From assembly GCA_025927545.1 (NCBI GenBank), contig JAICLE010000001.1, positions 1 to 64,000 of the forward strand: a stretch of DNA of 64,000 bases, read 5' to 3'. The DNA comes from Gemmatimonadales bacterium (GTDB lineage Bacteria; Gemmatimonadota; Gemmatimonadetes; Gemmatimonadales; GWC2-71-9). Below are positions 1 through 64,000 of the stretch, piece after piece (within the stretch, counting starts at the first letter, position 1; every line of letters begins with the position of its first letter). The notes under the pieces are model-generated. The model was given only the letters and a program-made list of their open reading frames with translations. It did not search any database and was not told where the DNA came from. Both the position numbers and the translations under genes were made by a program.

Positions 1-109
1 AGCCCGCCCCATGGGAGAGCGAGGTGAGTCGGAGTCTGGGCTTCGGGGCCGCCGTGGCGTCGGTCATGCTCGTTGGGGAATAGGAGTGAACGGTGGTAGG
101 ATTCCGCCC

Positions 110-814
110 ATGTCGACCGATGCGATCGCCCTCGGCACGGCCGCCATGCTGGGCTTTCTCCACGCGCTGGAGGTGGACCACATGGTGGCTGTCACCACCT
201 TCGTCAGCCGGCGGCCGACGCCGGCCGCGGCGGTCCGGTTCGGCCTCAAGTGGGGAATCGGGCATTCCGTGGCCGTGCTCGCGGCGGGCGGGCTGCTGCT
301 CGCGACCGGCCTCCGCTGGCCGGCGCGCTACGATGCCCTGGGCGAGGCGCTCGTCGGCCTCATGCTCATCGGGCTGGGGAGCTGGGCCCTCGTCTCCGCA
401 CGGAAGTTACACCTGCACTCCCAGGAGGAACACGGGGGCCACGCGCACCTCCATGTGCACGGGAGCGCCGCGCCGCACGCCCACGCCCACGGCGCTGCGG
501 CCCCGGCGCGCGAGCCGCACGAGCATGGCGGGATCACGCTGGTCGGCCTGCTCCACGGGTTGGCCGGCAGCAGCGGCGTGGTGGCGCTCGTGCCCGTCAC
601 CATGATGGACCGGGTCGGCCTCGGCGCGGGCTATCTCACCTGCTTCGGCGCAGGGGTAACGCTGGCGATGGTGCTCTTCGCGCTTGTCGCCGCGCGGCTC
701 ATGCGCCGGGCGACGAGGGGCTCGCTCGTCTGGGGGCGTCGCGTGGTCCGGCTGGTGGGACTCTCCGGCCTGGCCGTGGGCGTGTGGTGGCTCCGCGCGG
801 CAGCGGGGGTGTAG
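110..814 (+). CDS. NiCoT/UreH-type nickel/cobalt transporter family protein with His-rich loop
   Basis: Internal ATG at 110; HALEVDH matches the HX4DH NiCoT signature; GIGHS motif; His-rich loop (HGGHAHLHVHGSAAPHAHAHG) between TM segments. Confidence 0.8.
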   Translation: MSTDAIALGTAAMLGFLHALEVDHMVAVTTFVSRRPTPAAAVRFGLKWGIGHSVAVLAAGGLLLATGLRWPARYDALGEALVGLMLIGLGSWALVSARKLHLHSQEEHGGHAHLHVHGSAAPHAHAHGAAAPAREPHEHGGITLVGLLHGLAGSSGVVALVPVTMMDRVGLGAGYLTCFGAGVTLAMVLFALVAARLMRRATRGSLVWGRRVVRLVGLSGLAVGVWWLRAAAGV

Positions 815-815
815 T

Positions 816-1727
816 CTAGGTGCCGACCCAGACCAGCGCGCGGACAGCGATCAAGGCGCGCTCCTCCTGCGCCACGGTACCGAAGCTGCCATCCGCCCGC
901 TGACGCTCGGCCACCGCGGGCAGGGCGCGGTGGACGAGGGTCCGCGCGCCCGCGAGCCCGGTCGCGAGCAGCGCCTCGAGCGTGGCAAACATGTCCACGT
1001 GGGGCCAGCATCCGTCCACCCGCTGGTGCGAGGTCATGAGCGAGACCAGCGCCTCCACAGTCGGGTGATACCGTGGGCCGCCCAGCGCGAGCGCGTGCAA
1101 TCCGGCCACGATGACGTCCGGCGGGAAGAAACCGGTCCAGTCCCTCCACTGTTCCGCCAAAAGCTGCAGGCTCTCGAGGTGCTGCGCGATTGCCGGCCTG
1201 TCGCCCAGCCCGCTACGGAGCGCCGCCCTGAGCGCGAGACAACTGATGCCGAACCGCGCCGCCGGCTCCGCGCGAAACGCCTTGCCGTTGGGCAGGGTGA
1301 TCGGCGCGAGCCGCTGGCCCGGTGGCACCGCAGCGAAGAACCCGCGCAGCCAGTGCTCGCAGATGCGTTGGGCGTGCCGCACCCGATCGCATCCCTCACC
1401 GTAGGCCCCCGCACCCCCCTGTTGCCGCAGCACCCAGTCGAGCACCAGACGAACGTCCGGGTCGTCGGGTGGACGGCCCAGATCGAGCAGCTCGTGCGCA
1501 CGCCAGATCGTGGGCACGGCCGCTCCGCCTACGCTGCCGTCGGGCCGGAGCTCGGCCGCCATCGCGGCGGCGAGTTCGCGCGACAGCTCGCCGTCCTCTA
1601 CCGTCGCCGCCCCGAGCGCTCGCCGCGCCAGAACGCCCTGTCGGGTCTGGCGGGTGGCGAAATACAGCGCCAGCCGTTCGAGCGGCGTCGGGCTCACGGC
1701 GCGGGCGCTCAGGCCGGCACCTACCAC
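816..1727 (-). CDS. hypothetical protein, prenyltransferase/terpene-cyclase-like alpha-alpha repeat fold
   Basis: 303 aa GTG-start ORF; repeated helical segments with QRxDGSFG / HQRVDGCW motifs typical of cyclase-like toroids; overlaps next minus gene by a few nt. Confidence 0.5.
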   Translation of the reverse strand: MVGAGLSARAVSPTPLERLALYFATRQTRQGVLARRALGAATVEDGELSRELAAAMAAELRPDGSVGGAAVPTIWRAHELLDLGRPPDDPDVRLVLDWVLRQQGGAGAYGEGCDRVRHAQRICEHWLRGFFAAVPPGQRLAPITLPNGKAFRAEPAARFGISCLALRAALRSGLGDRPAIAQHLESLQLLAEQWRDWTGFFPPDVIVAGLHALALGGPRYHPTVEALVSLMTSHQRVDGCWPHVDMFATLEALLATGLAGARTLVHRALPAVAERQRADGSFGTVAQEERALIAVRALVWVGT

Positions 1728-3091
1728 GACCGACGGATCGAGTCGGCGGAGAACAGCACGCCGCGGGACATGACGCGGTCGATCGCGAGCGTATTCCCGA
1801 TGTCGGCGAGCGGATCCCGGGTGAGCACCACCAGGTCGGCCGCCTTGTGCGGGGCGATGATCCCGAGCGAATCGACGCCGAGGAGCAGCGCCCCGCTCCG
1901 GGTCGCGGCGGCGAGGGCGTCACGCGGGGAGAACCCCGCGTGCACCAGCAACGCCATCTCGCGATGCTCGCTGTAGCCCGGGATGAGCATCTGGTTGGAC
2001 GCGTCGGTGCCCGCGGCGATCGTGCCGCCCGCGGCCGCGAAGCGGCGAAGAAAAAGATCCTGCTGTGGCCGCGCCGCACGGAATGCCGCGAACTCCGCGG
2101 CCGTCCACCCCGCCCGCCGCACCATGTCCGGCACGTTCCAGCGCTGCTGCTGCAGCGCCGGCACGGCACGGAGCATCGTGTCCTGAAGCATCGCCGGATC
2201 GTCCAGCCGGCTGAAGGTGTCGTGCAGCACGAGCGTGGGAACCATGGTGACGTGCTCCCGGGCGAGGTCGGTCGCCACCCGGTCGAGGGCCGCGGAATCG
2301 AGTCCGGCCCAGCTCCGTTCGAAGGCGGTCCACCCCGGAAAGAAGCCCCGGTAGTGCGCCGCCATGATGGACGACGCGTCGGGCACGCATGACTCCGGCA
2401 CGCCGCTCAGGTGCTCGATGGACGAAATCCCCGCCGCCCCGGCCACGGCGGCGCTGGTCATGCCGAGGTGGCCGGCGACCCGCAGGTTGAAGGTGTTCGC
2501 CTCGTCGATGACGGCACGGAGCAGGGTCGGATCGATCCGGGTATAGACCTTCACGAGGTCGACGCCCGAGTTGACTAGGCGGTCCACGGCCTTCCGGGCC
2601 TCACGCGCGCTGCTGGCGCCGATCGCATCGGGGTACGTCGTGGGCAGGCCGTCGATCATGGCCCCTGCGCTGTAGATCCGCGGCCCGGGCAGGGCGCCGC
2701 GATTCACCCGGTCGCGGAGCCTGAGAATGGTGTCGAGGCTGCCGTGCAGATCGCGCACACTCGTCACCCCCCACGCCAGGTAGCGCGGGAGGGCCCACGG
2801 CTCGACGTGCGCGTGCGCGTCGATGAGGCCCGGGATGATCCATCGCCCGCGGAGCTCCACCTCCGCCGTACGCGGCGGGAGCTGGAAGCCGGCGCGGGTG
2901 CCGACCGATTCGATCCGTCCGGCCCGCACCACGATGGCCGCATCGGGCAGCGCCGGTCCACCGCTTCCGTCGATCAGCGTCGCACCGACGAGGGCCACGC
3001 CGTCGGTGGTTCCGCGGCGGCAGCCCGCGAGCAGGCCGATCGCCAGCAGCAGCGACGCGGTGGCGGACGCGGGACAACGGCTGAGGCTCAT
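1721..3091 (-). CDS. amidohydrolase family lipoprotein
   Basis: Lipobox LLAGC; LIDGSGGPALPDAAIVVRAGRIESVG, GLIDAHAHVE, GTDASN motifs. Confidence 0.85.
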   Translation of the reverse strand: MSLSRCPASATASLLLAIGLLAGCRRGTTDGVALVGATLIDGSGGPALPDAAIVVRAGRIESVGTRAGFQLPPRTAEVELRGRWIIPGLIDAHAHVEPWALPRYLAWGVTSVRDLHGSLDTILRLRDRVNRGALPGPRIYSAGAMIDGLPTTYPDAIGASSAREARKAVDRLVNSGVDLVKVYTRIDPTLLRAVIDEANTFNLRVAGHLGMTSAAVAGAAGISSIEHLSGVPESCVPDASSIMAAHYRGFFPGWTAFERSWAGLDSAALDRVATDLAREHVTMVPTLVLHDTFSRLDDPAMLQDTMLRAVPALQQQRWNVPDMVRRAGWTAAEFAAFRAARPQQDLFLRRFAAAGGTIAAGTDASNQMLIPGYSEHREMALLVHAGFSPRDALAAATRSGALLLGVDSLGIIAPHKAADLVVLTRDPLADIGNTLAIDRVMSRGVLFSADSIRRSW

Positions 3092-3177
3092 GTGTAGGCG
3101 GGTTGAGAGGGTGTAGCAAGGTGGGGCGGCGGCCCGGCCCGTGCAAGATCCGCGTGAGGCCGCATTATACTTGGGCG

Positions 3178-5031
3178 ATGACGGACGTCAGCGTCGGATC
3201 GCCCTCGGATGCGGCCGAGCCCCGCCTCGCCCCGCCCCGGCCCCAGCCGATCTCCGATTACGGCCTGATCGGAGACATGCGCACCGCCGCACTGATTGGC
3301 CTCGACGGCGCGATCGACTGGTGCTGTCTCCCCCAGTTCGACAGCGGCAGCGTCTTCGCCGCGCTGCTCGATCCCGAGCGCGGCGGCACCTGGTCAGTGC
3401 GCCCCCGCGGCGAGTGGACCTCTACTCAGCGTTATCTCCCCCGGACCAATATCCTCGAGACGACGTTCCGCGCGCCGAAGGGCGTGGTCGTCGTCACCGA
3501 CTTCATGCCGGTCGACGAGGATGGGCGACCATCCGGTCCGCATCCCGAGATCCACCGGCACCTGCGCTGCACCCGCGGTCAGGTGCCGATGCAGATGACC
3601 TTCATGCCACGCTTCGAGTACGGCGCGCGGACTACCCGGCTCGAGTCGCTCCGCGCGGGCCTCTTCGCGACCGACCGGACCGATCAGGTGCTGACGCTGT
3701 CCAGCGCGGTGCCGTTCGAGTGGGTGGTCGAGCAGTCCACCGCCACGGCGGCGTTCACCCTCGAAAAGGGCGAGGCCCGCTGGATGGTGCTGCGGTACGA
3801 TGACGACGATATCCACCCAGTGGACCGCTACGAGAGCGCCCGCAAGCTCGACATCACCGCCGCGTTCTGGGCGCGCTGGGCCGCCGGCGTGCGCTACACC
3901 GGACCGTTCCGCGGGATGGTCAAGCGCTCGGCGCTGGTGCTCAAGCTGCTCACCCACGCCGAGACCGGCGCGATCATCGCCGCGCCGACCACGTCACTGC
4001 CGGAGACGATCGGGGGGATCCGGAACTGGGACTACCGCTTCGTCTGGCTGCGCGATGCCGCATTCACGCTGGCCGCCCTGGACGCGGTGGGGCACCGGCG
4101 CGAGGCCGACGCCTTCATGCGCTTTCTGAAGAAGATCTCCCGGCACGAGGGCGGCGGTCACCTGCAGATCATGTACGGCATCGATGGCCGGCGCGACCTC
4201 GTCGAGCGTCAGCTCGATCACCTGTCCGGCTATCGCGGCTCACGGCCGGTGCGCGTAGGCAACGGCGCGGTCGGGCAGTTGCAGCTCGACGTTTACGGCG
4301 AGGTGCTCGAGACCGCCGACATCTGGCGGCGCAACCACGAGATGACCGAGGGCACCTGGCGGGTCCTGCGCGGCCTGGTGGATTGGGTCAGCAAGAACTG
4401 GCACCTTCCCGACTCGAGCATCTGGGAAGTACGAGGAGAGGTCCGGCACTACGTCTTCAGCAAGGTGATGAGCTGGGTGGCGCTCGACCGTGGGATCCGG
4501 ATGGCGGACGAGCTCGGCCTGGAGTCCAACGGGGGCGACTGGCGGGCCCAGCGCGACGCACTCCACGCGGAGATCATGGACCGAGGCTGGAGCGAGCGGC
4601 ACCAGTCGTTTACCCAGGCCTACGATGACGACGCGCTCGACGCCGCGACGCTTGCCATTCCCATGGTCCGCTTCCTCCCCTGGAACCACCCCCGGGTACA
4701 CGCCACCGTGCACGCCGTGGCCCGCGAGCTCACCAGTGCGGACGGGGAACTCGTCTACCGCTACCGGCACCCGGACGGCCTGGAGGGGGACGAGGGGGCG
4801 TTCTCGATCTGTACGTTCTGGCTGGCCCAGGCGCTGACGATGATCGGCGAGCGCGAACGGGCCGAGCGAGTGTTCCGCCGGATGTTGCGCCACGCCAACC
4901 ACGTCGGGCTCTACTCCGAGGAGATCGACCCGGTGTCCGGCGAATTCCTGGGCAACTTCCCCCAGGCATTCACCCACATCGCGCTGATCAACTGCGCCGC
5001 CGCCCTGGCTCGAACCCGACCCGTCGGCTAG
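3178..5031 (+). CDS. glycoside hydrolase family 15 protein (glucoamylase/trehalase-like)
   Basis: ISDYGLIGDMRTAALIGLDGAIDWCCLPQFDS...; RNWDYRFVWLRDAAFTL; C-terminal QAFTHIALINCA. Confidence 0.9.
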   Translation: MTDVSVGSPSDAAEPRLAPPRPQPISDYGLIGDMRTAALIGLDGAIDWCCLPQFDSGSVFAALLDPERGGTWSVRPRGEWTSTQRYLPRTNILETTFRAPKGVVVVTDFMPVDEDGRPSGPHPEIHRHLRCTRGQVPMQMTFMPRFEYGARTTRLESLRAGLFATDRTDQVLTLSSAVPFEWVVEQSTATAAFTLEKGEARWMVLRYDDDDIHPVDRYESARKLDITAAFWARWAAGVRYTGPFRGMVKRSALVLKLLTHAETGAIIAAPTTSLPETIGGIRNWDYRFVWLRDAAFTLAALDAVGHRREADAFMRFLKKISRHEGGGHLQIMYGIDGRRDLVERQLDHLSGYRGSRPVRVGNGAVGQLQLDVYGEVLETADIWRRNHEMTEGTWRVLRGLVDWVSKNWHLPDSSIWEVRGEVRHYVFSKVMSWVALDRGIRMADELGLESNGGDWRAQRDALHAEIMDRGWSERHQSFTQAYDDDALDAATLAIPMVRFLPWNHPRVHATVHAVARELTSADGELVYRYRHPDGLEGDEGAFSICTFWLAQALTMIGERERAERVFRRMLRHANHVGLYSEEIDPVSGEFLGNFPQAFTHIALINCAAALARTRPVG

Positions 5032-5059
5032 GCTGGCGGTGCGGTCGGCCGGCGTCCGC

Positions 5060-5482
5060 TCAACGGCTGCGTCTGCTCCGCTTCGCGGCTTTCCGGGAGG
5101 CCTTCCTCGCGCCTTTCCTGGGTGACTTCTTCGCCGACTTCTTCGCCGTCTTCTTTGCACCCTTGGCGGGCCGCTTGGCGGTTTTCCGGGCGGCCTTCTT
5201 CATCGGAGCCTTCTTCGTGGGCTTCTTGGCTGTCTTCCTGGCTGCCTTCTTCGTCGACTTCTTGGACGCTTTCTTGGCCGATTTCCTGGGCGATGTCCGT
5301 TCGGACGAGCGCGAGGTGTCCCGCTGAGGCCTGGCAGCGGGTTCGCTGCTGCGCGGGGGCGCCGATTCCCCGGGCGAAGGGGCGACCGGGGGTGCGGACG
5401 GGGCCGGAGGGTACTCGATCGGCAGGGGATCCATCCAGCCGGACCCGGACCAGCCCATCTCCATATAATGAAGCTCGGCCAT
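5060..5482 (-). CDS. small protein with histone H1-like Lys/Ala-rich C-terminal tail
   Basis: MAELHYMEMGW... N-terminus, Pro-rich linker, then KKAARKTAKKPTKKAPMKKAARKTAKRPAKGAKKTAKK tail. Confidence 0.65.
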   Translation of the reverse strand: MAELHYMEMGWSGSGWMDPLPIEYPPAPSAPPVAPSPGESAPPRSSEPAARPQRDTSRSSERTSPRKSAKKASKKSTKKAARKTAKKPTKKAPMKKAARKTAKRPAKGAKKTAKKSAKKSPRKGARKASRKAAKRSRRSR

Positions 5483-5825
5483 TTCGCTCCCTCCGATGGA
5501 AAGTGACCCGCAACCGGCTCCCGCTGGCGTGGCGCACAGGTGCCGGTCCACGATTCAGATATAACTTGCACATCTTCAGGGCTTGTGCAAGGCTCGGACG
5601 CCACGCGCTCGCCGTCGAACGGCGGCTGGCGGTCGTCGGCCTGCGGGCATTGGATCCCGGGTCGATGCGCGCGGTGACTCCTTCTACAACTGACTGTGAT
5701 ACAAGGGCTTGCATCGGCCGCCAGCCAACCGGACTCAGCCGGGGCTTCGCGTCACCATGCGACCGCGCGGGGCGTGCGCTATACTTAGCTCGCGACACAC
5801 CCCCACTCTCTGGACACAACTGCCG

Positions 5826-8048
5826 GTGAGATCTCCCCGACTCGAAGCGGACCGCATCGTGCCGCGGCCACGGGTGTGGCCGGCCGCGGCACTGGCCTGT
5901 GCCGCTGCCCTCGGCATTCCCGGCGCTGCGGTCGCGCAGAGCGCCCTCGAAGTCCAGGTCACTCCCGAGACGATGACGCTGGCCGTCGGCGAGCGGCAAC
6001 CGATCTTTGCCGCGGCCTACGACAAGCACGGAAACCTGATCGCGTCCGCCCGATTTGCCTTCCGGAGCTCCGATACCACGATCGCCCGCGTCTCCCGTGA
6101 GGGTGCGGTGCAGGGGGTCGCGCCGGGTCTGGCCAAGATCGAGGCGCGCCTGCAGGGGAGGCGGGCGTCGGTCGCCGTGCTCATCACGGGCGCCACCGCT
6201 CCCCAGCCCGGAGGGTCGGACGCCGGCACGCTGTTGACCCTCGATCCCGCCACCGCACTCCTGCTGCCGGGCGAAAGCATCCGCCTGACGCCGCAGGCCC
6301 TGAGCGACGACAGCGTCTCGCCGACTCTCGGGCATGTGACCTGGAAGTCGCTCAAGCCCGAGGTCGCGACGGTGGATTCCGAAGGCGTCGTGCTGGGAGT
6401 GGCGCCGGGCAGGAGCATCGTCCAGGCCATGACCGCGGCCGGCCTCATGGCCACCGCGCCGGTGGCCGTGGAGCCGGCGGCGATCGAACTCACCGCTTCA
6501 GGCGCGGTGCTCGCGCCGGAGGAGGCAGACACGCTGCACGTGCGTGTGCCCGCGCAGAACAACCGGGAACTCACCTCCGGCCTGCAGTGGCGCTCGGCCG
6601 ACACCGCCGTGGCCGCTGTCGGCCCCACCGGTGTGGTGCAGGCGCACGGCCCGGGCCGCACCGAAATCGTGGTCCTGGGCTTCGGGCAGGAGCGGCGGGC
6701 GACGGTGAAGGTCCACCGGCTTCCGCAGACACTGGTCGTGTCCCCCAAGCCGGTGGCTGACGCAATCCAACTGCCGGTAAAGGGGACGCGGCAGTTCAGC
6801 GCGGTCGCCGAAGCGGCCGACTCGACGCCTATCCCGGAGGCGCGGATCACTTGGGAGCTGGGTGACTCGGTCCATGCCGGGTTCGACCCCGCTGCCGGCG
6901 TCCTGACGGCGCGCGACACGGGCATTACGACGCTCACCGCGCGGCTCCGCGGCTTCGAGCCCGTGGTCTGGCACGTCCAGGTGGTGCCCGGCCTGCTGCG
7001 CCTGGACCGGCAGCGGCTCGCCCTCGGTCCGGGCGACCGGACCACGCTCCAGGCGCAGCTCACCGGGGACGGCGGCAGGACCATCGGGCCGGCGGCCGGG
7101 GTGGAGTGGGCCAGCAACCGGCCCGAGGTCGCGGCCGTGGCGGCGGGCGAGGTGCGCGCTGTAAGTCCCGGGCACGCGGTCGTGTCGGCCACGGCACCGT
7201 GGGGAACCGTGGCGACTGCCGACATTTACGTGACCGCGGACCTGCTCGTGGCGTCCGATCGCGGCGGCTCCTTTGGGCTGTACCAGCTCCGATCCAACAC
7301 CCCCGACGCCCTGCTGCCGGTGCTGGTGGACGGCGGCGGCAACGTGCAGGGGGTCCGCTCACCCGACCGCACTAGGATCGCGTTCAGCTCGAACCGCGCC
7401 GGCAGCTACGACCTCTACGTGATGGATGCCGACGGCGTGAATCCGCACCGGATCACGGCCGATCCCGGCGTCGAAGGTGAGCCGGCGTGGACGCCGGATG
7501 GGCGGCGCATCATCTTCGTCGCCACCTCCGAGACCGGCACCCCGCAACTCGCCGGCATCCGCCCCGACGGCACGGATCAGGTGGCTCTCACCAGTTCCGC
7601 CGGAGGGAACCGGGCGCCCGCTGTATCACCCGACGGCAAGCGGATCGCGTTCATATCGACCCGCGACGGCAATCCGGAACTCTACGAGGTGAGCATCGCC
7701 GGCGGCGAGGCCCGCCGCCTCACCCGGACATCGGATCGGGAGGGCAGCCCCCGCTACCTGCCCAATGGCGATCTGCTGTTCCTGGTGGATAAGGGTGGCA
7801 GCGCGCGTGTCATGCGCCTGCCGGCCGGCAGCGACTCGGCGATGCCGCTGCTGCGAATCGACCAGCCGGTGGTCGCCTTCGACGTGTCGCATGACGGTGA
7901 GCGCATCGCGTACGTCGCCGGAAAGGTCGCCGACGCAGGCAAGGGCAGATCCAGTTTGACGCTCCGCATCCAGGCGCTGGCCGCCGGCAGCCCGCCGCTG
8001 CTCGTTCCGCTCCAGCCGGGCGAGCAGGTGATGAGCCCCAGCTTCTGA
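5826..8048 (+). CDS. secreted protein with repeated BIG2-type Ig-like domains and C-terminal PD40/TolB-like beta-propeller
   Basis: Signal peptide-like VWPAAALACAAALGIPGAAVAQS; repeated ATVDSEGVVLGVAPGRSIV-type BIG2 motifs; repeated SPDGKRIAFISTRDGNPELYEV propeller motifs. Start uncertain (5826 or 5859). Confidence 0.8.
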   Translation: MRSPRLEADRIVPRPRVWPAAALACAAALGIPGAAVAQSALEVQVTPETMTLAVGERQPIFAAAYDKHGNLIASARFAFRSSDTTIARVSREGAVQGVAPGLAKIEARLQGRRASVAVLITGATAPQPGGSDAGTLLTLDPATALLLPGESIRLTPQALSDDSVSPTLGHVTWKSLKPEVATVDSEGVVLGVAPGRSIVQAMTAAGLMATAPVAVEPAAIELTASGAVLAPEEADTLHVRVPAQNNRELTSGLQWRSADTAVAAVGPTGVVQAHGPGRTEIVVLGFGQERRATVKVHRLPQTLVVSPKPVADAIQLPVKGTRQFSAVAEAADSTPIPEARITWELGDSVHAGFDPAAGVLTARDTGITTLTARLRGFEPVVWHVQVVPGLLRLDRQRLALGPGDRTTLQAQLTGDGGRTIGPAAGVEWASNRPEVAAVAAGEVRAVSPGHAVVSATAPWGTVATADIYVTADLLVASDRGGSFGLYQLRSNTPDALLPVLVDGGGNVQGVRSPDRTRIAFSSNRAGSYDLYVMDADGVNPHRITADPGVEGEPAWTPDGRRIIFVATSETGTPQLAGIRPDGTDQVALTSSAGGNRAPAVSPDGKRIAFISTRDGNPELYEVSIAGGEARRLTRTSDREGSPRYLPNGDLLFLVDKGGSARVMRLPAGSDSAMPLLRIDQPVVAFDVSHDGERIAYVAGKVADAGKGRSSLTLRIQALAAGSPPLLVPLQPGEQVMSPSF

Positions 8049-8061
8049 GCGCGCTCGATCG

Positions 8062-9099
8062 GTGAGAGCCCTCGCGCTCGACGCGGTCGGCGGGCTGGAG
8101 CATCTGGCGGTGCACGAGCTGCCGCGGCCGGAGCTCTCGACTCCGCATGACGTGCGGGTGCGGGTCCATGCGGCGGCGCTCAACCGTCTCGATCTCTTCG
8201 TCGCGGACGGCCTGCCCGGCGTGGCGCTCACCTTCCCTCATATCGTCGGCGCTGATGGTGCGGGCATCGTGGACGCGGTCGGATCGGCGGTCTGGCAGGT
8301 CCGGCTCGGCGACCGGGTGATGTGGAATCCGGGTCTCTCCTGCGGACGGTGCGCCGAGTGTATGGCCGGCGAGGAGTCGCTCTGCGGATCGTTCCGCGTC
8401 CTGGGCGAGCACCGATCGGGCAGCGCTGCGGACTACCTGGTCCTGCCCGCCGAAAACCTGGCCCTGGTGCCGCCCGGAATGCCGTGGGCCGAAGCGGCGG
8501 CGTTCTCCCTGGCCACGCTCACGGCCTGGCGGATGCTGACCACCCGGTCGGCGCTTCAGGCCGGGGAGACGGTGCTGATCTGGGGAATCGGCGGCGGAGT
8601 CTCGATGGCGGCGCTTCAGGTGGCGCACCTCCTGGGCGCCCGTGCGATCGTCACCAGTGCCTCCGATGCCAAGCTCGAGGTCGCCCGAAGCCGAGGCGCG
8701 GCCGAGACGATCAATCACGCCAGCGCGGATGTCGTGGCCGAGGTTCGCCGGCTGACGGGCGGCCTCGGCGCCGACGTCGTGGTGGACAGCATTGGTGAAG
8801 CGCGCTGGCAGCAGTCGCTCCGGGCGCTTCGCCGCGGCGGTCGCCTCACGGTGTGCGGCGCCACGACGGGTCCGGCGGTCACGCTCGACCTGCGCCGGCT
8901 CTTCTGGCGTCAGTGGAGCCTGCTCGGTTCGACGCTCGGCAGCCGCCGCGAGTACGCCGAGATCGTGCGGCTGGCGCATCAGGGGCGCCTGTGGCCGGTG
9001 GTGGACCAGGTGGTCCCGTTCGCCGATGGCCCCGCCGCGCTCGGCCGTCTGAGGCGCGGCGAGCAACTCGGGAAACTCGTGATCGAGGTGGCGACGTGA
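8062..9099 (+). CDS. zinc-binding dehydrogenase / quinone oxidoreductase (MDR superfamily)
   Basis: GTG start; GADGAGIVDAVG, CGRCAECMAGEESLCG, IWGIGGGVSMAALQVAHLLGA. Confidence 0.88.
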   Translation: MRALALDAVGGLEHLAVHELPRPELSTPHDVRVRVHAAALNRLDLFVADGLPGVALTFPHIVGADGAGIVDAVGSAVWQVRLGDRVMWNPGLSCGRCAECMAGEESLCGSFRVLGEHRSGSAADYLVLPAENLALVPPGMPWAEAAAFSLATLTAWRMLTTRSALQAGETVLIWGIGGGVSMAALQVAHLLGARAIVTSASDAKLEVARSRGAAETINHASADVVAEVRRLTGGLGADVVVDSIGEARWQQSLRALRRGGRLTVCGATTGPAVTLDLRRLFWRQWSLLGSTLGSRREYAEIVRLAHQGRLWPVVDQVVPFADGPAALGRLRRGEQLGKLVIEVAT

Positions 9100-9821
9100 A
9101 CGAACTCTGGGACCGGCTCCAGGCCGGCGCCGAACAGATCGGGACCGTGGTGCCGGCTCTGCTGGGGGCTGCGGTGATCCTGCTGACGGGCTACTTCCTG
9201 GCCCGCCAGATTCAACGCTGGGCGGACGACACCCTCAAGCGACTTGACTTCAACCGCATGGCCGCCGCGGGAGGCCTGGATGAGGTGGTCGTCCGCACCG
9301 GATCCCGGCTCGACCCGGTCCGGGCGCTCGGCAAGCTGATCTTCTGGCTGGTCATGCTGGTGGTGATCCTGCTCGCGAGCACGGCGCTCGGCCTGGAGAG
9401 CGTCAACCAGATGTTCGGCACCATGCTGGCCTTCATCCCGACGCTCATCGCGGCCATCGTGATCGTCATCCTCGGGATGATTCTCGGCGAGTTCGTGCGT
9501 GGCCTCATCCTCGCCTCGGCCGGCACGGTGTCCGGCGTCCCGACGGTCGCCAAGCTGGCCAAGGGCGCCGTGGTGGTGATCGCGATCTTCATGGCGCTGC
9601 AGCAGGTGGGCGTGGCCGAGGAGATCGTGACCGCCGCTTTCACTCTCACCCTGGGCGCCGTCGCGCTCGCGGTGGGGCTCGCGTTCGGCCTCGGCAACCG
9701 CGAACTGGCCGGCGAGATTACCCGCCGCTGGTACGAGGAAGGACGCCGCCGCGACCGCCGCCGCACCGATCGGCAGGGCCCCAATATCCCCCCGGGCGAC
9801 GAGCCGCCGATACTGGACTGA
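9096..9821 (+). CDS. small-conductance mechanosensitive channel-like TM-helix protein
   Basis: GTG start overlapping upstream stop (GTGA); multiple TM helices; LGAVALAVGLAFGLGNRELAGEI. Confidence 0.7.
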   Translation: MNELWDRLQAGAEQIGTVVPALLGAAVILLTGYFLARQIQRWADDTLKRLDFNRMAAAGGLDEVVVRTGSRLDPVRALGKLIFWLVMLVVILLASTALGLESVNQMFGTMLAFIPTLIAAIVIVILGMILGEFVRGLILASAGTVSGVPTVAKLAKGAVVVIAIFMALQQVGVAEEIVTAAFTLTLGAVALAVGLAFGLGNRELAGEITRRWYEEGRRRDRRRTDRQGPNIPPGDEPPILD

Positions 9822-9917
9822 ACTGCGGTAAGAGGTGAGAGGTAAGAGGTGGCCTCCCGGCGCTGCGTCGTCTCACCGCTCACCTCTTACCTCTCACCGC
9901 TTACCTCTTACCGCAGT
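9822..9917. repeat. inverted repeat built of opposed tandem heptamers (TRAGMGG)
   Basis: Left arm actgcggtaagaggtgagaggtaagaggtg (9822-9851); reverse complement of right arm reads actgcggtaagaggt-aagcggt-gagaggtaagaggtg, i.e. 15+15 nt identical with one extra heptamer. Confidence 0.9.
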
Positions 9918-11011
9918 GTAAACCTCGCGACCGTCCGCTCCCCGCCCGCGTCCTTGACGGAGGCGTAAATCGCGCCCTTCTCGCCGAAGCCGGCGAGCGA
10001 CGCTCCCCTGGGGAACTCGATGCTGCGTTGCCAGCTTCCCTTCCGGTTGAAGACGTCATAGGTGAGCGGCGCATCCTCCTGGGCGCGCGGGCGCTGCAGC
10101 CACACCTCGCCGTTCGGCCGGCCGAGGGCGAAGTCGAACGGAGCCTTGGTGTCGGCGAAGGGATAGCGGACCTGGAGGTCCTGCGGCATCCCGAACGCCT
10201 TGCCCCGCTCACGGACCTGCGCCAGCACCCGATCCCGGTCGGCCTGGGTCACCTGCAGCTTCTCGTATTCGTGCGACTTGCCACGGGTCCAGGTGCCGTC
10301 GGTCGCGCGCCAGTCCACCCGGTTCTCATGCCCCCGCGCCAGCCACGCCGTGCCGTTCGGCAGCACGCCGAAAAAGTCATTCGGCGCGAAGACCTTCGCG
10401 GCCTGCTGCGTCTGCTCTCCGAACACGGCGTCGCCATACTCCGGCGACGCCAGATTGGCCACGGTGTCCACCTTCCCGCTCCCGAGGCCGATTCGGAGCA
10501 CGGGGATGCTGTCCGGCCTGAGCACCCGGCCCGGCTCGCCGCCGCCGATCACCGCCTGGTAGTCCACCTTGTATCCGTATCCGACGGTGTCGTACACCAG
10601 GACCGGCGTGTTCCCCGAGACGCTGGCGATCGGCAACACGCCCAGCGGCTTGCCCGCTTCGTTCCACAGCGTGGTCCGGAGCCCGCTGAAGTCCACGAGG
10701 GCAACCGTATCGGCCCCAAGGTGCGCCACCCAGCCCGGGAACTTGTACTGCTCTGCCGGCGCGTTCGCCGGCAGCGAGTCGACGTGCGTGCCCAGAGTGT
10801 CGAGCTTCCCGGTGTCCAGGTCGGCGGTGAAGAACAGCTTTGCCTTGGTGTCCGCGAACGCCACCCGGCCATTCCCCAGTTCCACGACATTGCTGAGCTG
10901 GGCGAATGTGGCTGGGAGCTTCTTCTCCAGGGTGAGCCCGCCCTGGCTTTCGGCACGGGTGCAGCCGAGCGCGAGCAGTGACAGGGCGAATGCGGTTGGA
11001 GCCAACTTCAT
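9908..11011 (-). CDS. 6-bladed beta-propeller-like lipoprotein
   Basis: MKLAPTAFALSLLALGC lipobox; paralog of the upstream gene (shared ENRVDWR..G.W.RG). Confidence 0.65.
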   Translation of the reverse strand: MKLAPTAFALSLLALGCTRAESQGGLTLEKKLPATFAQLSNVVELGNGRVAFADTKAKLFFTADLDTGKLDTLGTHVDSLPANAPAEQYKFPGWVAHLGADTVALVDFSGLRTTLWNEAGKPLGVLPIASVSGNTPVLVYDTVGYGYKVDYQAVIGGGEPGRVLRPDSIPVLRIGLGSGKVDTVANLASPEYGDAVFGEQTQQAAKVFAPNDFFGVLPNGTAWLARGHENRVDWRATDGTWTRGKSHEYEKLQVTQADRDRVLAQVRERGKAFGMPQDLQVRYPFADTKAPFDFALGRPNGEVWLQRPRAQEDAPLTYDVFNRKGSWQRSIEFPRGASLAGFGEKGAIYASVKDAGGERTVARFTLR

Positions 11012-11015
11012 GCGA

Positions 11016-12104
11016 TCACTCCTTCGGGGTAGCTGACGGACGGAACGCGGGAACGACGAAACGGAGCAGTCGGGCGCCGCCGCCCGAGACGTCGTATACC
11101 AGGACGGCATCGCGACCGACGGCAATGACATGGCCGCGGCCCGGAAGGCGGATATTGGCGCGCATGTGCCCGAGCCGGTCGACCACGTGGTACTCGCGGC
11201 TCGAGTCCGACGGGGCGCGGCTCTTCTCCAGCCAGACGTCGCCGGAAGGGCTGGTGAAGCCGGCCTCGAACGGCGGCTTGACCGCCGCGAACGGGAGCTG
11301 CTGCGCGGTCGCCCGCAGCTCCTTCGGGAAGCGGCGGAGGAACAGCTCCCGGTCGTAGCGCGTCACCTCGAGCACTCGGTCCGGCAGGGGGTCGCCTCTG
11401 GCCCACCGGCCGGCCGGATCCCGCCAGTCGACGCGGTTCTCGTACACCCGCGCGACCCAGAGGGAGCCATCCGGCAGCGCTCCCCACTGGTCGACGCCAC
11501 TGAACACCCGCTGCTCGAAGTGGCGTCCGGCGGCGCCCACCACCTCGGTAACGTCCAGCGGCGCGAGCCGCGCGATCGTGTCCACTGGAACGAAGTCCCG
11601 GCCCGTTCTGACGACCGCCGACGAGTCGCGGTTTCCCAGACCCTCGGCGCCCGGTCGCGGCGCCAGTTCCAGATAGAACCTCCCGGACCGGTCCGCGGCC
11701 CGGGGCAGCACGCCGCGCACCGCGTCCGAGGCCGGCACCGCGCCCGTGAATCGCCCATCGAAGGTCCAGCGGGACGTCCGCCGCAGCCCCCAGTCGCCGA
11801 CGTACAAGGTGTCGGCGGTCCGGAAAAGCGTCGCTGGGCTGCGGAGCTCTCGGGTGGACTGGCCGCCCAGCGGAGTGGCCGTGTCCACCGTAAAATCGAC
11901 GATCGCGACCTGCTCGGTGGCAGGGGCCAGCACCGCCCAACGTTCGCCGGCCAGCCAGACGCCCGCCGTAACCTCGCCGAAGGTCGCGGCCACCGTGTCG
12001 GTGGCGCGCTCCAGAGTTACGACCGGCGTTGGCGGCCGCGGTTTGCCGCACGCCGCCGGAACGAGCGCGGCGGCGGCGAGAATGGCATGGGGGAGGCCCC
12101 GCAT
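11016..12104 (-). CDS. 6-bladed beta-propeller-like lipoprotein (tandem paralog)
   Basis: MRGLPHAILAAAALVPAACG lipobox; HENRVDWRATDGTW vs YENRVDWRDPAGRW with the downstream gene. Confidence 0.65.
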   Translation of the reverse strand: MRGLPHAILAAAALVPAACGKPRPPTPVVTLERATDTVAATFGEVTAGVWLAGERWAVLAPATEQVAIVDFTVDTATPLGGQSTRELRSPATLFRTADTLYVGDWGLRRTSRWTFDGRFTGAVPASDAVRGVLPRAADRSGRFYLELAPRPGAEGLGNRDSSAVVRTGRDFVPVDTIARLAPLDVTEVVGAAGRHFEQRVFSGVDQWGALPDGSLWVARVYENRVDWRDPAGRWARGDPLPDRVLEVTRYDRELFLRRFPKELRATAQQLPFAAVKPPFEAGFTSPSGDVWLEKSRAPSDSSREYHVVDRLGHMRANIRLPGRGHVIAVGRDAVLVYDVSGGGARLLRFVVPAFRPSATPKE

Positions 12105-12180
12105 GCCGGGAATGTAATGGGGTGGGTTCGGAGACCGTGCGAAGCCGGCAGACCGGGTTGCGGGGCGGGGGCCGCGCCGC

Positions 12181-13620
12181 TCAGGGTTCCTCGATGATGT
12201 CCTGCAGGGCCTTGGCGGCGCGGGGATCAGCGCTCTGACCGAGCCAGTAGAGGGCTTTCTGCCTGAGCTCGCGGTCGGGATCGTGACGGGCGATATCGAG
12301 CAACCGGTCAACGGCCGCGGGCTCGTCCCGTTGCGAATAGACGAACAGGAGCTGCTCGCGGAGCCCACGGTCCGTGAGCGCGGTATAGAGAGCGGTGAGG
12401 TCGGCGATCGGCGCGTTGGCCTGGCCCGCCCAGAAGAGCGCCTGCTTCCGCAACTCGAGCGGCTGCCGCCCGTCCCGAGCGACACTCAGCAGGAAGCGGG
12501 CGTTCTCCGCACCGCCTCCCTGGGCTATGGAGAACAGCACCTTCTTCCCCAGGGCATCGTCCGTCACTCGGCCGAACAGCGCGCGGAGGAAAGCGGCATT
12601 CTCCGGGCCGCCGCTCTGCCCGATCCAGAAGATGGCCTTGGCGCGGAGCTCAGGCGACTGATCGGGGCCTTCGGCGTAGCGGCGAAGGGCCTGCTGCGCT
12701 CGTGAGCCGGCCTGCTGGGACAGCGCGAAAATCGCGCGCTCCCGCAGCGCCTCGTCCTTGGAACTGCGGACGATGGAGTCAAGTGCGCCCACCGCCTTGT
12801 CCGTCCCCACCTGTGACAGCCAGAACACCGCTTGCTCCCTCACCTCCCGGTCCGGGTCGTTGCGGGCCGCGTCCAGCAGGATCGCTTCCGCCCCGTCGGC
12901 GCTCTCCTGCGCGATGAGGAACGCGGCCTTCCGCCGGAGACACACGGACGCGGCATCGCGGCGCAAGAGTACGCGCCTGAGGATGGGGCGCGCGCGGGCG
13001 TCATCCATCTGCTGCAGCGCGCTCAGCGCCGCGAGCTTGGTATCGTCCTCGTCCGAGGCGCAACGATCGTCGCCGGCCGCCCGCGACCCTCCGTGAGCCG
13101 CCGGGGCGGCCGAAACAGCGGGGGCCGCGGGAACGGATGGGGGTGCCGGCGGCACCGGCGGCACCGGCGGCACCGCCGCCTCGGCCGCCCGGGCTACCCT
13201 GATGGCGGCGTCCTGGTCGCCGCGCCGGGCGAGCTCCCCCTCGATCCGCCGTTCGAGCGCCTGGGCGTCGCCTCTGGTGGCAGCTCTCGGGTGGCTCCCA
13301 CGCTGAGCCTCCAGGGCGTCGAGCGCGGCGTGGAGCTGGGACGTTCCGCCAATGCGATAGAGTGCAAAGGCGTTCCAGTAGTAGGCGTCGCCGGCGTAGG
13401 CGGACTGTGGAAAGCGGGCTGGCACCCGCGCGAAGAGCTCGGCGGCATGGGTGTAGTCGCGACGGTCGAGCGCCTGGCGCGCCGCGCGGTAGAGCGAATC
13501 GGCCGGATCGGCCTGCAGCCAGGCCGCCGCCGGCGGGTCGGCAGCGGAACTGTCCTGCACCGGCCCGCCGAAGGTGAGCACGCCTGCCAACGCCGCAGCA
13601 AGAGCCATCCGATCGATCAC
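12181..13620 (-). CDS. HEAT-repeat protein with N-terminal TPR-like segment, secreted or periplasmic
   Basis: Signal-like N-terminus; repeated EVREQAVFWLSQVG / ELRQKALYWLGQS motifs; start overlaps anti-sigma gene. Confidence 0.75.
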   Translation of the reverse strand: MIDRMALAAALAGVLTFGGPVQDSSAADPPAAAWLQADPADSLYRAARQALDRRDYTHAAELFARVPARFPQSAYAGDAYYWNAFALYRIGGTSQLHAALDALEAQRGSHPRAATRGDAQALERRIEGELARRGDQDAAIRVARAAEAAVPPVPPVPPAPPSVPAAPAVSAAPAAHGGSRAAGDDRCASDEDDTKLAALSALQQMDDARARPILRRVLLRRDAASVCLRRKAAFLIAQESADGAEAILLDAARNDPDREVREQAVFWLSQVGTDKAVGALDSIVRSSKDEALRERAIFALSQQAGSRAQQALRRYAEGPDQSPELRAKAIFWIGQSGGPENAAFLRALFGRVTDDALGKKVLFSIAQGGGAENARFLLSVARDGRQPLELRKQALFWAGQANAPIADLTALYTALTDRGLREQLLFVYSQRDEPAAVDRLLDIARHDPDRELRQKALYWLGQSADPRAAKALQDIIEEP

Positions 13621-14255
13621 AAGTCACCTCGCGTTGAGGACGTGCCGGCGGGCACGACCGTCCTGAGCCTGGGGAGCACCGCTCCCCGCTCGATTCCCTC
13701 GCCCACCAGTTCACGCTGGCTCGCCGTTGCGTCCGCAGGGAGTTGAGCGATCTCCGCCAGGACCAGCTCCAGATCCTGCAGCAGGAGACGCATCCGGCTG
13801 TCCCGCGCTGCCGGCGAGTCCAGCAGCAGCCGATTGGTGGCCAGCAACTGCCGCGCGGCGGCCGGGGCGAGCCGCTCCCGGTCCCCGGAACGAAGCGATG
13901 CCCGCACCATCGTGAGGAAGGCTTCGGACTGATCGAGGTGCTCGATCGTGGCGATCCGGTAGGCCGCCTCGCTCACGCGCGGGCCACCGGCACCGTCGGC
14001 GGCGGCCGCCGGCGCCCTCGCGTGCCCGGGTGGCGTGCCCGGCGCGGACAGCCGGCCGAGCGCAGCGCCGGCCGCGAGGAGTACCGTGGCCGCCGCAGCC
14101 CACGGAATCCACCGCCGGGGCGCAGGCTTCCTCGGGCGCTCGGCGCGGCGCCGGGTCTCGATGGCCTGCCACATCGCCTCCCGCGGGGTGGGCGGGGGCG
14201 CGTGATACTCGCGCGCGGCCGCCCCCAGCGGTTCCTCCAGGTGATCGTCGTCCAT
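13617..14255 (-). CDS. putative membrane-anchored anti-sigma factor
   Basis: Single TM (WIPWAAAATVLLAAGAALG); directly downstream of ECF sigma gene. Confidence 0.6.
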   Translation of the reverse strand: MDDDHLEEPLGAAAREYHAPPPTPREAMWQAIETRRRAERPRKPAPRRWIPWAAAATVLLAAGAALGRLSAPGTPPGHARAPAAAADGAGGPRVSEAAYRIATIEHLDQSEAFLTMVRASLRSGDRERLAPAAARQLLATNRLLLDSPAARDSRMRLLLQDLELVLAEIAQLPADATASQRELVGEGIERGAVLPRLRTVVPAGTSSTRGDL

Positions 14256-14260
14256 GGTTC

Positions 14261-14833
14261 CTAGTCCCTGGCGAAATCGGCGAGCGCGACGCGCAGCCGC
14301 GCGCGCGCGCGGGAGAGCTGGGCCTTCGATGTTCCCGGCTGGACGCCGAGGCTCGCCGCGATCTCCTCGTGGGTATACCCCTCGACGTCGTGCATCACGA
14401 ACACTGTGCGGTAGCCCTCCGGCAGCCCATCAACCGCACTCGCGAGCCGCGACCTCAGGTCCGGGTCCGCCTCGAGCCGCTGGACGCCCAGCGCGGGCGC
14501 TTCGTCCAGCCCGACCTCCCGCTCCCTCGCCCGGCGGAGCGAGCGAAGACCGTTCAGCGTCACCGACACCGCGATGGCGCACAGCCAGGTCGAGAGTGCG
14601 CTGTCGCCCCGGAAACCGGCGAGACACCGGAAGCCCCGTATGAAGGCCTCCTGGGTGTAGTCCTGGGCGCGATGCAGATCATCGGTCATGCGGTACACCA
14701 GCCGGAAGACGCGGTCCACGTGCGCGTCGTACAACGCACGCTCGGCGCCCGGGTCGCCTGCCAGCACTCGGCCGATCAGTTCGCGGTCGTTCACAGGCTC
14801 CGGCGCGTGAGGGTCAGTGCTGCGAACCGGCAC
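14261..14833 (-). CDS. RNA polymerase sigma factor, sigma-70/ECF family
   Basis: DYTQEAFIRGFRCLAGFRGDSALSTWLCAIAVSVTLN (region 2) and LPEGYRTVFVMHDVEGYTHEEIAASLGVQPGTSKAQLSRARARLR (region 4). Confidence 0.92.
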   Translation of the reverse strand: MPVRSTDPHAPEPVNDRELIGRVLAGDPGAERALYDAHVDRVFRLVYRMTDDLHRAQDYTQEAFIRGFRCLAGFRGDSALSTWLCAIAVSVTLNGLRSLRRAREREVGLDEAPALGVQRLEADPDLRSRLASAVDGLPEGYRTVFVMHDVEGYTHEEIAASLGVQPGTSKAQLSRARARLRVALADFARD

Positions 14834-14967
14834 TCTGACACCGGCCCGGCCGAAACGGTTGCGCGACGCGCCTCACGGCCGTGCGCAACTCTCGGCCATC
14901 TGGCGGCATCTCACTCGTACGCGAAGGGGCGACGGGTTGCTTCAGCTCGGGAAAGGATGGAGATCCA

Positions 14968-15141
14968 ATGGTACGGCTGGCGGCAGGGGAGACCCCAATG
15001 ATCTACGTGGTGCTCGACGGCGGGCGGCCGATCGGCCAGGTGATAGAGCCCGCGGGCCAACCGGTGCTGGCACCCGGGGCAGGCACGGTGCTGCTGCAGC
15101 GCCGTCCATCAGCGCAACTCCGGCTCCCATCGGCCTCATAA
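14968..15141 (+). CDS. small hypothetical protein (57 aa)
   Basis: ATG at 14968 preceded by aaaggatggag; MVRLAAGETPMIYVVLDGGRPIGQVIEPAGQ... Confidence 0.35.
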   Translation: MVRLAAGETPMIYVVLDGGRPIGQVIEPAGQPVLAPGAGTVLLQRRPSAQLRLPSAS

Positions 15142-15265
15142 GCCCTTGCCCGCCGCCAACTTCCGCTAACTGCGGGGCGTTGCGCCCGACCCCGGCTCCG
15201 GGGTATATTTGGGGGTCTCGGTTCTCCCACCGGGATTGCCGTGTTTCCCCCAGCAAGCGAACGCC

Positions 15266-17764
15266 ATGACCGCACCGAATTCGCGCGAACGAATCCTGCC
15301 CCGCCTCATCGTCGACGAGATGCAGCAGTCGTTCATCAACTACTCGATGAGCGTCATCGTCTCCCGCGCGCTGCCGGACGTCCGCGACGGGCTCAAGCCG
15401 GTGCACCGCCGCATCCTGTACGCCATGAACGAGCTGGGCCTGGTCCCCGGCCGGCCCTACAAGAAGTCGGCGACGGTGGTGGGCGACGTGCTCGGCAAGT
15501 ACCACCCGCACGGCGACCAGTCGGTCTACGACGCGCTGGTGCGCATGGTCCAGGAATTCTCGCTGCGGTACCCGCTGGTGGATGGCCAGGGGAACTTCGG
15601 CTCGGTGGATGGCGATCCGGCGGCGGCCTACCGCTACACCGAGTCGCGCCTCACCCGTGCCGCGATCGCCATGCTGGAGGACATCGACAAGAATACCGTC
15701 AACTTCCAGCCCAACTTCGACGACCGGCTCCAGGAGCCGACCGTCCTGCCCGCGCGGATCCCCAACCTGCTGGTCAACGGCTCGTCCGGCATCGCCGTTG
15801 GCATGGCCACCAACATCCCCCCGCACAACCTGCGCGAGGTGGCGAAGGCGATCGAACTGCTGATCGACAATCCCGAGGCCGGCATCGCCGACCTGCGCAA
15901 GGTCGTCAAGGGGCCCGATTTCCCCACCGGCGCGTACATCTATGGCCGTCAGGGCATCAAGGAGGCGTACGAGACCGGCCGGGGCCGCGTCATCATGCGC
16001 GCCCGGGCCCAGATCGAGGAGAAGGAATCCTCGGGCCGCTCCCAGATCGTGGTCACCGAGATTCCCTATCAGGTCAACAAGGAGAACCTGGTCAAGGCGA
16101 TCGCGGAGCTGGCGAGCGACAAGCGGATCGACGGGATCAGCGGGGTCAATGACGAGTCCGACAAGGAGGGCATGCGGATCGTCATCGAGCTGAAGCGCGA
16201 TGCCATCCCCAACGTGGTGCTCAACCAGCTCTACAAGCACACCGCCATGCAGTCCACCTTCGGCGTGATCATGCTGGCGCTCGACCACGGCGCCCCCAGG
16301 ATCATGAATCTGAAGGAGTTGCTGGAGCGCTACATCGAGCACCGGCACGAGATCATCGTCCGGCGGACGCAGTTCGATCTGGCCGCAGCGGAGGCCCGCG
16401 AGCACATCCTCGAGGGACTCAAGATCGCCGTCGACAACATCGACGAGGTCATCAAGATCATCCGGGGCTCGGCCGATACGCCCCAGGCCGACGCGCGGCT
16501 GCGCAAGCGTTTCGGGCTGAGCGAGAAGCAGACCGACGCCATCCTCAACATGCGGCTGGCCAAGCTCACCGGTCTGGAGATCGACAAGCTCGAGGCCGAG
16601 CTCAAGGAGGTGAGGGCGACGATCAAGGAGCTGAAGGGGATCCTGGCCTCGAAGCCCAGGCGGATGGCGATCCTCAAGCAGGAGATGCGCGAGATCGTCG
16701 ACCAGTTCGGCGACGAGCGCCGCACCGAGATCGTGGCCGACCAGGGCGAGTTCACGGTCGAGGATCTGATCGCGGAAGAGGACATGGTCATCACCATCTC
16801 CCACACCGGCTACATCAAGCGCATCCCGATCACCACCTACAAGCGCCAGCGCCGCGGCGGCCGGGGACTCAACGGGCAGGACCTCAAAGCCGACGACTGG
16901 GTCGAGCACCTCTTCATCGCGAGCACGCACGACTACCTGCTGTTCTTCACCAACGCGGGACAGCTCTACTGGCTCAAGGTGCACGAGATCCCGCAGGCCA
17001 GCCGCTCGGCCCGCGGAAAGCCGGTGGTCAACTGCATCGCCATCAAGCCCAACGAGCAGATCGCCGCGCTGGTCCCGGTCCGGGAGTTCGCCGACGACAA
17101 GTGCCTCATCTTCGCTACCCGGCAGGGGACGGTGAAGAAGACGCTGCTCTCGGCCTACGGGAACGTGCGGGCCAATGGGCTCTGCGCCATCAATATCGAC
17201 AAGGGTGACGAGCTGATCGACGTCCAGGTGTGCGACCAGAACAGCGACATCGTACTGGCCACCAAGGACGGTATGAGCATCCGCTTTCACCAGGGCGACG
17301 TCCGCGAGATGGGGCGCGCCACCACGGGCGTCAAGGGCATCGAGCTCGAGCAGGGCGACGCGGTCATCGGCATGGTCGTCGTTCGGCGTGATGCCACCCT
17401 GCTGGTCGTGAGCGAGAAGGGGTTCGGCAAGCGCTCCGAGCTGTCCGACTACCGGGTGCAGAAGCGCGGCGGGAAGGGCATTATCACCCTGCGGAAGACC
17501 GACAAGACCGGCTCCATCGTGGCGCTCAAGGAGGTCATCCCCGAGGATGAGCTGATGATGATCACCCGGCACGGTGTGATCATCCGCCTTCCGGTGGACG
17601 GAATCCGCGTCATCGGGCGGAACACGCAGGGTGTGAAGGTCATGAACCTCGATGCCGGCGATGCGGTCGTGGACGTGGCGCGGGTGGTCAAGGAAGACGA
17701 GGCGGGGGCGGAGGAGGTCGCGGGAGACGACGAGGCCACGCCTACCGCCGCTGCCGGCGAGTGA
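15266..17764 (+). CDS. gyrA: DNA gyrase subunit A
   Basis: [46 protein letters not shown]; catalytic Tyr region ([12 protein letters not shown]); GyrA-box QRRGGRG. Confidence 0.97.
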
Positions 17765-17819
17765 TCGCACCCGGGGGCTTGCCGGCCGGGCTCCCCCGCG
17801 CATTCAGCAGGACGTCCCT

Positions 17820-18797
17820 ATGCCGCTGACCGCCGACAGCACCGCCGCCGTCACGCTCGAGTCGCTCCGGGCGGCGGCCCGCGTGCTCGAAGGCGTGGCC
17901 GCCCGCACGCCGCTGCTCGAGCTCCCGGATCTCGCCGCCCGGGCCGGCGCCCCCGTCCTCCTCAAGTGCGAACTGCTCCAGCCCGTCGGCGCCTTCAAGA
18001 TCCGCGGCGCCTACAATGCCGTCGCGCGCGCGGCGGCGGCAGGCGCCCGCGGGATGGTGACCCAGTCCAGCGGGAACCACGGGCAGGCGGTGGCGTTCGC
18101 GGCCCGGCGGTTCGGGCTGCATGCCGTCGTGGTGATGCCCGCCTCCACGCCGGCGGTGAAAGTCGAGGGCGTCCGCGGACACGGCGGCGAGGTCGTGTTC
18201 GCCGGCGCGACGCGCTCGGGAGAGCAGCGGCTTCGCGCCGAGGCGATCGCCCGGGAGCAGGACCTCGTCATGATCCCGCCCTATGACCATCCCGACGTCA
18301 TCGCGGGGCAAGGCACCTGCGGCCTCGAGATCCTGGAGCAGCGGCCCGATGTGGGTACCATCCTGGTGCCGGTCAGCGGCGGCGGGCTCATCGCCGGAAT
18401 CTCGGTGGCCGTGGCGGCGCTGGCTCCCGCGGTGCGCGTGGTGGGGGTCGAACCGGCCGGAGCTGCCAAGCTCACCGCCGCGCTCGCGGCGGGCGCGCCC
18501 CGGACCCTGGACCACACCGAGAGCATCGCCGATGGCCTCCTGGCCCCGTCGGTCGGCAACCTCACGTTCGACATACTGCGCCAGGTCGTGCGGGAGGCCG
18601 TCACGGTGGAGGAGGGGGAGATCGCCGCCGCCGTCCGCTATCTCCACCTCCATACCGGCCTCCGCGCCGAGCCGTCCGGAGCGGTGGCGGTGGCCGCGCT
18701 GCTCGCCGGCCGCGCCCGACCGGCCGGTCCGACGGTCGCGGTCCTGAGCGGCGGCAACGTGGATCCCGACCTCTATCAACGGCTGGTCGCCGAATGA
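17820..18797 (+). CDS. PLP-dependent threonine dehydratase / serine racemase family protein
   Basis: PVGAFKIRGAYNA (PLP Lys), QSSGNHGQA, PVSGGGLIAGI. Confidence 0.88.
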   Translation: MPLTADSTAAVTLESLRAAARVLEGVAARTPLLELPDLAARAGAPVLLKCELLQPVGAFKIRGAYNAVARAAAAGARGMVTQSSGNHGQAVAFAARRFGLHAVVVMPASTPAVKVEGVRGHGGEVVFAGATRSGEQRLRAEAIAREQDLVMIPPYDHPDVIAGQGTCGLEILEQRPDVGTILVPVSGGGLIAGISVAVAALAPAVRVVGVEPAGAAKLTAALAAGAPRTLDHTESIADGLLAPSVGNLTFDILRQVVREAVTVEEGEIAAAVRYLHLHTGLRAEPSGAVAVAALLAGRARPAGPTVAVLSGGNVDPDLYQRLVAE

Positions 18798-20224
18798 CGC
18801 TCGCCCCGAAGATCCTCGTTGCGGATGACGATCAGGCCCTCTCCCGCACGCTGTCATGGATCCTCAAGGAGAACGGCTACGAGGTCGTCACCGTGCCGGG
18901 TGGCGAGCACCTCTTCGACCACCTTCAGGCGGAGCCGTTCGACCTGCTCCTGCTCGACATCATGATGCCCAAGATCGACGGGCTGCAATTGCTGCAGCGG
19001 GTCAAGGCCGACCCCAGGTACAAGGACCTGCCCGTGCTCATGATCTCCTCAATGCCGCCGGAGGAGGCCACGGTACGCTCCCTCGGGCTCGGCGCCGCGG
19101 ACTTCATTCCCAAGCCGTTCCGTGTGCGCGAGCTGCTGGCGCGCGTCAAGGCGCACCTGCGGCTGCGCCGCGAGATCACCGAGGTCCGCGAGGAGGCGCG
19201 ATCGCGCTCGGAGATGATCGAGATCATGCAGGAGGTCACCGCATCCCTCCGGCCCGAGGAGATCTACCAGATTCTCGTCCGCCGGGTAGCGCACGGGCTC
19301 GACCTCTCCCGCTGCTCGATCATCATCGCGGGGCCGGAGGACGAGACCGGCACCGTCGTCGCGGCCTTCGAGAACCCGGCGCTGCGGAATCTGCCGATGG
19401 ACCTCCGAAAGTATCCGGAGATCCGGCGCGCCCTCGCCACCGGCGAGGTTGTCCTGGTGCGTGATGCGGCGACGGACCCGCTCTACGAGGAGGTGCGGGC
19501 AGGTTGGAGCAACGGCGAGGGACCGGTGCAGACGCGCTCGGCCATTGCGCTCCGGTTCTCGCTCCGGGGGCAGCCGGCGGGGGTGTTCTTCCTTCGCACC
19601 ACGAGCGACACCGCGCCGCTCAGCGAGCACGATGTCCGGTTCGCCGAGCAGGTGATCGCGGCCGCCGTGGCCGCGCTCGAGAAGGCCTACGACCTCGAGC
19701 ACGCGGTGATGGGCCAGGAGCAGATGCGTCACCTGGCGGAGACCGATCCACTCACCAATTGCTTCAACCGCCGGGCGCTGATGGAGAAGCTCGAGCAGGA
19801 GATGGATCGCGCCGCCCGCTATGCCACGATGCTCACCGGCATGATGGTGGACATCGACAACTTCAAGCAGATCAACGATACCCACGGCCACTTGGTCGGC
19901 GATCGGGTACTCAAGCAGCTCGCCAGCCTGCTCAAGCGGGAGCAGCGCTCGGTGGATATCGTCGCCCGCTACGGCGGGGAGGAGTTCGTGGTCCTGCTGC
20001 CGGAGACCACCTCGGCCGAGTCGCGCAACTTCGCCGAGCGCCTCCTGCGCCGGGTCGCGACGCACGACTTCGGGGAGCCCGGCAAGCCGGTGCGGGTGAC
20101 GATCAGCGTCGGCATTGCCTCCTATCCCGATGAGCGGGTCGCCGACGGTGAATCGCTCCTCCGCCTGGCCGATAGTCATCTCTATCGCGCCAAGAGCGAC
20201 GGACGCAACCGTTTCCGCGATTGA
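18794..20224 (+). CDS. response regulator with GAF-like and GGDEF domains (diguanylate cyclase)
   Basis: ILVADDDQALSRTLSWIL; LLLLDIMMPKIDGL; YGGEEFVVLLPET; ATGA overlap with upstream gene. Confidence 0.92.
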   Translation: MTLAPKILVADDDQALSRTLSWILKENGYEVVTVPGGEHLFDHLQAEPFDLLLLDIMMPKIDGLQLLQRVKADPRYKDLPVLMISSMPPEEATVRSLGLGAADFIPKPFRVRELLARVKAHLRLRREITEVREEARSRSEMIEIMQEVTASLRPEEIYQILVRRVAHGLDLSRCSIIIAGPEDETGTVVAAFENPALRNLPMDLRKYPEIRRALATGEVVLVRDAATDPLYEEVRAGWSNGEGPVQTRSAIALRFSLRGQPAGVFFLRTTSDTAPLSEHDVRFAEQVIAAAVAALEKAYDLEHAVMGQEQMRHLAETDPLTNCFNRRALMEKLEQEMDRAARYATMLTGMMVDIDNFKQINDTHGHLVGDRVLKQLASLLKREQRSVDIVARYGGEEFVVLLPETTSAESRNFAERLLRRVATHDFGEPGKPVRVTISVGIASYPDERVADGESLLRLADSHLYRAKSDGRNRFRD

Positions 20225-21300
20225 GCACGCGGCGCTGTCCCCGCTGCCAGGCGTCCTACCCGGCGCCCGCGCGGTACTGCGTCAAGGATGGCTCTCCGCT
20301 GGTGGATGTCGAGCCCTCCGCCGCATTCGCGCCGCCCCCGCCGAGTGTCCGGGCCCCCGGCGTGCTGGTGGAAGAGGTGACGGTTACCCCGGAGGAACTC
20401 GACCGGTTCGCCACGCTGAGCGGAAAGTTGCTCGATGGCCGGTACCAGGTGGGGCGCCGGCTGGGTGAGGGCGGGATGTCGTACGTGTACCGGGCGCAGG
20501 ACGTCGGCACCGGGGCGATGGTGGCGGTCAAGATCCTCCTGCCCCGGCTGTCCCGGGACCCGGCGGCGGTCGAGCGGCTCCGGCGGGAGGCCACCATCGC
20601 CACCCGGCTCGACCACCCGAATGTCTGCCCCATTCTTCGCATGGGCGAGGCGGACGGTCTCATCTACCTGGTCATGCCCTACCTCGAGGGGGAGCCGCTC
20701 AGCGAGCACGAGGCCCGGCGGGGGCCGCTTTCACCGGCCGACGGGATTCCGCTGCTGGTGCAGATGTGCCAGGGACTCCAGCACGCGCACGAGCTCCAGA
20801 TCACCCACCGCGATCTCAAGCCGGAGAACGTGATGCTGGTGCCCGACGGCACCAGCGAAGGGGGCGAGCCGCGATACCGGGCGGTGGTGATGGACTTCGG
20901 ACTCGCCAAGGAGCGGCGGACGACTCCCGAGGTGGCCAAGCTGACGGCGACGGGCATCGTGCTGGGGACCCCTGAGTTCATGAGCCCGGAGCAGATCCGG
21001 GGCAAGCCGCTCGACGGCCGGAGTGATGTGTACGCGGTCGGCATTCTGGCCTTCGAGCTGTTCACGGGGCAACTCCCGTTTGCCGGAAAGTCCGCCCAGG
21101 AGACCATGATCGCCCGGCTGCGCGGCTCGCCCGCCAAGCTGCGCGACGTCCGCGCCGAGCTCCCGGCCCGGCTCGAAGCCATCATCGTGCGTTGTCTGGC
21201 CATCGACCCCGCCGAACGGTTCCAGTCCATGGACGAGCTGGCGCATGCTTTCGACGGTGTGCTGGCGACCGGCGTGTTCGCGAGATTCTTTCGGAGGTAA
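20221..21300 (+). CDS. serine/threonine protein kinase with N-terminal Cys-rich ribbon
   Basis: TTG start; CPRCQASYPAPARYC; LGEGGMSYVYRAQD, AVKIL, HRDLKPENVML, DFGLAKE. Confidence 0.93.
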   Translation: MSTRRCPRCQASYPAPARYCVKDGSPLVDVEPSAAFAPPPPSVRAPGVLVEEVTVTPEELDRFATLSGKLLDGRYQVGRRLGEGGMSYVYRAQDVGTGAMVAVKILLPRLSRDPAAVERLRREATIATRLDHPNVCPILRMGEADGLIYLVMPYLEGEPLSEHEARRGPLSPADGIPLLVQMCQGLQHAHELQITHRDLKPENVMLVPDGTSEGGEPRYRAVVMDFGLAKERRTTPEVAKLTATGIVLGTPEFMSPEQIRGKPLDGRSDVYAVGILAFELFTGQLPFAGKSAQETMIARLRGSPAKLRDVRAELPARLEAIIVRCLAIDPAERFQSMDELAHAFDGVLATGVFARFFRR

Positions 21301-21565
21301 GCCTCCCGGGGTGAGCCGCGACACCGCCCGTATCAGCAACGGATGAGGGCTGCCGGGAAGTAGGCCCGTACCCCAGTCCCGAGCAGCCGGTCATTCGTGC
21401 AGAGCCTGTGTACTTCGTCTGCCTTCCCATGCTTCCAGTCCGCCGTTCTGACCGAAATGGAGCCAGCCTGCCGGCACGCCTGCTGCTGTTTACGGAGCTG
21501 CGAGGCCGCCGGCAGCGTGCCGGCGCGCCTGAACCGAACAACCCAATGTCGTGTGGAGGCAATCC

Positions 21566-22117
21566 ATGTACTTGACCCCCGCCCGGCGCTCGCTGGACCC
21601 TATGACCAGTCTGCGGCGCCTCAATTCCGTCCTCGACGAGGCCTTCAGCGCGTGGCCGTTCCAGAATCAGGAAAACGGCACGCTGACCTCCTCCTGGCTC
21701 CCCGCGTGTGACGTCTTCGAAGACAAGGACGCGGTAAAGATCGTGGCCGAAATCCCTGGTGTCCGGCCGGAAGACGTGAAGATCTCGCTGGAGAACAACC
21801 TGCTGACCATCAGGGGCGAGAAGCAGCAGCAGGCGGAGGAGAACAACGAGCGGGTGCACCGCTACGAGCGGACCTACGGCACCTTCGAGCGCACGTTCGT
21901 GCTTCCCCACACCGTTGATCCCGATCGGATCGAGGCGCACTCTGGCGACGGCATCCTTACGGTGCTCATTCCCAAGTCGGAGCAGGCGCGCCCGCGCGAG
22001 ATCCCGGTCCGGGCTTCGGCGGGCAAGAGGTCGGACTCGGTGGGCGCCGGCACCAAGCGACCGTCTCCCAGTCGTGACCCCGAAGAGGAAGGCTCCGCCG
22101 GCAAGACCCGCGGGTGA
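21566..22117 (+). CDS. Hsp20/alpha-crystallin family small heat-shock protein
   Basis: ATG preceded by ggagg; VKIVAEIPGVRPEDVKISLENNLLTIRGEK; GILTVLIPKSE. Confidence 0.93.
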   Translation: MYLTPARRSLDPMTSLRRLNSVLDEAFSAWPFQNQENGTLTSSWLPACDVFEDKDAVKIVAEIPGVRPEDVKISLENNLLTIRGEKQQQAEENNERVHRYERTYGTFERTFVLPHTVDPDRIEAHSGDGILTVLIPKSEQARPREIPVRASAGKRSDSVGAGTKRPSPSRDPEEEGSAGKTRG

Positions 22118-22127
22118 CCGGCCCGCC

Positions 22128-22153
22128 GCCCCTCCGTAGAACTACGGAGGGGC
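22128..22153. terminator. candidate hairpin terminator or regulatory inverted repeat downstream of hsp20
   Basis: gcccctccgtag-aa-ctacggaggggc, 12-nt perfect arms; no T-tract. Confidence 0.5.
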
Positions 22154-22206
22154 ACTCCGGTGGGATGCGGATTGTCCCGTCTCCCACTGGTATGTAGCCT
22201 TCGAAC

Positions 22207-23400
22207 GTGCCCCGGGATCTGGTGTTCCACGTGCTTGGCATAAGCCACCATACAGCCGGTGTCGGCGTTCGGGAGCAGTTGGCTTGCGCCTCCGCCGAAC
22301 TGGCGTCCGTGCTCGCTCAGGAGCAGGCCACCGGACGCTCGGCCCTGCTCCTGTTCACCTGCAACCGATGCGAGCTCTACTGGTGCGGGCCGCAGGACCG
22401 CGAGCCATGGTTTCGCGCACTTGCGGAAGCCCGCGGTGTCAGCCTGGACGGTCAGATCGTCCGGCGTGACGGATACGAGGCCGTGCGCCACCTGTTCACG
22501 GTGGCCGCCGGCCTCGACTCGCAGATTCTCGGCGAGACCGAGATCCTGGGCCAGGTGCGGCGCGCCTACGACGCCGCGCGTGCTGCCGGGACGACCACGC
22601 GGGAGATGGACACGATCTTCTCGGCGGCGCTCGCGACCGGCCGGCGGGTGCGTCACGAGACAATGCTCGGCCGTCACCCCGGATCGGTCAGCTCGGCGGC
22701 CGTGGAGCTCGCCGCCAAGGAGTGGGGTGACGGTCTCGCGGGGCGGCAGGTGGTGGTGCTTGGGGCGGGAGAGGCGGCCGAGGGTGTACTCCGGTCGCTG
22801 CACCTGCAGGGGACGAGGAGCGTGGCGCTGGTGAACCGGAGTGCGGACCGGGCCAGCGTGCTCGCGGCCGCATGGGGTGCCGAACCGCATGGATGGGAGG
22901 AGTTGCCGGGTCTGGCGGCCGCCGCCGACCTGCTGGTGGTGGCGACCTCGGCATCTCGGCCCGTCCTGAGCTTCGAGCAACTTGCCGGAGCCGTCGGGAC
23001 CCGGGCGGGGTGCCGACTCGTCGTCGTGGATCTCGGTATGCCGCGCAACGTGCAACCCGAGGCCCGGCACCTGCCGGGCGTGCAGCTCTTCGATCTAGAC
23101 GATCTCCAGCGGCTCTGCTGCCCGGCCGCGGCCGCCCCGGCCGCCGCCTTGCGCGACGCGGAGCGCCTGCTGGATGAGGAGATCATCCGACTCGAGCGTT
23201 CGCTTCGGGGGAGGGCCGCGGCGCCCCGGCTGACCGAGCTGCACCGCCTGGGAGCGCAGATGGCCGAGCAGGAGTCGGACTGGGCGCTGGCCCAACTGGC
23301 CAATCTGTCGGAGCAGGAGCAGGGAGTAGTGCGCGAAATGGCGGAGCGACTGGTGCGCCGCGTGCTCTATCCGGTAAGCCGGACCATCCGCGAAGAGTAA
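22207..23400 (+). CDS. hemA: glutamyl-tRNA reductase
   Basis: LGISHHTAGVGVREQL, FTCNRCELY, LDSQILGETEILGQV, MPRNVQPE. Confidence 0.95.
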   Translation: MPRDLVFHVLGISHHTAGVGVREQLACASAELASVLAQEQATGRSALLLFTCNRCELYWCGPQDREPWFRALAEARGVSLDGQIVRRDGYEAVRHLFTVAAGLDSQILGETEILGQVRRAYDAARAAGTTTREMDTIFSAALATGRRVRHETMLGRHPGSVSSAAVELAAKEWGDGLAGRQVVVLGAGEAAEGVLRSLHLQGTRSVALVNRSADRASVLAAAWGAEPHGWEELPGLAAAADLLVVATSASRPVLSFEQLAGAVGTRAGCRLVVVDLGMPRNVQPEARHLPGVQLFDLDDLQRLCCPAAAAPAAALRDAERLLDEEIIRLERSLRGRAAAPRLTELHRLGAQMAEQESDWALAQLANLSEQEQGVVREMAERLVRRVLYPVSRTIREE

Positions 23401-23401
23401 A

Positions 23402-24496
23402 TCAGTCCCTGCTGCCTGCCGGCTGCACCGCCCCCACTCCATTGATGATCTGACGACACTGCGGGTTCTCGCACCCGGGGCAGCGCGTCGGGTACAGCGT
23501 GCTGTGGACCGCTCCCGACGCGAGGTGCTCGCGCACCACATCCGCGAGAGCGTCCAGGAACCGCGGGCGATCGTTGAGCGCGGGGGTCCGCCGGTACTGC
23601 GTAATCCCCGATCGGTGCGCTACCTCGCCGTACTCGCGGTCGAGCTCGGACAGCGTCTCGATATGATCGCTGGTGAACGCGATGGGGACGACGAGCAGCT
23701 CCTTCTGGCCACGCGCGCCCAGCCGCCGGATGACCCGCTCCGTGCTCGGGCCGAGCCAACGGACCGGGCCGACCTCCGACTGGTACGCGAGGAGGTAAGG
23801 ATTGGGCCGACCGAGCCGCTCGACGACGGCTTGCACGCTGGCGCCGATCTCCTGCGGATAGGAGTCGCCGCGATCGATGACCTCGAGCGGAAGCGAGTGC
23901 GCGCTGAACAGGAGGAGCACCCGGTCGCGGTCGGCCGGGTCGAACCGATCCAATCCCTCCCGCACGGTCTCGGTCATTGCCTCGATGAATCCATCGTGCA
24001 CCGGCCAGCGGTCGATGATGCTCCACTCGAACGCGCGCCGCAGCCCGGTCCGCTCCGCGGCGCGCCAGAGCTCGTTCAGGCTCGAGCCCGTGGTACTGCA
24101 GGAGAATTGGGGATACTGGGTAAACGCCACCGCATGCTCGACGCCGTCCGCGGCCATCGCGCGGAGGGCGTCCTCACTCTTGGGCTGGGCATACCGAAAG
24201 GCCACGTAGTACCCGTGGGGCGCGGTGTCCGGCGAAAGCCGGTCGAGCCGCTCTACCATCCCACGCCCCTGGGCTTCGGTGTACCGGAGGATCGGGGAGC
24301 CCCCACCGATCTTCTCGTAAAGTCCGCGCACCTTCGGCGCCCGCCGCCGCGCGATGAACGGGCCCAGCCAGCGCTGCATCGGGAGGCGAATGATCTCCCG
24401 ATCGGCAAACAGCTCGAGTAGGAACGGCTCGACCTCCGCAAGGTTGGCGGGGCCGCCGAGGTTCATCATGACAATGCCGGTTCTGACCTTGCTCAT
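23402..24496 (-). CDS. hemH: ferrochelatase with C-terminal Cys motif
   Basis: GIVMMNLGGP; FTQYPQFSCSTTGSSLNEL; C-terminal CPGCENPQCR. Confidence 0.95.
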   Translation of the reverse strand: MSKVRTGIVMMNLGGPANLAEVEPFLLELFADREIIRLPMQRWLGPFIARRRAPKVRGLYEKIGGGSPILRYTEAQGRGMVERLDRLSPDTAPHGYYVAFRYAQPKSEDALRAMAADGVEHAVAFTQYPQFSCSTTGSSLNELWRAAERTGLRRAFEWSIIDRWPVHDGFIEAMTETVREGLDRFDPADRDRVLLLFSAHSLPLEVIDRGDSYPQEIGASVQAVVERLGRPNPYLLAYQSEVGPVRWLGPSTERVIRRLGARGQKELLVVPIAFTSDHIETLSELDREYGEVAHRSGITQYRRTPALNDRPRFLDALADVVREHLASGAVHSTLYPTRCPGCENPQCRQIINGVGAVQPAGSRD

Positions 24497-24512
24497 GCCG
24501 GCAATATAACGG

Positions 24513-25163
24513 CTAGGGGAGCAGCCTCTCCTCCAGCGCGATCCTTGTGAGCCCCGCCACCGTATAGACGCCCAGCTTGCGCATGAGGCTCTCGCGGTGG
24601 CTTTCCACGGTGCGGTGGCTTATGCCAAGCTCCTGCGCCATCTGCTTGTTCGTCTGCCCCCGGGCCACGCCGACGAGCACCTGGCGCTCCCGTGCCGTGA
24701 GCTGCGCGAGCACCTCGGCCGCGCCGCCGCTCACTTCGCCGCGCACCACGGCCCCGAGTCGGTAGGCGACGGGCGGGCTGAAGAAGGACTCGCCACGGCA
24801 CACCGCCCGGATTGCGTCCCCCAGCTCCGCCGCGGCGCCGTCCTTGAGCAGATAGCCGTGCACCCCCGCCCGGAGACTCTCGAGCACATACTCGGTGTTG
24901 TCGTGCATGCTGAGGATGAGCACCCGCGTCTCGGGCGACCCCCGGCGCAGCTCCGCTGCGGCCTGGATGCCCGTAAGTCCCGGCATGGAGATGTCAAGCA
25001 CCGCCACATCCGGCCGCAGTGCCAGCGCGAGAGCGACGGCCTCGGTGCCGGTGGACGCCTCGGCCACCACCTCGAATCCGGGCTCACCCTCGAGCACGTG
25101 CCGGATGCCGGTGCGGACGATCGCGTGGTCGTCTGCCACGAGGACGCGGATCGGCTCGCTCAT
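24513..25163 (-). CDS. NarL/LuxR-family response regulator
   Basis: VLVADDHAIVRTGI; AVLDISMPGLTG; LTARERQVLVGVARGQTNKQMAQELGISHRTVESHRESLMRKLGV. Confidence 0.95.
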   Translation of the reverse strand: MSEPIRVLVADDHAIVRTGIRHVLEGEPGFEVVAEASTGTEAVALALALRPDVAVLDISMPGLTGIQAAAELRRGSPETRVLILSMHDNTEYVLESLRAGVHGYLLKDGAAAELGDAIRAVCRGESFFSPPVAYRLGAVVRGEVSGGAAEVLAQLTARERQVLVGVARGQTNKQMAQELGISHRTVESHRESLMRKLGVYTVAGLTRIALEERLLP

Positions 25164-26932
25164 GACACGCCCGCTCCCCCCGGCACCAGCACCTCGAGCG
25201 ACGCGCCGGCTCCCCGCGCTCCGCTGAACCGCACGCTGCCGCCGAGCGCGCTGATTCGCTCCCGCATTCCGGCGAGCCCCATGTGGCCCTCGCGCTCGAG
25301 CTGCTCGGGACTGGCCTCGGGAGGCCCCTGGCCGTCGTCTCGAACCGTCAGCCGCACGCCGCCGGCCTCCGCTGCGATCGCTACTTCGACGCTGCCGGCG
25401 CCGGCGTGGCGGCGGACATTCGAGAGGCCTTCCTGCAGCGCGCGGAACAGCGCGAGCTCCGCCTCCTTGGAGAGCGGCGGGAGCGTGCCCGGTGCCTCCA
25501 GCGCGATGCGAATGGCGCTGTGCGAGCCGAAATCGGCCACGAGCGAGCGGAGGGCGGGGAGCAGGCCGAGATCGTCGAGCAGGGACGGGCGGAGGGCATT
25601 CGTCACGCTGCGGATGCTCTGAATCCCGGTGTCGATCAGCGCGAGCGACCGGCCCAGCCGCTCGGCGTGGATCGGGCCGACAGCGTCCCGGAGTATGCCC
25701 AGCTCCATCTTGACGGCGGAAAAGACCTGTGCCGTCTCGTCGTGCAGCTCGCGCGAGAGCCGCCGGCGCTCGTCCTCGTGCTGCGCGATCATCCGCGCGG
25801 AGAGCCGTGCCAGTTCGACGGTGCGGGCCTGGAGCCGGGCGTAGAGATTGGCGTTCTCGAGCGCGGCGCCCACCTGCTGGCCCAGGGCCACGAGGAACCG
25901 GTCGTCCAGAGCCGTGAACGGGTCGCGCGCGTCGCCCACCAGCACGAGCGCGCCGATGACTTCGTGGCGCCTGAGGAGCGGAAGCGCCGCCGCGTAGGGG
26001 TACGCGGCCCCGGACGCGCGCCACGCGCCGGTCACCTGCGGGCGGCCGGTCTCCAGGACGCGGACGAGGGTCGCCGCGGCGTCTTCGTCAAGCTCGGCGC
26101 CGCCCCGCCATTCGCATACTCCCGCGCCGCGCACCAGCCGCGGCTGCCCCTGATCGTAGAGGTAGAGGGCGCTGCCGCGGACCGCGGGGAGCGTCAGTGG
26201 CCGCGCCAGCAGGGCTGCGAGGACGTCCTGCTCGCGATCGGCGGGTTGCAGATCGCCCGAGAGCGCGGACAGCGCGCTGAGCCCCCGGCGAAGGTCGTCC
26301 AGCACGAGCAGCAGGATGCCGGTGCCAACTGCCAGCGCGAGCAGGATATCGAGGTAGTACCCCCAGGGCGCCCAGGCGCCGCGGGCGCGAAGGAACGGGT
26401 AATCGAGGTGGTGCAGCCCCCACAGGCCGAACGCGACGGCCAGCAGCGTGGCGCCGCTGGACGCGACCCGTCGCCGGTAGCGGTAGAACACCCATCCGGT
26501 CCATAGCGTGGCCAGACTCAGGAACGCCACCGCCGGCCCCACCGCCCAGGCGAAGTGGTTGAGCCGATAGATCGCGATGTACGACCACACGGGTGGGAAG
26601 AGGACCACCGCCAGATACCACGGCCGCCACCGGATCTGCTGGGAGAAGACAAGCGCGGCGGCGAGCAGCGCCAACGCGGTCCAGCCGGTGACGACCTGGT
26701 GCCAGTAGAGCCAACTGCGATTCGAGGTGAGCAGGAAGCTGGTAATCGCACCGACGCGGAGCAGATAGAGTCCCCAGGCGACAGCCCACCAGGCGAAGTA
26801 GGGCTTCCGGTGCCGCTGGAACAGGAACGCGCAGAGCAGGGCCAGCGCACCCGTGATGGCCGCCTGGAGCAGCGCGGCGTCAAGCTCGAGGTCGTTGGCG
26901 GGCGGAAGGATCTCCTGGACCACGGTGCTCAA
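25160..26932 (-). CDS. membrane sensor histidine kinase with GAF-like domain (HisKA_3 type)
   Basis: TTG start; N-terminal multi-TM; LSRELHDETAQVFSAVKMELGIL; DDGQGPPE..GHMGLAGMRERI; overlaps regulator start. Confidence 0.92.
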   Translation of the reverse strand: MSTVVQEILPPANDLELDAALLQAAITGALALLCAFLFQRHRKPYFAWWAVAWGLYLLRVGAITSFLLTSNRSWLYWHQVVTGWTALALLAAALVFSQQIRWRPWYLAVVLFPPVWSYIAIYRLNHFAWAVGPAVAFLSLATLWTGWVFYRYRRRVASSGATLLAVAFGLWGLHHLDYPFLRARGAWAPWGYYLDILLALAVGTGILLLVLDDLRRGLSALSALSGDLQPADREQDVLAALLARPLTLPAVRGSALYLYDQGQPRLVRGAGVCEWRGGAELDEDAAATLVRVLETGRPQVTGAWRASGAAYPYAAALPLLRRHEVIGALVLVGDARDPFTALDDRFLVALGQQVGAALENANLYARLQARTVELARLSARMIAQHEDERRRLSRELHDETAQVFSAVKMELGILRDAVGPIHAERLGRSLALIDTGIQSIRSVTNALRPSLLDDLGLLPALRSLVADFGSHSAIRIALEAPGTLPPLSKEAELALFRALQEGLSNVRRHAGAGSVEVAIAAEAGGVRLTVRDDGQGPPEASPEQLEREGHMGLAGMRERISALGGSVRFSGARGAGASLEVLVPGGAGVS

Positions 26933-28431
26933 TACCAGCCGATCGGCTTCTCGTCCAGGTTGATGAACACCTGCTTCGTCTCGAGATACTCCTCCACGCC
27001 CCAGTGCCCGAGCTCACGCCCGAACCCCGACGCCTTGTATCCACCCCAGGGCGCCTCGACGAAGGTGGGCTGCATGTGATTGACCCACACGATCCCCGCC
27101 TCCAGCGCCTTCACGACCCGGAAGGCCTTGAAGATGTCCCGGGTCCAGACCGCGGCGGCCAGGCCATAGGGGGTGGCATTGGCGATCCGGATGGCGTCCG
27201 CCTCGTCGGTAAACGGAATGACGCTCATGACCGGGCCGAAGATCTCCTCCTGCGCGATCGTCGCGGAGTTGTCAACGTCGTAGAAGATCGTCGGTTCGAC
27301 GTACCAGCCCTTGTCGAACTGCGCCGGCACGCCCCCGCCGGCCGCCAGCTTCGCCTCACTCCGGCCGATGCGGAGGTACCCAGCCACGCGGTCGCGCTGC
27401 TCGGCGCTCACCAGCGGACCCATCCTGGTGTCGCGGTCGAGGCCCGGGCCCAGACGGATCGTCCTGGCCTTGGCGGCCGCGGCATCGATGAACTTGCGAT
27501 AGATGTCACGCTGGACGAGCACGCGGCTCCCGGCCGAGCAGACTTCGCCCTGATTGACGAAGGTCCCGAACAGGGCGCCGTCGACCGCGTTCTCGAAATC
27601 AGCGTCGCTGAAGAAGATATTGGGCGACTTGCCGCCCAACTCGAGGGAGACGCGCTTGAGCTGGTCGGCGGCGCTCCGCATGATGAGCTTCCCCACCTCG
27701 GCGCTGCCCGTGAAGGCGATCTTCCGCACGCCTCGATGCGCCACCAGCGGCGCGCCGGCGCCCGGACCATCGCCGGTGACGACGTTGACCACGCCGGGCG
27801 GGAGCCCCGCAGCCTCGAACTCCCTGGCCAGCTCGAGCAGGCTGAGCGGTGTCTGCTCGGCCGGCTTGATCACGGCGGTACAACCGGCGGCGAGGGCGGG
27901 GGCGATCTTCCACGCGGCCATGAGAAGCGGGTAGTTCCAGGGGATGATCTGCCCTGCCACGCCCACCGGTTCCCGCAGCGCGAGAGCGATCGCGTCGGCG
28001 GGTACCGGCAGTACCTCGCCGTTGATCTTGGTGGCCAGGCCGCCGTAATACTCGTAACAGGTGGCGGCGTCGTCCATGTCGTACTCGGACTCGACGATCG
28101 GTTTGCCCGAATTGAGCGTTTCGAGCTCGGCGAACTCGCTTCGCCGGGCGCGGATCCGCTCGGCGAGGCGGAACAGAATGCGTCCACGGTCCTGTGCGCT
28201 GACCCCGCGCCAGCCGTCATCGTAGAAGGCCCGCTGGGCCGCCCTCACGGCATGGTCCACATCCTCCGCGCCGCCGGCGGGGCAGGTCGCGATGACGCCC
28301 TCGGTGCTCGGGTCGAACACCTCGAACGTCTCGCCGCCTGCGGCATCGATGAACTGCCCGTCGATATACATCTGGTATCGGCGGACATCGGCGTTCTGGG
28401 CCGCGCCGCCCGCTCTCGCTGCGCTCGTCAT
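26929..28431 (-). CDS. aldehyde dehydrogenase family protein
   Basis: IIPWNYPLLMAAWKIAPALAAG; ELGGKSPNIFFSDADF; FVNQGEVCSAGSRVLV. Confidence 0.93.
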   Translation of the reverse strand: MTSAARAGGAAQNADVRRYQMYIDGQFIDAAGGETFEVFDPSTEGVIATCPAGGAEDVDHAVRAAQRAFYDDGWRGVSAQDRGRILFRLAERIRARRSEFAELETLNSGKPIVESEYDMDDAATCYEYYGGLATKINGEVLPVPADAIALALREPVGVAGQIIPWNYPLLMAAWKIAPALAAGCTAVIKPAEQTPLSLLELAREFEAAGLPPGVVNVVTGDGPGAGAPLVAHRGVRKIAFTGSAEVGKLIMRSAADQLKRVSLELGGKSPNIFFSDADFENAVDGALFGTFVNQGEVCSAGSRVLVQRDIYRKFIDAAAAKARTIRLGPGLDRDTRMGPLVSAEQRDRVAGYLRIGRSEAKLAAGGGVPAQFDKGWYVEPTIFYDVDNSATIAQEEIFGPVMSVIPFTDEADAIRIANATPYGLAAAVWTRDIFKAFRVVKALEAGIVWVNHMQPTFVEAPWGGYKASGFGRELGHWGVEEYLETKQVFINLDEKPIGWY

Positions 28432-28536
28432 CTCTGCGCCTCCGGTCCGTTCGTGCCGCCGTCGGATGTATGGAGTCTCTGGCCAATTTACCACGCAGGC
28501 ACGTACGGCACGAAGGATCCCGGCGCCCTGCCGCGG

Positions 28537-29775
28537 CTATGCCGCCATGACCTCGCGTGAAGGCCGGGCGCGCACCTTCGGGCTCACGGTCGGCGGGGTA
28601 TCGTCCCGGACCTTCCACGGCATCCCCTCGCGCGCCAGACATTCGAGGAACGGATCGGGGTCGAACTCCTCGGGCGAGCGTACCCCGGGGCCGCTCCACC
28701 GTCCCTGGTGGATCAGCCGCGCGGCGATGACCGGTGGGATCCCGGTCTGGTATGCCGTGGCCTGGACCCCGAGCTCGGCGTAGGCCGTCTGATGGTCGGT
28801 GACGTTGTAGATGTAACAGGCGCGTGGCTGGCCGTCCTTGAGCCCGCGCGCGAGGACGCCGACGCAGGTCTGGCCCGTCATGCGCCCCGCCAGGTCATTG
28901 GGCTGGGGGAGGAGCGAGACCACGACGTCACGCGGCACGACCGAAACGTCGCCCACGCGCACGCGGCCCTTGGCCGACAGCCCGAGTCGCTTGATCACGC
29001 GCAGGGTCTCAACCGTCGCGTCATCCATGCACATCTTGAAGTCGACCAGCCGCGCCGTCGGGAAGAACCGCGGGAGCGTCCTGGACTCCTCGTGATCCAC
29101 GTAATAACAGTCCAGGACGCCGAGCTCGGGAAAATCGAATGGCTCGCAGCCCGTAAGGGGCGGCTCGAGCTGGTAGCGCCCGTCGCGAAACGAAACCGCC
29201 CGGCAAAGACATTCGTCGAGGAAGACCCACGGGCTGAATGCCGCCACGAAACCGTCGTGCCCCTGGCAGACGGAATTGTCGCCGTCGCGCACGTGCAGCT
29301 CGGTGATTTCGTCGAACAGATGCTTCGCGGCATAGGCGGCGTAGACGTTGGTGGTGCCGGGATCGGCGCCCATTCCCAGCAGCGCTACTCGCCCCTCCGC
29401 CCGGAACTCCCCGTCGAGCGCGAACTGGTCATCCAGCTTGGGGATACCGTCATCATCGGTGCCGCCACTGGCCATATCGATGTAGTCGCAACCGGCCGCC
29501 AGGCAGGCGCGCATTACCTCGAGGTTGGTGGCGGGGAGCGCCGCGTTCAGAACGATTGTGGTGCCGGTCTCACGGGCGGTGCGAGCCACGGCGGCACGGT
29601 CTCCGGCATCGAGACGGCGGCACGAGACCCGGGGATCACGCAGACGGTCCGCCAGGAGGGACGCGCGGGCGGAGACCGCATCGGCGATGATGAGTTGCTC
29701 GAGCATCGCCTCCTGCACGAATTTGAGGGCGGACACGGTCCCCACCGCGCCGGCGCCCAACATCAGGACTCTCAC
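28537..29775 (-). CDS. saccharopine dehydrogenase-like / lysine 6-dehydrogenase-like oxidoreductase
   Basis: MRVLMLGAGAVGTVSALKF Rossmann; CDYIDMASG; LLGMGADPGTTNVYAAYAA. Confidence 0.82.
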   Translation of the reverse strand: MRVLMLGAGAVGTVSALKFVQEAMLEQLIIADAVSARASLLADRLRDPRVSCRRLDAGDRAAVARTARETGTTIVLNAALPATNLEVMRACLAAGCDYIDMASGGTDDDGIPKLDDQFALDGEFRAEGRVALLGMGADPGTTNVYAAYAAKHLFDEITELHVRDGDNSVCQGHDGFVAAFSPWVFLDECLCRAVSFRDGRYQLEPPLTGCEPFDFPELGVLDCYYVDHEESRTLPRFFPTARLVDFKMCMDDATVETLRVIKRLGLSAKGRVRVGDVSVVPRDVVVSLLPQPNDLAGRMTGQTCVGVLARGLKDGQPRACYIYNVTDHQTAYAELGVQATAYQTGIPPVIAARLIHQGRWSGPGVRSPEEFDPDPFLECLAREGMPWKVRDDTPPTVSPKVRARPSREVMAA

Positions 29776-30200
29776 AAACTCCTCGTTTCATTGTCGGTGC
29801 GGCACTCGGTCTGGTTACAGGGATGGCACCGCCACCGCCCGCTCCCTCGCCCCCGCCGCTGATGGGGGCTCGCAGCTCAAGGAGATCGTCAGCCGCGAGA
29901 GTGGACCCCCCGCTTGGTCGGAGGGTGCAAACACGCTCGTCCCGGTGGGGGAGCGTATAGCCATTGTAGCTCCGGAGACCTACGGGCTGTCCAGCCCCCA
30001 AGCGGGCGGCGCCTCGTGATTTGCGCCACACTGTCGCGTCCATTCACAGGCAATCGCCTGGGCGACAACAACTTGAATGGCGGTATGCAGATGGGGCGCA
30101 TAATTATGGCTTGCCGATTCCCAACCGGCGTCCGGGACCGGCGGCGTCAGCCTCGACCCCGTCACCTTACTTTCCTACGTCCTCCGCATTCGGGGCACTC

Positions 30201-31595
30201 ATGGCGGGCATCATCCAGCTTCAGACCGAGGTCCCCGGCCCCAGGAGCCGCGCGCTCCTGGCCCGGCGGGCCAGGGCCGTTCCGCGCGGCGTCCCGGCGG
30301 TGACACCGATCTCGGTGGTGCACGCCGAGGGCGCGGTGCTGACCGATGCGGACGGCAATCGGCTTATCGACTTCGCCGGCGGCATCGGGGTGGTGAACAC
30401 GGGCCACCGGCATCCCGCGGTCCTGGAGGCGGTACGGGCACAATTGGACCGGTTCGCGCACCTCGGATTCCCGGTCACCACCTATGAGTCGTACATCGAA
30501 CTCGCCGAGCGGCTGAACCGGGTCACGCCCGGTGCGCATGAGAAGCGCACCTTGTTCGTGAACAGCGGAGCGGAGGCGGTCGAGAACGCAGTGAAAGTCG
30601 CCCGCTACTTTACCGGCCGGCCGGCGGTCGTCTGCTTCGAGCACGGATTTCACGGACGCACCAATCTCGCGCTGGCGCTCACCTCGAAGGTCATGCCCTA
30701 CAAGGCAGGATTTGGCCCGTTCGCGCCGGAGGTGTATCGGATCCCGTATCCCTACTGCTATCGCTGCACGAACGACAGGACCGGCGAGCGCTGCTGCATG
30801 GGGACCACGGGGCAACTGGAGCGGATCTTTGCCACGACGGTCGATCCGGGGTCGGTCGCGGCGATCATTATCGAACTCGAGCTTGGCGAGGGTGGCTTCG
30901 TGCCGGCTCCGGCAGAGTACGTGGAGGCGCTCGCGGCTTTCGCGAAGGCGCACGGCATCCTGGTCATCGCCGATGAGATCCAAACCGGCTTCGGTCGCAC
31001 GGGGAAGCTCTTCGCATGCGAGCACTACGGGCTCGTTCCAGACCTGATCACGACCGCCAAGTCGCTGGCCGGGGGTCTGCCGCTCGCGGCCCTCACGGGC
31101 CGGGCCGATGTCATGGAGGCGCCGCATCCGGGTGGGCTCGGTGGGACCTATGGCGGGAATCCGCTCGCCTGCGTCGCCGGCCTGGCGGTGCTCGATGCGA
31201 TGGAGGCCGAGTCCCTCCCGGCAAAGGGCCGGCGGAGCGGCCACCGCATCCGGGCGCGGTTCCAGGAATGGGCGGAGCGGTTCACCTGTATCGGTGACGT
31301 CCGCGGTCTAGGGGCAATGGTGGCCATGGAGTTGGTGGCTGATCGGAGGACCCGCACCCCCGACAAGGCGATCACGGCGCGCGTCCTGGCTGCGGCGCTC
31401 GGGCGTGGGCTGGTGCTGCTGTCCGCCGGCACGTTCGGAAACGTCATCCGGGTGCTGGCGCCCCTCACGGCAGACGACGAGCTGATCGACGAGGGGCTCG
31501 GCGCCCTGGAGGCGGCACTGGTGGCGACGGTGGGTGGCGATGGCGCGCCTACTCCATGGTCCCCGATCCCTGGCCCAGCGCCTTCGACCAACTGA
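30201..31595 (+). CDS. class III (omega-amino acid / GABA-type) aminotransferase
   Basis: DFAGGIGVVNTGHRHPAV; FVNSGAEAVENAVKVAR; IADEIQTGFGRTGKLFA; ITTAKSLAGGLPLAA. Confidence 0.9.
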   Translation: MAGIIQLQTEVPGPRSRALLARRARAVPRGVPAVTPISVVHAEGAVLTDADGNRLIDFAGGIGVVNTGHRHPAVLEAVRAQLDRFAHLGFPVTTYESYIELAERLNRVTPGAHEKRTLFVNSGAEAVENAVKVARYFTGRPAVVCFEHGFHGRTNLALALTSKVMPYKAGFGPFAPEVYRIPYPYCYRCTNDRTGERCCMGTTGQLERIFATTVDPGSVAAIIIELELGEGGFVPAPAEYVEALAAFAKAHGILVIADEIQTGFGRTGKLFACEHYGLVPDLITTAKSLAGGLPLAALTGRADVMEAPHPGGLGGTYGGNPLACVAGLAVLDAMEAESLPAKGRRSGHRIRARFQEWAERFTCIGDVRGLGAMVAMELVADRRTRTPDKAITARVLAAALGRGLVLLSAGTFGNVIRVLAPLTADDELIDEGLGALEAALVATVGGDGAPTPWSPIPGPAPSTN

Positions 31596-32391
31596 GCGCC
31601 GCACCGCCCCACACTTTCAGGTCGTGTGTTCGGCCTGGTGATGTCGTACGGGTGAACCGGTCGCCCGTAATGACCAGGTGCACCGCCGGCGTAAGGGCAA
31701 GGCCTCCCCTTGTGAACGGCATGCCTGCCGACAGATCGAAATGGGTGAACCCGTCGTCGTGGAAGCTGGCCAGGTCGGGCGAGCCCGGAGTTCCCGGGAT
31801 GCTCTGCCCCGCATCTAACCCGGCCAGCGCGTTGAGAGTTAGCGAGTGCCTCCCGTCGAGGGGCACCGATTGGGCGATGCTGACCTCCAGATACGCACCG
31901 CCGATCTTGTCCACGTCATACCACAGCGCCAACTTCGGGCTGAGGCTCGCGTCGAGAGCCGCCTTGGCATAGACCTCGACGGTGTTGGAGCCCGAGGTAA
32001 ACCCCGCGCCGTTGGGAAAGACGTACAGCAGAGCCCCGCCCGTGAGCGTAAGTTTTTGCACGGGGGCGCTGACTTCCGCCCACGCGTCCACTTCGGCGAC
32101 GTCGAGCGCCGACATGCCGCCGCTCTCGCTGAGATCGTTCCCCGGATCGTCATATCTCCCCAGCTCAACGTTGGCCCACCCGCCGAGAGTCAAGGCGGCA
32201 CTGCCGGCCGGAATCGTCAAATAGACGTCCGGTTGCGCCACCGGTCGATTGGTGAGACTCAGGCCGCGCCATACATAGGCGCTGAAGAGACCAACGTCCG
32301 CACTCATCCTCGCCTGCCCGTAAGAGGGCGTGGTAGTCGCGAGGACACCCGCGACCGCCCAAACTGCCCGCACCACGCTCGCGCACCGCAT
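31549..32391 (-). CDS. putative outer-membrane porin, TorF-like
   Basis: Signal peptide; SADVGLFSAYVWRGLSLTNRPVAQPDVYLTI; amphipathic beta segments; overlaps end of the aminotransferase gene. Confidence 0.65.
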   Translation of the reverse strand: MRCASVVRAVWAVAGVLATTTPSYGQARMSADVGLFSAYVWRGLSLTNRPVAQPDVYLTIPAGSAALTLGGWANVELGRYDDPGNDLSESGGMSALDVAEVDAWAEVSAPVQKLTLTGGALLYVFPNGAGFTSGSNTVEVYAKAALDASLSPKLALWYDVDKIGGAYLEVSIAQSVPLDGRHSLTLNALAGLDAGQSIPGTPGSPDLASFHDDGFTHFDLSAGMPFTRGGLALTPAVHLVITGDRFTRTTSPGRTHDLKVWGGAALSWSKALGQGSGTME

Positions 32392-32443
32392 CGTAGGTCT
32401 CCTGTCCGAGAGGGGCTGTGAAGGTGCCCGGAGGCAACGAAAT

Positions 32444-32467
32444 GGCCCGCTCGACTTCGAGCGGGCC
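32444..32467 (-). promoter_or_regulatory. stable hairpin in the 5' leader of the TorF-like gene (attenuator-like)
   Basis: ggcccgctcg-actt-cgagcgggcc, 10 bp perfect stem about 50 nt upstream of the start codon. Confidence 0.5.
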
Positions 32468-32763
32468 GGAACCACTGCATGCGACCTGCACCCGGAAAAC
32501 GGCTCGACCCTACGTGGAACGGCAGGGGCTGGCTGACGAGGTGAGGCTTAAATTTCGCAAAAGGAGCATTTTCCAATCTACAATCCTGCACAAAATCGTC
32601 AAGGCTGACGCACATTGACCGTACATTGTGCGCCAATTGCACATAATGATCTACATAGGGCGTATCGGGCCAAGCTCCTCCCATGCGCCGCGGGCGGCAC
32701 ATTGCGAACTCACGCGCGGTGGTGCAGCTTGTCAGGATCCCTCCCCCGCAGAGGAGACCCCGC

Positions 32764-34236
32764 TTGGATTCCAGGTCCTCCTTCATCCAGCGATTCGGCG
32801 ATCTCATCGCGCTACTGCGCGCCGACCCCGGAAACGACGCCGCCCAGGATCTCGCGCTCACGGCGGCCACCGGCGCGGTGGCGGCTCAAGCCGTCGAAGT
32901 CGAAGCCGGCATTCACTGGAGCGTGATTCCCGAGGACCTGACGCTCAAAGGCCGCCTCCTCGCCCGCCAGGTGGACGTGTTGCGTGTGGCCGCGGGCGCC
33001 GAGCCGCACGAGCTGCTGGCGCTCGCGCGGGCGCTGTCGCACGACGTCACCCCGTTGCCATCCTCGCCTCACATCGAGCTCGAGATGGTGCAGCGCCTCG
33101 CCCCGCCGGACGGAGAACCGGGCGGCGGAGCGGAGCGGCCCGCCGAGCCGTCGGTCCAGCCACGGCGCGCCGCCGAGCGGCGCGGATGGGGTGACCGCCG
33201 GCGTCCGGGAGCCGCGCATCACCGGGGCTTCGAGCGACGGCGTGGGGCGGATCGGCGCGCCGGCGGAGAGCGGCGCCTGGAGCTGGTCAGGAATCAGCGG
33301 GCCGAGATCGCCCGGCTCCACGAAGTGCTCGGGCGAGCGGTCCGCGCGTGCGCGTGGGATGCGGCGCTCGCCGCGGCGGTGGCACTGGTGCGGCTGGCGC
33401 CGAGGGTCCCGGCGCCGGAGCGGCGGAGCTACGGGATCCAGCTCCGCCGCGCGGTTCCCCGGCGCGCCATCGAGTCACTGACCGATCTGGCCGAGCGGGA
33501 GATCGAGCTGCGTGCGGCGACGGCGGAGGTGCTCCGCTGGATCGGGCTCGATGCGGCGCAGATCCTCCTGGGCCGGCTGGTGGAGGGCGGCGCTGCGGGA
33601 ACCATGGGTTTCTACTACGATGTGCTCGGGGCGATGCCCGGTGTGTACCCCTTGGTGACGCCGTTGCTGGCGGGCCGCTACGTGCACGAGATGCGTCACG
33701 GTGCCGCGCTGCTGGGCCGCCTGGGGCGGCCGGATGGAATCGGCCAGCTCGCGCCACTGCTGAGCCACCCGGACGCCACGGTACGGGCGGCCGCGGTACG
33801 CGCGATCGGCCAGATCCACGACGGCCCCGCCGCCGACCCGTTGCGGCAGGCGCTCCGCCATCCCGACCCCCACACGCGGGCTGCCGCCGCCGAGGCGATC
33901 GCGACCTGGCGTGGCGGGGCGCTCGCACTGCTGCTGGTGGCCGCACTCGGCGCCGAGCGCGACCGCGAGGCGTGGCACGCGCTTGTCACCGCGCTGGGCA
34001 GCGTCGGGACCCTGGAAAGTTGCGCCGCGCTCGCGGGTGTGGCCGTCAGCCGCCGCCGCCTGCTCCGGCGGGAGGGACACACGACAGGGCAGCGCCTTGC
34101 CGCGGTGGCCGCGCTCGCCCTGGCCCACTCATCTACCTCCCGGGCCACCCTGGAGCGGCTCGCCCGGGACGGGGACGGCACCATCCGGTACGCCGCCGAC
34201 CGGATCTTGCGGGCGGAACGGCAGCGCGCCGGCTGA
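32764..34236 (+). CDS. HEAT-repeat domain protein
   Basis: TTG start preceded by gaggaga; AAVRAIGQIHDGPAADPLRQALRHPDPHTRAAAAEAIA; an ATG at 32683 is an alternative start. Confidence 0.7.
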   Translation: MDSRSSFIQRFGDLIALLRADPGNDAAQDLALTAATGAVAAQAVEVEAGIHWSVIPEDLTLKGRLLARQVDVLRVAAGAEPHELLALARALSHDVTPLPSSPHIELEMVQRLAPPDGEPGGGAERPAEPSVQPRRAAERRGWGDRRRPGAAHHRGFERRRGADRRAGGERRLELVRNQRAEIARLHEVLGRAVRACAWDAALAAAVALVRLAPRVPAPERRSYGIQLRRAVPRRAIESLTDLAEREIELRAATAEVLRWIGLDAAQILLGRLVEGGAAGTMGFYYDVLGAMPGVYPLVTPLLAGRYVHEMRHGAALLGRLGRPDGIGQLAPLLSHPDATVRAAAVRAIGQIHDGPAADPLRQALRHPDPHTRAAAAEAIATWRGGALALLLVAALGAERDREAWHALVTALGSVGTLESCAALAGVAVSRRRLLRREGHTTGQRLAAVAALALAHSSTSRATLERLARDGDGTIRYAADRILRAERQRAG

Positions 34237-34239
34237 CGT

Positions 34240-34845
34240 TCAGCGGTGCACGCCGAAGCCGTCGATCTGCAGGTCCAGGTGGTGGTTGGCCCGGATCCCG
34301 ACGATGCCGTTCACGTCCGTCGCGCTGGCCTTGAGGCTGTGCACCGGCTGGCCGTTCACCTTGAAGACCACCTCGCCAGGCTCCTTCTTGTTGTCGATCT
34401 CCAGCAGATTGGTGGCGGTTCCCTTCGTATTCAGCTTGTGCACGGCCGGACTCGGCACCCAACCCCGGGTAATGTCGGCCGTCTGCTCGCCCTCGCGCCG
34501 CTTGATGAGGTAGCTTCCGTCGCCCCGCACCAGGAAGTAGGTGTACTGCTGGGCCGCGCCGTTCAGGTCCTGGCCTCCGTAGAACAGCCCGTAGCCCTCG
34601 GGGTGGGCCGTCTTTCGGGTCTGGGTAAAGGTGGCGAGCGTGTGGACAGGCCCGCTGCCCCGCGTGTCTTCGCGGTACAGGATGATGGCGGGGCCTAGCG
34701 TTACATGTATCCCCCTGCCCATTCGAACGACCTTCGCGGAGGCCACCCCGGCGGTGCCGTCGGCGCGGGCGGACCACCCGTCGGGGAGCGTGCCGAGGAA
34801 GAGAGCGGGGAACAGCAGCAGACCGGCGGCGGTGAGTGCGCGCAT
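34240..34845 (-). CDS. secreted protein, DUF1080/LamG-like fold
   Basis: Signal peptide MRALTAAGLLLFPALFLGTLPDG; GYGLFYGGQDLNG...YTYFLVRGDGSYLIKRR; VFKVNGQPVHSL. Confidence 0.6.
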   Translation of the reverse strand: MRALTAAGLLLFPALFLGTLPDGWSARADGTAGVASAKVVRMGRGIHVTLGPAIILYREDTRGSGPVHTLATFTQTRKTAHPEGYGLFYGGQDLNGAAQQYTYFLVRGDGSYLIKRREGEQTADITRGWVPSPAVHKLNTKGTATNLLEIDNKKEPGEVVFKVNGQPVHSLKASATDVNGIVGIRANHHLDLQIDGFGVHR

Positions 34846-34936
34846 GCGACTCCTCGTGGAAAGGGTCAGCGGGTTGCGGAGACCGCCCCGGCCGCGCTAA
34901 CCTACGGCGCCGCAAACCGGGGATCGGAGACAGGCC

Positions 34937-35113
34937 ATGATGTACTGGATCGGAGTGCTGCTGGCCTCGATCGGGGCCACCCTCATCCTGAGCGCCCTCG
35001 CCCTGGTGTCGGCGCTGGTGGGCGTTCTGGTGAACGCCTCCATCGTGCTCGTCTCGGGGCCCATGATCGACCGCCTGCTTGCCATGCGTGGTCGGGCCAT
35101 TGTCCGCCGCTAG
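34937..35113 (+). CDS. small hydrophobic membrane protein (58 aa), below the supplied ORF cutoff
   Basis: ggagacagg upstream of ATG; MMYWIGVLLASIGATLILSALALVSALVGVLVNASIVLVSGPMIDRLLAMRGRAIVRR*. Confidence 0.5.
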   Translation: MMYWIGVLLASIGATLILSALALVSALVGVLVNASIVLVSGPMIDRLLAMRGRAIVRR

Positions 35114-35115
35114 CC

Positions 35116-35475
35116 TCAGGAGCCCGCCGGCTCCTGGCCAGCTTCCGGCGTGCTGGCAGCGCGCACCGCGGCCTCGTAATTGATCTTGAGGCTGCCCAGG
35201 AGCTCCCGCAGGCCGCGCACCTTCATTTGCAGACCGCCTCCCCGCCGGGTCATCGTGCCCATGATTCCGGCGGTCTCGGCGATGCCCGTCAGGCTCAACG
35301 CTCCCGCCTCACCCTTGATCTGATCGAGCAGCCGCGCCAGCCCGCGAACGACGATGTCGTCGGCTCGGAGGGCGGCCATTTCTTCGACCACGGCCCGAAT
35401 GCGGTCGAACCGCGGCGGCAGGGTCTGCAGATAGGCGAGTTGCGCCTGCTGGCGCGAGGAAAGCTTTAGGGCCAT
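35116..35475 (-). CDS. small helical protein, possible degenerate Hpt-like domain
   Basis: 119 aa; LDQIKGEAGALSLTGIAETAGIMG resembles the Hpt HxxKG..G..G pattern without the His. Confidence 0.5.
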   Translation of the reverse strand: MALKLSSRQQAQLAYLQTLPPRFDRIRAVVEEMAALRADDIVVRGLARLLDQIKGEAGALSLTGIAETAGIMGTMTRRGGGLQMKVRGLRELLGSLKINYEAAVRAASTPEAGQEPAGS

Positions 35476-35613
35476 CCCTGAATCTCTCGTGAAGGCGTTC
35501 CGTAGGGCAACGGGTCGCATGGGGTCCCCTGTCGAACCGGGACGCCCGCGAACGACCACAGAGGCGACAGCCAGCTCCAGCCGTTCCACCGAGCGCAAGA
35601 GGGTGTCCACCCA

Positions 35614-38600
35614 GTGAAGCTTTCGGACCTGTCCATCCGCCGGCCCGTGCTCGCCAGCATGGTGAGCCTCGCGCTCATCCTGTTCGGCGCCATCGGCTAC
35701 ACCCGTCTGGCCGTGCGCGAGTTCCCCGATGTGGATCCGCCCATCGTCTCGGTGAGCACCGAGCTGCCGGGCGCCAATCCGCAGGTCGTTGAATCGGCGG
35801 TCACCGACATTCTGGAGGAGGAGCTCAGCACCGTCGAGGGGCTGCGCACCCTTACGAGCTCGAGCGCCGAAGGGTTCAGCAACATCACCCTCGAGTTCAA
35901 CCTCGAGCGCGGCGTCGAGGCGGCCGCCCAGGACGTACGCGACAAGGTGGCCCGCGTCCGCGGCCGGCTGCCCGAGGAAGTGCGCGAGCCGGTGGTCGCC
36001 AAGCAGGAGGCCGACGCGCAGCCGTTCTTCTGGCTGGCACTGTCGGGCGCGAACTACGATCTGCTGCAGCTCTCCGACCTGGGCGATCGTCTGGTGAAGA
36101 GCCGCCTGCAGACCCTGCCGGGAGTGGGGCAGGCCCGCATCTTCGGCGAGCGCCGCTTCTCCATGCGGGTATGGCTGTCGGCCGCCGAGCTCTCGGCGCG
36201 CGGCCTCACCGTGCAGGATGTGCAGCAGGCGATCCGGAGCCGCAACGTCGAGGTGCCGGCCGGCCGAATCGAGTCGGAGCGGCGCGAGTTCACGGTGCGC
36301 TCCCTGGGCGAGCTCAAGACTCCCGAGCAGTTCGCCGACCTGGTGGTGTCGAGCACCGGGGGCGTGCTGGTCAAGCTGCGGGACCTGGGCCGCGTGGAGC
36401 TCGGCGCCGAGGACGACCGGAGCCTGCTCCGGTTCAATGGGACGTCCGCCGTAGCGATCGGCGTGGTTCGCCAATCCAAGGCGAACATCATCCAGGTGGC
36501 GGACGCCATCCGGAACGAGCTGCCGAAGATCCAGGAGTCGCTCCCGCCCGGCGTCAGGCTCAACGTGGCGTTCGACGAATCCATCTTCGTGTCCCGATCC
36601 ATCCGCGAGGCGCAGGAGACGTTGATCATCGCCGCGGCGCTGGTGGTCATCATCATCTTCATCTTCCTCCGAAACCTGCGGGCCACCATCATCCCCGGAC
36701 TCGCGATCCCGACCTCGATCGTCGCGACGTTCGCGATCATGTACTTCCTGGGCTTCTCCATCAACAACTTCACGCTGCTCGCCCTCACGCTGGCGATCGG
36801 CATCGTGGTGGACGACGCGATCATCGTGCTGGAGAACGCGTACCGCCATCAGGAGGAGCTGGGCGAGAGTCCGGAGGCCGCGGCCACGAATGGCACCCGC
36901 GAGATCGGGTTCGCGGTCATCGCCACGACCATCTCGCTGGTGGCGGTGTTTACCCCGCTTGCGTTCCTCAAGGGCTCGACCGGACGGCTGTTCAACGAGT
37001 TCGGCATCGCGGTGGCGGGCGCGGTGGTGGTCTCGGGATTCGTGGCCCTCACCCTGACGCCCATGCTCTGCGCCAGGATCCTGCGCGTGCCGACGCGGCA
37101 CGGCGTGCTCTACCGCGTGCTGGAGCGCGGCTTCAACGCCCTGGCCACCGGCTACGCCCGCACGCTCCGCGCGGCCGTGCGGCACCGCTACGCCCTGGTC
37201 GGGGCGGTCGTGCTGCTCACGCTGGGCGCCGTGGTGGTGTTCCGCTCGCTCAAGCGGGAATTCGTCCCGCCCGAGGACAAGGGCTGGTTCTTCTCCATCA
37301 TCATCGCTCCCGAAGGCTCGTCGCTGGCGTACACGGACGGGTATCAGCGGCAGGCGGAGGCGGTGCTCGACAAGACCAAGGACGTGGAGAGCTACTTCAG
37401 CGTGGTCAACATCGGTGACGGGGTGAGCCGGGGAATGATCTTCACCAACCTGGTGGATTTCGACCGGCGGACCCGGTCGATTCAGGACATCCTCGGCGAG
37501 GTCCAGGGCGGCTACTTCGCGATTCCCGGAGTGTTCGCCTTCGCCAACAATCCGCCGGCGTTCGGTTTCGGGAACCCGGTACAGTTCGTCATCCAGAACC
37601 CCGACTTCGACCTGCTGGTGAAGGGCAACGACACGCTCCTTGCCCGCGCGCGGCAGGTGAAGGGGTTGATCAACGTGGACAGCGACCTCCGGGTAAACAA
37701 GCCGGAGCTGACGGTAAACTTCGACCGCGACCGCGCCGAAGACCTGGGCGTGCCCGTGGGCGACGTCGCCACCACCCTGCAGGTGCTGCTCGGCGGCAAC
37801 CGCACCAGCACCTTCACCCGCAACAACAAGCAGTACGACGTCATCGTGCAGCTCGACCCTCGCGCGCGCGCCACGCCGAGCGACATGACGGGACTGTACG
37901 TGCGCGGACGCGCCGGCGAGTTGGTCAAGCTGGAGGCGCTCGCCAGCGTGAAGGAAGGGGTGGGCCCGCGCGAGCTGAACCACTTCAACCGGGTCCGGGC
38001 TTCCACCCTGACGGCCGGGCTTGCTCCCGGCTTCACCCTGGGCGAGGCGCTCGACTCGCTCACCCGGATCGCGAGCGAGGTGCTCCCGAAGGGCAGCAGC
38101 ACGGCACTGGCCGGGGAGTCGCGGGAGCTCGACGAGAGCGGCTCCTCGCTGTATTTCGCGTTCCTCCTGGCACTGCTGGTGGTGTTCATGGTGTTGGCGA
38201 GCCAGTTCGAGTCGCTGATCCACCCATTTACCGTGCTCCTGGCCGTGCCGCTGGCCGTCACCGGCGCGCTGTTCACCCTCAAGCTGGCCGGGGCGACTCT
38301 CAACCTGTACAGCCAGATCGGGATGATCCTGCTCATCGGCCTGGTAACCAAGAACTCCATCCTCCTGGTGGAGTACATCAATCAGCTTCGGGAGCGCGGG
38401 ATGAGCACCCTGGATGCAGCCCTCGAGTCGGGGCGCATCCGCTTTCGACCCATCCTCATGACGTCGGTGGCCACGGTCATGGGCGCGGTGCCGATCGCCT
38501 TCGGTCTGGGCGCGGGATCGATCAGCCGCCGGCCGCTCGGCTATGCCATCGTGGGCGGGGTACTCTTCTCTACACTGCTCACGCTCTACGTGGTACCCGC

Positions 38601-38691
38601 CGTCTACGTGATCTTCGATGGTCTGCGCCAGCGAGTCAGAGGCCGGCGCGAGACGGGCCAGCCGTCGCTTGCCGCGCTGGAGGCCGAGTGA
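35614..38691 (+). CDS. RND efflux transporter permease (AcrB/MexF family)
   Basis: GTG start; IRRPVLASMVSLALILFGAIGYTRLAVREFPDVDPPIVSVSTELPGANPQVVE; 12-TM RND organisation. Confidence 0.95.
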   Translation: MKLSDLSIRRPVLASMVSLALILFGAIGYTRLAVREFPDVDPPIVSVSTELPGANPQVVESAVTDILEEELSTVEGLRTLTSSSAEGFSNITLEFNLERGVEAAAQDVRDKVARVRGRLPEEVREPVVAKQEADAQPFFWLALSGANYDLLQLSDLGDRLVKSRLQTLPGVGQARIFGERRFSMRVWLSAAELSARGLTVQDVQQAIRSRNVEVPAGRIESERREFTVRSLGELKTPEQFADLVVSSTGGVLVKLRDLGRVELGAEDDRSLLRFNGTSAVAIGVVRQSKANIIQVADAIRNELPKIQESLPPGVRLNVAFDESIFVSRSIREAQETLIIAAALVVIIIFIFLRNLRATIIPGLAIPTSIVATFAIMYFLGFSINNFTLLALTLAIGIVVDDAIIVLENAYRHQEELGESPEAAATNGTREIGFAVIATTISLVAVFTPLAFLKGSTGRLFNEFGIAVAGAVVVSGFVALTLTPMLCARILRVPTRHGVLYRVLERGFNALATGYARTLRAAVRHRYALVGAVVLLTLGAVVVFRSLKREFVPPEDKGWFFSIIIAPEGSSLAYTDGYQRQAEAVLDKTKDVESYFSVVNIGDGVSRGMIFTNLVDFDRRTRSIQDILGEVQGGYFAIPGVFAFANNPPAFGFGNPVQFVIQNPDFDLLVKGNDTLLARARQVKGLINVDSDLRVNKPELTVNFDRDRAEDLGVPVGDVATTLQVLLGGNRTSTFTRNNKQYDVIVQLDPRARATPSDMTGLYVRGRAGELVKLEALASVKEGVGPRELNHFNRVRASTLTAGLAPGFTLGEALDSLTRIASEVLPKGSSTALAGESRELDESGSSLYFAFLLALLVVFMVLASQFESLIHPFTVLLAVPLAVTGALFTLKLAGATLNLYSQIGMILLIGLVTKNSILLVEYINQLRERGMSTLDAALESGRIRFRPILMTSVATVMGAVPIAFGLGAGSISRRPLGYAIVGGVLFSTLLTLYVVPAVYVIFDGLRQRVRGRRETGQPSLAALEAE

Positions 38692-39977
38692 TCCTCGGAC
38701 TGCTGCTCGCGCTGCAGGCCACGGCGTCGCTTCAAGCCCAGGTCCAGGCGCCCCGCGTGACCCTCGACCAGGCGATCGCCCGGGCCGCCCGGCTCGATCC
38801 GAACTACGTCCGGGCGCTCGGCCAGGTGGACAACGCCGAGTGGGGCCGCCGCGCCGCTCTGGCGGTGTTCGTGCTCCCGTCGCTCGGCGTCTCGATCGAT
38901 GCCACCCGGTACTCGACCGAATTCTTCAACATCGGCACGGGGCGGAATCAGAGCGACGCCGTCAACGCCACCTTCCAGGCGAGCTATGACGTGTTCAACG
39001 CCAGGAAGCTCGCCGACCTCGGCCGAACGCGGGCGGAGCTAGAGAGCGCCGACGCGGGCGAGCTCGAGCAGCGGTTCCGCTCCGCGCTCCTGACCGAAGC
39101 GGATTACTACGATGTACTGCAGAACCAGGAGCTGGCCCGGGTCGCGGCCGACCGGACGCAGCGGGCGGAGGAAGGGCTGGGCATTGCCCGGGCACGCGTG
39201 GTGTCGGGCGCGGCCGTTCAGAGCGACTCGCTGCAGCTCGTGCTCGAGCTGACGCAGGCGCGGACCGACCAGCTCCGGCGGGACGCGGCGCTCCGGGTGG
39301 CCCGCCTGCAGCTCGGCCGCCGGGTGGGCGAAGCGGGCCCGGTGGACGCCGAGCCGGTGGACACCGCACCGGCGCCGGAGTTGCCGCTGGGACTTGACGA
39401 GGCGGTGCAGCTCGCCGTTACCCAGGGGCCGCAGTATCGGGCCGCTCGCGCCGGCGAGCGGGCGGCGTCGGCGCTCCTCAAGGCCGAGCGGGGCCAGTAC
39501 CTGCCGCAGGTCACGCTGCTCGGAACCCACGTCCGGTTCGACGATAGCTTCTTTCCGAGCGCCCGAAACGTCTCCTCCATCGCACTGAGCGTCTCGCTGC
39601 CGATCTGGGACGACGGTCGGCGCGAGCTGGCGATCTCCCAGGCACGGGTCAACCGCGATGTGTCGCGCGCCATCCGCGAGGACCTGGAGCGGGCGGCACG
39701 TCCCGATGTTACCCAGGCATATGAGGCGTACGTGACGGCGAGGGCCACGGCGGCGCTCTCGAGCACCGGTGTCCTGGTGGCGCAGGAAAACTACCGGGTG
39801 CAGGAATCGCGCTACCGGGCGGGCTCCACGACGATCCTCGACGTGCTCGATGCCCAGATCCGTCTCACCCAGTCCGAGGCCGATCTGGTTCAGGCCCGCT
39901 ACGCCGCCCGGCTGGCCCTCGCCGGTCTGGAGGCGATTCTGGGCCACCGACTCTTCACGAACAGGAATGTCCCGTGA
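38688..39977 (+). CDS. TolC-family outer membrane efflux protein
   Basis: GTG start overlapping upstream stop; VTLDQAIARAARLDPNYVRALGQVD; RVQESRYRAGSTTILDVLDAQIRLTQSEADLVQARY. Confidence 0.92.
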   Translation: MILGLLLALQATASLQAQVQAPRVTLDQAIARAARLDPNYVRALGQVDNAEWGRRAALAVFVLPSLGVSIDATRYSTEFFNIGTGRNQSDAVNATFQASYDVFNARKLADLGRTRAELESADAGELEQRFRSALLTEADYYDVLQNQELARVAADRTQRAEEGLGIARARVVSGAAVQSDSLQLVLELTQARTDQLRRDAALRVARLQLGRRVGEAGPVDAEPVDTAPAPELPLGLDEAVQLAVTQGPQYRAARAGERAASALLKAERGQYLPQVTLLGTHVRFDDSFFPSARNVSSIALSVSLPIWDDGRRELAISQARVNRDVSRAIREDLERAARPDVTQAYEAYVTARATAALSSTGVLVAQENYRVQESRYRAGSTTILDVLDAQIRLTQSEADLVQARYAARLALAGLEAILGHRLFTNRNVP

Positions 39978-41077
39978 CAGCCATGCTTGAAATGAGGCGG
40001 GCGGCCGCGCCCTTGCTGCTGCGCGCCGGGCTCGCGGTCGGCATTGCCGCGTGCAGCAAGGCCGAATCCTCCGGGCAGCCGTCTGCCGCAGCCGGTGGCG
40101 CCCCCCCGCCGATGCCGGTCGAGGTGGCCGCGGCCCGGACCGACACCGTCGTGGATGCGATCCTGGCCACCGGTCAGATCGAGGCGATGCAGTCCATCGA
40201 GCTTCGCCCGGAAATCGAAGGCCGCCTGGCCGGCATCCTGATCCGAGAAGGCGCGCTCGTCGCGCGCGGCACGCCGTTGTTCAAGGTGGACGATGCCGAG
40301 CTCAAGGCCCAGGTGGCGCGCGCCGAAGCGGATCGTGATCTGGCTCGCCAGTCGCTCGCGCGCACGCGTGACCTGCTGGCCCAGAAGGCCTCCTCCACGT
40401 CGGAGCTCGAGCGCGCCGAGGCCACGGCGCGAAGCGACCAGGCGGAGCTCGATCTGCTGCAGGTGCGGCTCGCGCGCACGCTCGTCCGGGCTCCGTTCGC
40501 CGGCGTCGCGGGCCAGCGGTTCGTCAGCCTCGGCGACTACGTCACCACCAGCACCCGGCTGGTGACTCTGCAGACGATCTCACCCCAGCACGCCACCTTT
40601 CAGGTACCCGAACGCTACGCCGACCAGCTCAGGAACGGGCAGCAGGTGACGTTCCAGGTGGCGGCGCTGCCGGGGCGGGAGTTCACCGGACGCGTGGACT
40701 TCGTGGATCCCGTGGTCCAGCTTCCCGGGCGCACGATCACAGTCAAGGCGGTCGTGCCGAACCCGGACCGCCAGCTGCAGGCGGGAATGTTCATCGACGT
40801 GCGGCTGGCCACCGCCGTGCGGCCTAACGCCGTGGTCATCCCGGAGGATGCGGTGATGGCGCTCCAGGGCTCGACCTTCGTATGGGTCGTGAGTGCGGGA
40901 AAGGCCAATCGGCGGCAGGTGGACCTCGGGGTGCGCACGCCGGGCTTCGTCGAGGCTCGGAGTGGTGTGCAGCCCCGCGATCAGGTCGTGGTCGGCGGGC
41001 AGGAGCGGTTGGGCGAGGGTGCGCCGGTGGCCCCCAAGGTGGTGCAGCGGATGCCGGTTCGCGCCCGGGAGGGGTGA
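39974..41077 (+). CDS. RND periplasmic adaptor (MFP) subunit
   Basis: GTG overlap; GQIEAMQSIELRPEIEGRLAGILIREGALVARGTPLFKVDD; RAPFAGVAGQRFVSLGDYV. Confidence 0.93.
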   Translation: MTAMLEMRRAAAPLLLRAGLAVGIAACSKAESSGQPSAAAGGAPPPMPVEVAAARTDTVVDAILATGQIEAMQSIELRPEIEGRLAGILIREGALVARGTPLFKVDDAELKAQVARAEADRDLARQSLARTRDLLAQKASSTSELERAEATARSDQAELDLLQVRLARTLVRAPFAGVAGQRFVSLGDYVTTSTRLVTLQTISPQHATFQVPERYADQLRNGQQVTFQVAALPGREFTGRVDFVDPVVQLPGRTITVKAVVPNPDRQLQAGMFIDVRLATAVRPNAVVIPEDAVMALQGSTFVWVVSAGKANRRQVDLGVRTPGFVEARSGVQPRDQVVVGGQERLGEGAPVAPKVVQRMPVRAREG

Positions 41078-41541
41078 TGCTCGAGCCCGGAGACGAGGCG
41101 CCCCCGTTTACGCTGTCCGATGCTGCCGGACGCGAGGTATCGCTCGAAGAATTCGCGGGACGGGATGTGGTTCTATACTTCTATCCCAGGGACGACACCC
41201 CGGGGTGTACGAAGGAGGCCTGCGGATTCCGGGATGCCTGGGATGAGCTGCAGTCGCTGGGCGTCGTGGTACTCGGCGTGTCCGCGGATGGCCCTGACAC
41301 ACACCGGCGCTTCGCCGCCAAGTACCGCTTGCCCTTTCCGCTGCTGTCCGATCCCGATCATGGCGTCATGCGCGCCTACGGCGCCTACGGCAAGAAGGTG
41401 ATGTACGGGAAAACGGTGACTGGAGTGATCCGCTCGACGGTGTGGATCGGTCCCGACGGCCGGGTCCGCCGGCATTGGGCTCGCGTGGCAAGCGCCGCGG
41501 CGCACCCCGGCAAGGTGCTGGAGGCCGTGCGCGGCGGGTAA
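41077..41541 (+). CDS. bcp: thioredoxin-dependent peroxiredoxin (BCP family)
   Basis: VLYFYPRDDTPGCTKEACGFRD; TGATG-type overlap with the adaptor gene. Confidence 0.92.
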   Translation: MLEPGDEAPPFTLSDAAGREVSLEEFAGRDVVLYFYPRDDTPGCTKEACGFRDAWDELQSLGVVVLGVSADGPDTHRRFAAKYRLPFPLLSDPDHGVMRAYGAYGKKVMYGKTVTGVIRSTVWIGPDGRVRRHWARVASAAAHPGKVLEAVRGG

Positions 41542-41557
41542 GCGGAGCGTATCCCGT

Positions 41558-41563
41558 TATACT
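41558..41563 (+). promoter_or_regulatory. putative -10 element (TATACT) upstream of lepB
   Basis: cgtTATACTtgag between bcp and lepB. Confidence 0.4.
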
Positions 41564-41593
41564 TGAGCTTTCCATCCTCACAGGACCTCCGGC

Positions 41594-42379
41594 ATGACCG
41601 CGCGCGGCACCACCTCATCCACCGGCAGTTCCAGCTCCCGGGCCTCCCGTCCCACGGGAACCGGCGGCCCCGCGGACCGCTCGCGCTCGGCCCTCATCTG
41701 GCTGTGGGAGTGGAGCAAGTCGATCGTCGTCGCGCTCGTGGTCTGGTTCTTCCTGCGGACTTTTCTGATCGAGGCCTTCCGCATCCCTTCCGGCAGCATG
41801 GAGAACACCCTGCTTATCGGCGATTTCCTGTTCGTGAACAAGGCGCTCTACGGCGCCGAAGTCCCGATCGTCCACGCCTACCTGCCGGCAGTGCGCGAGC
41901 CGGTGCGGAACGACATCCTGGTCTTCGACTCCGTGGAGGAGGAAGGGCTCAAGGTCGTGAAGCGCCTGATCGGAGTGCCCGGTGATACGCTCGCGATGGA
42001 GGCGGGCCAGCTCTACCGCGACGGGCAGCGGGTGGACGAGCCCTACGCACTGCACGGGGATCCTCACCGCTCTGAAGACCCGATCCAGCGCGCCAAGATG
42101 CGCGAGTGGCAGCTACCCCATCTGGTGCACCGCGACACCGCCACCTACCAGCCGGACCTCCACGACTGGGGGCCGATCGTGGTCCCGGCCGATTCGTTCT
42201 TCATGATGGGCGACAACCGCGACAGCTCGTACGACGGACGCTACTGGGGGTTCCTGCCCCGGAAGAACGTCCGGGGAAGGCCGCTGGTGGTGTATTTCAG
42301 CTACGATCCGAACAGTTGGAAGTCGCTGCCGTTCCTCACCGCCGTGCGGTGGGGCAGGATCTTTACCCAGCCGAAATAG
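41594..42379 (+). CDS. lepB: signal peptidase I
   Basis: EAFRIPSGSMENTLLIGDFLFVNK; VKRLIGVPGD; FFMMGDNRDSSYDGRYWGFLP. Confidence 0.95.
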   Translation: MTARGTTSSTGSSSSRASRPTGTGGPADRSRSALIWLWEWSKSIVVALVVWFFLRTFLIEAFRIPSGSMENTLLIGDFLFVNKALYGAEVPIVHAYLPAVREPVRNDILVFDSVEEEGLKVVKRLIGVPGDTLAMEAGQLYRDGQRVDEPYALHGDPHRSEDPIQRAKMREWQLPHLVHRDTATYQPDLHDWGPIVVPADSFFMMGDNRDSSYDGRYWGFLPRKNVRGRPLVVYFSYDPNSWKSLPFLTAVRWGRIFTQPK

Positions 42380-42395
42380 CAGTGGGGATCGTGCG

Positions 42396-42653
42396 CTAGA
42401 GCGGGTGCCGGGGGGCTTCCGGCATGGACGAGCGATTGAGCGTGCGTGGGATATAGGCGGCGATCCGGCCGCAGGCGGCGCAGTGGAGCGTGACCCGGCC
42501 CCCCTGCACGTCGTCGGAGGATGACCGCTCGGGGGTCCGCTCGACCTCGCTCGAGTTGCAGGACGGGCAGACGAGCGGCTTATGGTCCCGATCCGCCGCG
42601 ATCAGAATCAGCGCCTCAGGCGCGCGGTACTCTTTGATGCCCCGACGTCCCAC
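42396..42653 (-). CDS. small zinc-ribbon protein
   Basis: CPSC ... CAAC pairs in 85 aa. Confidence 0.55.
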   Translation of the reverse strand: MGRRGIKEYRAPEALILIAADRDHKPLVCPSCNSSEVERTPERSSSDDVQGGRVTLHCAACGRIAAYIPRTLNRSSMPEAPRHPL

Positions 42654-42776
42654 AGTCGGCCCTTCCGGCGGGGTCTGGTGGCACGGATGTAGCTACCCCA
42701 CCATCGCTTCTCAATTTACGGAAAGCCGTTGCGGCACGCAAAGGTCTTCCGCTCTGACGTGGGAGGGGACTCACAT

Positions 42777-43190
42777 ATGCAGGCAGCTTTCCGTGGCCTC
42801 GTTGCGGGGATCGCCGCCGGCTTCTCGCTGGCGGTGTCCGCTGCGGCTCAGCAGACGCATGTGGTCCGGCTGATCGTCAATCCATCGAAGGACGAGTACC
42901 GCTTCGAGCCGGCCGCGCTGACGGTGCACCCGAACGACCTTGTGGTCTTCCGCGTCGCCAGCGGCGCGCCCCACAGCGTGGTCTTCGAACGCGCCGGACT
43001 CTCGGCGGATGTGCGGGGAGCGTTCAACGCCGTCATGGCTGGCCGGTCGGCCGAGCTCAGCAGCCCACTGCTCACCGCAACCGGGGACGAATACCGGATG
43101 GTGGTGCCGCGCGTACCGGCTGGATCCTACAGCTTTTACTGCCTGCCTCACAGGGCTTATGACATGCGTGGTTCGCTGAAGGTCGAGTAG
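42777..43190 (+). CDS. plastocyanin/azurin-like cupredoxin
   Basis: Signal peptide; GAPHSVVF; YCLPHRAYDMRG (Cys-His-Met copper ligands). Confidence 0.85.
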   Translation: MQAAFRGLVAGIAAGFSLAVSAAAQQTHVVRLIVNPSKDEYRFEPAALTVHPNDLVVFRVASGAPHSVVFERAGLSADVRGAFNAVMAGRSAELSSPLLTATGDEYRMVVPRVPAGSYSFYCLPHRAYDMRGSLKVE

Positions 43191-43397
43191 GTCGCTGGAC
43201 CACCTGATCTTACGCAGACAGCGGTCCGCTGGGGAACCGGGCAGGCCGCTCTTGCTTGGCGCTCGAATGCACTGGTCGTATCCGCAGCTACTACTAGCGT
43301 CACGGCCGTCACTATGCGAGAATTCGGTCAGGTTTCCCCGGCCGCCGTACGGTGCTCCGGGGCACGGCCAAGACCCGCAGGTGAAGGAGGATTCGTG

Positions 43398-43766
43398 GTG
43401 TCGGAACTCGGCGGTTCACAGATTTCGACGTTGCTCGAGACCTTGCCCGGCATCGCCAATGTGCTGCGGAGCCCGGTGGCCGATGCCCTGGGCAACGTTA
43501 TCCGTGCCGCCGCCCGGCTGACGGAGTTCAACATCCAGGACGCCGATGAGCTGGTGCGCTACGCCACCCGGCGCGGCCTGCTGGGACAGGAAGAGGGTGA
43601 CCGGCTCCTGGTCGAAGTGCACGCGGCCGAGCAGCGGCGCGCCGACAAGGCCGCCGAGCGGGACCGGGCTCACAAGGCCAAGGCCCGCGCCAAGGCAAGG
43701 ACGGTGAAACCGGTCAAGGCCGTGAAGAAGGTGAAGAAGGCGGCCAAGCAGGCGAAGCGGCGCTAG
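43398..43766 (+). CDS. hypothetical protein with Lys/Ala-rich C-terminal tail
   Basis: gaaggagg SD; GTG start (43395 or 43398); C-terminal [31 protein letters not shown]. Confidence 0.6.
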
Positions 43767-45460
43767 GTCTTGAACTCCTGCACCAGGGTCGTCAGTCGCG
43801 TGGCGCCCTGCAGCAGATTCCCCGCCGCCGATGCCATCTGCTCGGTGCTGGCGGTCTGTTCCTCGGCGGCCGCGGTGACTTCCTCACTGGCAGAGGCGTG
43901 CTCGGCGGCCGACTGCCCCACCTCGCGGGTCCGCTGCCCGAGCTGCTCGACAATCGCCTGATTGGCCGCCACCTCGCGTGCCACGGCCTCCGCGGCATCG
44001 TGTACTTCCTCGACCGCCCGCGAAATCTCCTCCAGCGCGCGCCCCGCTGCCAGCGCCACCCCCTCGATGCCCTGTACCTTGACCGAGCCGACCTCCATCG
44101 TGCCGACCACCTGCTGCACCTGATTCCGGATGAATTTCACGGTCTTGGCCACATCTTCCGCTGCCGTGGCGCTGGAGTCGGCGAGGCGGCGCACCTCCTC
44201 CGCGACGACGGCGAATCCGCGGCCATGCTCCCCCGCGCGTGCGGCCTCGATCGCCGCGTTGAGGGCGAGCAGATTGGTCTGCGATGAGATCTGCTTGATC
44301 AGGTCGATGAAGGCGGTGATGGGCTCGGAGGCCCGCGCGAGCGCCTGGACCTGATCGGCTGACTGGCCGACGACCTCGCGCACGTCGAGGAGCGAGCGGC
44401 CTGCGGCGGCCACCTCGGCCCGGTGCTGCGCGGCCAACTGCTGAATCCGGTCGCCCAGCTCCGCCACCCGGACCGACGCCTGTGCGTTGGCCTCGGCGAT
44501 CTCCCGCAGACTCAGCAGCAGCGCGTCGGCTTTTTCCATCCCGCTCACCTGCTGTTCGGCGCTCGCGGCGATCTTGACCATCGCGGTAGAGATCTCGCCG
44601 CTGCTGGCGGCCAGTTCCTCGCTCATCGCCGAAAAGTCGCTGGCACTGTTTCCAATCTGGCTGGCCTCGTCCACTACCGAGACCACCACCCCGCGGAGGC
44701 GGCCACCCATGTCGTCCATGGCGCGCGCCAGACGCTCGATCTCGGTCGGCATCTCCCCGCCGAGGCGGATGGGACGAAGGTCGCCGCCACCAAACCGCTC
44801 GGCCGCGCCGATGAGCTGATTCAGCGGCCGATCCACCGAGCGCACGGTCCAGAACGAGGTGAGCGCGCCGATGAGCAGGGAGGTAAGGAAGAGTCCCCAG
44901 AGTGCGTTTCGCCGATTGGATGCCTGGCGCCGGAGATCCGCCGCCCGGACCACCGAACGCGTGGTCTGCGCCAGGCCGAGCGCGCGCACGTCGCCGAGCA
45001 GCGTGTCGGAGGGGGCGCGGGCACGATCAGCCATGCGACGCGCATCCTCCGTACGTCCGAGGTCGGTCAGCGCGTGCGCCATTCCGTACGCCACCTCGAT
45101 CGCGGCCTGGTTCGCCGCGATCTTGTTCACGATGTAGCGGTCGGCGGTCGTAAGCGAAGCGAGCGAGCGGTAGCGACGCTGATACGCGTAAGCCGAGTCG
45201 CCCTCCTCGAGCGTGACCGTGCGCAGGCGGGTATCCGGACGCACGAGATACTGCTCCGCCGCGCGCACCTCGGACGAGACCGAGGTCACCAGGCCGTTCC
45301 CCAGGTCGGTGCTCTCGAGCAGCAGGGAGAGCTCCTGGTTCACCGACTGGTCGAGCGCCCGGATGGAGTTCACGCCAAGCAGAGCAATCCCGAAGACGAG
45401 CGCGATGAGCAGCACCATTCCCGCGATGACGCGGTGGCGCAGGCTGCGCAGGAGCTTCAC
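43763..45460 (-). CDS. methyl-accepting chemotaxis protein
   Basis: HAMP-like region; [40 protein letters not shown] hairpin tip. Confidence 0.95.
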
Positions 45461-46641
45461 CGCGTGGCTCCGGGCTCGTCCGCCCCGTTCACCACTTCGA
45501 CCACGCCGTGGCGTACGAGTCCGATATAGACGTTCTGGTCGGGGACGTCACCGTTGCCGTCGAAGGCGACCGTACCGGTCACGCCGGAGAAGGGAGGCGT
45601 GGCCGACCCCACCCCGGCGAGCGCGCGCCGGACGGCGGAACGGTCCGATCCCACCCGGGCGATCACATCACGCAGCAGATAGATGGCATCGTAGGTGGCC
45701 GCGGCCGGCTGATTGGGCATCCCGGCGTCCGGGTACTTCCGGTGAAATGCGGCCACGAAGCGCCGGTTGGCGGCGCTGGGGATCGCCGGGAAATAGGGGG
45801 AGCTGAGGTAGACGCCTTCTGCCAACGCACCGGCCTCCTGGATTCCCTCGAGACCGTCGCCGCCGAGCACCGGCATGGTGAGGCCGCGCTTCCGAGCCTG
45901 ACGCAACACCTCCTCGGCCTCGCTCCGGTTGCCCGCCACGAGGATGAACTCCGGCCGCTCGCCGCCCGCCAGGCGATCCATGTAGGGCGCGACGTCCGGC
46001 CGATCACCGAGGTAAGGGTCCACCGCCTGCAGGCTCCCGCCGAGTCGCGTGTACTCGGACACAAACGTCTGCCGGATCCCGCGGCCGTACTCGTCATTCA
46101 GGTACAGCACGGCGCCCCGGGTAAAGTGCAGGCGGTCGCGCACCCAGTGAGCGAGCACGGTGCCGTGTGCCTGATCGCTTGGGCAGATCCGGAAGGTGTA
46201 GGTACCGGCCCCGGTCACGTCGGGCGACGAGGACGAGGGACTGATCGCGACGACCGGATCGTCCCCACCGTTGTAGATGGGCGCCGCCGCCAGCGTCATC
46301 CCCGAGAACAGGTGGCCGACGACGGCGGAGGCGTCGGAGGAGTAGAGATCGCTGGCGACGAAGACGGCGGAGTCGGGATCGGCGTAGTCGTCCCGGGTGA
46401 TGAGCTCGAGGCGGCGCCCAGCGATGCCGCCGGCGGCGTTAATCTCCTCCGCGGCAAGCTCAGCGGCCTCCTTCATCGGAAGGCCGATCGGATCGCTGAA
46501 CGAGCCGGCGACGCCGATGCGGACCACGCCGGAATCTCCGCGCTGGCACGAGCCGGCGAGTGCGGCGGCGAGGAGCAGCCCGCCCACGCGCGGCGCAAAT
46601 AGCCTCAGTCGATCGGACAATGGCAAGAGCGGCTCCCGCAC
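45457..46641 (-). CDS. branched-chain amino-acid-type (LivJ-like) periplasmic binding protein
   Basis: Signal peptide/lipobox-like [49 protein letters not shown]. Confidence 0.88.
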
Positions 46642-46815
46642 TCGAGCGTTGTTTCGTAAGGTCTTTGGAGAGAAGGGTTTGCAGCCGTCATCCGGGGTGC
46701 GGCAGAACCCCGCAAACGGCCGAGGTGCAAATCGCGTACTAAAGGCGGGAGTGCGGCGGGAGGTGCGGTGTGGCTATCGGGTGGGGGCGAGGAACCACAT
46801 GAGGCGCCGGATGCG

Positions 46816-47349
46816 TCAGCCGCGGCCGCGGCCCCAGCGGTCCAGCACGCGGCCATCCACCAGGCTGACGGAGGCCATTCGCCCACCGCGCTCCACGCGC
46901 CAGGTGAGGCGCAGCATTCGGCCGGCTCGTACCCACTGCATCATCGATTGCGAGCCTTGGATGGAGGCACCCACGCGTCCATACCGGCGCTCGATTTGGT
47001 CGCGCCAGTGCTCGAGTCGGGCGCCGGCGGCGCCACCGGAGATCGTGATCACGCTGGCGATGCTGTCAACCGCCGAGATCCACAGGTTCACGGGGCCGCC
47101 GAGCGCGGGATCATCGATGGACGAGCGGCACTCGCTCACACGCCGGTCGGCTCTGGCACCCTCACAATGGAGCCGGCCATCGAGGCTCCGCACCAGAGCG
47201 TCAAGCTCGGCGAGATGCGCGCCGGCGCGGAAACCGTGGAACTCGAGGGCCGCGGTGTCCGCCGGTGCGGACGCGAAACTGGCGGCGCCGGCGGGCTGGA
47301 CCGGCACCGCGAAGAGCACGAGCAGTGCAAGGCCGTGAGCTGGTGACAT
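46816..47349 (-). CDS. hypothetical secreted protein
   Basis: N-terminal signal peptide; 177 aa; no recognised domain. Confidence 0.55.
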   Translation of the reverse strand: MSPAHGLALLVLFAVPVQPAGAASFASAPADTAALEFHGFRAGAHLAELDALVRSLDGRLHCEGARADRRVSECRSSIDDPALGGPVNLWISAVDSIASVITISGGAAGARLEHWRDQIERRYGRVGASIQGSQSMMQWVRAGRMLRLTWRVERGGRMASVSLVDGRVLDRWGRGRG

Positions 47350-47458
47350 GTGTTGGGAGCCCTCGACGACAGATAGCCTGCCCCTCGCCGCATCGGCGAG
47401 GGGCCGGGTTGAACCAGAAGCTGCGTCGGAACGGGAACGGCGCCGAGCGCCGGGAATT

Positions 47459-47659
47459 TCAGACCTTGCGGACGTTCGAGGCCTGGAGCCCCTTGGGGCC
47501 TTCCACTACCTCGAATTCCACGTTGTCTCCCTCGGCGAGGGAGCGGAAACCCTCGGCGATGATGGCGGTGTGGTGAACGAAAACATCCTTGCCGCCGTCC
47601 TGCGCGATGAATCCGAACCCCTTTGCGTCATTGAACCACTTGACCGTGCCCTTCGCCAT
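47459..47659 (-). CDS. csp: cold-shock protein, CspA family
   Basis: [33 protein letters not shown]. Confidence 0.96.
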
Positions 47660-47891
47660 TGTTGCAACCTCTTGAAAGGGAGCCCGCGGGCTCCGGGGAA
47701 ACCCCCGGCCTCCATAGCCGGGTGAAAACGCCCCAAGAAAAAGCCGCCCGGTTAGAACGCCCGGCCGGCCGGCGATGACTCAATCATGCAAGGGATGGAC
47801 TTCGCGGAGCATAAACCAAGGTCATGCGCGCTCAGGGATTTGTCAATATGGCGCTTGGGGGTGGCAGGACTTCCGATTCGGCCTTCCACGC

Positions 47892-48413
47892 CTACCGCAA
47901 AACCACACCTGCGGCCCGCAGCTCGTGGTCGAGCAGCCACCGCTTCCGGGCGAGCCCGCCGCCGTAGCCTACCAGAGAGCCGTCCTTTCCCACGACCCGA
48001 TGGCAGGGAATCAGAATCGCGAGGTGATTGGCCGCCACGAGCCATCCGATCTGCCGCGGATGTAGCCGGGTGGCGCGGGCGATGTCATCATACGAGCGGG
48101 TCTCGCCAAGCGGGATTTTGCGGAGCGCCCGGGAGACCGCCATTTGGGCCGGAGACAGCTCGAACCAGCGCTTCAGGTATTCCGGAAACGGAAACGGGCG
48201 GGGCGAACCGGCGAAGTACTCTTCCAACCAGGTGGTGGTGCTCCGGCACGGTCCCTGACCGATGTGCAGCTCGGGGATAGCGGAGCGGAGACGCACCGCC
48301 CACTTCACCGAGGCCGCGCGGTGCGGGAACTCGATCACCAGCGGGCCCGCCTCGCACTCGACCACCGTCAGCGCGCCGACCGGCGAACCGTACGTCGTCC
48401 ATTCCACGTGCAT
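47892..48413 (-). CDS. ogt: methylated-DNA-[protein]-cysteine S-methyltransferase
   Basis: IPLGETRSYDDIAR; ILIPCHRVVGKDGSLVGYGGGLARKRWLLDHE. Confidence 0.93.
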   Translation of the reverse strand: MHVEWTTYGSPVGALTVVECEAGPLVIEFPHRAASVKWAVRLRSAIPELHIGQGPCRSTTTWLEEYFAGSPRPFPFPEYLKRWFELSPAQMAVSRALRKIPLGETRSYDDIARATRLHPRQIGWLVAANHLAILIPCHRVVGKDGSLVGYGGGLARKRWLLDHELRAAGVVLR

Positions 48414-48524
48414 GAGGGCCTCCGAAGCTGCCTGCCTCGCCCAAAGGTAGCCCGCGGGCCGCGGGCTGGCCAATTCGTGAGCACGGCTCTGACGCCCGGC
48501 GGGTGCTTTACTTACATTTGTGTC

Positions 48525-49136
48525 ATGACATCGCCTCAGACACTCGTGGTGCGCACGTTCACGGACCGCGCCGAAGGCCTGTCGCACTTCGTGCTCCGGG
48601 CCGGCGAGGCACCTCGGCTCCTCGCCTTCGACGATGCCCTGGGTTGCCCGGTCGAAACTGCGCTGGCGGCGCTCGAGTGGACCGGGGTGGTCGGCATCCT
48701 GCTGGATGACGACATGCTTCACGCGGCGCGACTCACCAGCGAGACCGCGGCGGCCGTCATCGAGCGCAAGGGCGCCGAGGGACGCCGCTTCGTGTATCTC
48801 GGTCCCCGGCTGGACGCGCCCCCAATGGACGTGTTCGAAGGGGCCGTGCTGTTCGACGAGCCCGGCGTGAAGGCCGTAGAGTTTACCCAGCGGGCGCACG
48901 CTCTGGCCCACTTTCTCCGCGCCACCGCCGGGGCGGGAGCGCTGCTGGCTTTGCTGGGCCGGCGGGCGCCCGAGCTCCGGCACCTGCGTCGCTGGCTGGG
49001 CGCGATCATCCAGGAGCTCGACATTCCCCGCCCCCTCGTCGCCGGCTGGTTCGCCGCCAGCTCGGCCGGGTGCCTCTTTGCCAGCTCGGAGGCTGAGCCG
49101 ACGTACCGGTACGTCGAGGTCGGCCTCGAGCCCTGA
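48525..49136 (+). CDS. hypothetical protein
   Basis: 203 aa; good codon structure; ATG six nt after a TACATT -10-like element. Confidence 0.6.
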   Translation: MTSPQTLVVRTFTDRAEGLSHFVLRAGEAPRLLAFDDALGCPVETALAALEWTGVVGILLDDDMLHAARLTSETAAAVIERKGAEGRRFVYLGPRLDAPPMDVFEGAVLFDEPGVKAVEFTQRAHALAHFLRATAGAGALLALLGRRAPELRHLRRWLGAIIQELDIPRPLVAGWFAASSAGCLFASSEAEPTYRYVEVGLEP

Positions 49137-49159
49137 GGGTGGGGGGCTTCGGCAGGGAA

Positions 49160-49233
49160 TGTGGATTCACATCTCCACATTGTGTGGACGGCACGAGCTA
49201 GGCTGAGGGGTGAGCCGCGTTTAGGTATCCACA
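49160..49233. promoter_or_regulatory. cluster of four DnaA-box-like TCCACA/TGTGGA motifs
   Basis: TGTGGATTC (49160), TCTCCACA (ends 49179), TGTGGACGG (49183), GTATCCACA (ends 49233). Confidence 0.35.
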
Positions 49234-49271
49234 TCCCGAGCAGGCTGAGACAGCGTAACCCGAATAAAATC

Positions 49272-49311
49272 AGGCACTTGCGACTTGCTCGCAGGTGCCT
49301 ATCTTTGTTCT
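49272..49311. terminator. bidirectional intrinsic terminator candidate
   Basis: aggcacttgcga-cttgc-tcgcaggtgcct followed by atctttgttct; reverse strand runs into gattttatt. Confidence 0.75.
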
Positions 49312-49745
49312 ACGCGCTCCGTTGGATGCGTGCTGGGGCCCCGAGCCTCAGTGACGGCTGGCAGAGCGGGTTCGAGCGGGATATCAGGGGAGAAGGCCGA
49401 CGCAACCAAGGGCTCAGGTCTTCGTCGATCTTGGTGATCACCCCGGCTCGAACAGGTGAAGCCAGTCGCGTGCTTCACCCGCTCCGATCTGGCGCCTCGG
49501 AGTGCAGTGCGAACGGTCGGTCCGCGACCCGATCTGACTCGCAGCGCTCGAATGGACGAACCAGGTGAGATGGCCATCCCATCTGGGGATCAAAGCCAAG
49601 GCTCCACCGCGCCCTCCCGAGCGGCGAATCAGCCAACCGGTGGCAGGTGGAAGAAGAACGGCGGCAGCAATGCCCCGACCTCGGGATAATCCATGCGTGG
49701 GACGGCCGCCTAGCCACGACTAGGCGGCCGTTCCGTTTTTCTACC
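49312..49745 (+). ncRNA. candidate structured non-coding transcript between two terminators
   Basis: No convincing ORF; internal hairpins ggtgaagc-cagtcgcgt-gcttcacc and agatgg-ccatc-ccatct; ends in a strong intrinsic terminator. Confidence 0.35.
49699..49742 (+). terminator. intrinsic terminator
   Basis: cggccgcctag-ccacga-ctaggcggccg, extended by gg(ga)/(tt)cc, followed by gttttt. Confidence 0.85.
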
Positions 49746-50742
49746 GTCTGTTGTTCGTTCCCGCTTCGTTCGCCCCCCAATCGCTGCCACCCCGGTACGC
49801 GCGCCGGCGATCAAGTTGCCATAGCGTCCGGGCGCTCACCAGCGCCTCTCCGGTGAAGTTGTCGGGATCGACGAGCGCGGCGGCCATGCTGGCCGTCTTG
49901 GCGCTGGCGTTGTCCGCGAAGTGGAGCACCTCCGCCTCGAGCGTCATCGGCGGCACCGCGGCGCCGAATTCCGGCTTGCCGTGGTGAGACGCGATGAGAT
50001 GGTGCAGGATCGTGAGCTCGCGGTCGGTACACGGCGCGGGGTTCTCCCGACCGACACGGCGGTCGAGCATGAGAAGGCCGAGGGCGACGTGGCCGAGCAG
50101 CGCGCCGCACTCCGTGACCTCGAAGGCTCCTTCCCACCGGTAGGACTCCAGCTTGCCAATGTCATGCAGCAGCGCGCCGGCAAGGACGAGCTCTGGGTCG
50201 GCGCGGCACACCTTGCCGATGGCGCGCCCGATGGCCGCGACTTCGCAGGTGTGCTTGAGCAGGCCGCCGAGCTCCGCGTGGTGCCCGGCGGTGCTCGCCG
50301 GGCACGCTTCGTAGCGTCGGCGGAAATCGTCATCGGCATAGAACAGGTCGAGCAGACGCCGGAGTCGGGGCCGCTGGACTTCGCCACGCCAGCGGTCGAG
50401 GGTGTCCCAGTAGGGGGCCACCTCGCCCACGGAGGGGAGGAGCTGGCGCCAGTCGATCGTGCCGCGCGGCAGCACCCGGATGGAGCTGACCTTGAGTTGG
50501 CGCCGCCCGTTGTACTGCCCGACCTCACCGATGACCTGGGCCACATCGCCCCGCGCGACTCCCGCGATACGCGGTTGATCCTCCGCCCAGAACGGCGCGG
50601 TAACCAGCTGGCCGTGACAATTGCCGAGCGTGAGCGTGGTGAAGCCGCCGCGGGCCGACTCGCGCTGATCGATCTCGAGCACGAGCAGCGAATCCTGCAC
50701 GCGGTCGCCGAGGGCCAACTGCTTCAGGTCGGGTGGTGGCAT
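49741..50742 (-). CDS. OB-fold plus HD-domain nuclease, YhaM-like 3'-5' exoribonuclease
   Basis: N-terminal OB-like LTLGNCHGQLVTAPFWAEDQPRIAGVARGDVAQVIGEVGQYNG; HHAELGGLLKHTCEVA; LAGALLHDIGKLESY. Confidence 0.85.
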   Translation of the reverse strand: MPPPDLKQLALGDRVQDSLLVLEIDQRESARGGFTTLTLGNCHGQLVTAPFWAEDQPRIAGVARGDVAQVIGEVGQYNGRRQLKVSSIRVLPRGTIDWRQLLPSVGEVAPYWDTLDRWRGEVQRPRLRRLLDLFYADDDFRRRYEACPASTAGHHAELGGLLKHTCEVAAIGRAIGKVCRADPELVLAGALLHDIGKLESYRWEGAFEVTECGALLGHVALGLLMLDRRVGRENPAPCTDRELTILHHLIASHHGKPEFGAAVPPMTLEAEVLHFADNASAKTASMAAALVDPDNFTGEALVSARTLWQLDRRRAYRGGSDWGANEAGTNNRR

Positions 50743-50820
50743 GCCGGAACTCGGGTGTGGGAAGTGGCCAGAAGATAGGGCCGTCTGTCTCCCGCCGGAA
50801 CTCGGCTGTAGCTTGGAGCC

Positions 50821-51762
50821 ATGGCCCCGATGCACCTGCTCGTGCTCGAGCGCGACCCCGTGCGCCGCGAGGCACTCATCGGAGTGCTGCGCGCCGCCGG
50901 CCACCATGCGGTGGCGGCGCCGGACCCCTCGGCTGCCGCGGCCGCGATCGGCCAGCCGGGGTTCGACGCGCTGGTTCTCGACCTCGGGCTGCCGGAGTTG
51001 GACCCGGCGCGGCTCCGCGAGGCGCTGGTCCCGGCCGAAGCGGCGGCGCCAGGCACGCTGGACGCAGCCGAGCGCCGGCACATTGCCCTGGCGCTCCGCC
51101 ACACCGGCGGCAACAAACGGCAGGCGGCGCTGGTGCTCGGGATCTCCCGGTCGACGCTGCTTCACAAGGTGCGCAAGTATGGGCTGGCGGCCGCTCGCGT
51201 GGTGGCGGTTACACTGGTGCTGCTCACGCAGCCGACCGCCACGAGGGCTCAGGAGACTCCGGTGCCGCCCGGGCGAGTCAAGTCCGGCACGCTGTCATTT
51301 GACGGCCACGGCACCCCCGGTGACTTCATCGGACGGACCAGCACGGTATCCGGCGAGATGACCGGCGCTAGCGGCCTGGCCGGGGTGCGGGGCTGGGTCG
51401 AGGCTCCCGTGCGGACGCTGGTGACGGGGAACGGCCGCCGCGACCGGGACCTCGCGAAATCCATGGAGCCGGAAAAGTATCCCAATTTGCGATTCGACCT
51501 GCGCGGCGTGAGGACCAGGGCGGGCACTTCCGACAGCTTGCCTGTCATGCTCGAAGGCGCCCTCAGGATTCATGGAGTAAGCCGCGACGTCGCGCTTCCC
51601 GGCTACGTGCGCGCCGAGGGAGGGGCGCTGCGGGTGCGGACCGATTTCCCACTGAACCTCAAGGACTATCGGATCGGCGGGCTGTCGAAGCTGCTCGGAG
51701 CGCTCAAGATGGACGAGCACATCGAGGTGCACGTCGACCTGACCTTTGCCCCGGGGGCCTGA
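50821..51762 (+). CDS. fusion: truncated receiver - Fis-type HTH - hydrophobic/signal segment - YceI domain
   Basis: MHLLVLERDPVRREALIGVLRAAGHHAV..DALVLDLGLPELD; LRHTGGNKRQAALVLGISRSTLLHKVRKYGL; VVAVTLVLLTQPTATRAQE; SGTLSFDGHG..FIGRTSTVSGEMTG...MEPEKYPNLRFDL (YceI). Confidence 0.75.
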   Translation: MAPMHLLVLERDPVRREALIGVLRAAGHHAVAAPDPSAAAAAIGQPGFDALVLDLGLPELDPARLREALVPAEAAAPGTLDAAERRHIALALRHTGGNKRQAALVLGISRSTLLHKVRKYGLAAARVVAVTLVLLTQPTATRAQETPVPPGRVKSGTLSFDGHGTPGDFIGRTSTVSGEMTGASGLAGVRGWVEAPVRTLVTGNGRRDRDLAKSMEPEKYPNLRFDLRGVRTRAGTSDSLPVMLEGALRIHGVSRDVALPGYVRAEGGALRVRTDFPLNLKDYRIGGLSKLLGALKMDEHIEVHVDLTFAPGA

Positions 51763-51779
51763 GCACGCGGGCCACGCGC

Positions 51780-52202
51780 TCACGGCACAATGCGCACGCG
51801 GCCGAGTCGGGAGACGACGACCGTGCGCACCACCGCGCCGCGGCTCAGCTGGAACGACGCGTTGCTCAGCCCCATGCTCAGCCCCACCGGTGAGAAGGTG
51901 ATGCGCCGCTCGGGGCCGGCAAGCACCACCTGGCTGGCGGCCGGGCCCGGAGCGTGCCAGAACTCGGCGGCGCCCCGAGGCCGCATGGCGAGGTCGGTGG
52001 CATTCACGGTGAGCTCGACGACCTGGCTCCGGAGCACGGCGGCGATCCGCGCACGACGGTGGGCCGCGACGATCTCGTGAGCGGCGCGGTCCACGGCGAG
52101 GCTATCTGCCAGACGGCTGGCGCGGGGGAGGGCAATGCCGAAAAGCAGCCCCATGATGGCGAGGACGAGGGCGAGCTCGAGGAGGGTGGTGCCGCGTTGC
52201 AT
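51780..52202 (-). CDS. type IV pilin-like / GspH-FimT pseudopilin
   Basis: MQRGTTLLELALVLAIMGLLFGIALP prepilin-like N-terminus. Confidence 0.82.
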   Translation of the reverse strand: MQRGTTLLELALVLAIMGLLFGIALPRASRLADSLAVDRAAHEIVAAHRRARIAAVLRSQVVELTVNATDLAMRPRGAAEFWHAPGPAASQVVLAGPERRITFSPVGLSMGLSNASFQLSRGAVVRTVVVSRLGRVRIVP

Positions 52203-52236
52203 GGGTGCACGGTACCTCTGTTCACCCGCCCGATCG

Positions 52237-52275
52237 GGACCCAATTTCCGCTAGGGGCTGCCGGAAATTGCGTCC
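52237..52275. repeat. inverted repeat in a divergent promoter region
   Basis: ggacccaatttccg - 11 nt - cggaaattgcgtcc, 13 of 14 positions paired. Confidence 0.7.
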
Positions 52276-52328
52276 CCTTGCCTGGGGGGCGCCCGGTCGC
52301 GATACTAGCTCTGTACCCCAACCTCCTG

Positions 52329-53633
52329 ATGGAAGGACGCGCCCTGTTCACGCCGCAGCAGCTTTTCGGTGAGGCCGAGCCGTCGGTGGACGTACTGGCG
52401 CACGCTCCGTTTCTGGAACGCGCGCGGGCGGAGCACCAGCGGGAGCGAGACGTCTCAGCGCGGCTGGCGCTGGGCGCGTATCTGGTTTCACGACTGGTGG
52501 ACCGGCTGCTCGTCAAGGGAAACGACGCCGAGGCCCAGGAGGGGCTTCTCTGGCAGCTCGACGCCGTGCGCCGCCATTTGCGCGAACTGCCCACCGACCT
52601 ACCCGAGAGCGCGCATCTGCACGGCATCACGGACGCCATCATCGTGGGGGTGCAGCCGTTCGCGGGCTTGCGCCTGAGTCTGATGGCCTATGCCTACTTC
52701 CTCGAGCACGAGGGTCGGCTCGAGGAGGCGCTCGAGGTGCTCGCCCTCGCGGTACGCAGCCACGGCGGGGACGTCCCCGTGACGGACTTCGCCGCCTCGG
52801 CGCTGTTCGCCGGACGGCTCAACCGCCTGCTTGCCCGATGGACGGAGGCCACCTCCTGCTATCTGGCGGCGGAAGCGGCGGCCACCGGGGACGCCGATCG
52901 CGCGCTGGCGCTCCGCGCTCAGCTGGGCAGAAGCGCTGTGCTGCGCGGGCAGGGCAACCTCCCCCTGGCGCGGGCCACGGCCGGGTCGGTCATCGAGGCC
53001 GCCGCAGCCGCCGGGCTCCGCGATGTACAGGCCATGGCCCTGACCGACCTCGGGGCCGTCCATGCGCTGGAGGGGTGCCGGGTCGAAGCGCTCCAGGCCA
53101 ACTACCGGGCGTTTCTTCTGACCGAGGACGAGTTGCAGCGCATGCGGGTGCTGGGTGATCTCGGCATCGGCCTCAAGGAGATCGGCGCGATCGACGCCGC
53201 GCGCGTGGCATTCGAGATCGTGGTTCACGCGCGAACGAGCTTCCTGGTGCACACCAACGCCCTGCTCGAGTTGATGGAGCTCGAGTCGAGCGTCCGCAAC
53301 CGGATCGCGTTCGAGCGCCGGCGCGTCGAGGCAGAGCGCATGCGGGACCGCATGCCCCCCAGCATGCTGGTGGACCTGCACTATAAGGCCGGCGTCGGAT
53401 TGGCGCGGTTCGGGCAGCTCGGCCGCGGGCGGCAGTTGCTCCGGACGGCCGTGGAGGTCGCCGAGGCCCACCAACTCAACGCCTGGTATTTCCGGCTCGA
53501 GAAGGTGCTCGCGAACCTGGCGGGCTGCGAGGCTCCGGAGCCCGAGCCTATTTCGGAGCCGGGGCTGGAAGCGCTGCCGGCAGTCCGGGAAGTAGCGGTC
53601 GGGCTCCGCGAGTACGCCGGTTCGGCAACCTAG
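52329..53633 (+). CDS. TPR-repeat protein
   Basis: Multiple helical repeats (LMAYAYFLEHEGRLEEALEVLALAV; MALTDLGAVHALEGCRVEALQANYRAFL). Confidence 0.7.
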   Translation: MEGRALFTPQQLFGEAEPSVDVLAHAPFLERARAEHQRERDVSARLALGAYLVSRLVDRLLVKGNDAEAQEGLLWQLDAVRRHLRELPTDLPESAHLHGITDAIIVGVQPFAGLRLSLMAYAYFLEHEGRLEEALEVLALAVRSHGGDVPVTDFAASALFAGRLNRLLARWTEATSCYLAAEAAATGDADRALALRAQLGRSAVLRGQGNLPLARATAGSVIEAAAAAGLRDVQAMALTDLGAVHALEGCRVEALQANYRAFLLTEDELQRMRVLGDLGIGLKEIGAIDAARVAFEIVVHARTSFLVHTNALLELMELESSVRNRIAFERRRVEAERMRDRMPPSMLVDLHYKAGVGLARFGQLGRGRQLLRTAVEVAEAHQLNAWYFRLEKVLANLAGCEAPEPEPISEPGLEALPAVREVAVGLREYAGSAT

Positions 53634-53773
53634 TTATTGGAGCCCTGGTTCTCGAACGCAGGCGCGGTCTGGTCCGACGGACCCATGGCATCGTTCCGCG
53701 TGCACGCGGTGGAGGTGATGCCGGCGATGGTCAGTGAGGCAAGCAGGATCCACTTGGTGGTCGTGCGAGACAT
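53630..53773 (-). CDS. small lipoprotein/peptide (47 aa)
   Basis: MSRTTTKWILLASLTIAGITSTACTRNDAMGPSDQTAPAFENQGSNN; lipobox-like TSTAC; stop shares CTAG with the convergent TPR gene. Confidence 0.6.
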   Translation of the reverse strand: MSRTTTKWILLASLTIAGITSTACTRNDAMGPSDQTAPAFENQGSNN

Positions 53774-53853
53774 GGTCGGTTCCTTTCGGTCTGACGGGCG
53801 AGCGTGAGGGGTAGGGTCAATCTGGGGTGAAAGCGCGGGCCCGTTTAGGCCCT

Positions 53854-53884
53854 TTTTGCGACAAATAGGGGCCGTTTTGCGACA
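53854..53884. promoter_or_regulatory. direct repeat TTTTGCGACA x2, 21 bp period
   Basis: TTTTGCGACA at 53854-53863 and 53875-53884, immediately upstream of the AraC-family gene. Confidence 0.65.
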
Positions 53885-53900
53885 TTTGCTTCTTGCCGCC

Positions 53901-54680
53901 GTGCCCACCGAGCGCCTTTTCAGGCTACGCTCCCTCGATCCCGACCGGTTCGTCTGGGAGGCCGTGGGGACGTGGCCGGAGGCGGTGGAGGCCATCCGCG
54001 CCAAGCCGGTGCAGATGGCGGTCGTCGACCCGTTGCTGGGCGGGACCGTACCTCGGACGCATGGCATCGGGCGGCTGCGGCAGTTCTTCCCCTCGCTCCC
54101 GCTCCTGGTGTACACCGAGCTGGCTCCCGCCACGGCGGGCGCCTTGCTGGAGCTCGGCCGCACGGGAATTCGCCGGGTAGTGGTGCACCGTTTCGAGGAT
54201 ACGCCCGGCGCCCTGCGCACCGCGCTGCTGGCCGAGCTGGAGCAGAGCGCCTCGCAACAGGTGCTCCTGGGGCTAGGGCCGCTGCTCCACGAGCTGCCCG
54301 CCTCCCTGCGGCTCGCGCTCGAGCAGATGCTGCACGCGACCGGAGACGGTCCGACGGTCACGGCGCTGGCCGAGCGGGCGCGGCTGACGCGCCGGACCTG
54401 CGAACGCTGGTTCACCAAGGTGGGCCTCCCCTCGCCGCGCGTGGTGATGGTGCTGGCCCGCCTGCTCTACGCACATCGGCTGCTGCTCGACCCGGGGTAT
54501 ACCGTGGAGGACGTGGCCATCAAGCTCGGCTACAGCAAGACCAAGACGTTGCAGATGCACCTCCGGGCTGCCTTCGGGTGCACGGCGGGTGAGCTGCGGG
54601 TGTCACTCACGACTGATGACGCCCTGGCGGCGGTTACCGATCGCTACCTCCGGCCGCTCAGCCGGGCCGCCGCGTCGTGA
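53901..54680 (+). CDS. AraC-family transcriptional regulator with receiver-like N-terminus
   Basis: GTG start; LAERARLTRRTCERWFTKVG...LLLDPGYTVEDVAIKLGYSKTKTLQMHLRAAFGCTAGELR. Confidence 0.8.
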   Translation: MPTERLFRLRSLDPDRFVWEAVGTWPEAVEAIRAKPVQMAVVDPLLGGTVPRTHGIGRLRQFFPSLPLLVYTELAPATAGALLELGRTGIRRVVVHRFEDTPGALRTALLAELEQSASQQVLLGLGPLLHELPASLRLALEQMLHATGDGPTVTALAERARLTRRTCERWFTKVGLPSPRVVMVLARLLYAHRLLLDPGYTVEDVAIKLGYSKTKTLQMHLRAAFGCTAGELRVSLTTDDALAAVTDRYLRPLSRAAAS

Positions 54681-55078
54681 CCTCGCGAGTGCTGATCGTC
54701 GACGACGAGCCCGCGCTGCGGCGCGCGCTGGACCGCGCGCTGCGCGGAGTCGGATGCGAGGTGGTCACTGCCGGGGACGCGCACCTGGCCTATCAGGTGC
54801 TGGACGAGACCGACGTCGATCTCGTGCTCCTCGATCTGCATCTGCCGCAGATGTCCGGCGACACCTTCTTCCTCGCACTCACTCGCCGCTGGCCCCGGCT
54901 CGCCGACCGGATCATCCTCATGACCGGGGACAGCTTCCCCGAGACTGAGCACTGGCCGGCCGAACTGCTGCGCTGTCCCCTGCTGCTCAAGCCGTTCACG
55001 CTCGACGTGCTCCGGCGCACCGTCCTCGAGGTACTGGAGGGACCCGCCGAGCGGCGCGCTGGAAATGGGCCGGCATGA
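54677..55078 (+). CDS. single-domain response regulator
   Basis: RVLIVDDEPALRRAL; LVLLDLHLPQMSGD; LLLKPFTLDVLRRTV. Confidence 0.92.
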   Translation: MTSRVLIVDDEPALRRALDRALRGVGCEVVTAGDAHLAYQVLDETDVDLVLLDLHLPQMSGDTFFLALTRRWPRLADRIILMTGDSFPETEHWPAELLRCPLLLKPFTLDVLRRTVLEVLEGPAERRAGNGPA

Positions 55079-55713
55079 CCGCCGGGCTGTCGGTCGCCGC
55101 GCCGCCGGATCCGCTCGCCACGTTGCGCGAGTACAGCGCGCTTGCGCCTTGGGGGCTCCGCGATCTGGCCGCTCTGTCCGCCGGCGTGCTCGACGCGTCC
55201 GGCGTTGTGCCGGTCAACGCCGCGGCGCGCGCCCGCCCCAGCGAGCGCACCATCCGGTTCTACGTCGCCCGGGGGCTCGTGAGTCCGCCGGACGGCCGGG
55301 GTACCGCCGCGGTGTACTCGTACCGCCATCTGCTCCAGGTCCTGGCCATCAAGCTGCGCCAGATGGAGGGCGCGACTCTCGAAACGATGACCCGTGAGTT
55401 CGCCGGACTCACGGGCGACCTCATCGAGCGCCGTGTGGCCGGGGTGCTCGGGCCGGCGCTGCCACGGCCCGACCGGCTGGCGCTGCTGCAGGCGCCGGGC
55501 ACCGGGCGCGGCCGGGTGGGCCGGGCGGTGCTCGGCTGGCTGGCTCCGGTCGAAGGCGCCGCCGGCGTGGCCTCGTCGTGCCGCCGCATCCCCCTCGGGC
55601 CAGGCATCGAAGTGCTCGTCGACGAGCGGCACCCCGTGCTCCGGCTCAACGGCGACATTGCCGCCATCACGGAGGTCTTTCGCCAGGCCCTCGCCGGACT
55701 GGTGGCGCCATAA
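55075..55713 (+). CDS. MerR-family transcriptional regulator
   Basis: SERTIRFYVARGLVSPPDGRGTAAVYSYRHLLQVLAIKLRQMEG. Confidence 0.85.
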   Translation: MTAGLSVAAPPDPLATLREYSALAPWGLRDLAALSAGVLDASGVVPVNAAARARPSERTIRFYVARGLVSPPDGRGTAAVYSYRHLLQVLAIKLRQMEGATLETMTREFAGLTGDLIERRVAGVLGPALPRPDRLALLQAPGTGRGRVGRAVLGWLAPVEGAAGVASSCRRIPLGPGIEVLVDERHPVLRLNGDIAAITEVFRQALAGLVAP

Positions 55714-55737
55714 CCCCTCTCGCCGCAAGGACCGCCC

Positions 55738-56313
55738 ATGGCCGCCGCGCTCATCCTGCTGGTTCTCCTCGCTGCCGTGGCTCTCTGGATCATCGGCGCC
55801 TATAACGGACTCATCGGGCTCAAGAACCAGGTCGCCAACGCCTGGAAGCAGATCGACGTCCAGCTCAAGCGCCGCCATGACCTGATCCCCAACCTGGTCA
55901 ACACGGTGAAAGGCGCCATGGACTTCGAGCGGGGAACGCTCGAAGCAGTAATCAGCGCCCGCAACAAGGCGGTCAGCGCCACCGGCGTCCGGCAGACGGC
56001 GCACGCCGAAGACGAGTTGACCCAGGCCCTCGGCCGCCTGTTCGCGCTGGCCGAGGCGTACCCCGACCTCAAGGCGACGGGGAACGTGGCACAACTGCAG
56101 GAGGAGCTGACGAGCACGGAGAACAAGATCGGATTCGCTCGGCAGCTCTACAACGACGTCGCGACGCAGTACAACATCCGGCAGGCGACCTTCCCCACGA
56201 TGCTGGTGGCCGGCATGGCAAAGGCGGCGCCCGCAGAGTTGTGGCAGATCACCGACGGTGCGGAGCGTGAAGTGCCGGTGGTCGACCTGTCGGCCGACAA
56301 ACCGGCCCCGTGA
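55738..56313 (+). CDS. lemA: LemA family protein
   Basis: YNGLIGLKNQVANAWKQIDVQLKRRHDLIPNLVNTVKG. Confidence 0.95.
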   Translation: MAAALILLVLLAAVALWIIGAYNGLIGLKNQVANAWKQIDVQLKRRHDLIPNLVNTVKGAMDFERGTLEAVISARNKAVSATGVRQTAHAEDELTQALGRLFALAEAYPDLKATGNVAQLQEELTSTENKIGFARQLYNDVATQYNIRQATFPTMLVAGMAKAAPAELWQITDGAEREVPVVDLSADKPAP

Positions 56314-57344
56314 GCGGGGACGCCAACCTCTTCGCGCAGCAGGAGGCCAACCGGCGCCGCTCGAGCTGGCTCGTCGTCGGGTTCATCGTGTTCTTCGCCT
56401 GGGTCGGGTTCGGCGGCGACCTGGCCTTCGGGCTCCTCACCGCAGACGCGCCGCCGACCGCGTATCATCACGTTTTCCCCCTCATCGGCATCGCCACCAC
56501 GCTCGCCGCCGGCGGGATCTGCTGGCATTCCTGGCGCTATGGCGCGGAGCGGGTGCTCTGGTCCACCGGCGCGCGCGAGATCCTCGACCCCCGGACCCAG
56601 GAGCAGCGGCAACTGGTCAACGTGGTCGAGGAGATGGCCATCGCCGCGGGGCTGCCGAAGCCCCGGATCTGGGTGGTCCCGGACGAGGACCCGAACGCGT
56701 TCGCCACCGGGCGCGACGCGGCGACGGCCAGCATCGCGGTGACCGAGGGACTGCTCCGGACGCTCTCGCGCGACGAGCTGCAGGGTGTCGTTGCCCACGA
56801 GATGGCCCATGTGCGCAACCTCGACGTGCGGCTGATGACGTTGCTCGCGGGCATGGTCGGCGCCATCGCCCTCATGTCGGACGGCATGGGGCGCATGATA
56901 CGGGGCACGGGCAACTCTGGGGGCGGCGGCCGTGGGCGGGCCAAGGGAGGGAACCCGCTTGCGCTGGTGATCCTGGGGCTCTGGCTGCTCACCCTGGTCG
57001 CAGCTCCGGTCATCTCCCGGGTCCTGGCGTTGGCCGTAAGCCGGAAGCGCGAGTACCTGGCCGACGCCACCGGCGCCCAGCTCACCCGTAACCCGATGGC
57101 GCTCGCTTCCGCCCTCGAGAAGCTCGCGGCCGCCGGCTCGCCGACGCGGGCCATCACCCGCGGCGCCGCGCACCTCTGCATCATAGATCCGGCGCCGGGC
57201 GTGCTGGCCTCACGCGAGGGGTTGCTGGCCGACACGCTGGCCTCGCATCCGCCGATTCGCCAGCGGATCATCCGGCTCCAGGCCATGGCCTATGCGGAGG
57301 CCAAGCGCACGGGTGAGCCCGCCGGTCAGGTCCCGCCGGGCTGA
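56310..57344 (+). CDS. M48 family (HtpX-like) metalloprotease
   Basis: GVVAHEMAHVRNLDVRLMTL (HExxH); four TM segments; KREYLADATGAQLTRNP. Confidence 0.92.
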   Translation: MSGDANLFAQQEANRRRSSWLVVGFIVFFAWVGFGGDLAFGLLTADAPPTAYHHVFPLIGIATTLAAGGICWHSWRYGAERVLWSTGAREILDPRTQEQRQLVNVVEEMAIAAGLPKPRIWVVPDEDPNAFATGRDAATASIAVTEGLLRTLSRDELQGVVAHEMAHVRNLDVRLMTLLAGMVGAIALMSDGMGRMIRGTGNSGGGGRGRAKGGNPLALVILGLWLLTLVAAPVISRVLALAVSRKREYLADATGAQLTRNPMALASALEKLAAAGSPTRAITRGAAHLCIIDPAPGVLASREGLLADTLASHPPIRQRIIRLQAMAYAEAKRTGEPAGQVPPG

Positions 57345-57366
57345 TCGCGCCGCCCGGCGCCTCCAC

Positions 57367-58371
57367 TCACCGGCCGCCGGCCACCACGGCGCCGAGTGCG
57401 GCGTGGATCGCGGGGTCGATCGCGGTGCCCACCAGATCGCGCATCCGCTCCACCGCCTCCTCGGGCCGCATCTTCTCCTGATACGAGCGGTCGGTGGTAA
57501 GGGCGTCGTAGATCTCGACCGCGCCGATGATGCGGGCGCCGAGGGGAATCGCCTCCCCGGCAAGGCGATCGGGGTAGCCGAACCCATCCCACCGCTCGTG
57601 ATGGCTCCGGACGTAGTCGATCACGTGTCGCAGGTGGACCAGCGGCGCCAGAATCCGGCAGCCCACCAGCACGTGCCGCTTTACGTGCTCGTACTCCTCG
57701 TCGGAGAGCGGGCCCGGCTTGCTCAGGATCTCGTCCCGAATACCGACCTTGCCGATGTCGTGCAGGCGGCCGGCGGTGCGGACGGCCGCGACCTCCTCGC
57801 CGGACACCCCCAGATGCGCCGCCACAGCGGCCGACAGGTGGGCGACCCGGGCCGAGTGCCCGAGGAGGCAGGGATCCTTGGCCTCGAGCGCGTTGACCAG
57901 CGCTTCCAGGGTGGCCATGGAGATCCGCTCCTGTGAGTGAGCGACCCCGGCGTCGAGCCCCGGGCCGGGCCGCTGCCGCTCGAGCATGGCCCGGCGCTGG
58001 GCGAGCGCCCGCGCCACGGCGCGGCCGAGGCGGACGAGCTCGATCGGCTTGATGAGGTAGTCGAGGGCGCCGCGCTGCATGCAGAGGGCGGCCGTGGACG
58101 CGTCGTTCACGGCCGTCAGCATCAGCAGCGCCACTCCCGGCTCCCGTTCCATGATTCGCGGGACGAGGTCGATGCCGCTGATGCCGGGGAGATTCACGTC
58201 GAGCAGGATGCCGGTGATCTTCCGCTCCGCGAGCACGTCGAGCGCGTCCTCGCCCGAGGCGGCGGCCTCGACGTCGTAGCCCTGCCGGATGAGGTACCTG
58301 AGGAGGGCGCTGCGGATTGCTTCCTCATCATCGACGACGAGGAGCGTCACGGGACCGTCCGTGGGCGACAC
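57367..58371 (-). CDS. response regulator with HD-GYP phosphodiesterase domain
   Basis: LLVVDDEEAIRSALLRYL; RLHDIGKVGIRDEILSKPGPLSDEE; HHERWDGFGYPDRLAGE. Confidence 0.95.
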   Translation of the reverse strand: MSPTDGPVTLLVVDDEEAIRSALLRYLIRQGYDVEAAASGEDALDVLAERKITGILLDVNLPGISGIDLVPRIMEREPGVALLMLTAVNDASTAALCMQRGALDYLIKPIELVRLGRAVARALAQRRAMLERQRPGPGLDAGVAHSQERISMATLEALVNALEAKDPCLLGHSARVAHLSAAVAAHLGVSGEEVAAVRTAGRLHDIGKVGIRDEILSKPGPLSDEEYEHVKRHVLVGCRILAPLVHLRHVIDYVRSHHERWDGFGYPDRLAGEAIPLGARIIGAVEIYDALTTDRSYQEKMRPEEAVERMRDLVGTAIDPAIHAALGAVVAGGR

Positions 58372-58457
58372 GCGGACTCCTCCGCCGCCTCAGGTGGGGC
58401 GGGTTTCCGATGGGATCAGGGTCCCCTGAAGGTAGGAGTCGGCGGAGGAGGGGTCAA

Positions 58458-59300
58458 TTACCCAACGAAGTCCACCACCACCGGCTCCGGGATCAAGCCG
58501 GCGGCGTGTCCCCGGTCGAGCAGAGTCTGCACGGCGCGGCGCCCGCGCGGCCCGTAATCCACCGTCCACTGGTTCACGTACATCCCCACGAACGTGTCGG
58601 TCCGCTCCTCGCCGATGCCGCGGTTGAACTGCTGGGCATGGGCCAACGCGGAGGCCCGGTGCTCGAGGGCGTACACGATGCTGGCGCGCAGATCCCGGGC
58701 GATCTGGTCGATTACCGCCGGCCCGAGGTCGCGGCGCACGACGTTTCCGCCGAGTGGAAGCGGCAGTCCGGTCTCCTCGAGCCACCAGGCGCCCATGTCG
58801 GCCCAGAGGTGCAGCCCGGTGTCGGGGTACGTGAGCTGGCCCTCATGGATCAGGAGCCCGACGTCCACCTCGGCATGATGCACCGCGTCCTCGATCCGAT
58901 CGAACGGGATCACCACGGTGGTGACATTCGGCTGGTATAGCTTGAGCGCGAGAAAGGCCGTGGTGAGCGGACCGGGAACGCCGACGCGGAGTCCCCTCAG
59001 GGCCGCCCGCGGGTCGGCCGGGCGCGGCTGGAGCGAGACCAGCCGTGGTCCGTATCCGTCGCCCATGGACGATCCGGAGCCGAGCAGCGCGTAGTCCCGC
59101 CAGAGATAGGCGTAGGCGTGGATGGACACCGCGGTGACCTCAAGCTCCGCCTGGCGCGCGCGCTGGTTGAGCGACTCGATGTCGGAGAGCTCATGGACAT
59201 ACCGCAGGTCGCCGGTATCGATCTTCCCTTCGGCGAGCGCGTAGAACATGAAGGCGTCGTCGGAGTCGGGGCTGTGGGCGACGCGGATGGTTCTGGGCAT
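58458..59300 (-). CDS. mqnD: 1,4-dihydroxy-6-naphthoate synthase (futalosine menaquinone pathway)
   Basis: VAHSPDSDDAFMFYALAEGKID; LGLLIHEGQLTY-like VDVGLLIHEGQLTYPDTG; LPLPLGGNVVRRDLG. Confidence 0.92.
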   Translation of the reverse strand: MPRTIRVAHSPDSDDAFMFYALAEGKIDTGDLRYVHELSDIESLNQRARQAELEVTAVSIHAYAYLWRDYALLGSGSSMGDGYGPRLVSLQPRPADPRAALRGLRVGVPGPLTTAFLALKLYQPNVTTVVIPFDRIEDAVHHAEVDVGLLIHEGQLTYPDTGLHLWADMGAWWLEETGLPLPLGGNVVRRDLGPAVIDQIARDLRASIVYALEHRASALAHAQQFNRGIGEERTDTFVGMYVNQWTVDYGPRGRRAVQTLLDRGHAAGLIPEPVVVDFVG

Positions 59301-59308
59301 GGGGGCTC

Positions 59309-59434
59309 GGGGGAAGGACGGAAGGACGGAAGGACGGAAGGGCAGAAGGTGGGGAAGGACGGAAGGAGGTGGGCGCCGGGGCGCTTACCGGCCTTCCGTC
59401 TTTCCGTCCTTCCGTCCTTCCCCGCCTTCCGTCC
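59309..59434. repeat. inverted repeat built of opposed tandem octamers (GGAAGGAC)
   Basis: Left arm (gaaggacg)n at 59309-59368; right arm ccttccgtctttccgtccttccgtccttccccgccttccgtcc at 59390-59434. Confidence 0.9.
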
Positions 59435-60212
59435 GCTGCTTGAAGTCGGCGATGACGCCTGCGTGCTCCTGGTACTCCACCCGGTTCGCGCGCATCTCGG
59501 CATCGTAGTGGGTCAGGAAGGCGCGGCCGGCGCGGCCGGCGGCGGCGGTGTCGCCCTGGAGGTCGGCGGCATCGCCACGCACGAGATAACCGAACAGGTG
59601 ACCGGGAGTGCGCGCCAGGATGGTATCGGCCAGGGCAAGCGCGCCGGGCACGTCGCCCACCTGGAGCCGTAGCACGGCGGCGTGATAACGCGCGTCCGCG
59701 TCGACCGAGTCGAGTTGCGCGTAGGCGCCGAGCGCCATGGGGGTGAACCGCACGACTTGCGCGCTGTCGCCCGACTCCGCCGCCTGCATGATCCGGTTGA
59801 ACAGGCGATCGAACCGCTCACGCGGGGTCATCCGGCTGATGTCGGGCGCCGGGCCGGCGGGCCCCTGGCTTCCGAGCGCCTCCGCGCTCGCGGCACCGGC
59901 GTTGGCCATGTCGGGGGCGACCGGCGCGGGCGGGCGCCAGACCCGGAACAGAATCATCGCCAGAAGCGCGACGCACAGCGCCCCCGCCACGATCCACGCC
60001 CGCCGCTCCCGGGCCGGCAGGACGGCCCGCGCCGGAATCGCCGGATCCCGGCCGGCGGGCCGGCCGCAGCGGTGGCAGAAGCGGGCCTGAGCCGACAAGT
60101 CGGCCCGGCAGGCGGCGCAGGTACGCGCGACCAGGCTCGCGCCGCAGGCACCGCAGAAGTTGCCGGTGCCGGACGTGCCGCAGGCGGGGCAGGGAGATGG
60201 CGAGGCCGTCAT
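59385..60212 (-). CDS. double zinc-ribbon / TPR-like membrane protein
   Basis: CPACGTSGTGNFCGACG...CAACRADLSAQARFCHRCG; TM AWIVAGALCVALLAMILF; C-terminus encoded by the repeat arm (EGGEGRKDGKTEGR). Confidence 0.7.
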   Translation of the reverse strand: MTASPSPCPACGTSGTGNFCGACGASLVARTCAACRADLSAQARFCHRCGRPAGRDPAIPARAVLPARERRAWIVAGALCVALLAMILFRVWRPPAPVAPDMANAGAASAEALGSQGPAGPAPDISRMTPRERFDRLFNRIMQAAESGDSAQVVRFTPMALGAYAQLDSVDADARYHAAVLRLQVGDVPGALALADTILARTPGHLFGYLVRGDAADLQGDTAAAGRAGRAFLTHYDAEMRANRVEYQEHAGVIADFKQRTEGGEGRKDGKTEGR

Positions 60213-60330
60213 TGCGGGAGAAGCGTAACCGGGTCCGCAGGTGGGGGAAAGATCGGCGGCCCCTTACCCGGGCGCGCTTCAGCGGATTTCTTTACGGCTC
60301 AGCCACCACCCCAGCGGGAGATCGGATTCC

Positions 60331-61731
60331 ATGGTGCACGTCAAGCAGCAGCCGAGCGACTCGGCGGGACCGTCCGGCCTGGAGGGATTTCCGGAGGACC
60401 TGAGCGGAGCAGGCCGGGACGATCTGCTGGAGCTGTCGCGACGCTTCGGCGTCGACTTCATCCGGTTGCAGTTCACCGACATCATGGGCATCAACAAGAA
60501 CATCGAGGTGCCCCGCAGCCAGTTCGCCAAGGCGCTCGACGGCGAGATGATGTTCGATGGATCCTCGATCGAGGGCTTCGTCCGGATCGAGGAGTCGGAC
60601 ATGCTGCTGAAGCCCGATCTGGGAACCTTCCGCATCCTGCCCTATGAAGACGAGGGCGGGCGGGTGGCCCGGCTGCTGTGCGACATCTACACGCCGGACG
60701 AAGAGCCGTTCGCCGGCTGTCCCCGGACGACGCTCAAGCGGCAGCTCGCCCGGGCCAGGAAGCTGGGCTTCACGATGATGGCGGGGTGCGAGGCGGAGTT
60801 CTTCCTGTTCGAGAAGGCGCCGGACGGCTCGGCGACCCTGACGACGCACGATTCGGCGTCCTACTTCGATCTCGGGCCGCTCGACAAGGGGGAGGAGATC
60901 CGGCGGGTGATCGTGGAGCAGCTCGAGCGGATGGGGTTCGAGGTGGAGGCGGCGCACCACGAGGTGGCCACCGGGCAGCACGAGATCGATTTCCGGTACG
61001 CCGACGCGCTGGTCACCGCCGACAATCTCACCACGTTCAAGTTCATCGTGCGCAATGTCGCCAACCGGTACGGCTACATCGCCTCCTTCATGCCGAAGCC
61101 CATCCAGGGCGTGAACGGCAGCGGCATGCACACGCACCAGTCGCTGTTCCGGGGGAAGGACAACGCCTTCTTCGATCCCAAGGGGGAGTATCAGCTTTCA
61201 AAGGTCGCGTTGAGCTACATCGAGGGGCTGCTGCAGCACGCACGCGGCTTCTGCGCGATCACCAACCCGCTGATCAACAGCTACAAGCGGCTGGTGCCAG
61301 GCTACGAGGCGCCGAGCAACGTGGCCTGGTCCACCAGAAACCGTTCCCCGCTGGTTCGGATTCCGGATCGGCGTGGACTCGGGACCCGGTGCGAGCTCCG
61401 CATGCCGGACCCCGCGTGCAATCCGTACCTCGCGCTGACGGTGCAGCTCGCCGCCGGGCTCGACGGGATCGAGCGGAAGCTCACCGCGCGCCAGCCCGTC
61501 CATCGGAACATCTTCACGATGAGCTTCCGCGACCGGCGCAAGTTCCGGATCGACGAGTTGCCGCGGGATCTCCACGAAGCGCTCGAGATGTTCGAGAAGG
61601 ACCGAGTGGTCAAGGAATCACTGGGCGCGCACCTCACCGAGCGCTTTCTCGAGGCCAAGCGGAACGAGGTGCTGCAGTACAACCTGCAGGTGAGCCAGTG
61701 GGAGATCGATACGTATCTGGGGAGGTATTGA
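60331..61731 (+). CDS. glnA: type I glutamine synthetase
   Basis: FDGSSIEGFVRIEESDMLLKPD; GCEAEFFLFE; VNGSGMHTHQSL; NRSPLVRIP. Confidence 0.96.
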   Translation: MVHVKQQPSDSAGPSGLEGFPEDLSGAGRDDLLELSRRFGVDFIRLQFTDIMGINKNIEVPRSQFAKALDGEMMFDGSSIEGFVRIEESDMLLKPDLGTFRILPYEDEGGRVARLLCDIYTPDEEPFAGCPRTTLKRQLARARKLGFTMMAGCEAEFFLFEKAPDGSATLTTHDSASYFDLGPLDKGEEIRRVIVEQLERMGFEVEAAHHEVATGQHEIDFRYADALVTADNLTTFKFIVRNVANRYGYIASFMPKPIQGVNGSGMHTHQSLFRGKDNAFFDPKGEYQLSKVALSYIEGLLQHARGFCAITNPLINSYKRLVPGYEAPSNVAWSTRNRSPLVRIPDRRGLGTRCELRMPDPACNPYLALTVQLAAGLDGIERKLTARQPVHRNIFTMSFRDRRKFRIDELPRDLHEALEMFEKDRVVKESLGAHLTERFLEAKRNEVLQYNLQVSQWEIDTYLGRY

Positions 61732-61749
61732 GCGTCCGCCCGCCCGACG

Positions 61750-62436
61750 TCACCCCGCGCTCGTCAGCGCCAGCGTGATGCGCCCGAAGGGCAGCGGCAG
61801 CTCCATCTCGACCGGCAGTCGTCGCGCGTCATCCGTCAGCCCGACGCTCATCCGGAGCGAGCGGGAGGTGACCTCGAGCTGCAGCACCGGCGCGGTGCCG
61901 CCGCCGGGCAGTGCCCGCACGTCGCGGCTCACCACGCGCACTTGAATCGGATTGTAGCCGGTCTTGAAATAGCGCGGGAACTGGTAGGTGGCCCCCAGCT
62001 TGAGCGGGACCGTCCGCAGGTAGTACAGGAACGCGAGCTCATCCAGCGGATCGCTGGGCGACTGCCAATCCTGCGGGTTCCCGTCTTCCCGGTAGCGGCT
62101 CGAATCGGGGATGATCTCGTACTGCGACTCCTCGACCCGGCTGCCCTGGAAGAAACGCCGGTGGAACCGGAGCGAGTTGAAGCCGCGGCTGCCGACGTAG
62201 GAGGTGAGCTCGGCGCCCACCCGGATTCCCATCGGTCGGCCCTGACCCGTGGCTTCGAAGACGAACGCTTCCCGCCCGCGCTCGCGGGTCATCGGGTTCA
62301 CCGTCATCCTCGCGGTGCCGATGGGGATCAGTCCGAGCGTCGCGTCATACTGCAGTGTCTCGCCGACGGTGAAGGGGAGCGGGACGGCCAGGCGTGTAAG
62401 CAAGGCCGCGTGGACGAGCAGCGGGGCGAGCGGCAT
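61750..62436 (-). CDS. DUF3108-like secreted protein
   Basis: FTVGETLQYDATLGLIPIGTARM; DPLDELAFLYYLRTVPL. Confidence 0.75.
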   Translation of the reverse strand: MPLAPLLVHAALLTRLAVPLPFTVGETLQYDATLGLIPIGTARMTVNPMTRERGREAFVFEATGQGRPMGIRVGAELTSYVGSRGFNSLRFHRRFFQGSRVEESQYEIIPDSSRYREDGNPQDWQSPSDPLDELAFLYYLRTVPLKLGATYQFPRYFKTGYNPIQVRVVSRDVRALPGGGTAPVLQLEVTSRSLRMSVGLTDDARRLPVEMELPLPFGRITLALTSAG

Positions 62437-62495
62437 GTGCGATCCTGTGATGAAACCTGGTGGACGATAATCGCTCTGGACGGCACGCGACAACC

Positions 62496-63272
62496 ATGCC
62501 AGCCCCCGCCGGCTACCTCCTGGATCTCGAGGGCACGCTCTACACCGCCGGCGCCGTGATGCCCGGCGCGGTAGAGGCGCTCGCGCGGCTCCGCACGCGG
62601 CAGGTGCCCTTCCGCCTGGTCACCAACACGACGAGCCGCTCCCGGCGCATGCTGGTCGAACGACTCGCCCGCTATGGCTTCGCGGTGGCCGCGCAGGAAA
62701 TCGTGACCGCCACACTTGCCGGGGTGGAGCTGCTGCGGGCGGGCGGGTACGCGCGCGTGGCGCCGTTCGTCCCCGCGGGGGCGCTGGAGGATATGGCCGG
62801 GCTCGCCCTGGCCGGCGGCACCTCGGGCCGGACCCGGGCCGCGGCCGACGCCGTGGTGCTCGGCGACCTGGGCGAGCGCTGGACCTTCGCGCTGCTGCAG
62901 GAGGCCTTCGAGCAGCTCACCGCCGGTGCCGCGCTCATCGCCCTCTCGCGCGACCGCTACTTCCGTCAGGAGTCGCGGCTGACGCTCGACGCGGGGCCTT
63001 TCGTGGCCGCCCTCGAGTATGCCGCGGGGGTGGCGGCCACGGTGGCCGGCAAGCCGAGCGCCGCGTTCTTCGAGGCCGCGGTGCGCAGTCTTGGCGTGAC
63101 GCCGGACCGCGTCGCGATGGTCGGTGACGATCTCCGATCCGACGTGGACGGCGCGCAGCGCGCCGGGCTGCAGGGCTGGCTGGTGCGCACCGGCAAGTTC
63201 CGCGAGGAGGATCTCCGCGGCGGCGCAATCACTCCGGATCGGATTCTCTCCAGCGTGGCCGACGTAGACTGA
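62496..63272 (+). CDS. HAD-superfamily hydrolase (NagD/LHPP-like)
   Basis: LLDLEGTLYTAGAVMPGAVEAL; VTNTTSRSRR; KPSAAFFEAAV; MVGDDLRSDVDGAQRAG. Confidence 0.9.
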   Translation: MPAPAGYLLDLEGTLYTAGAVMPGAVEALARLRTRQVPFRLVTNTTSRSRRMLVERLARYGFAVAAQEIVTATLAGVELLRAGGYARVAPFVPAGALEDMAGLALAGGTSGRTRAAADAVVLGDLGERWTFALLQEAFEQLTAGAALIALSRDRYFRQESRLTLDAGPFVAALEYAAGVAATVAGKPSAAFFEAAVRSLGVTPDRVAMVGDDLRSDVDGAQRAGLQGWLVRTGKFREEDLRGGAITPDRILSSVADVD

Positions 63273-63297
63273 GGGTGATGATATCTTTCCGGCCCTC

Positions 63298-64000
63298 GTG
63301 ACTGGAGTGCCTTTGCGGTTCCGGCGCGTCCTGCCGCTGCTCGCCATCCTGCTTCCCGTTCGCCTTGCCGCGCAGGCATCGGCGGATGACACCGTGCGCG
63401 CGATCGTGCTGGACCGCCGAGACATCTTCGATCCCGACGAGCGGGGATGGATTGCCCGGGTGGGAAACGCGCTGCATGTGGAGACGCGGGCCGCGACGAT
63501 CCGCCGCGAGCTGCTCTTCCGCGCGGGCGCGCCGTTCGACTCCGCCCGGGTGGCCGAGTCGGAGCGCAATCTCCGCGCGCTCGGCGTCTTTCGCCGCGTG
63601 GTGATCGATACCGTCCGCACCGATTCAGGCCTCGTCGCGCGGGTCCTCACCAAGGACGGCTGGAGCACCAAGGCCGACTGGCGCTTCAGGAGCACCGGGG
63701 GCGAGGTCGCGTTCACCATCGGGCTGGTCGAGGACAATCTGCTCGGGACTGCGTCGTCGGCGGCCGTGCGCTACCGCAAGACACCCGATCGCTCGACGGT
63801 GACGCTCGGGTTCCGGCGCCCGCGGCTCTTCGCCGGCTCTGTAGGGCTGGGGCTGGAGTACGAGGACCGCTCCGACGGCCGCCTCGCCGGGCTCACCCTC
63901 GAGCAGCCGTTCTACTCGTTGAGCTCGGCCGCGGGGTTCCGGTTCGATACGGAAGACCGGGACGAGCGGGTGCTGCGCTTCTTCAACGGCTCGAACGTGG
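63298..64000 (+). CDS. Omp85/BamA-like outer-membrane protein with POTRA-like N-terminus (partial, runs off window)
   Basis: GTG start; signal-like LLPVRLAAQASA; RRELLFRAGAPFDSARVAESERNLRALGVFRRVVID; beta-strand-rich C-terminal part open to the window end. Confidence 0.7.
   Translation, partial: MTGVPLRFRRVLPLLAILLPVRLAAQASADDTVRAIVLDRRDIFDPDERGWIARVGNALHVETRAATIRRELLFRAGAPFDSARVAESERNLRALGVFRRVVIDTVRTDSGLVARVLTKDGWSTKADWRFRSTGGEVAFTIGLVEDNLLGTASSAAVRYRKTPDRSTVTLGFRRPRLFAGSVGLGLEYEDRSDGRLAGLTLEQPFYSLSSAAGFRFDTEDRDERVLRFFNGSNV

Follow-up and report, generated by a model that had tools for sequence, protein, structure and literature searches.

Two related soil bacteria of the order Gemmatimonadales have merged the normally separate genes of a regulator and an exported lipid-binding protein into one coding sequence, with the export signal in its middle. 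In the window, the 64,000-nucleotide stretch of DNA analyzed here, the fused gene (50821–51762, + strand) is one uninterrupted frame of 313 amino acids plus stop, exactly as an initial annotation of the sequence had written it. Because the window has a G+C content of 69%, with no stop codon in 51% of 180-nt stretches drawn from it at random, the open frame alone is little evidence. We accept it as real, and not as an error of one assembly, because a second genome, G005 (= L002/L031), carries the same in-frame fusion, with neither copy interrupted by a stop.

The G005 contig matches JACCSZ010000445.1 in sequence and comes from a Gemmatimonadales MAG. Its fused protein is about 70% identical to that of the window, which indicates that G005 is a separate species of the same genus rather than a copy. 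Across searches of 101 relatives, 102 genomes of the family, 288 of the order, and 395 drawn from the phylum, the uninterrupted fusion was found in these two genomes only; the contig scan covers close relatives, and YceI–HTH (helix-turn-helix) fusions could occur in other phyla. We found no description of YceI joined to a DNA-binding domain in the open-licence literature.

The best of the explanations considered is that the fused protein is a precursor cut at the former YceI signal peptide, an account that, taken as a whole, we hold with about even confidence. If it is true, this is a natural case of a gene pair that has become a self-cut precursor by way of an internal signal peptide, linking protein export to transcription control, with the split relatives as ready-made controls.

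Domains of the fused protein

The protein begins with a half-receiver (50821–51027, + strand; residues 1–69, including Asp54) that runs from β1 to α3 and is recognized by both Pfam and AlphaFold. The Pfam Response_reg profile (PF00072) matches only residues 7–65, over profile positions 2–60 of 111 and with an E value of 0.008 that lies under the curated cut-off, in line with the initial description of the receiver as truncated. A Fis-type HTH follows (51058–51186, + strand; residues 80–122). Here HTH_8 (PF02954) matches residues 80–120 of the 313-residue protein with an E value of 1.4e-11 and a score of 44.3 bits against a cut-off of 22, and phmmer also returns Fis.

The junction and a signal-peptide-like segment (51187–51249, + strand; residues 123–143), assigned from sequence and hydropathy, lead into the mature part of a YceI lipocalin (51250–51759, + strand; residues 144–313). 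The YceI profile (PF04264) matches residues 167–309 with an E value of 4e-13 and 50.4 bits against a curated cut-off of 23.7. An AlphaFold model, whose underlying alignment is shallow at eight sequences and whose mean pLDDT is 64, places β1α1β2α2β3α3 before three HTH helices, a low-confidence stretch at 124–145, and a lipocalin-like beta barrel. The best PDB matches of this barrel in Foldseek are YceI lipocalins, BcnA first (5ixh, E = 5e-8), with TT1927b and HP1286 also among the matches. Pfam and AlphaFold thus bear out the domain order originally read from the DNA.

In most relatives, the regulator is a mini-protein of 125 residues. Phosphorylation of its half-receiver is doubtful, since the domain stops after α3, without β4–β5, the acidic pair at the phosphorylation site varies, and 18 of 21 relatives retain Asp54; the fused protein does not have the full set of acidic pair, phospho-Asp, and Lys of a complete receiver. 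The half-receiver may serve in dimerization. PrrA/ActR/RegA-type response regulators likewise consist of a receiver and then a Fis-type HTH, but the fused protein differs from them in its halved receiver and unconserved acidic pair.

Comparison of the two fusions by the Nei–Gojobori method, in which dS values near 1 make the ratios rough, gave dN 0.13 and dS 0.60 for the receiver half (ratio about 0.2), 0.07 and 0.96 for the HTH (0.07), 0.26 and 1.11 for YceI (0.23), and 0.53 and 0.90 for junction residues 123–150 (0.6). These values point to purifying selection on both halves and to a junction that seems free to change, except for the RAQ retained where the cut is predicted. Conservation of the HTH is strong, and DNA binding has therefore probably been kept in the fused species.

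The signal-peptide-like junction

Cleavage is predicted after Ala143, at TRA|Q in the window and ARA|Q in G005, so the signal-peptidase-like end noticed in the initial annotation occurs in both fusions, with RAQ kept in each. The signal peptides of split YceI proteins mostly end in A|Q too, and they are similar to the fused segment in their hydrophobic core, which spans 9–10 residues in the window and about 13–15 in G005. A signal peptidase I gene (41705–42295, + strand) lies in the window about 9 kb from the fusion, and M50 site-2-type protease genes are present in the same genome. The short core, the TRA|Q/ARA|Q end, and the presence of both kinds of protease gene favor cleavage. The signal peptidase I match is the only one in this genome.

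A comparable joining of an adjacent gene ahead of a YceI lipocalin, with a split form in relatives, is known from the LcoA–BcnA (cytochrome b561–YceI) fusions of Alphaproteobacteria, in which a linker stands in place of the YceI signal peptide (PMC9113575). There the partner is a membrane cytochrome. Here, by contrast, a DNA-binding regulator is joined to a YceI that retains its signal peptide and cleavage motif, and this retention argues for cleavage.

Transcription of the regulator probably yields a leaderless mRNA. TAGCTT at 50809–50814 (+ strand), 12 nt before the ATG, is a likely −10 box of such a transcript; a TANNTT box occurs 9–15 nt before the regulator ATG at 16 of 18 regulator loci, compared with 2% in shuffles, and the start has no Shine–Dalgarno (SD) sequence. 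We claim this type of box for the regulator family only, because TAGCTT–ATG pairs across the genome of the window (27, against 25 for a reversed-pattern control) show no excess.

We infer that the fused gene makes one polypeptide from this mRNA. The former YceI signal peptide, now in mid-protein, would route the C-terminal part into the Sec pathway, and the end of the HTH, KVRKYGL..R, would supply the positively charged n-region. Cleavage of A143|Q144 by signal peptidase I would then yield free periplasmic YceI. The regulator would stay on the inner membrane face, still carrying a short hydrophobic tail, and a site-2 protease may release it from there. Several points weigh against this course of events: the fusion is known from just two species; it is unusual for a signal peptide to follow a folded domain of 122 residues, and export could be slowed as a result; and start-like codons occur within the gene at matching positions in both species.

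By analogy, the nearest precedent for a regulator cut by signal peptidase appears to be RsiV, a Firmicutes anti-sigma factor that combines a cytoplasmic regulator with an outer ligand domain and is cut first by signal peptidase and then by S2P (PMC10202637). RseP is also reported to remove leftover signal peptides. If the cut-precursor model holds, the fusion would share with RsiV a cytoplasmic regulator, a membrane segment bearing a site for signal peptidase, an outer ligand-binding domain, and later site-2 cleavage. RsiV differs in having anti-sigma and lysozyme-binding domains where the fusion has an HTH and YceI; the comparison is one of mechanism and not of ancestry, with no homology found. 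A full RsiV-like circuit, in which lipocalin export and the signal peptidase cut, perhaps under lipid control, set the release of the regulator, seems to us distinctly unlikely.

Internal starts and membrane anchoring

The main rival of a cut precursor is internal initiation, in which loss of the stop leaves the regulator with a by-product or degraded YceI tail while functional YceI is made from an internal GTG or TTG by weak initiation. We consider this somewhat unlikely. Possible GTG starts for free YceI lie in frame at 51169, 51199, and 51202 (51169–51204, + strand); the initial annotation had listed the latter two but not the first. G005 has TTG codons at residues 112 and 123. GTG127 in the window and TTG123 in G005 occupy matching positions and would each give a signal peptide starting 17 residues before the cut, but at this length the n-region lacks a positive charge. 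The GTG at 51169 would supply a charged n-region, yet the charged starts (GTG117 and, in G005, TTG112) fall at differing positions in the two species.

None of the GTG codons has a convincing SD, as had been observed at the outset for those then listed: the SD energies at 51169, 51199, and 51202 fall at the 68th, 30th, and 30th percentiles of background, and those of the G005 starts at the 63rd–80th. In split relatives that have a spacer, a good SD precedes YceI (−9.3, −12.1, and −6.6 kcal/mol), whereas the fused genes have none, a difference that favors one polypeptide without proving it. Weak SDs before YceI in several split relatives suggest translational coupling, a point in favor of internal initiation, but coupled reinitiation requires an upstream stop that is now lost. 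The genome of the window holds one further YceI gene (G000:C18), so the fused copy need not be the sole source of YceI.

The initial annotation had suggested a ToxR-like membrane-anchored sensor, an uncleaved one-component regulator in which the hydrophobic anchor stays and lipid binding by YceI alters DNA binding by the HTH. As in ToxR-type regulators, the chain would carry a cytoplasmic DNA-binding domain and an extracytoplasmic one; the N-in/C-out domain order, the positive-inside flank, and the conservation of both HTH and YceI agree with such a sensor. The core is short for a stable anchor, however, both fusions preserve the A|Q cleavage motif, and the hydrophobic core begins only about four residues after the HTH, with almost no linker between them, so that the proposal is not supported as it was stated. 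ToxR-type regulators have a winged OmpR-type DNA-binding domain, whereas that of the fused protein is HTH_8, of the Fis family. A sensor of this kind is possible but unlikely, and it is not the best reading.

Fused and split forms among relatives

In eight relatives (L003–L008, L014, and L018), the regulator and YceI genes are unfused neighbors. The regulator stops 3–8 residues past KYGL, and YceI, with its own signal peptide, starts nearby or overlaps it. The reading frame of one gene relative to the other differs among these relatives, and a programmed frameshift in the split forms was dropped for this reason. Other relatives have the regulator alone between the same neighbors (genes for an HD/OB-fold protein and GspH), with YceI elsewhere.

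The split state thus predominates, and the fusion is derived. With the regulator stop only a few residues past KYGL and the YceI start close by in split relatives, it probably arose when a small deletion in a tight gene pair removed both. This would have happened probably once, in a common ancestor of the two Gemmatimonadales species: the two fusions cluster with each other in the trees of the regulator (87/92) and of YceI (86/87), a moderate level of support at 86–87% bootstrap. Other apparent in-frame extensions upstream of YceI in the order (G152, G200, G274, G068, G070, and others) contained no HTH on reading and look to be chance open frames of high-G+C DNA.

That the fusion is an artifact of sequencing or assembly, or that it is decaying and functionless, is very improbable: the source genomes are draft MAGs, only 2 of 288 genomes in the order have it, and a stop-free junction comes easily at this G+C content, but it is common to two such divergent sequences, its junction indels keep frame, and both halves are under apparent purifying selection. 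A fusion seen in one assembly only had been named at the outset as the sign of an artifact; most homologues are indeed split, but the second species has the fused form.

The fused gene lies between two conserved neighbors, a divergent upstream gene for the HD/OB-fold protein (49741–50742, − strand) and a convergent downstream gene for a GspH-type prepilin (51780–52244, − strand). The regulator often sits between these two genes without YceI. In L028, L030, and L057, from another family of the order, YceI adjoins GspH, and no regulator was found beside it. Farther upstream, 48441–49133 (+ strand) encodes a protein without a Pfam match that is conserved in relatives at about 60–91% identity.
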